From the NCBI GenBank assembly GCA_018651745.1, contig JABIDL010000023.1, forward strand, positions 1 through 10,219: DNA of 10,219 bases, in the 5' to 3' direction. Numbering within the stretch: position 1 is the stretch's first letter; each line of letters begins with the position of its first letter. This DNA comes from Candidatus Neomarinimicrobiota bacterium. Lineage in GTDB: Bacteria; Fidelibacterota; Marinisomatia; Marinisomatales; TCS55. A program made the translations under genes and the position numbers. Of the stretch, positions 1-10,219 are shown in pieces. Below the pieces are notes generated by a model. It was not told where the DNA came from. It searched no databases and saw nothing but the letters and a program-made list of their open reading frames with translations.

Positions 1-246
1 ATAAAAACTAAATCCAAAGAAAATAAATGAATGAAACATGGATACAATGGGACGTGCTTTGGCAATGGGCTTTTGCAGAAATACATCAATCAAGGCAGTA
101 ATAAACCGCCCAATGAGATTATCACTTCTATCTGCATTTGCACCTGATTTAACCGTTTTAAAAATTCGGTTAAACCCTTGAAATGCCAAGGCACCACAGA
201 TAATGACTAATAGAATAAATGCAATTTGTTCGTTAGGACTTAACAT
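1..246 (-). CDS. N-terminus of membrane Fe-S ETF:quinone oxidoreductase (EMO/FadF-like), partial
   Basis: The frame is open from an ATG at 246 to the window edge (82 codons), so only the N-terminus is present. Residues about 8-25 form a hydrophobic helix (IAFILLVIICGALAF), followed by a basic and polar cytosolic stretch. A second hydrophobic segment starts at the edge with RPIVSMFHSFIFFGF. This R-P-x-x-x-x-x-H-x-F-I-F-x-G-F pattern is typical of the NarI-like membrane domain that precedes HdrC/HdrB-type Fe-S domains in FadF/EMO proteins, which pass electrons from EtfAB to (mena)quinone. It starts 3 nt after the etfA stop, which fits a quinone-linked acceptor for EtfAB. The Fe-S and CCG domains that would prove this lie outside the window, so the call rests on the N-terminus and context. 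Another NarI-like membrane subunit is possible. Confidence 0.7.
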   Translation of the reverse strand, partial: MLSPNEQIAFILLVIICGALAFQGFNRIFKTVKSGANADRSDNLIGRFITALIDVFLQKPIAKARPIVSMFHSFIFFGFSFY

Positions 247-249
247 GGA

Positions 250-1197
250 TTAATCTTCCAGCTCTTCAACCAATTCTTCCACCACATCGAATAAATCTTC
301 TGCCATTCCATAATGAGCCACATCAAAGATGGGTGCATTTTTATCCGAGTTAATGGCAATAATTGTGGATGAACTTTTCATGCCTTCAATATGTTCCGGT
401 GCGCCAGAAATGCCCAAAGCAATATAGACTTTTGGTTTTACTTTCATTCCGGATTTACCCACTTGATGTGCTTTCGACATCCAGCCCGCATCCACTAACG
501 GACGGGAACACGCCAAATCAGCATCCAATACTTCAGCTAATTCTTCCGCCAATTCTATATCGTCTTTGCTTCCAATTCCACGACCTACCGCTACAAGAAT
601 TTCACTTTGAGTAATATCCACATCCGCTGCTTCCGGTTCAATGAGTTGCTTAAATCGAACTTTTCCTGCACCTGAATCAGCAGAAAAATCTTCTACCGAT
701 GGTGATCCTGGACTTTTGCCAGCATCCGCATTGAATGCGCCTGCTAATATCATCGCTACGGCAGAACCAGCCACATCAGTGACTACATTCATTTTTCCGC
801 CATACAAAGAACTGGTGCATGAAAATCCACTACCACTTGCACTCATATTCATACAGTAAGAAACGGTTGGCAACTCTAATGCGGTCGCAACCGAATTGGC
901 AATATCCATTCCCATGGATGTAGAGCCAACCATCACCAATGAAGGCGATTTTGCACTCACCACAGACTGAACAGCCGCAGCATAGGATTCCGGATTAAAA
1001 TCGTCACTTCCACCAACCGAAATAACAGAATCGGCTACGCCCAATTCACCGGCTTTTCCGTTCATGCTCCCAAATGTAACGGCGACACATTGACCACCGG
1101 ACGCACCGGCTAATTCTTTGGCTTTTCCCAGCATTTCAAAAGTAATGTCCTGGAATTCGCCCTTTAAATGTTCAGTTATGACTAAAATATCGCCCAT
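250..1197 (-). CDS. etfA: Electron transfer flavoprotein alpha subunit
   Basis: A 315-residue protein, normal length for EtfA. It forms a heterodimer with EtfB that carries FAD and shuttles electrons in the cytoplasm. The N-terminal Rossmann-like domain starts MGDILVITEH. The C-terminal FAD-binding domain is intact: VGRGIGSKDD (204-213), SRPLVDAGW (231-239), QVGKSG (245-250), GISGAPEHI (262-270) and AINSDKNAPIFDVAHYG (281-297). The C-terminus is strongly acidic (VEELVEELED). The ATG overlaps the etfB stop by one base (TAATG), so translation is probably coupled. Located downstream of the sHdr genes and upstream of a membrane ETF:quinone oxidoreductase, it is the likely acceptor of electrons from sulfur oxidation rather than from acyl-CoA dehydrogenases, none of which are seen here. 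Confidence 0.95.
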   Translation of the reverse strand: MGDILVITEHLKGEFQDITFEMLGKAKELAGASGGQCVAVTFGSMNGKAGELGVADSVISVGGSDDFNPESYAAAVQSVVSAKSPSLVMVGSTSMGMDIANSVATALELPTVSYCMNMSASGSGFSCTSSLYGGKMNVVTDVAGSAVAMILAGAFNADAGKSPGSPSVEDFSADSGAGKVRFKQLIEPEAADVDITQSEILVAVGRGIGSKDDIELAEELAEVLDADLACSRPLVDAGWMSKAHQVGKSGMKVKPKVYIALGISGAPEHIEGMKSSSTIIAINSDKNAPIFDVAHYGMAEDLFDVVEELVEELED

Positions 1198-1943
1198 TAG
1201 ATAACCCCTTTATCTTTTAAAACTTCGATTAAATCTTCCACATCGTCCAGCATTTTCGCACCGGAACCTTTTGCAGGTGGTGCCATACTTGCAACATTGC
1301 TTCCACTCCCACCACCTAAATCGCCCATGGATACTTCTTCGATAGATGCGGTTTCCTGCACTTGGCGAATTTTACTCACTGGTGCATATCTTGGCGCTTT
1401 CTTCGCAGCTTGAATGCCCAATACGGCCGGCATATCCACTTCAAATTCGCCCATCATACCACCTGAATATTCTTTATGCACTACTGCTGTTCCACCTGAA
1501 ACACTCACGCCGGACACAACACTCACGCATGGTGCACCTAAATAGCTCGCTACAATGGGTCCCAATTGTCCATCTCTGTCATCTACAGATTGGACACCGG
1601 TAAATACCATATCATACCCTTCTGTTTCTAAAGCATTGGCAAATGCTTTTCCCAGTTGATGGCTATCGGAAGGATTCCCACCCGTAAGCTTGACCGCTTT
1701 ATCCGCACCTTTGGCAATAGCCGTAAAAAGCATTTTATCTGCCCCATCACTGTCAATCGCCATAGCGACTACTTCATCAGCAGCGCCACTTTCTTTCAAT
1801 AAAATGGCTTCTTCTAATGCATGGTCATCAAATTCATTTAATTTAAATTTTATATCGTCCGTATCTAATGCTTTCCCGGAAGCATCTACTTCCAAGTCTT
1901 CCACCAAATCTGGAACTTGTTTTAATGGGACTACTATTTTCAT
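1197..1943 (-). CDS. etfB: Electron transfer flavoprotein beta subunit
   Basis: A 248-residue EtfB beginning MKIVVPLKQVPD, the classic family N-terminus, followed by LNEFDDHALEEA (35-46) and the nucleotide-binding loop GVQSVDDRDGQLGP (116-129). It pairs with EtfA encoded directly downstream. The ATG at 1943 is preceded by AGGAG with 5 nt spacing. An in-frame start at 2030 would add 29 residues, but these would be translated from the inverted-repeat element at 1962-2028 and resemble no EtfB, so that start is rejected. EtfB of this type normally binds AMP structurally. I cannot tell from sequence alone whether this ETF is bifurcating, but nothing seen suggests a second FAD role. The gene lies behind a repeat insertion and a broken tusA-like gene. 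Confidence 0.95.
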   Translation of the reverse strand: MKIVVPLKQVPDLVEDLEVDASGKALDTDDIKFKLNEFDDHALEEAILLKESGAADEVVAMAIDSDGADKMLFTAIAKGADKAVKLTGGNPSDSHQLGKAFANALETEGYDMVFTGVQSVDDRDGQLGPIVASYLGAPCVSVVSGVSVSGGTAVVHKEYSGGMMGEFEVDMPAVLGIQAAKKAPRYAPVSKIRQVQETASIEEVSMGDLGGGSGSNVASMAPPAKGSGAKMLDDVEDLIEVLKDKGVI

Positions 1944-1948
1944 TTTTT

Positions 1949-1953
1949 CTCCT
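1949..1953 (-). promoter_or_regulatory. Shine-Dalgarno site fixing the etfB start
   Basis: Minus-strand AGGAG lies 5 nt upstream of the ATG at 1941-1943. It decides the start in favour of MKIVVPLKQ over the upstream in-frame start inside the repeat. Confidence 0.75.
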
Positions 1954-1961
1954 GTTTTTTT

Positions 1962-2028
1962 CCACCAAGACGCGAAGGCACAAAGGATTTTTTCAATATT
2001 TTTCTTTGTGACTTTGAGCCTTTGTGGC
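1962..2028. repeat. Imperfect inverted repeat of the 'cacaaag' family, copy 1
   Basis: Two arms face each other around a short AT-rich spacer. The left arm (1962-1986) begins ccaccaagacgcgaaggc and the right arm (2004-2028) ends gagcctttgtggc. The reverse complement of the right arm matches the left arm with about six mismatches in 24 bases, so the transcript can fold into a hairpin. The right arm with its flank (2001-2028) matches the right arm at 8071-8098 in 27 of 28 bases, which shows a dispersed family. It lies between the tusA-like stop and the etfB ribosome site. No transposase is present; it resembles a non-autonomous (MITE-like) element. Confidence 0.75.
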
Positions 2029-2040
2029 AATGTTATTCAC

Positions 2041-2271
2041 TCATTTCATTTTTTGGACAAAGAAATGTCGTGTTTGTCCATCTTCATTTATGTTTAATAA
2101 TTTTTGTCCAGTCGACCTGCACCAGGCTTCCATATCCGGAACAGCTCATGGATGAGAACTGGTTAAATGTAAAATATTTCCAACCGATAATTTTTTCATG
2201 GCTTGCCAAGACCGAATCACAGGCATTCCCATTCCGCAATCCCCTGTTTCTATATGCATATCGACTTTCAT
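2041..2271 (-). pseudogene. TusA-like sulfur-carrier gene interrupted by one in-frame TGA (codon 42)
   Basis: Reading from ATG at 2269-2271 to TGA at 2041-2043 gives 76 codons with a TusA-like pattern, broken only by TGA at 2146-2148 (codon 42). Before it come ETGDCGMGMPVIRSWQAMKK and LSVGNILHLTSSHP. After it come AVPDMEAWCRSTGQKLL and a C-terminus ending HFFVQKMK. The window's own TusA has ATDPGSINDMNAW at the equivalent place, which puts the TGA at the family Gly (GGA to TGA is one substitution). The start shares a base with the shdrB3 stop (TAATG), so translation was or is coupled. The active-site region is C-G-x-G-x-P rather than CPxP, as in a divergent TusA-like branch that I recall with DPGAPxDIPAWCR motifs. 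The reading frame is otherwise clean, so this is a very recent nonsense change, a sequence error or a recoded codon. Cys or Sec at this site is possible but less expected. Confidence 0.7.
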
Positions 2272-3566
2272 TAAGCTTCTGCGTCGTCTCCCATGCAGTA
2301 ATCCATGATTTCAATAATATCCATGACGATCAATTTTCCATCATTATTTGTTGATTTAATGGCATCTTCGAATCGAGATACTTCATAAGGACAGCACACT
2401 GCCAAGACTTCTGCGCCCACTTCGATGGCTTCCTTCACACGGTTTTCGGATAAGCGTTCCGTGGTATGATCAGCGACCAAGCCATCCAGCCACATTCCGC
2501 CGCCGCCGCCGCCACAACAATAGCCTTGTTCTTTGCAACGATACATTTCAGAAAATTCAATTCCTGGAATCGCATTTAACAAAATTCGTGGCGCATCATA
2601 TTCTCCGTTATGGCGACCCAAATAACATGGGTCATGAAAAGTCACTTTCTTTGGAAAAGGTCTCTTCATGAGTTTGGATATAGCGTCAATTTGTTCAGCC
2701 AAAAATTGAGTATAATGTTGAAGATTATATTCTTTCCCGGTAACGGCTGGATAGAATTTCTTAAAGGCGTTAAATGCGTGCGGATCACTTACCACCAATT
2801 TATTATGGTCATATTTATCGAATTGCGCACCATTATGTTCTGCCAATTCTTCGAATAAGCCCGTCTCACCCACCAGTCGTTGAGAGTCACCATCGCATTT
2901 TTCTTCTTTCCCTAAAATTCCAAAATCAACATTCAAACGATTAAAAACGCGAACCATAGATTTTGCCGCATCATTTCCACGACCATGGAATGAAAAATAA
3001 TCACTCACATACCATAAAATATCCACTGGCTGGGGATCATCTTCTTTGGATAAATCGCGAACCGGCTCATCAAATTTCTTCAGCCACTTCACACGTTTCC
3101 GGGCAGAATCGCCCATGGGATTTCCATACTCTGCTACATTTTGCAACATATCTTGAAGCTCAGCCGGAACATTTCCATTCAAAACCGCTTGCTCTCGAAC
3201 TGCTGGCATAATTTTCATCATATCTACTTCTTTGGGACAAACGCGTAAACAATTGGAACATGTTGTGCACATCCACAAATCATCATGCGTAAATAAATCC
3301 ATGCCTGTTTGTAGCTTCCTGTAAATTTTTCTTGGGCCATAACTACCCACATTGTCAACGGGACAAACACCGATACATTGTGCACATTGATAACACCATC
3401 CCATGGATTCTCCGCCAACCAAGTCACGCACATTCTCCAATCCCGTAATATCGTATTCTGTAATTTCCCGTGGTTCATACATTTTATTCCATTCACCGGA
3501 AATATCAATCCCATCGATAACGACATTATCTTTTTGAATCCACTTTTCGTATTTATGTTCAGACAT
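2271..3566 (-). CDS. shdrB3: sHdrB3-type fused HdrC-HdrB iron-sulfur subunit
   Basis: A 431-residue fusion. The N-terminal HdrC-like part has two full 4Fe-4S motifs: CYQCAQCIGVCP (C58, C61, C64, C68) and CTTCSNCLRVCP (C100, C103, C106, C110). The C-terminal HdrB-like part has a complete second CCG domain: HDPCYLGRH (C314), GYCCGGGGGGMW (C350/C351) and AVCCPYE (C391/C392). The first CCG domain is degenerate and keeps only C224 in EKCDGDSQRLVGE, as in FadF/DsrK-type fusions. No membrane helix is seen, so it should be cytoplasmic. Family knowledge suggests it connects the sHdr complex to EtfAB, encoded downstream. It starts at ATG 3566 behind AAGGA (6 nt spacing). The upstream gap is filled by the GxxExxY cassette, which now separates it from shdrH. 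The B3 name rests on my recollection of type II sHdr clusters; 'HdrC2-B2 fusion' is the alternative name. Confidence 0.85.
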   Translation of the reverse strand: MSEHKYEKWIQKDNVVIDGIDISGEWNKMYEPREITEYDITGLENVRDLVGGESMGWCYQCAQCIGVCPVDNVGSYGPRKIYRKLQTGMDLFTHDDLWMCTTCSNCLRVCPKEVDMMKIMPAVREQAVLNGNVPAELQDMLQNVAEYGNPMGDSARKRVKWLKKFDEPVRDLSKEDDPQPVDILWYVSDYFSFHGRGNDAAKSMVRVFNRLNVDFGILGKEEKCDGDSQRLVGETGLFEELAEHNGAQFDKYDHNKLVVSDPHAFNAFKKFYPAVTGKEYNLQHYTQFLAEQIDAISKLMKRPFPKKVTFHDPCYLGRHNGEYDAPRILLNAIPGIEFSEMYRCKEQGYCCGGGGGGMWLDGLVADHTTERLSENRVKEAIEVGAEVLAVCCPYEVSRFEDAIKSTNNDGKLIVMDIIEIMDYCMGDDAEA

Positions 3567-3580
3567 ACTCTATCCTTGTT

Positions 3581-3694
3581 TAGACAGGATAACAGGATTG
3601 ACAAGATAAGAAAATAAAAGTTTGTATATTTTTATCATGTTTTTCAACCTATTTCTCTGTCGATTAATTTTATCCTGTAATCCAGTTTAATCTA
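3581..3694. repeat. Inverted pair of 'acaggat' repeats downstream of the GxxExxY gene
   Basis: The left arm at 3581-3615 (tagacaggataacaggattg followed by acaagataagaaaat) faces an inverted copy at 3659-3694 (attttatcctgtaatccag). The 3616-3658 spacer is AT-rich with no ORF. The GxxExxY stop codon (3687-3689) lies inside the right arm. The shdrB3 ribosome site begins just outside the left arm. Confidence 0.7.
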
Positions 3695-4058
3695 ATATTC
3701 TAACTTTTCGTTTAATTTCTACTTTTTTCTCACCAAAATTTATGAGAAGTCCTACATCCTTTTTAGTCGAAGTAAGATAATTTACCAATTGGACTTCATG
3801 AGATTTAGCCAAAGTTCGAATTGATTTATACTCAACTATAACTTCTCCCATAACAAGTTTATCCACAAAATATTCTCCAACTATTTGGTTTTCATAGTAA
3901 ACAGTTATGGCCTTTTCCATTTCGTATTTCAAACCAATTTTATCCATCTCAATCGCCATACATTTTGCATAAACTGATTCCAAGTATCCGAAACCCATCG
4001 TGTTATACACTTTGTATGCGCATCCAATTATCTGTTCTGTTAATTCTTCGTATTTCAT
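3687..4058 (-). CDS. GxxExxY family protein (PD-(D/E)XK nuclease-like)
   Basis: A 123-residue protein with the signature motif GFGYLESVY (G-x-x-E-x-x-Y) near residues 22-30. The second half has the PD-(D/E)XK-like core: GEYFVDKLVMGEVIVEYKS supplies D, E and K in nuclease spacing, followed by HEVQLVNYL and VGLLINFG, both hallmarks of the family (PDDEXK_3). Length is normal and the gene looks intact. Its biological role is unknown; the fold suggests nucleic-acid cleavage. It is flanked on both sides by inverted 'acaggat' repeats and its stop lies inside one of them, which implies gene and repeats move or persist as a unit. It has no evident role in sulfur metabolism. No strong Shine-Dalgarno precedes the ATG. 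Confidence 0.88.
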   Translation of the reverse strand: MKYEELTEQIIGCAYKVYNTMGFGYLESVYAKCMAIEMDKIGLKYEMEKAITVYYENQIVGEYFVDKLVMGEVIVEYKSIRTLAKSHEVQLVNYLTSTKKDVGLLINFGEKKVEIKRKVRILD

Positions 4059-4063
4059 TTTTT

Positions 4064-4217
4064 AATAGACGGGATTACAGTATTTGCAGGATAAGAAAAT
4101 ACCGTTCCGTAATTATTTTTTATCTGCTGGTTTATTTCAATTATTATTTTCAAGCCATTTTTCTTTTTTTTAGTTTTTTATAATCCTGTTTTATCCTGTA
4201 ATCCTGTAATCCTGTCC
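4064..4217. repeat. Inverted pair of 'acaggat' repeats upstream of the GxxExxY gene
   Basis: The arm at 4064-4100 (tagacgggattacag, then gcaggataagaaaat) is a direct copy of 3581-3615 with about eight differences. It faces an inverted array at 4180-4217 made of repeated atcctgt units (atcctgttttatcctgtaa and two more units). The 4101-4179 spacer is AT-rich with no gene. The last 12 codons and the stop of the shdrH-like gene are read out of the right arm. Confidence 0.7.
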
Positions 4218-4960
4218 AACTTATATACACCCAAAACTCTTTGGGCTAATTCTGATAATTCGGGTAAAATTCTATTGAATTCTTGAGAAAGTTTGACACG
4301 GAAAACGGTATACATATAAACGGCATACACACATGCGAGAAATACATCTGTCCCAAATAAACCTTTCCCTGAATCGGAAAATCCAATACTGTGCCCCACT
4401 GCATTGACCAAAGCCAATGATTGTCCCACTTTACCATAAATTTCACCATCGGATTGCCCAGATAGGTCTACACCTTCTTGAACAATTAATGGCAGTGAGC
4501 CGGTTCCTGTTTTTGAATCCCATATCCAATTGGTCCATAGCCAATATTTCTTCGGATTGGAAAAATGCAAGAGTTCGCTGGCAAAATTCACACGCATGGG
4601 GCCGTCCAACTTGTCCACTGAATCAATGAATCTATTAAAGCGTAGATCAATGTTATCATCGCTATATAACAAATCAGTTATGGATTGTTGAAGCGATTCA
4701 AATCCGTTGGCTTTTAAGATGCGATTCGCTTTCCGTTTTATGGAAAAGATCGAACCGACCAGTTGACAAAATTCATTTTCTGTCAAATCAGAAATATGAT
4801 CTTCTGATAATAAATCAGAAAATAAATTGGCCTTTTTTTCCAACTTTAAGCCAATATCTTCTAATTCAGTAGAAGTCGCTAATTTGGTAGCTTCTTTCAT
4901 GAATTCCATAGCTGCTTCTGAATCCACCACTTCTTGAATACTTACATTATCGTAAAGCAT
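4178..4960 (-). CDS. shdrH: Conserved hypothetical protein in the sHdrH position
   Basis: A 260-residue protein with no cofactor motif that I recognise. The N-terminal half is helical and charged. The middle has an aromatic run, KYWLWTNWIWD (138-148), followed by a Gly-rich region and a hydrophobic segment FLACVYAVYMYTVF (207-220), too polar at its edges for a confident membrane call. Its ATG directly abuts the shdrA stop (TAAATG), so it belongs to the sHdr translation unit. sHdr clusters carry a conserved uncharacterised gene right after shdrA, recently called shdrH, and the name here rests on that position. The C-terminal 12 residues (DRITGLQDKTGL) are translated from the 'acaggat' repeat, so the native C-terminus has been replaced or extended by the cassette. 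Confidence 0.75.
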   Translation of the reverse strand: MLYDNVSIQEVVDSEAAMEFMKEATKLATSTELEDIGLKLEKKANLFSDLLSEDHISDLTENEFCQLVGSIFSIKRKANRILKANGFESLQQSITDLLYSDDNIDLRFNRFIDSVDKLDGPMRVNFASELLHFSNPKKYWLWTNWIWDSKTGTGSLPLIVQEGVDLSGQSDGEIYGKVGQSLALVNAVGHSIGFSDSGKGLFGTDVFLACVYAVYMYTVFRVKLSQEFNRILPELSELAQRVLGVYKLDRITGLQDKTGL

Positions 4961-6022
4961 TTAGGCAGACTGTAGTTCAGATTTCCTTAAAAACGCGCAA
5001 GCTTTCATTACCGCAGATCCACCCATAGAGATGGAATCTTCCAAATCTGCAGGTCCAGCAGCAGCACCTGCTACAAATACACCCGGCACTTTAGTTTGAA
5101 CTGTATTCAAAGCACCACCAGTGGTTTCAATGAATCCATGTGATTCCAATGGCAATTTAAATGTGCCGGCCATTTCGGTCGTTCCTTTACTCGGCTCCAT
5201 TCCCACGGATAATACAACCATGTCCATTGGGATTTCCATTGGGCGACCCATGGTAGTATCTTCACCTTTGACTAACAGTTTGGCTCCACGTTTAGTGATT
5301 TCTGTCACGATACCGCGAATAAAATTCACATTCTTTTCTTCCTGGGCCTTCCAATAGATTTCATCTTCCCAGAAGCCATACATACGCATATCAATGTAAA
5401 AAACGAAAACACGTGTTTCAGGTAAAATATCTCGAATTTCAATCGCTTGTTTGCATGCTATTCCACAACATACTTTTGAGCACCATTGATTTCCAATTTG
5501 ACGATCACGACTTCCCACACATTGGATAAAACAGATTTGTTCTGGTTTTTTACCCGTGGATGGCACAAGAAAATTGTCTTCTTTCAACATTTTTTCAGCA
5601 TCCACCAAAGTGATCACATCATCATGCTCATAATAACCATACATTTGTGTTTCTTTGCCCGGATCGAAATGCTGGAATCCAGTGGATACAATCACAGACC
5701 CAACATCCACCACTTCTTCATTGGAACCATTTTGCAAAGTTACTTTCAAATTTGGCGCATCGCCTTCAGATCCAATCACCGATGTATTCAATCGAATATC
5801 CACCAACGGATTATCCGTAATGGCATCCACCATTTCTCCCATAGCTTCTTCAGCGCTTCTCATATCCGGCGTTAATGCTGCATAATGTGCAGAAATGGGG
5901 TTACCACCCAATACATCGGATTTATCCACCAAAATGGCATGATATCCAAGGTCTGCAATTCCACGAGTGGCTTCCAATCCAGCGGGGCCACCCCCAATAA
6001 CTAAAATTGGTTTATTTGACAT
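4961..6022 (-). CDS. shdrA: sHdrA, flavin and 4Fe-4S subunit of the sulfur-oxidizing Hdr-like complex
   Basis: A 353-residue HdrA-like flavoprotein. An N-terminal FAD-binding Rossmann motif LVIGGGPAGLEA lies at 7-18, with VDKSDVLGGNP after it. An HdrA-type 4Fe-4S insertion is present: CFIQCVGSRD (C164, C168) and CSKVCCGIACKQA (C181, C185, C186, C190). The C-terminal FAD segment is PGVFVAGAAAGPADLEDSI. It has the short single-module architecture of sHdrA and lacks the extra N-terminal and ferredoxin domains of methanogen HdrA. It is expected to hold the flavin where electrons from bound sulfur are collected. ATG at 6022 is preferred because GGGAGG sits 6 nt upstream; the alternative ATG at 6028 touches that site with no spacing. 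The start overlaps the end of shdrB1 by 11 nt. Confidence 0.92.
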   Translation of the reverse strand: MSNKPILVIGGGPAGLEATRGIADLGYHAILVDKSDVLGGNPISAHYAALTPDMRSAEEAMGEMVDAITDNPLVDIRLNTSVIGSEGDAPNLKVTLQNGSNEEVVDVGSVIVSTGFQHFDPGKETQMYGYYEHDDVITLVDAEKMLKEDNFLVPSTGKKPEQICFIQCVGSRDRQIGNQWCSKVCCGIACKQAIEIRDILPETRVFVFYIDMRMYGFWEDEIYWKAQEEKNVNFIRGIVTEITKRGAKLLVKGEDTTMGRPMEIPMDMVVLSVGMEPSKGTTEMAGTFKLPLESHGFIETTGGALNTVQTKVPGVFVAGAAAGPADLEDSISMGGSAVMKACAFLRKSELQSA

Positions 6023-7220
6023 CTGCATCCTCCCAGGTCATAAAATCAAGTTCGCCACTTTCGATTCGTTCGGCAATGGCTTCAAATTCGCCCCATGCTT
6101 TCTTATGGTCAATTCCCATCTTTTCAAGCAAAGGTTTATTATCAACGCCGTGCCAGTGTAACTGACACACATTATACGGATGTGCTCCCATGGCTAATGC
6201 TGCAAATTGCGCATCAGACAAAACAGGAATGCCCACATTTCTCCCATGAGCTTGTGCTGCAAATTGACTTTTATCCAATGTGGTTACACAACCCGTGTCA
6301 TGAGTAATGGTCACATCCGGATCTGCTTCTTCTTTCATCCGTTCAATTTTTCGTATAGTAGAAAAGGATCGTGAAAAATCTCGACTCACCAAAATATGGC
6401 GAAATCCAAATCCACAGCAATCGTGCCAAGTGGAATAATCCGCCGCCGTGGCACCTAATGCTTCCACGAGCCCCGTTACAATAGCCGTTCGTTGACCATC
6501 ATATAATTCCCTATCATAAATTGCATCTTCCACCACCAATTTATGATAATGACAAGCAGGATGAACTGTTGTGGTAATATTTCTAAAATCAACAACTTGC
6601 CGTTCTGCTATACGATGTCGCATCACATGAATCCATTCAGAATAATGAACAATTTCTTCTGGAAAGACAAATGGCATTTTCAAACGATCCATAATTCGGC
6701 GGACTTGGTCCCGTAATTCAGGATGATGGATGATTTCTTCCCGTGTTTCTTTATAATGCCCAAAACTTGTTCCACAGTGAATGAGTGGAAAATACCCATC
6801 CAATTTTGCCTGGGCGAAATTTCTTACAGCAATCGCCGCTTGAGCTGCAGGATTTGATGTGGATGAAGCATAATAATTCCAAGCCGTGCAGGAAGATTGA
6901 TCTTTTGGATCATAATAATCCAATCCAAATTGACGATGTAACCAGAATATTGCGGTAGAATATCCGGGAATATGTCCGCACTGCCCACAGGATTTATGAT
7001 GCCACGTATGTTCAATGGGGATTTTTTTCTTTCGGCCATATTTTGTTTCTACTTCCACAATTGGTTCTGGCACACGATGGACTTCTAATTCGCCTTTCGC
7101 TTCCAATTCAAATAATTTTTCCCGATAATCTTCCGTTGGCGGTTTCCCATCACGGACAAATTCTCTTAAAGGAACTTTAGATTCCGTATGAACCGCTGGC
7201 GCTTGTGTTGTTGTTTCCAT
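6012..7220 (-). CDS. shdrB1: sHdrB1, HdrB-like CCG-domain subunit
   Basis: A 402-residue HdrB-like protein with two modified CCG domains. Candidate cluster ligands are KSCGQCG (C78, C81), SSCTAW (C111) and HCGTSFGH (C149), then HPACHYHK (C223), HDCCGFGFRH (C268/C269) and DTGCVTTLDKSQ (C311). In the second domain the usual last CxxC is C-x-x-T, so the classical non-cubane site may lack a ligand. Many His residues near the cysteines could substitute. In Hdr, this subunit holds the catalytic noncubane clusters; in sHdr it is thought to form the core with C1 and A, acting on lipoate-bound sulfur. The start ATG at 7220 has GGGA upstream and lies 10 nt after the shdrC1 stop. Confidence 0.9.
   Translation of the reverse strand: METTTQAPAVHTESKVPLREFVRDGKPPTEDYREKLFELEAKGELEVHRVPEPIVEVETKYGRKKKIPIEHTWHHKSCGQCGHIPGYSTAIFWLHRQFGLDYYDPKDQSSCTAWNYYASSTSNPAAQAAIAVRNFAQAKLDGYFPLIHCGTSFGHYKETREEIIHHPELRDQVRRIMDRLKMPFVFPEEIVHYSEWIHVMRHRIAERQVVDFRNITTTVHPACHYHKLVVEDAIYDRELYDGQRTAIVTGLVEALGATAADYSTWHDCCGFGFRHILVSRDFSRSFSTIRKIERMKEEADPDVTITHDTGCVTTLDKSQFAAQAHGRNVGIPVLSDAQFAALAMGAHPYNVCQLHWHGVDNKPLLEKMGIDHKKAWGEFEAIAERIESGELDFMTWEDADVK
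6029..6034 (-). promoter_or_regulatory. Shine-Dalgarno site fixing the shdrA start
   Basis: Minus-strand GGGAGG lies inside the end of shdrB1, exactly 6 nt upstream of the ATG at 6020-6022. It abuts the alternative ATG at 6026-6028, which would leave no spacer, so the shorter start is favoured. Confidence 0.75.
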
Positions 7221-7230
7221 ATAATTCCCT

Positions 7231-7950
7231 TTATTCTTCTAAAACATTTTCAAAATCATCAATATCATATCCATTGTCGTCCAATAATTCTTCCATCACC
7301 TCTTCTAAAATCATGTATATACCTTCATCGATGCCTTCAATGAGCTCCAAATTCCCGGTCAATTTCCAAATCATGTATAATTCTAATCGCGTTTTTTCTG
7401 AAACATCCCAAGCCAGTTCAGTGGTATGAAGTGTTTCTGGTGGAATTGCACGACGCCAAACATCCAAATTTTCTGCAACGGCCTTTACATCTGTTCCCCA
7501 ATCTGGGAAAAAGTCTGGCTGAAGCATATCTGGCGCCACTTGCGTTCCAGTGGACATAACCTTGTAAATAATTCTACTATATGCTTTAAGGGCATCTTTT
7601 GCAGATTGCATACCGGCACGAACCGCTGCATCTCGCATCATAAGAATAATTCCACCTGGATTGTTTTCTCTGGGACATCGTGTGCAAGAATAACATTGAG
7701 AACAATCCCAAACGCTGTCATTCAATAATTCATAAAACGTATCCACATCTTCTCTTGCCATAATTTGAGCAAAAACCCGTGGACTAAAATCGTAAAACCG
7801 GGCAGATGGACATGCAGCCACACAAATGCCACATTCATAGCATCCATATAAATTGTGATCATAACGCATGTCATCTTTCACTTCTTTGAAGAGCTTTAAT
7901 TTCTCTTCATAAGGGACATCCATGTATTTAGCATCTGTATAAATTGACAT
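7231..7950 (-). CDS. shdrC1: sHdrC1, iron-sulfur electron-transfer subunit
   Basis: A 239-residue HdrC-like protein with two cysteine motifs: CYECGICVAACP (C37, C40, C43, C47) and CSQCYSCTRCP (C83, C86, C89, C92). The second has only two residues between its third and fourth cysteines, where the usual motif has three. The C-terminal third is helical and very acidic, ending DDFENVLEE. It should carry two 4Fe-4S clusters and link sHdrB1 to sHdrA, encoded next. The ATG at 7950 is preceded by AGGA with 6 nt spacing. A GTG at 7974 would add eight residues but runs into the upstream repeat element. It is the first sHdr core gene and follows the thioredoxin gene after 110 nt that contain repeat copy 2. 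Confidence 0.92.
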   Translation of the reverse strand: MSIYTDAKYMDVPYEEKLKLFKEVKDDMRYDHNLYGCYECGICVAACPSARFYDFSPRVFAQIMAREDVDTFYELLNDSVWDCSQCYSCTRCPRENNPGGIILMMRDAAVRAGMQSAKDALKAYSRIIYKVMSTGTQVAPDMLQPDFFPDWGTDVKAVAENLDVWRRAIPPETLHTTELAWDVSEKTRLELYMIWKLTGNLELIEGIDEGIYMILEEVMEELLDDNGYDIDDFENVLEE

Positions 7951-7956
7951 CTTAAT

Positions 7957-7960
7957 TCCT
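7957..7960 (-). promoter_or_regulatory. Shine-Dalgarno site fixing the shdrC1 start
   Basis: Minus-strand AGGA sits 6 nt upstream of the ATG at 7948-7950. The competing GTG at 7972-7974 has no comparable site. Confidence 0.65.
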
Positions 7961-7969
7961 ATTTTTTTT

Positions 7970-8098
7970 GACACGAAGACACGAAGACTCTAATTGAGTT
8001 TTGATATTTTTTGACCCCTTTGTGTTTCCCCAATAACAGGGGAAAATATTTGGTTTCATTTCAACTTTCATTTCTTTGTGTCTTTGAGCCTTTGTGGC
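7970..8098. repeat. Imperfect inverted repeat of the 'cacaaag' family, copy 2
   Basis: The left arm at 7970-7990 (gacacgaagacacgaagac) faces the right arm at 8071-8098 (tttctttgtgtctttgagcc then tttgtggc). Arm-to-arm pairing is imperfect, about 14 of 19 bases. The right arm differs from that of copy 1 at only one of 28 bases, while the internal sequence is different and longer. Inside is a 7-bp hairpin, TTTCCCC/GGGGAAA (8025-8031 and 8039-8045), with a 7-nt loop. It fills the space between the thioredoxin and shdrC1 genes, and the right arm is translated as the thioredoxin C-terminus. Confidence 0.7.
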
Positions 8099-8363
8099 TA
8101 TTTTCTAATTCTAAAAAATCTTTTTCTAATTGGTCGACTTTCGGTAATCCCACAATCCGTTTTATTTCTATTTCATTTTTATAAAATATCATTGTTGGAA
8201 TTGTTTTGATTCCCACCTTCTGCGCTATTGAAAGCCCAGTCTTATTTTCCAATTTGACCGTTTCCAAATTTAAATTGCCATGAGCTTCAGATAAAGCCCA
8301 CGCCATCTCCACAGCAGGACCACATCCCCCGCAAGCAGGATGTGTAAAAATACGAAGAGTCAT
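8061..8363 (-). CDS. Small thioredoxin-like protein with CGGC active site
   Basis: A 100-residue thioredoxin-fold protein starting MTLRIFTHPACGGC, with redox pair C11 and C14 and the cis-Pro loop KTIPTMIFYKN (P56). The region after the fold is short. It has no signal peptide, so it should act in the cytoplasm. Placed between lbpA and shdrC1, it may reduce or transfer persulfides or disulfides in the sulfur-carrier chain; this is inferred from context only. The ATG at 8363 gives the family-like start. A TTG at 8372 would add three residues and lacks a better ribosome site. The last residues (HKGSKTQRN plus ES) are read from the 'cacaaag' repeat arm, so the natural end was probably near LELENS. 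Confidence 0.82.
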   Translation of the reverse strand: MTLRIFTHPACGGCGPAVEMAWALSEAHGNLNLETVKLENKTGLSIAQKVGIKTIPTMIFYKNEIEIKRIVGLPKVDQLEKDFLELENSHKGSKTQRNES

Positions 8364-8391
8364 TTTGGCCAAGGCACATCAAGGCTTTGTT

Positions 8392-8853
8392 TTAGCCTTC
8401 AAATCCTTCACAATGGATGCATTCACCCATTTCTTTTTCTGTCATATAACCATCAAATCCAGAAATTGCATCATCACCCATAACTAATTCGCCAGAGTCG
8501 CCATCATAATCAGTTGGCTGTATTCGAACAATCCACCCTTGTTTATATGGACTCCTATTCAAAACAGTAGCATCACTTTCTACAGCATCATTCTTGGCTA
8601 CAATTTCTCCGGCAAATGGCGTCTTAACTGGCCCGACCCATTTCCCACTTTCAACCGTGGCAATGCTTTTGCCTTTTTTAACTGATTTTCCCACTTTTTT
8701 TGCACGGCAATGAAGCATGGCTCCTGCCAACGATTGGGCAATATCTGTCATACCCAAATCAACGGTTCCATCATCATTTTTTTTAATCCATACATTAAAA
8801 TCCACATGATATTGAAGATCATCCGGTAGCATACAATTTTTTAATTCAGCCAT
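8392..8853 (-). CDS. lbpA: LbpA, lipoate-binding (GcvH-like) protein of the sHdr pathway
   Basis: A 153-residue GcvH-like protein. The lipoylation hairpin is VESGKWVGP with Lys71 as the predicted attachment site, preceded by LGMTDIAQSLAG and followed by TPFAGEIVAKN and the PYKQGWIVRI strand, all typical of the H-protein fold. It is longer than glycine-cleavage GcvH, and no gcvT or gcvP is nearby. With tusA, dsrE3 and shdr genes alongside, it matches the LbpA proteins that carry sulfur on lipoate for sHdr. The C-terminus ends in CIHCEGFEG, giving a C145-x-x-C148 pair; two more cysteines are C7 and C49. The ATG has AAGGA 7 nt upstream. The dedicated lipoate-assembly genes expected for this protein are not in the window. 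Confidence 0.92.
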   Translation of the reverse strand: MAELKNCMLPDDLQYHVDFNVWIKKNDDGTVDLGMTDIAQSLAGAMLHCRAKKVGKSVKKGKSIATVESGKWVGPVKTPFAGEIVAKNDAVESDATVLNRSPYKQGWIVRIQPTDYDGDSGELVMGDDAISGFDGYMTEKEMGECIHCEGFEG

Positions 8854-8867
8854 AATATTCCTTTTTA

Positions 8868-9242
8868 CTAATAGGTTAATACCATATTACTATCGAGACC
8901 TTCATCTGTCATGAAGGCAGCGCCGACAACGCCATCACATTCTTCAATCAAATCTTCTTCTGTCATATCATGAAGTTGAAGCGCTGCAGAACAAACATAC
9001 ATTTCTGCATCTGCTTCTTTTGCATCACGAATAAAGTCCATAACTGATTTTCCGCCTTCTTTCGCATATAGCGCATCAGCTTCACCTTTTTTCATAAGTA
9101 GCACACCATCAATTTGGAAAATGATCATTACTTCATTATCCATGGCAGCAGCAACACTTGCCATATAGAAAGGTGTTGCGCATCGTTGTGGTGTTGCTGG
9201 CCCCGATGTAACAAATATGGTTACTTTTCCGTCTTCTGACAT
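8868..9242 (-). CDS. DsrE3-family sulfurtransferase (DsrE3B/3C-like)
   Basis: A 124-residue DsrE/F-fold protein. It begins with a beta strand, VTIFVTSGPATP, then RCATPFYMASVAAAMDNEV, the pattern of DsrE3-type proteins. The likely sulfur-carrying residue is C84 in AEMYVCSAALQL; C21 and C102 are further cysteines. Proteins of this kind accept and donate sulfane sulfur with TusA and usually form trimers or hexamers in the cytoplasm. It lies 17 nt after dsrE3A and 14 nt before lbpA, so it is presumably part of the relay to LbpA. The exact subgroup (3B or 3C) cannot be fixed by eye. The ATG at 9242 has an AAGGA site upstream. Confidence 0.85.
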   Translation of the reverse strand: MSEDGKVTIFVTSGPATPQRCATPFYMASVAAAMDNEVMIIFQIDGVLLMKKGEADALYAKEGGKSVMDFIRDAKEADAEMYVCSAALQLHDMTEEDLIEECDGVVGAAFMTDEGLDSNMVLTY

Positions 9243-9259
9243 TTTATTTCCTTTATCTT

Positions 9260-9769
9260 CTATACAAATAATTGAATATCTGCATCTGCAGCATATTCTA
9301 AAAAGGTGGCCGCCCCACCAACATCTACACCATCAATGAATTCTTCTTTTTGAAACCCAAACACATCCATGGTCATTTGACAACCGATAAATTTGACTCC
9401 GGATTCCAAACACATGTCTCTTAATTCTTCAATGGATGCCACGCCTTTATTTTTAAATGTTTGTTTCATAAGGCCAGTAGCCATTGATTCAAATCCAGGC
9501 ATATTTCCCATCAAAACATTTGGCATTGGCCATTCAAAATCTTGAAATCCTTTTGGGCCAAACGGCATTTTCATGGGCATAGCCGGATTGGTTGCAGGCG
9601 CTACTTTTGCCTTAATATCCTTTTTAAGTAATGTTAATCCATAGAATGTGAAAAAGATTTGAACTTCCATATCCAATGCAGCAGCCGTGGATGCCAAAAT
9701 GAATGGCGGGTAAGCCCAATCTAATGTTCCTTGGGAGGCAATTAAGGCCATTTTCTTTTGTTCACTCAT
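9260..9769 (-). CDS. dsrE3A: DsrE3A sulfurtransferase
   Basis: A 169-residue DsrE/DsrF/DrsH-like protein beginning KMALIASQGTLDWAYPPF, with the Met/Pro-rich central insertion typical of DsrE3A (NPAMPMKMPFGPKGF, then MPNVLMGNMPGFE). Two cysteines, C120 (LRDMCLES) and C130 (KFIGCQMTMDVFG), are ten residues apart. That matches the spacing of the Cys93/Cys103 pair that I recall from the archaeal DsrE3A, which accepts thiosulfonate and exchanges it with TusA. It acts in the cytoplasm with TusA, encoded immediately upstream. AGGAG precedes the ATG by 7 nt. The 53-nt AT-rich gap to tusA shows no clear promoter or terminator. Confidence 0.92.
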   Translation of the reverse strand: MSEQKKMALIASQGTLDWAYPPFILASTAAALDMEVQIFFTFYGLTLLKKDIKAKVAPATNPAMPMKMPFGPKGFQDFEWPMPNVLMGNMPGFESMATGLMKQTFKNKGVASIEELRDMCLESGVKFIGCQMTMDVFGFQKEEFIDGVDVGGAATFLEYAADADIQLFV

Positions 9770-9822
9770 AATAAACTCCTCTCGAGATTATTTTTATTTT
9801 TTATTGAATTATTTTAAAAGTA

Positions 9823-10059
9823 TTAAGATTTTTTAATAAAAAATGTATAAATACCATCTTCAACATTGTGAGACAGTAATTCATTCCCTGTTCGTCTAGA
9901 CCAAGCATTCATGTCATTGATTGATCCTGGGTCTGTAGCTTCCATTTTCAAAACTTGACCCACATCCATCGCATCTACCTGTTTTTTAGTTTTTAGGATA
10001 GGTAAAGGACAATTCATTCCTTTACAATCCAGCTCCTGATCATATGTTGTATCGTTCAT
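9823..10059 (-). CDS. tusA: TusA sulfur-carrier protein
   Basis: A 78-residue TusA with the canonical motif LDCKGMNCPLPILKTKK; C17 of CPxP is the persulfide-bearing residue and C12 precedes it. The second half has ATDPGSINDMNAWSRRTG and a closing strand YTFFIKKS. Length and fold pattern are normal. It carries sulfane sulfur in the cytoplasm to the DsrE3 proteins encoded next. The start lies 11 nt after the ArsR-type gene with GGGAG just upstream, so the regulator and the carrier genes are co-transcribed. It is a useful in-window reference for the divergent, TGA-interrupted TusA-like gene at 2041-2271. Confidence 0.94.
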   Translation of the reverse strand: MNDTTYDQELDCKGMNCPLPILKTKKQVDAMDVGQVLKMEATDPGSINDMNAWSRRTGNELLSHNVEDGIYTFFIKKS

Positions 10060-10070
10060 GTGACTCCCTT

Positions 10071-10219
10071 TTAGTTGTTTGGTATGCTAAATTCAAAATC
10101 CCATTCGCCGGAATCTAGTTTCGCCTGGACTTCGCTCATGCAGTTGAGAATTTTGCTAATAAAATTATTGGCCAAAGAATAAAAATATCGTGTGCCTTCT
10201 TGACGAAAAGTAACAATAT
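10071..10219 (-). CDS. C-terminal end of an ArsR/SmtB-family repressor, partial
   Basis: The frame is open from the window edge to TAA at 10071-10073, giving 48 codons. The peptide starts VTFRQEGTRYFYSLAN, which fits the beta-wing of ArsR winged-helix repressors (R-x-E-G-x-x-x-x-Y-x-L-A). It is followed by a helix with one cysteine (SKILNCMSEVQ) and a short acidic tail (SGEWDFEFSIPNN). The DNA-recognition helix is outside the window. An ArsR-type regulator (sHdrR/SoxR-like, persulfide- or sulfane-sensing) is known to control sHdr genes in Hyphomicrobium, and its position 11 nt upstream of tusA fits such a role. The helix cysteine could be one of the sensing pair. The call from 48 residues is good for the family, less so for the ligand. 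Confidence 0.78.
   Translation of the reverse strand, partial: IVTFRQEGTRYFYSLANNFISKILNCMSEVQAKLDSGEWDFEFSIPNN

Follow-up and report, generated by a model that had tools for sequence, protein, structure and literature searches.

A TusA-fold protein with a probable selenocysteine, encoded within sulfur-oxidation gene clusters of Neomarinimicrobiota

Sulfur carriers of the TusA type pass sulfur on through cysteines: in Metallosphaera cuprina, thiosulfonate groups are exchanged between TusA and DsrE3A through these residues (PMC4175335). Among the sulfur-oxidizing systems in which tusA genes are found, the type II sHdr system has been defined by the co-occurrence of shdrC1B1AHB3 with etfAB in a single syntenic cluster (PMC11582611). 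The window, by which we mean the whole stretch of DNA analysed here (10,219 nucleotides from a Candidatus Neomarinimicrobiota bacterium), contains a cluster that is of type II by this definition and that also includes tusA, dsrE2, a second dsrE, lbpA, a thioredoxin gene, shdrC1B1A and a gene for a hypothetical protein (hyp). Between its shdrB3 and etfBA lies a short gene for which we propose the name SeTusA. Our main reading, to which we assign a probability of roughly 0.9, is that SeTusA encodes a TusA-fold selenoprotein whose UGA codon 42 would be decoded by SelB and tRNA-Sec with the help of a downstream hairpin, and that this protein would have a role in sulfane-sulfur transfer. The features on which the argument draws are as follows.

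2041 to 2271, minus strand: SeTusA (name proposed here), candidate selenoprotein gene with TusA fold, 76 codons plus a TGA stop
2146 to 2148, minus strand: in-frame UGA at codon 42, most likely decoded as selenocysteine on the basis of its conservation in 18/18 distinct homologues and the sel machinery in the genome
2236 to 2238, minus strand: codon for Cys12 of the invariant CGMGMPVIR motif, at the canonical TusA CPxP place
2113 to 2128, minus strand: SECIS-like hairpin, bulged and with outer pairs that covary, based on synonymous-site freezing, per-sequence folds, pair counts and the bSECIS model (PMC13188914)
2271 to 3566, minus strand: fused shdrC2B2 (= shdrB3), upstream of SeTusA and translationally coupled to it
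1197 to 1946, minus strand: etfB, downstream of SeTusA
250 to 1197, minus strand: etfA, downstream of SeTusA
9823 to 10059, minus strand: canonical TusA (CPLP, DPGS), likely partner
9260 to 9769, minus strand: DsrE2-type protein (PF13686), whose gene adjoins SeTusA in a second gene context
8392 to 8853, minus strand: LbpA-like lipoate-binding protein (GCV_H)
4961 to 7950, minus strand: shdrC1-B1-A of the sHdr complex

Translated along the minus strand from 2271 to 2041, the gene reads MKVDMHIETGDCGMGMPVIRSWQAMKKLSVGNILHLTSSHP, the in-frame TGA of codon 42, AVPDMEAWCRSTGQKLLNINEDGQTRHFFVQKMK and the terminal TGA. The ATG start and the TAA stop of fused shdrC2B2, the gene upstream, overlap (TAATG), and codon 42 aligns with the glycine of DPGS in the window's canonical TusA (9823-10059). 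An earlier note on this DNA had described a TAATG-coupled, TusA-like frame with a single in-frame TGA at 2146-2148 facing that glycine, and our analysis confirms each of these points and places the frame on the minus strand; the plus-strand reading of 2041-2271 is noise. The joined frame matches the Pfam TusA family at 43.2 bits (cut-off 28.6). When the halves are searched separately, the first has no match and the second scores 18.3 bits. In the window codon 47 is an ATG, from which a second short protein could in principle be reinitiated 3' of the TGA, but this codon is ATG in just 2/18 members and the fold, like the Pfam match, depends on having the two halves together, and we give the idea of two separate short proteins practically no weight.

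An AlphaFold model of the protein (pLDDT 90) adopts the TusA fold, and the solved structures that it matches best are IscS-bound E. coli TusA (3lvj, Z 14.1) and the TusA domain of TsuB. Alba, IF3-C and similar structures (Z <9) were also matched and were set aside as sharing only the arrangement. All full-length members of the family have the motif CGMGMPVIR. They lack CPxP, with a methionine at the place of its sulfur-carrying cysteine and an invariant cysteine, Cys12, two residues earlier. SeTusA is thus a TusA-fold homologue and not a canonical TusA. No NCBIfam model (June 2026) fits the protein, the best being YedF at 27.5 bits against a cut-off of 79.

The earlier note had proposed a recent GGA-to-TGA substitution and left decay, readthrough and recoding open. 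The timing proved wrong: the TGA is an old, fixed trait of a TusA subfamily that is also without the CPxP cysteine. A scan of GTDB contigs turned up the same TGA at seven loci, of which six belong to Neomarinimicrobiota MAGs and the seventh to a Chloroflexota MAG. When 245 Neomarinimicrobiota genomes were searched with a profile, 17 full-length members and a partial one were recovered, and each of these contains a single TGA, located at codon 42. After removal of one identical copy, the set comprises 18 distinct sequences from these two phyla, and the related genomes in which the note had suggested looking for the same TGA do carry it, in 18/18 cases, a recurrence that chance cannot account for. 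Identity to the window protein ranges from 46 to 93% among distinct members aligned in full, and the UGA codon together with the hairpin behind it is kept in 19 genomes. In all pairs tested pN/pS was below 1 both 5' and 3' of the TGA, indicating purifying selection on both sides.

These data bear directly on the simplest alternative, that a TusA-like gene was very recently disrupted by a nonsense mutation at a glycine codon. The two halves do still look like sound protein sequence, as they would soon after such an event, and three relatives do carry decayed copies. However, the TGA is fixed across the 18 homologues, selection persists 3' of it, and the truly decayed copies are unlike the intact members: one has Ser at position 42 and a TAA (G146), one has a frameshift (G138) and one is a fragment (G189). 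The lesions expected of a plain pseudogene are confined to these three copies, and at the codon where an assembly error would predict GGA the relatives carry TGA. Because the TGA is conserved, both sides are under selection and decayed copies look different, we reject a recent nonsense mutation, whose probability we regard as negligible, as well as an assembly error; neither decay nor assembly error explains the in-frame TGA.

The note had also suggested a search for sel genes, and these are all present in the window's genome: selA (502 bits) adjoins selB (355 bits), selD scores 402 bits, and a tRNA-Sec with a UCA anticodon scores 68.7 bits (gathering score 47). The selD gene (L027, G000:C8:10947-11873) has an in-frame TGA at GSG-U-ACK, making SelD a selenoprotein itself. 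This is a known Sec or Cys position of SelD proteins, and selD thus represents a second gene with the same signature. Among the carrier genomes, selA was found in 18/19 and selB in 17/19; the two MAGs without selB, one of which is also without selA, are incomplete assemblies with 82-86% completeness. The presence of selA has little discriminating power, since the gene occurs in the majority of the phylum's genomes.

Within the window TGA serves as an ordinary stop for the thioredoxin gene and for SeTusA itself, and as TGA ends other genes here, reassignment of the genetic code is ruled out. Translation of UGA-42 could instead come about through readthrough or through a tRNA other than tRNA-Sec (Trp, Gly). 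In the ordinary TusA segments taken from the retrieved loci the aligned residue is Gly (49/52) or Ala (3/52) and never Cys (0/52), and an exchange of Sec for Cys is unsupported by any Cys homologue. No Cys form was seen at this position in the 245 Neomarinimicrobiota genomes or in two overlapping Chloroflexota draws (400 and 396 genomes); the homologues inspected were canonical TusA proteins with CPxP and DPG or DPA. Matches on plasmids were 28-31% identical and annotated TusA. Against decoding of UGA-42 by such other means, UGA terminates other genes of the window in the usual way, the full Sec machinery is present, and a downstream hairpin at the position of a SECIS element is under RNA-level constraint. 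Furthermore, a glycine site would not require that UGA be retained in 18/18 members. We consider readthrough or decoding by another tRNA quite improbable. On the genomic evidence UGA-42 almost certainly encodes selenocysteine; of the outcomes left open earlier, recoding as Sec is strongly supported, and decay is contradicted by the conserved TGA, the selection on both sides, the hairpin and the sel machinery.

The RNA-level constraint is visible in the synonymous codons. At amino acids shared between diverged members, the codon is also shared in 31% of cases before the TGA and in 62% in codons 43-55. The excess is concentrated at individual codons of the latter stretch, where Ala49 is GCC in 17/17, Cys51 is TGC in 16/16, Arg52 is AGR in 18/18 and Gly55 is GGA in 16/17; upstream of the TGA, Arg20 is CGN in 17/17. 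Most of the frozen letters in codons 49, 51, 52 and 55 belong to a hairpin, CCUG-[GUG or GGU]-CAGG, whose outer pairs covary (G-C, C-G, A-U and U-A at one position) and which has a one-base bulge in most members. In the window its core, CCUG-[GUG]-CAGG, lies at 2116-2126, and the loop (2120-2122) begins 23 nt behind the UGA. Folds of individual sequences give a stem of 5-7 bp and an apical loop of 3 nt, GUG or GGU, with G first. The bSECIS model (PMC13188914) describes an apical loop of 3-9 nt with a G in its first two positions, located 16-37 nt after the UGA on an upper stem of at least 4 bp, with a free energy of at most -7.5 kcal/mol. The hairpin falls within this model in loop distance, loop size, G position and stem length; energies of the 21-nt hairpin range from -4.8 (window) to -8.0 kcal/mol, to be read against a threshold of -7.5 for which the length of the scored stretch is unstated.

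We recognised the hairpin from the synonymous-codon pattern together with the per-sequence hairpin folds. The low stability of the window's minimal hairpin is a weak point of this assignment, as are two predictions: the minimum-free-energy structure computed for the 50 nt that follow the UGA is a different fold (z -1.2), and unguided RNAalifold did not choose the hairpin. When the bulge is fixed in one column, some members miss a pair, their bulge being one base earlier or absent. An Rfam search of the window gave no match.

SeTusA recurs in two main gene contexts. Among 12 Neomarinimicrobiota genomes with a close shdrB3, the arrangement seen in the window has an intact SeTusA in nine, a decayed copy in two and another ORF in the slot in one. 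In this last genome (L113, G108) the ORF between shdrB3 and etfB appears, by eye, to be YbgC-type thioesterase-like. The second context has the order tusA, dsrE2, SeTusA, a rhodanese/metallo-beta-lactamase (persulfide-dioxygenase-like) gene, FeS/NrfD genes and a Mo oxidoreductase gene. Seven loci preserve this order, although the contig of one of them stops short of the Mo oxidoreductase gene, and an eighth shows it with a decayed SeTusA. These clusters (L095 9486-15466 and equivalents) are without sHdr genes and are apparently another sulfur-oxidation module. Not counting the window, 16 carrier loci have sulfur-oxidation genes as neighbours, and their clusters include tusA and dsrE2 in every case where the contig extends that far. 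No sulfur gene was found near the Chloroflexota copy. Because both main contexts include tusA and dsrE2, the gene order suggests that the products of these two genes are the likeliest partners of SeTusA.

Several other features of these loci were observed. The hyp protein of the sHdr locus (window 4178-4960) is 52-96% identical across loci and belongs to no Pfam family. Between hyp and shdrB3, inside the sHdr operon, the window has a PDDEXK_3 (GxxExxY-type) gene at 3687-4058 that is missing from the other sHdr loci except on an identical contig, and it therefore looks like a recent insertion. The intergenic regions 7975-8100 and 1950-2040 share repeat-like text, such as ttgtgactttgagcctttgtggc and tttgtgtctttgagcctttgtggc, and similar "atcctgt" repeats occur at 3580-3700 and 4060-4220. 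A contig from a MAG of a different family (L107, G130:C42) is 100% identical to window 1006-7869 over all of its 6,864 nt. Probably one of the two bins holds a mis-binned contig, and the shdrB3 identity of this contig, 97-98% to the window's own family and 85% to the other, suggests that the bin is G130.

How SeTusA might work can be sketched from these data. We envision that SelB and tRNA-Sec would decode UGA-42 as selenocysteine under the direction of the hairpin 20-35 nt downstream, and that the protein would act in sulfane-sulfur transfer for the sHdr-LbpA system and, in the second context, beside the persulfide-dioxygenase-like enzyme and the Mo oxidoreductase. Judging from its neighbours, SeTusA likely handles sulfane sulfur for oxidation. 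Since the usual nucleophile, the CPxP cysteine, is replaced by methionine, the reactive residue would be Sec42, together with the invariant Cys12. Sec42 opens helix 2 and Cys12 immediately precedes helix 1, and because both helix starts share one sheet edge in the TusA topology, a Cys12/Sec42 pair is plausible. Sulfur could be taken from TusA or DsrE2 as a selenopersulfide or by way of a Cys12-Sec42 bond. That Sec42 itself carries sulfur as a selenopersulfide is a tentative proposal to which we give a little less than even odds, the main alternative being a Cys12/Sec42 redox pair. We are similarly cautious about the broader picture of a Sec-only TusA branch in which the nucleophile would have moved from the CPxP cysteine of helix 1 to the Sec of helix 2, and in which sHdr-LbpA oxidation in Neomarinimicrobiota would run through a selenopersulfide carrier.

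A different view of the protein is that it is a selenoprotein but functions as a thiol/selenol oxidoreductase or in selenium handling rather than as a sulfur carrier. The sulfur-carrying CPxP cysteine is lost, Cys12 and Sec42 could form a redox pair, SirA-DsrE proteins of the YedF type have been linked to selenium metabolism (PMC5322559), and the Chloroflexota copy lies away from sulfur genes. However, the association of the 16 other carrier loci with sulfur-oxidation genes, tusA and dsrE2 among them, speaks against such functions, and we regard them as unlikely. We favor the model in which SeTusA is a selenoprotein of sulfane-sulfur transfer.

SeTusA probably represents a new selenoprotein family. 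The main texts of two prokaryotic inventories (PMC13188914, from 2026, and PMC9312934), of the Global Ocean survey (PMC2398784) and of the deep-Sep paper (PMC12013277) contain no TusA/SirA selenoprotein, though supplementary files or subscription papers may list one, and a full-text literature search for "selenoprotein" with "TusA-like" gave no result. Because the Sec faces Gly or Ala and the gene has only 76 codons, it would escape standard gene callers and searches that rely on Sec/Cys pairs, and its loci are probably left empty in annotations. If our reading is correct, SeTusA is the first TusA-fold selenoprotein in the literature searched and the first link between selenium and sHdr sulfur oxidation, in uncultured marine bacteria, and it becomes directly testable whether these bacteria need selenium and whether their sulfur oxidation includes a selenopersulfide step.

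Compared with described systems, SeTusA is closest to the TusA/SirA-like sulfurtransferases (PF01206; E. coli TusA and the TusA domain of TsuB/YeeD), with which it shares fold, length, Pfam match and a place in sulfur-trafficking clusters. It differs from them in the absence of CPxP, in having Met for the persulfide-carrying Cys with a Cys two residues earlier, and in the predicted Sec at the glycine of DPG. Selenoproteins of sulfur chemistry, namely DsrE-like UxxC proteins, rhodanese-like proteins and a type III sulfide:quinone reductase subtype, likewise depend on a bSECIS and the Sel machinery to decode their UGA and have sulfur-related partners. They belong to other folds and families and usually have Cys counterparts, whereas the relatives of SeTusA have Gly or Ala and no Cys form was found. 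YedF, with its SirA-like and DsrE-like domains (TIGR03527), is another case of a SirA/TusA domain linked to selenium; it keeps CPxP, is linked to SelD by gene neighbourhood and is not described as a selenoprotein, whereas SeTusA would itself carry Sec. Finally, the cluster in the window has shdrC1B1A-hyp-B3, etfAB, lbpA, tusA and dsrE in common with type II sHdr-LbpA clusters (PMC11582611), and adds to them a putative selenoprotein gene between shdrB3 and etfB.
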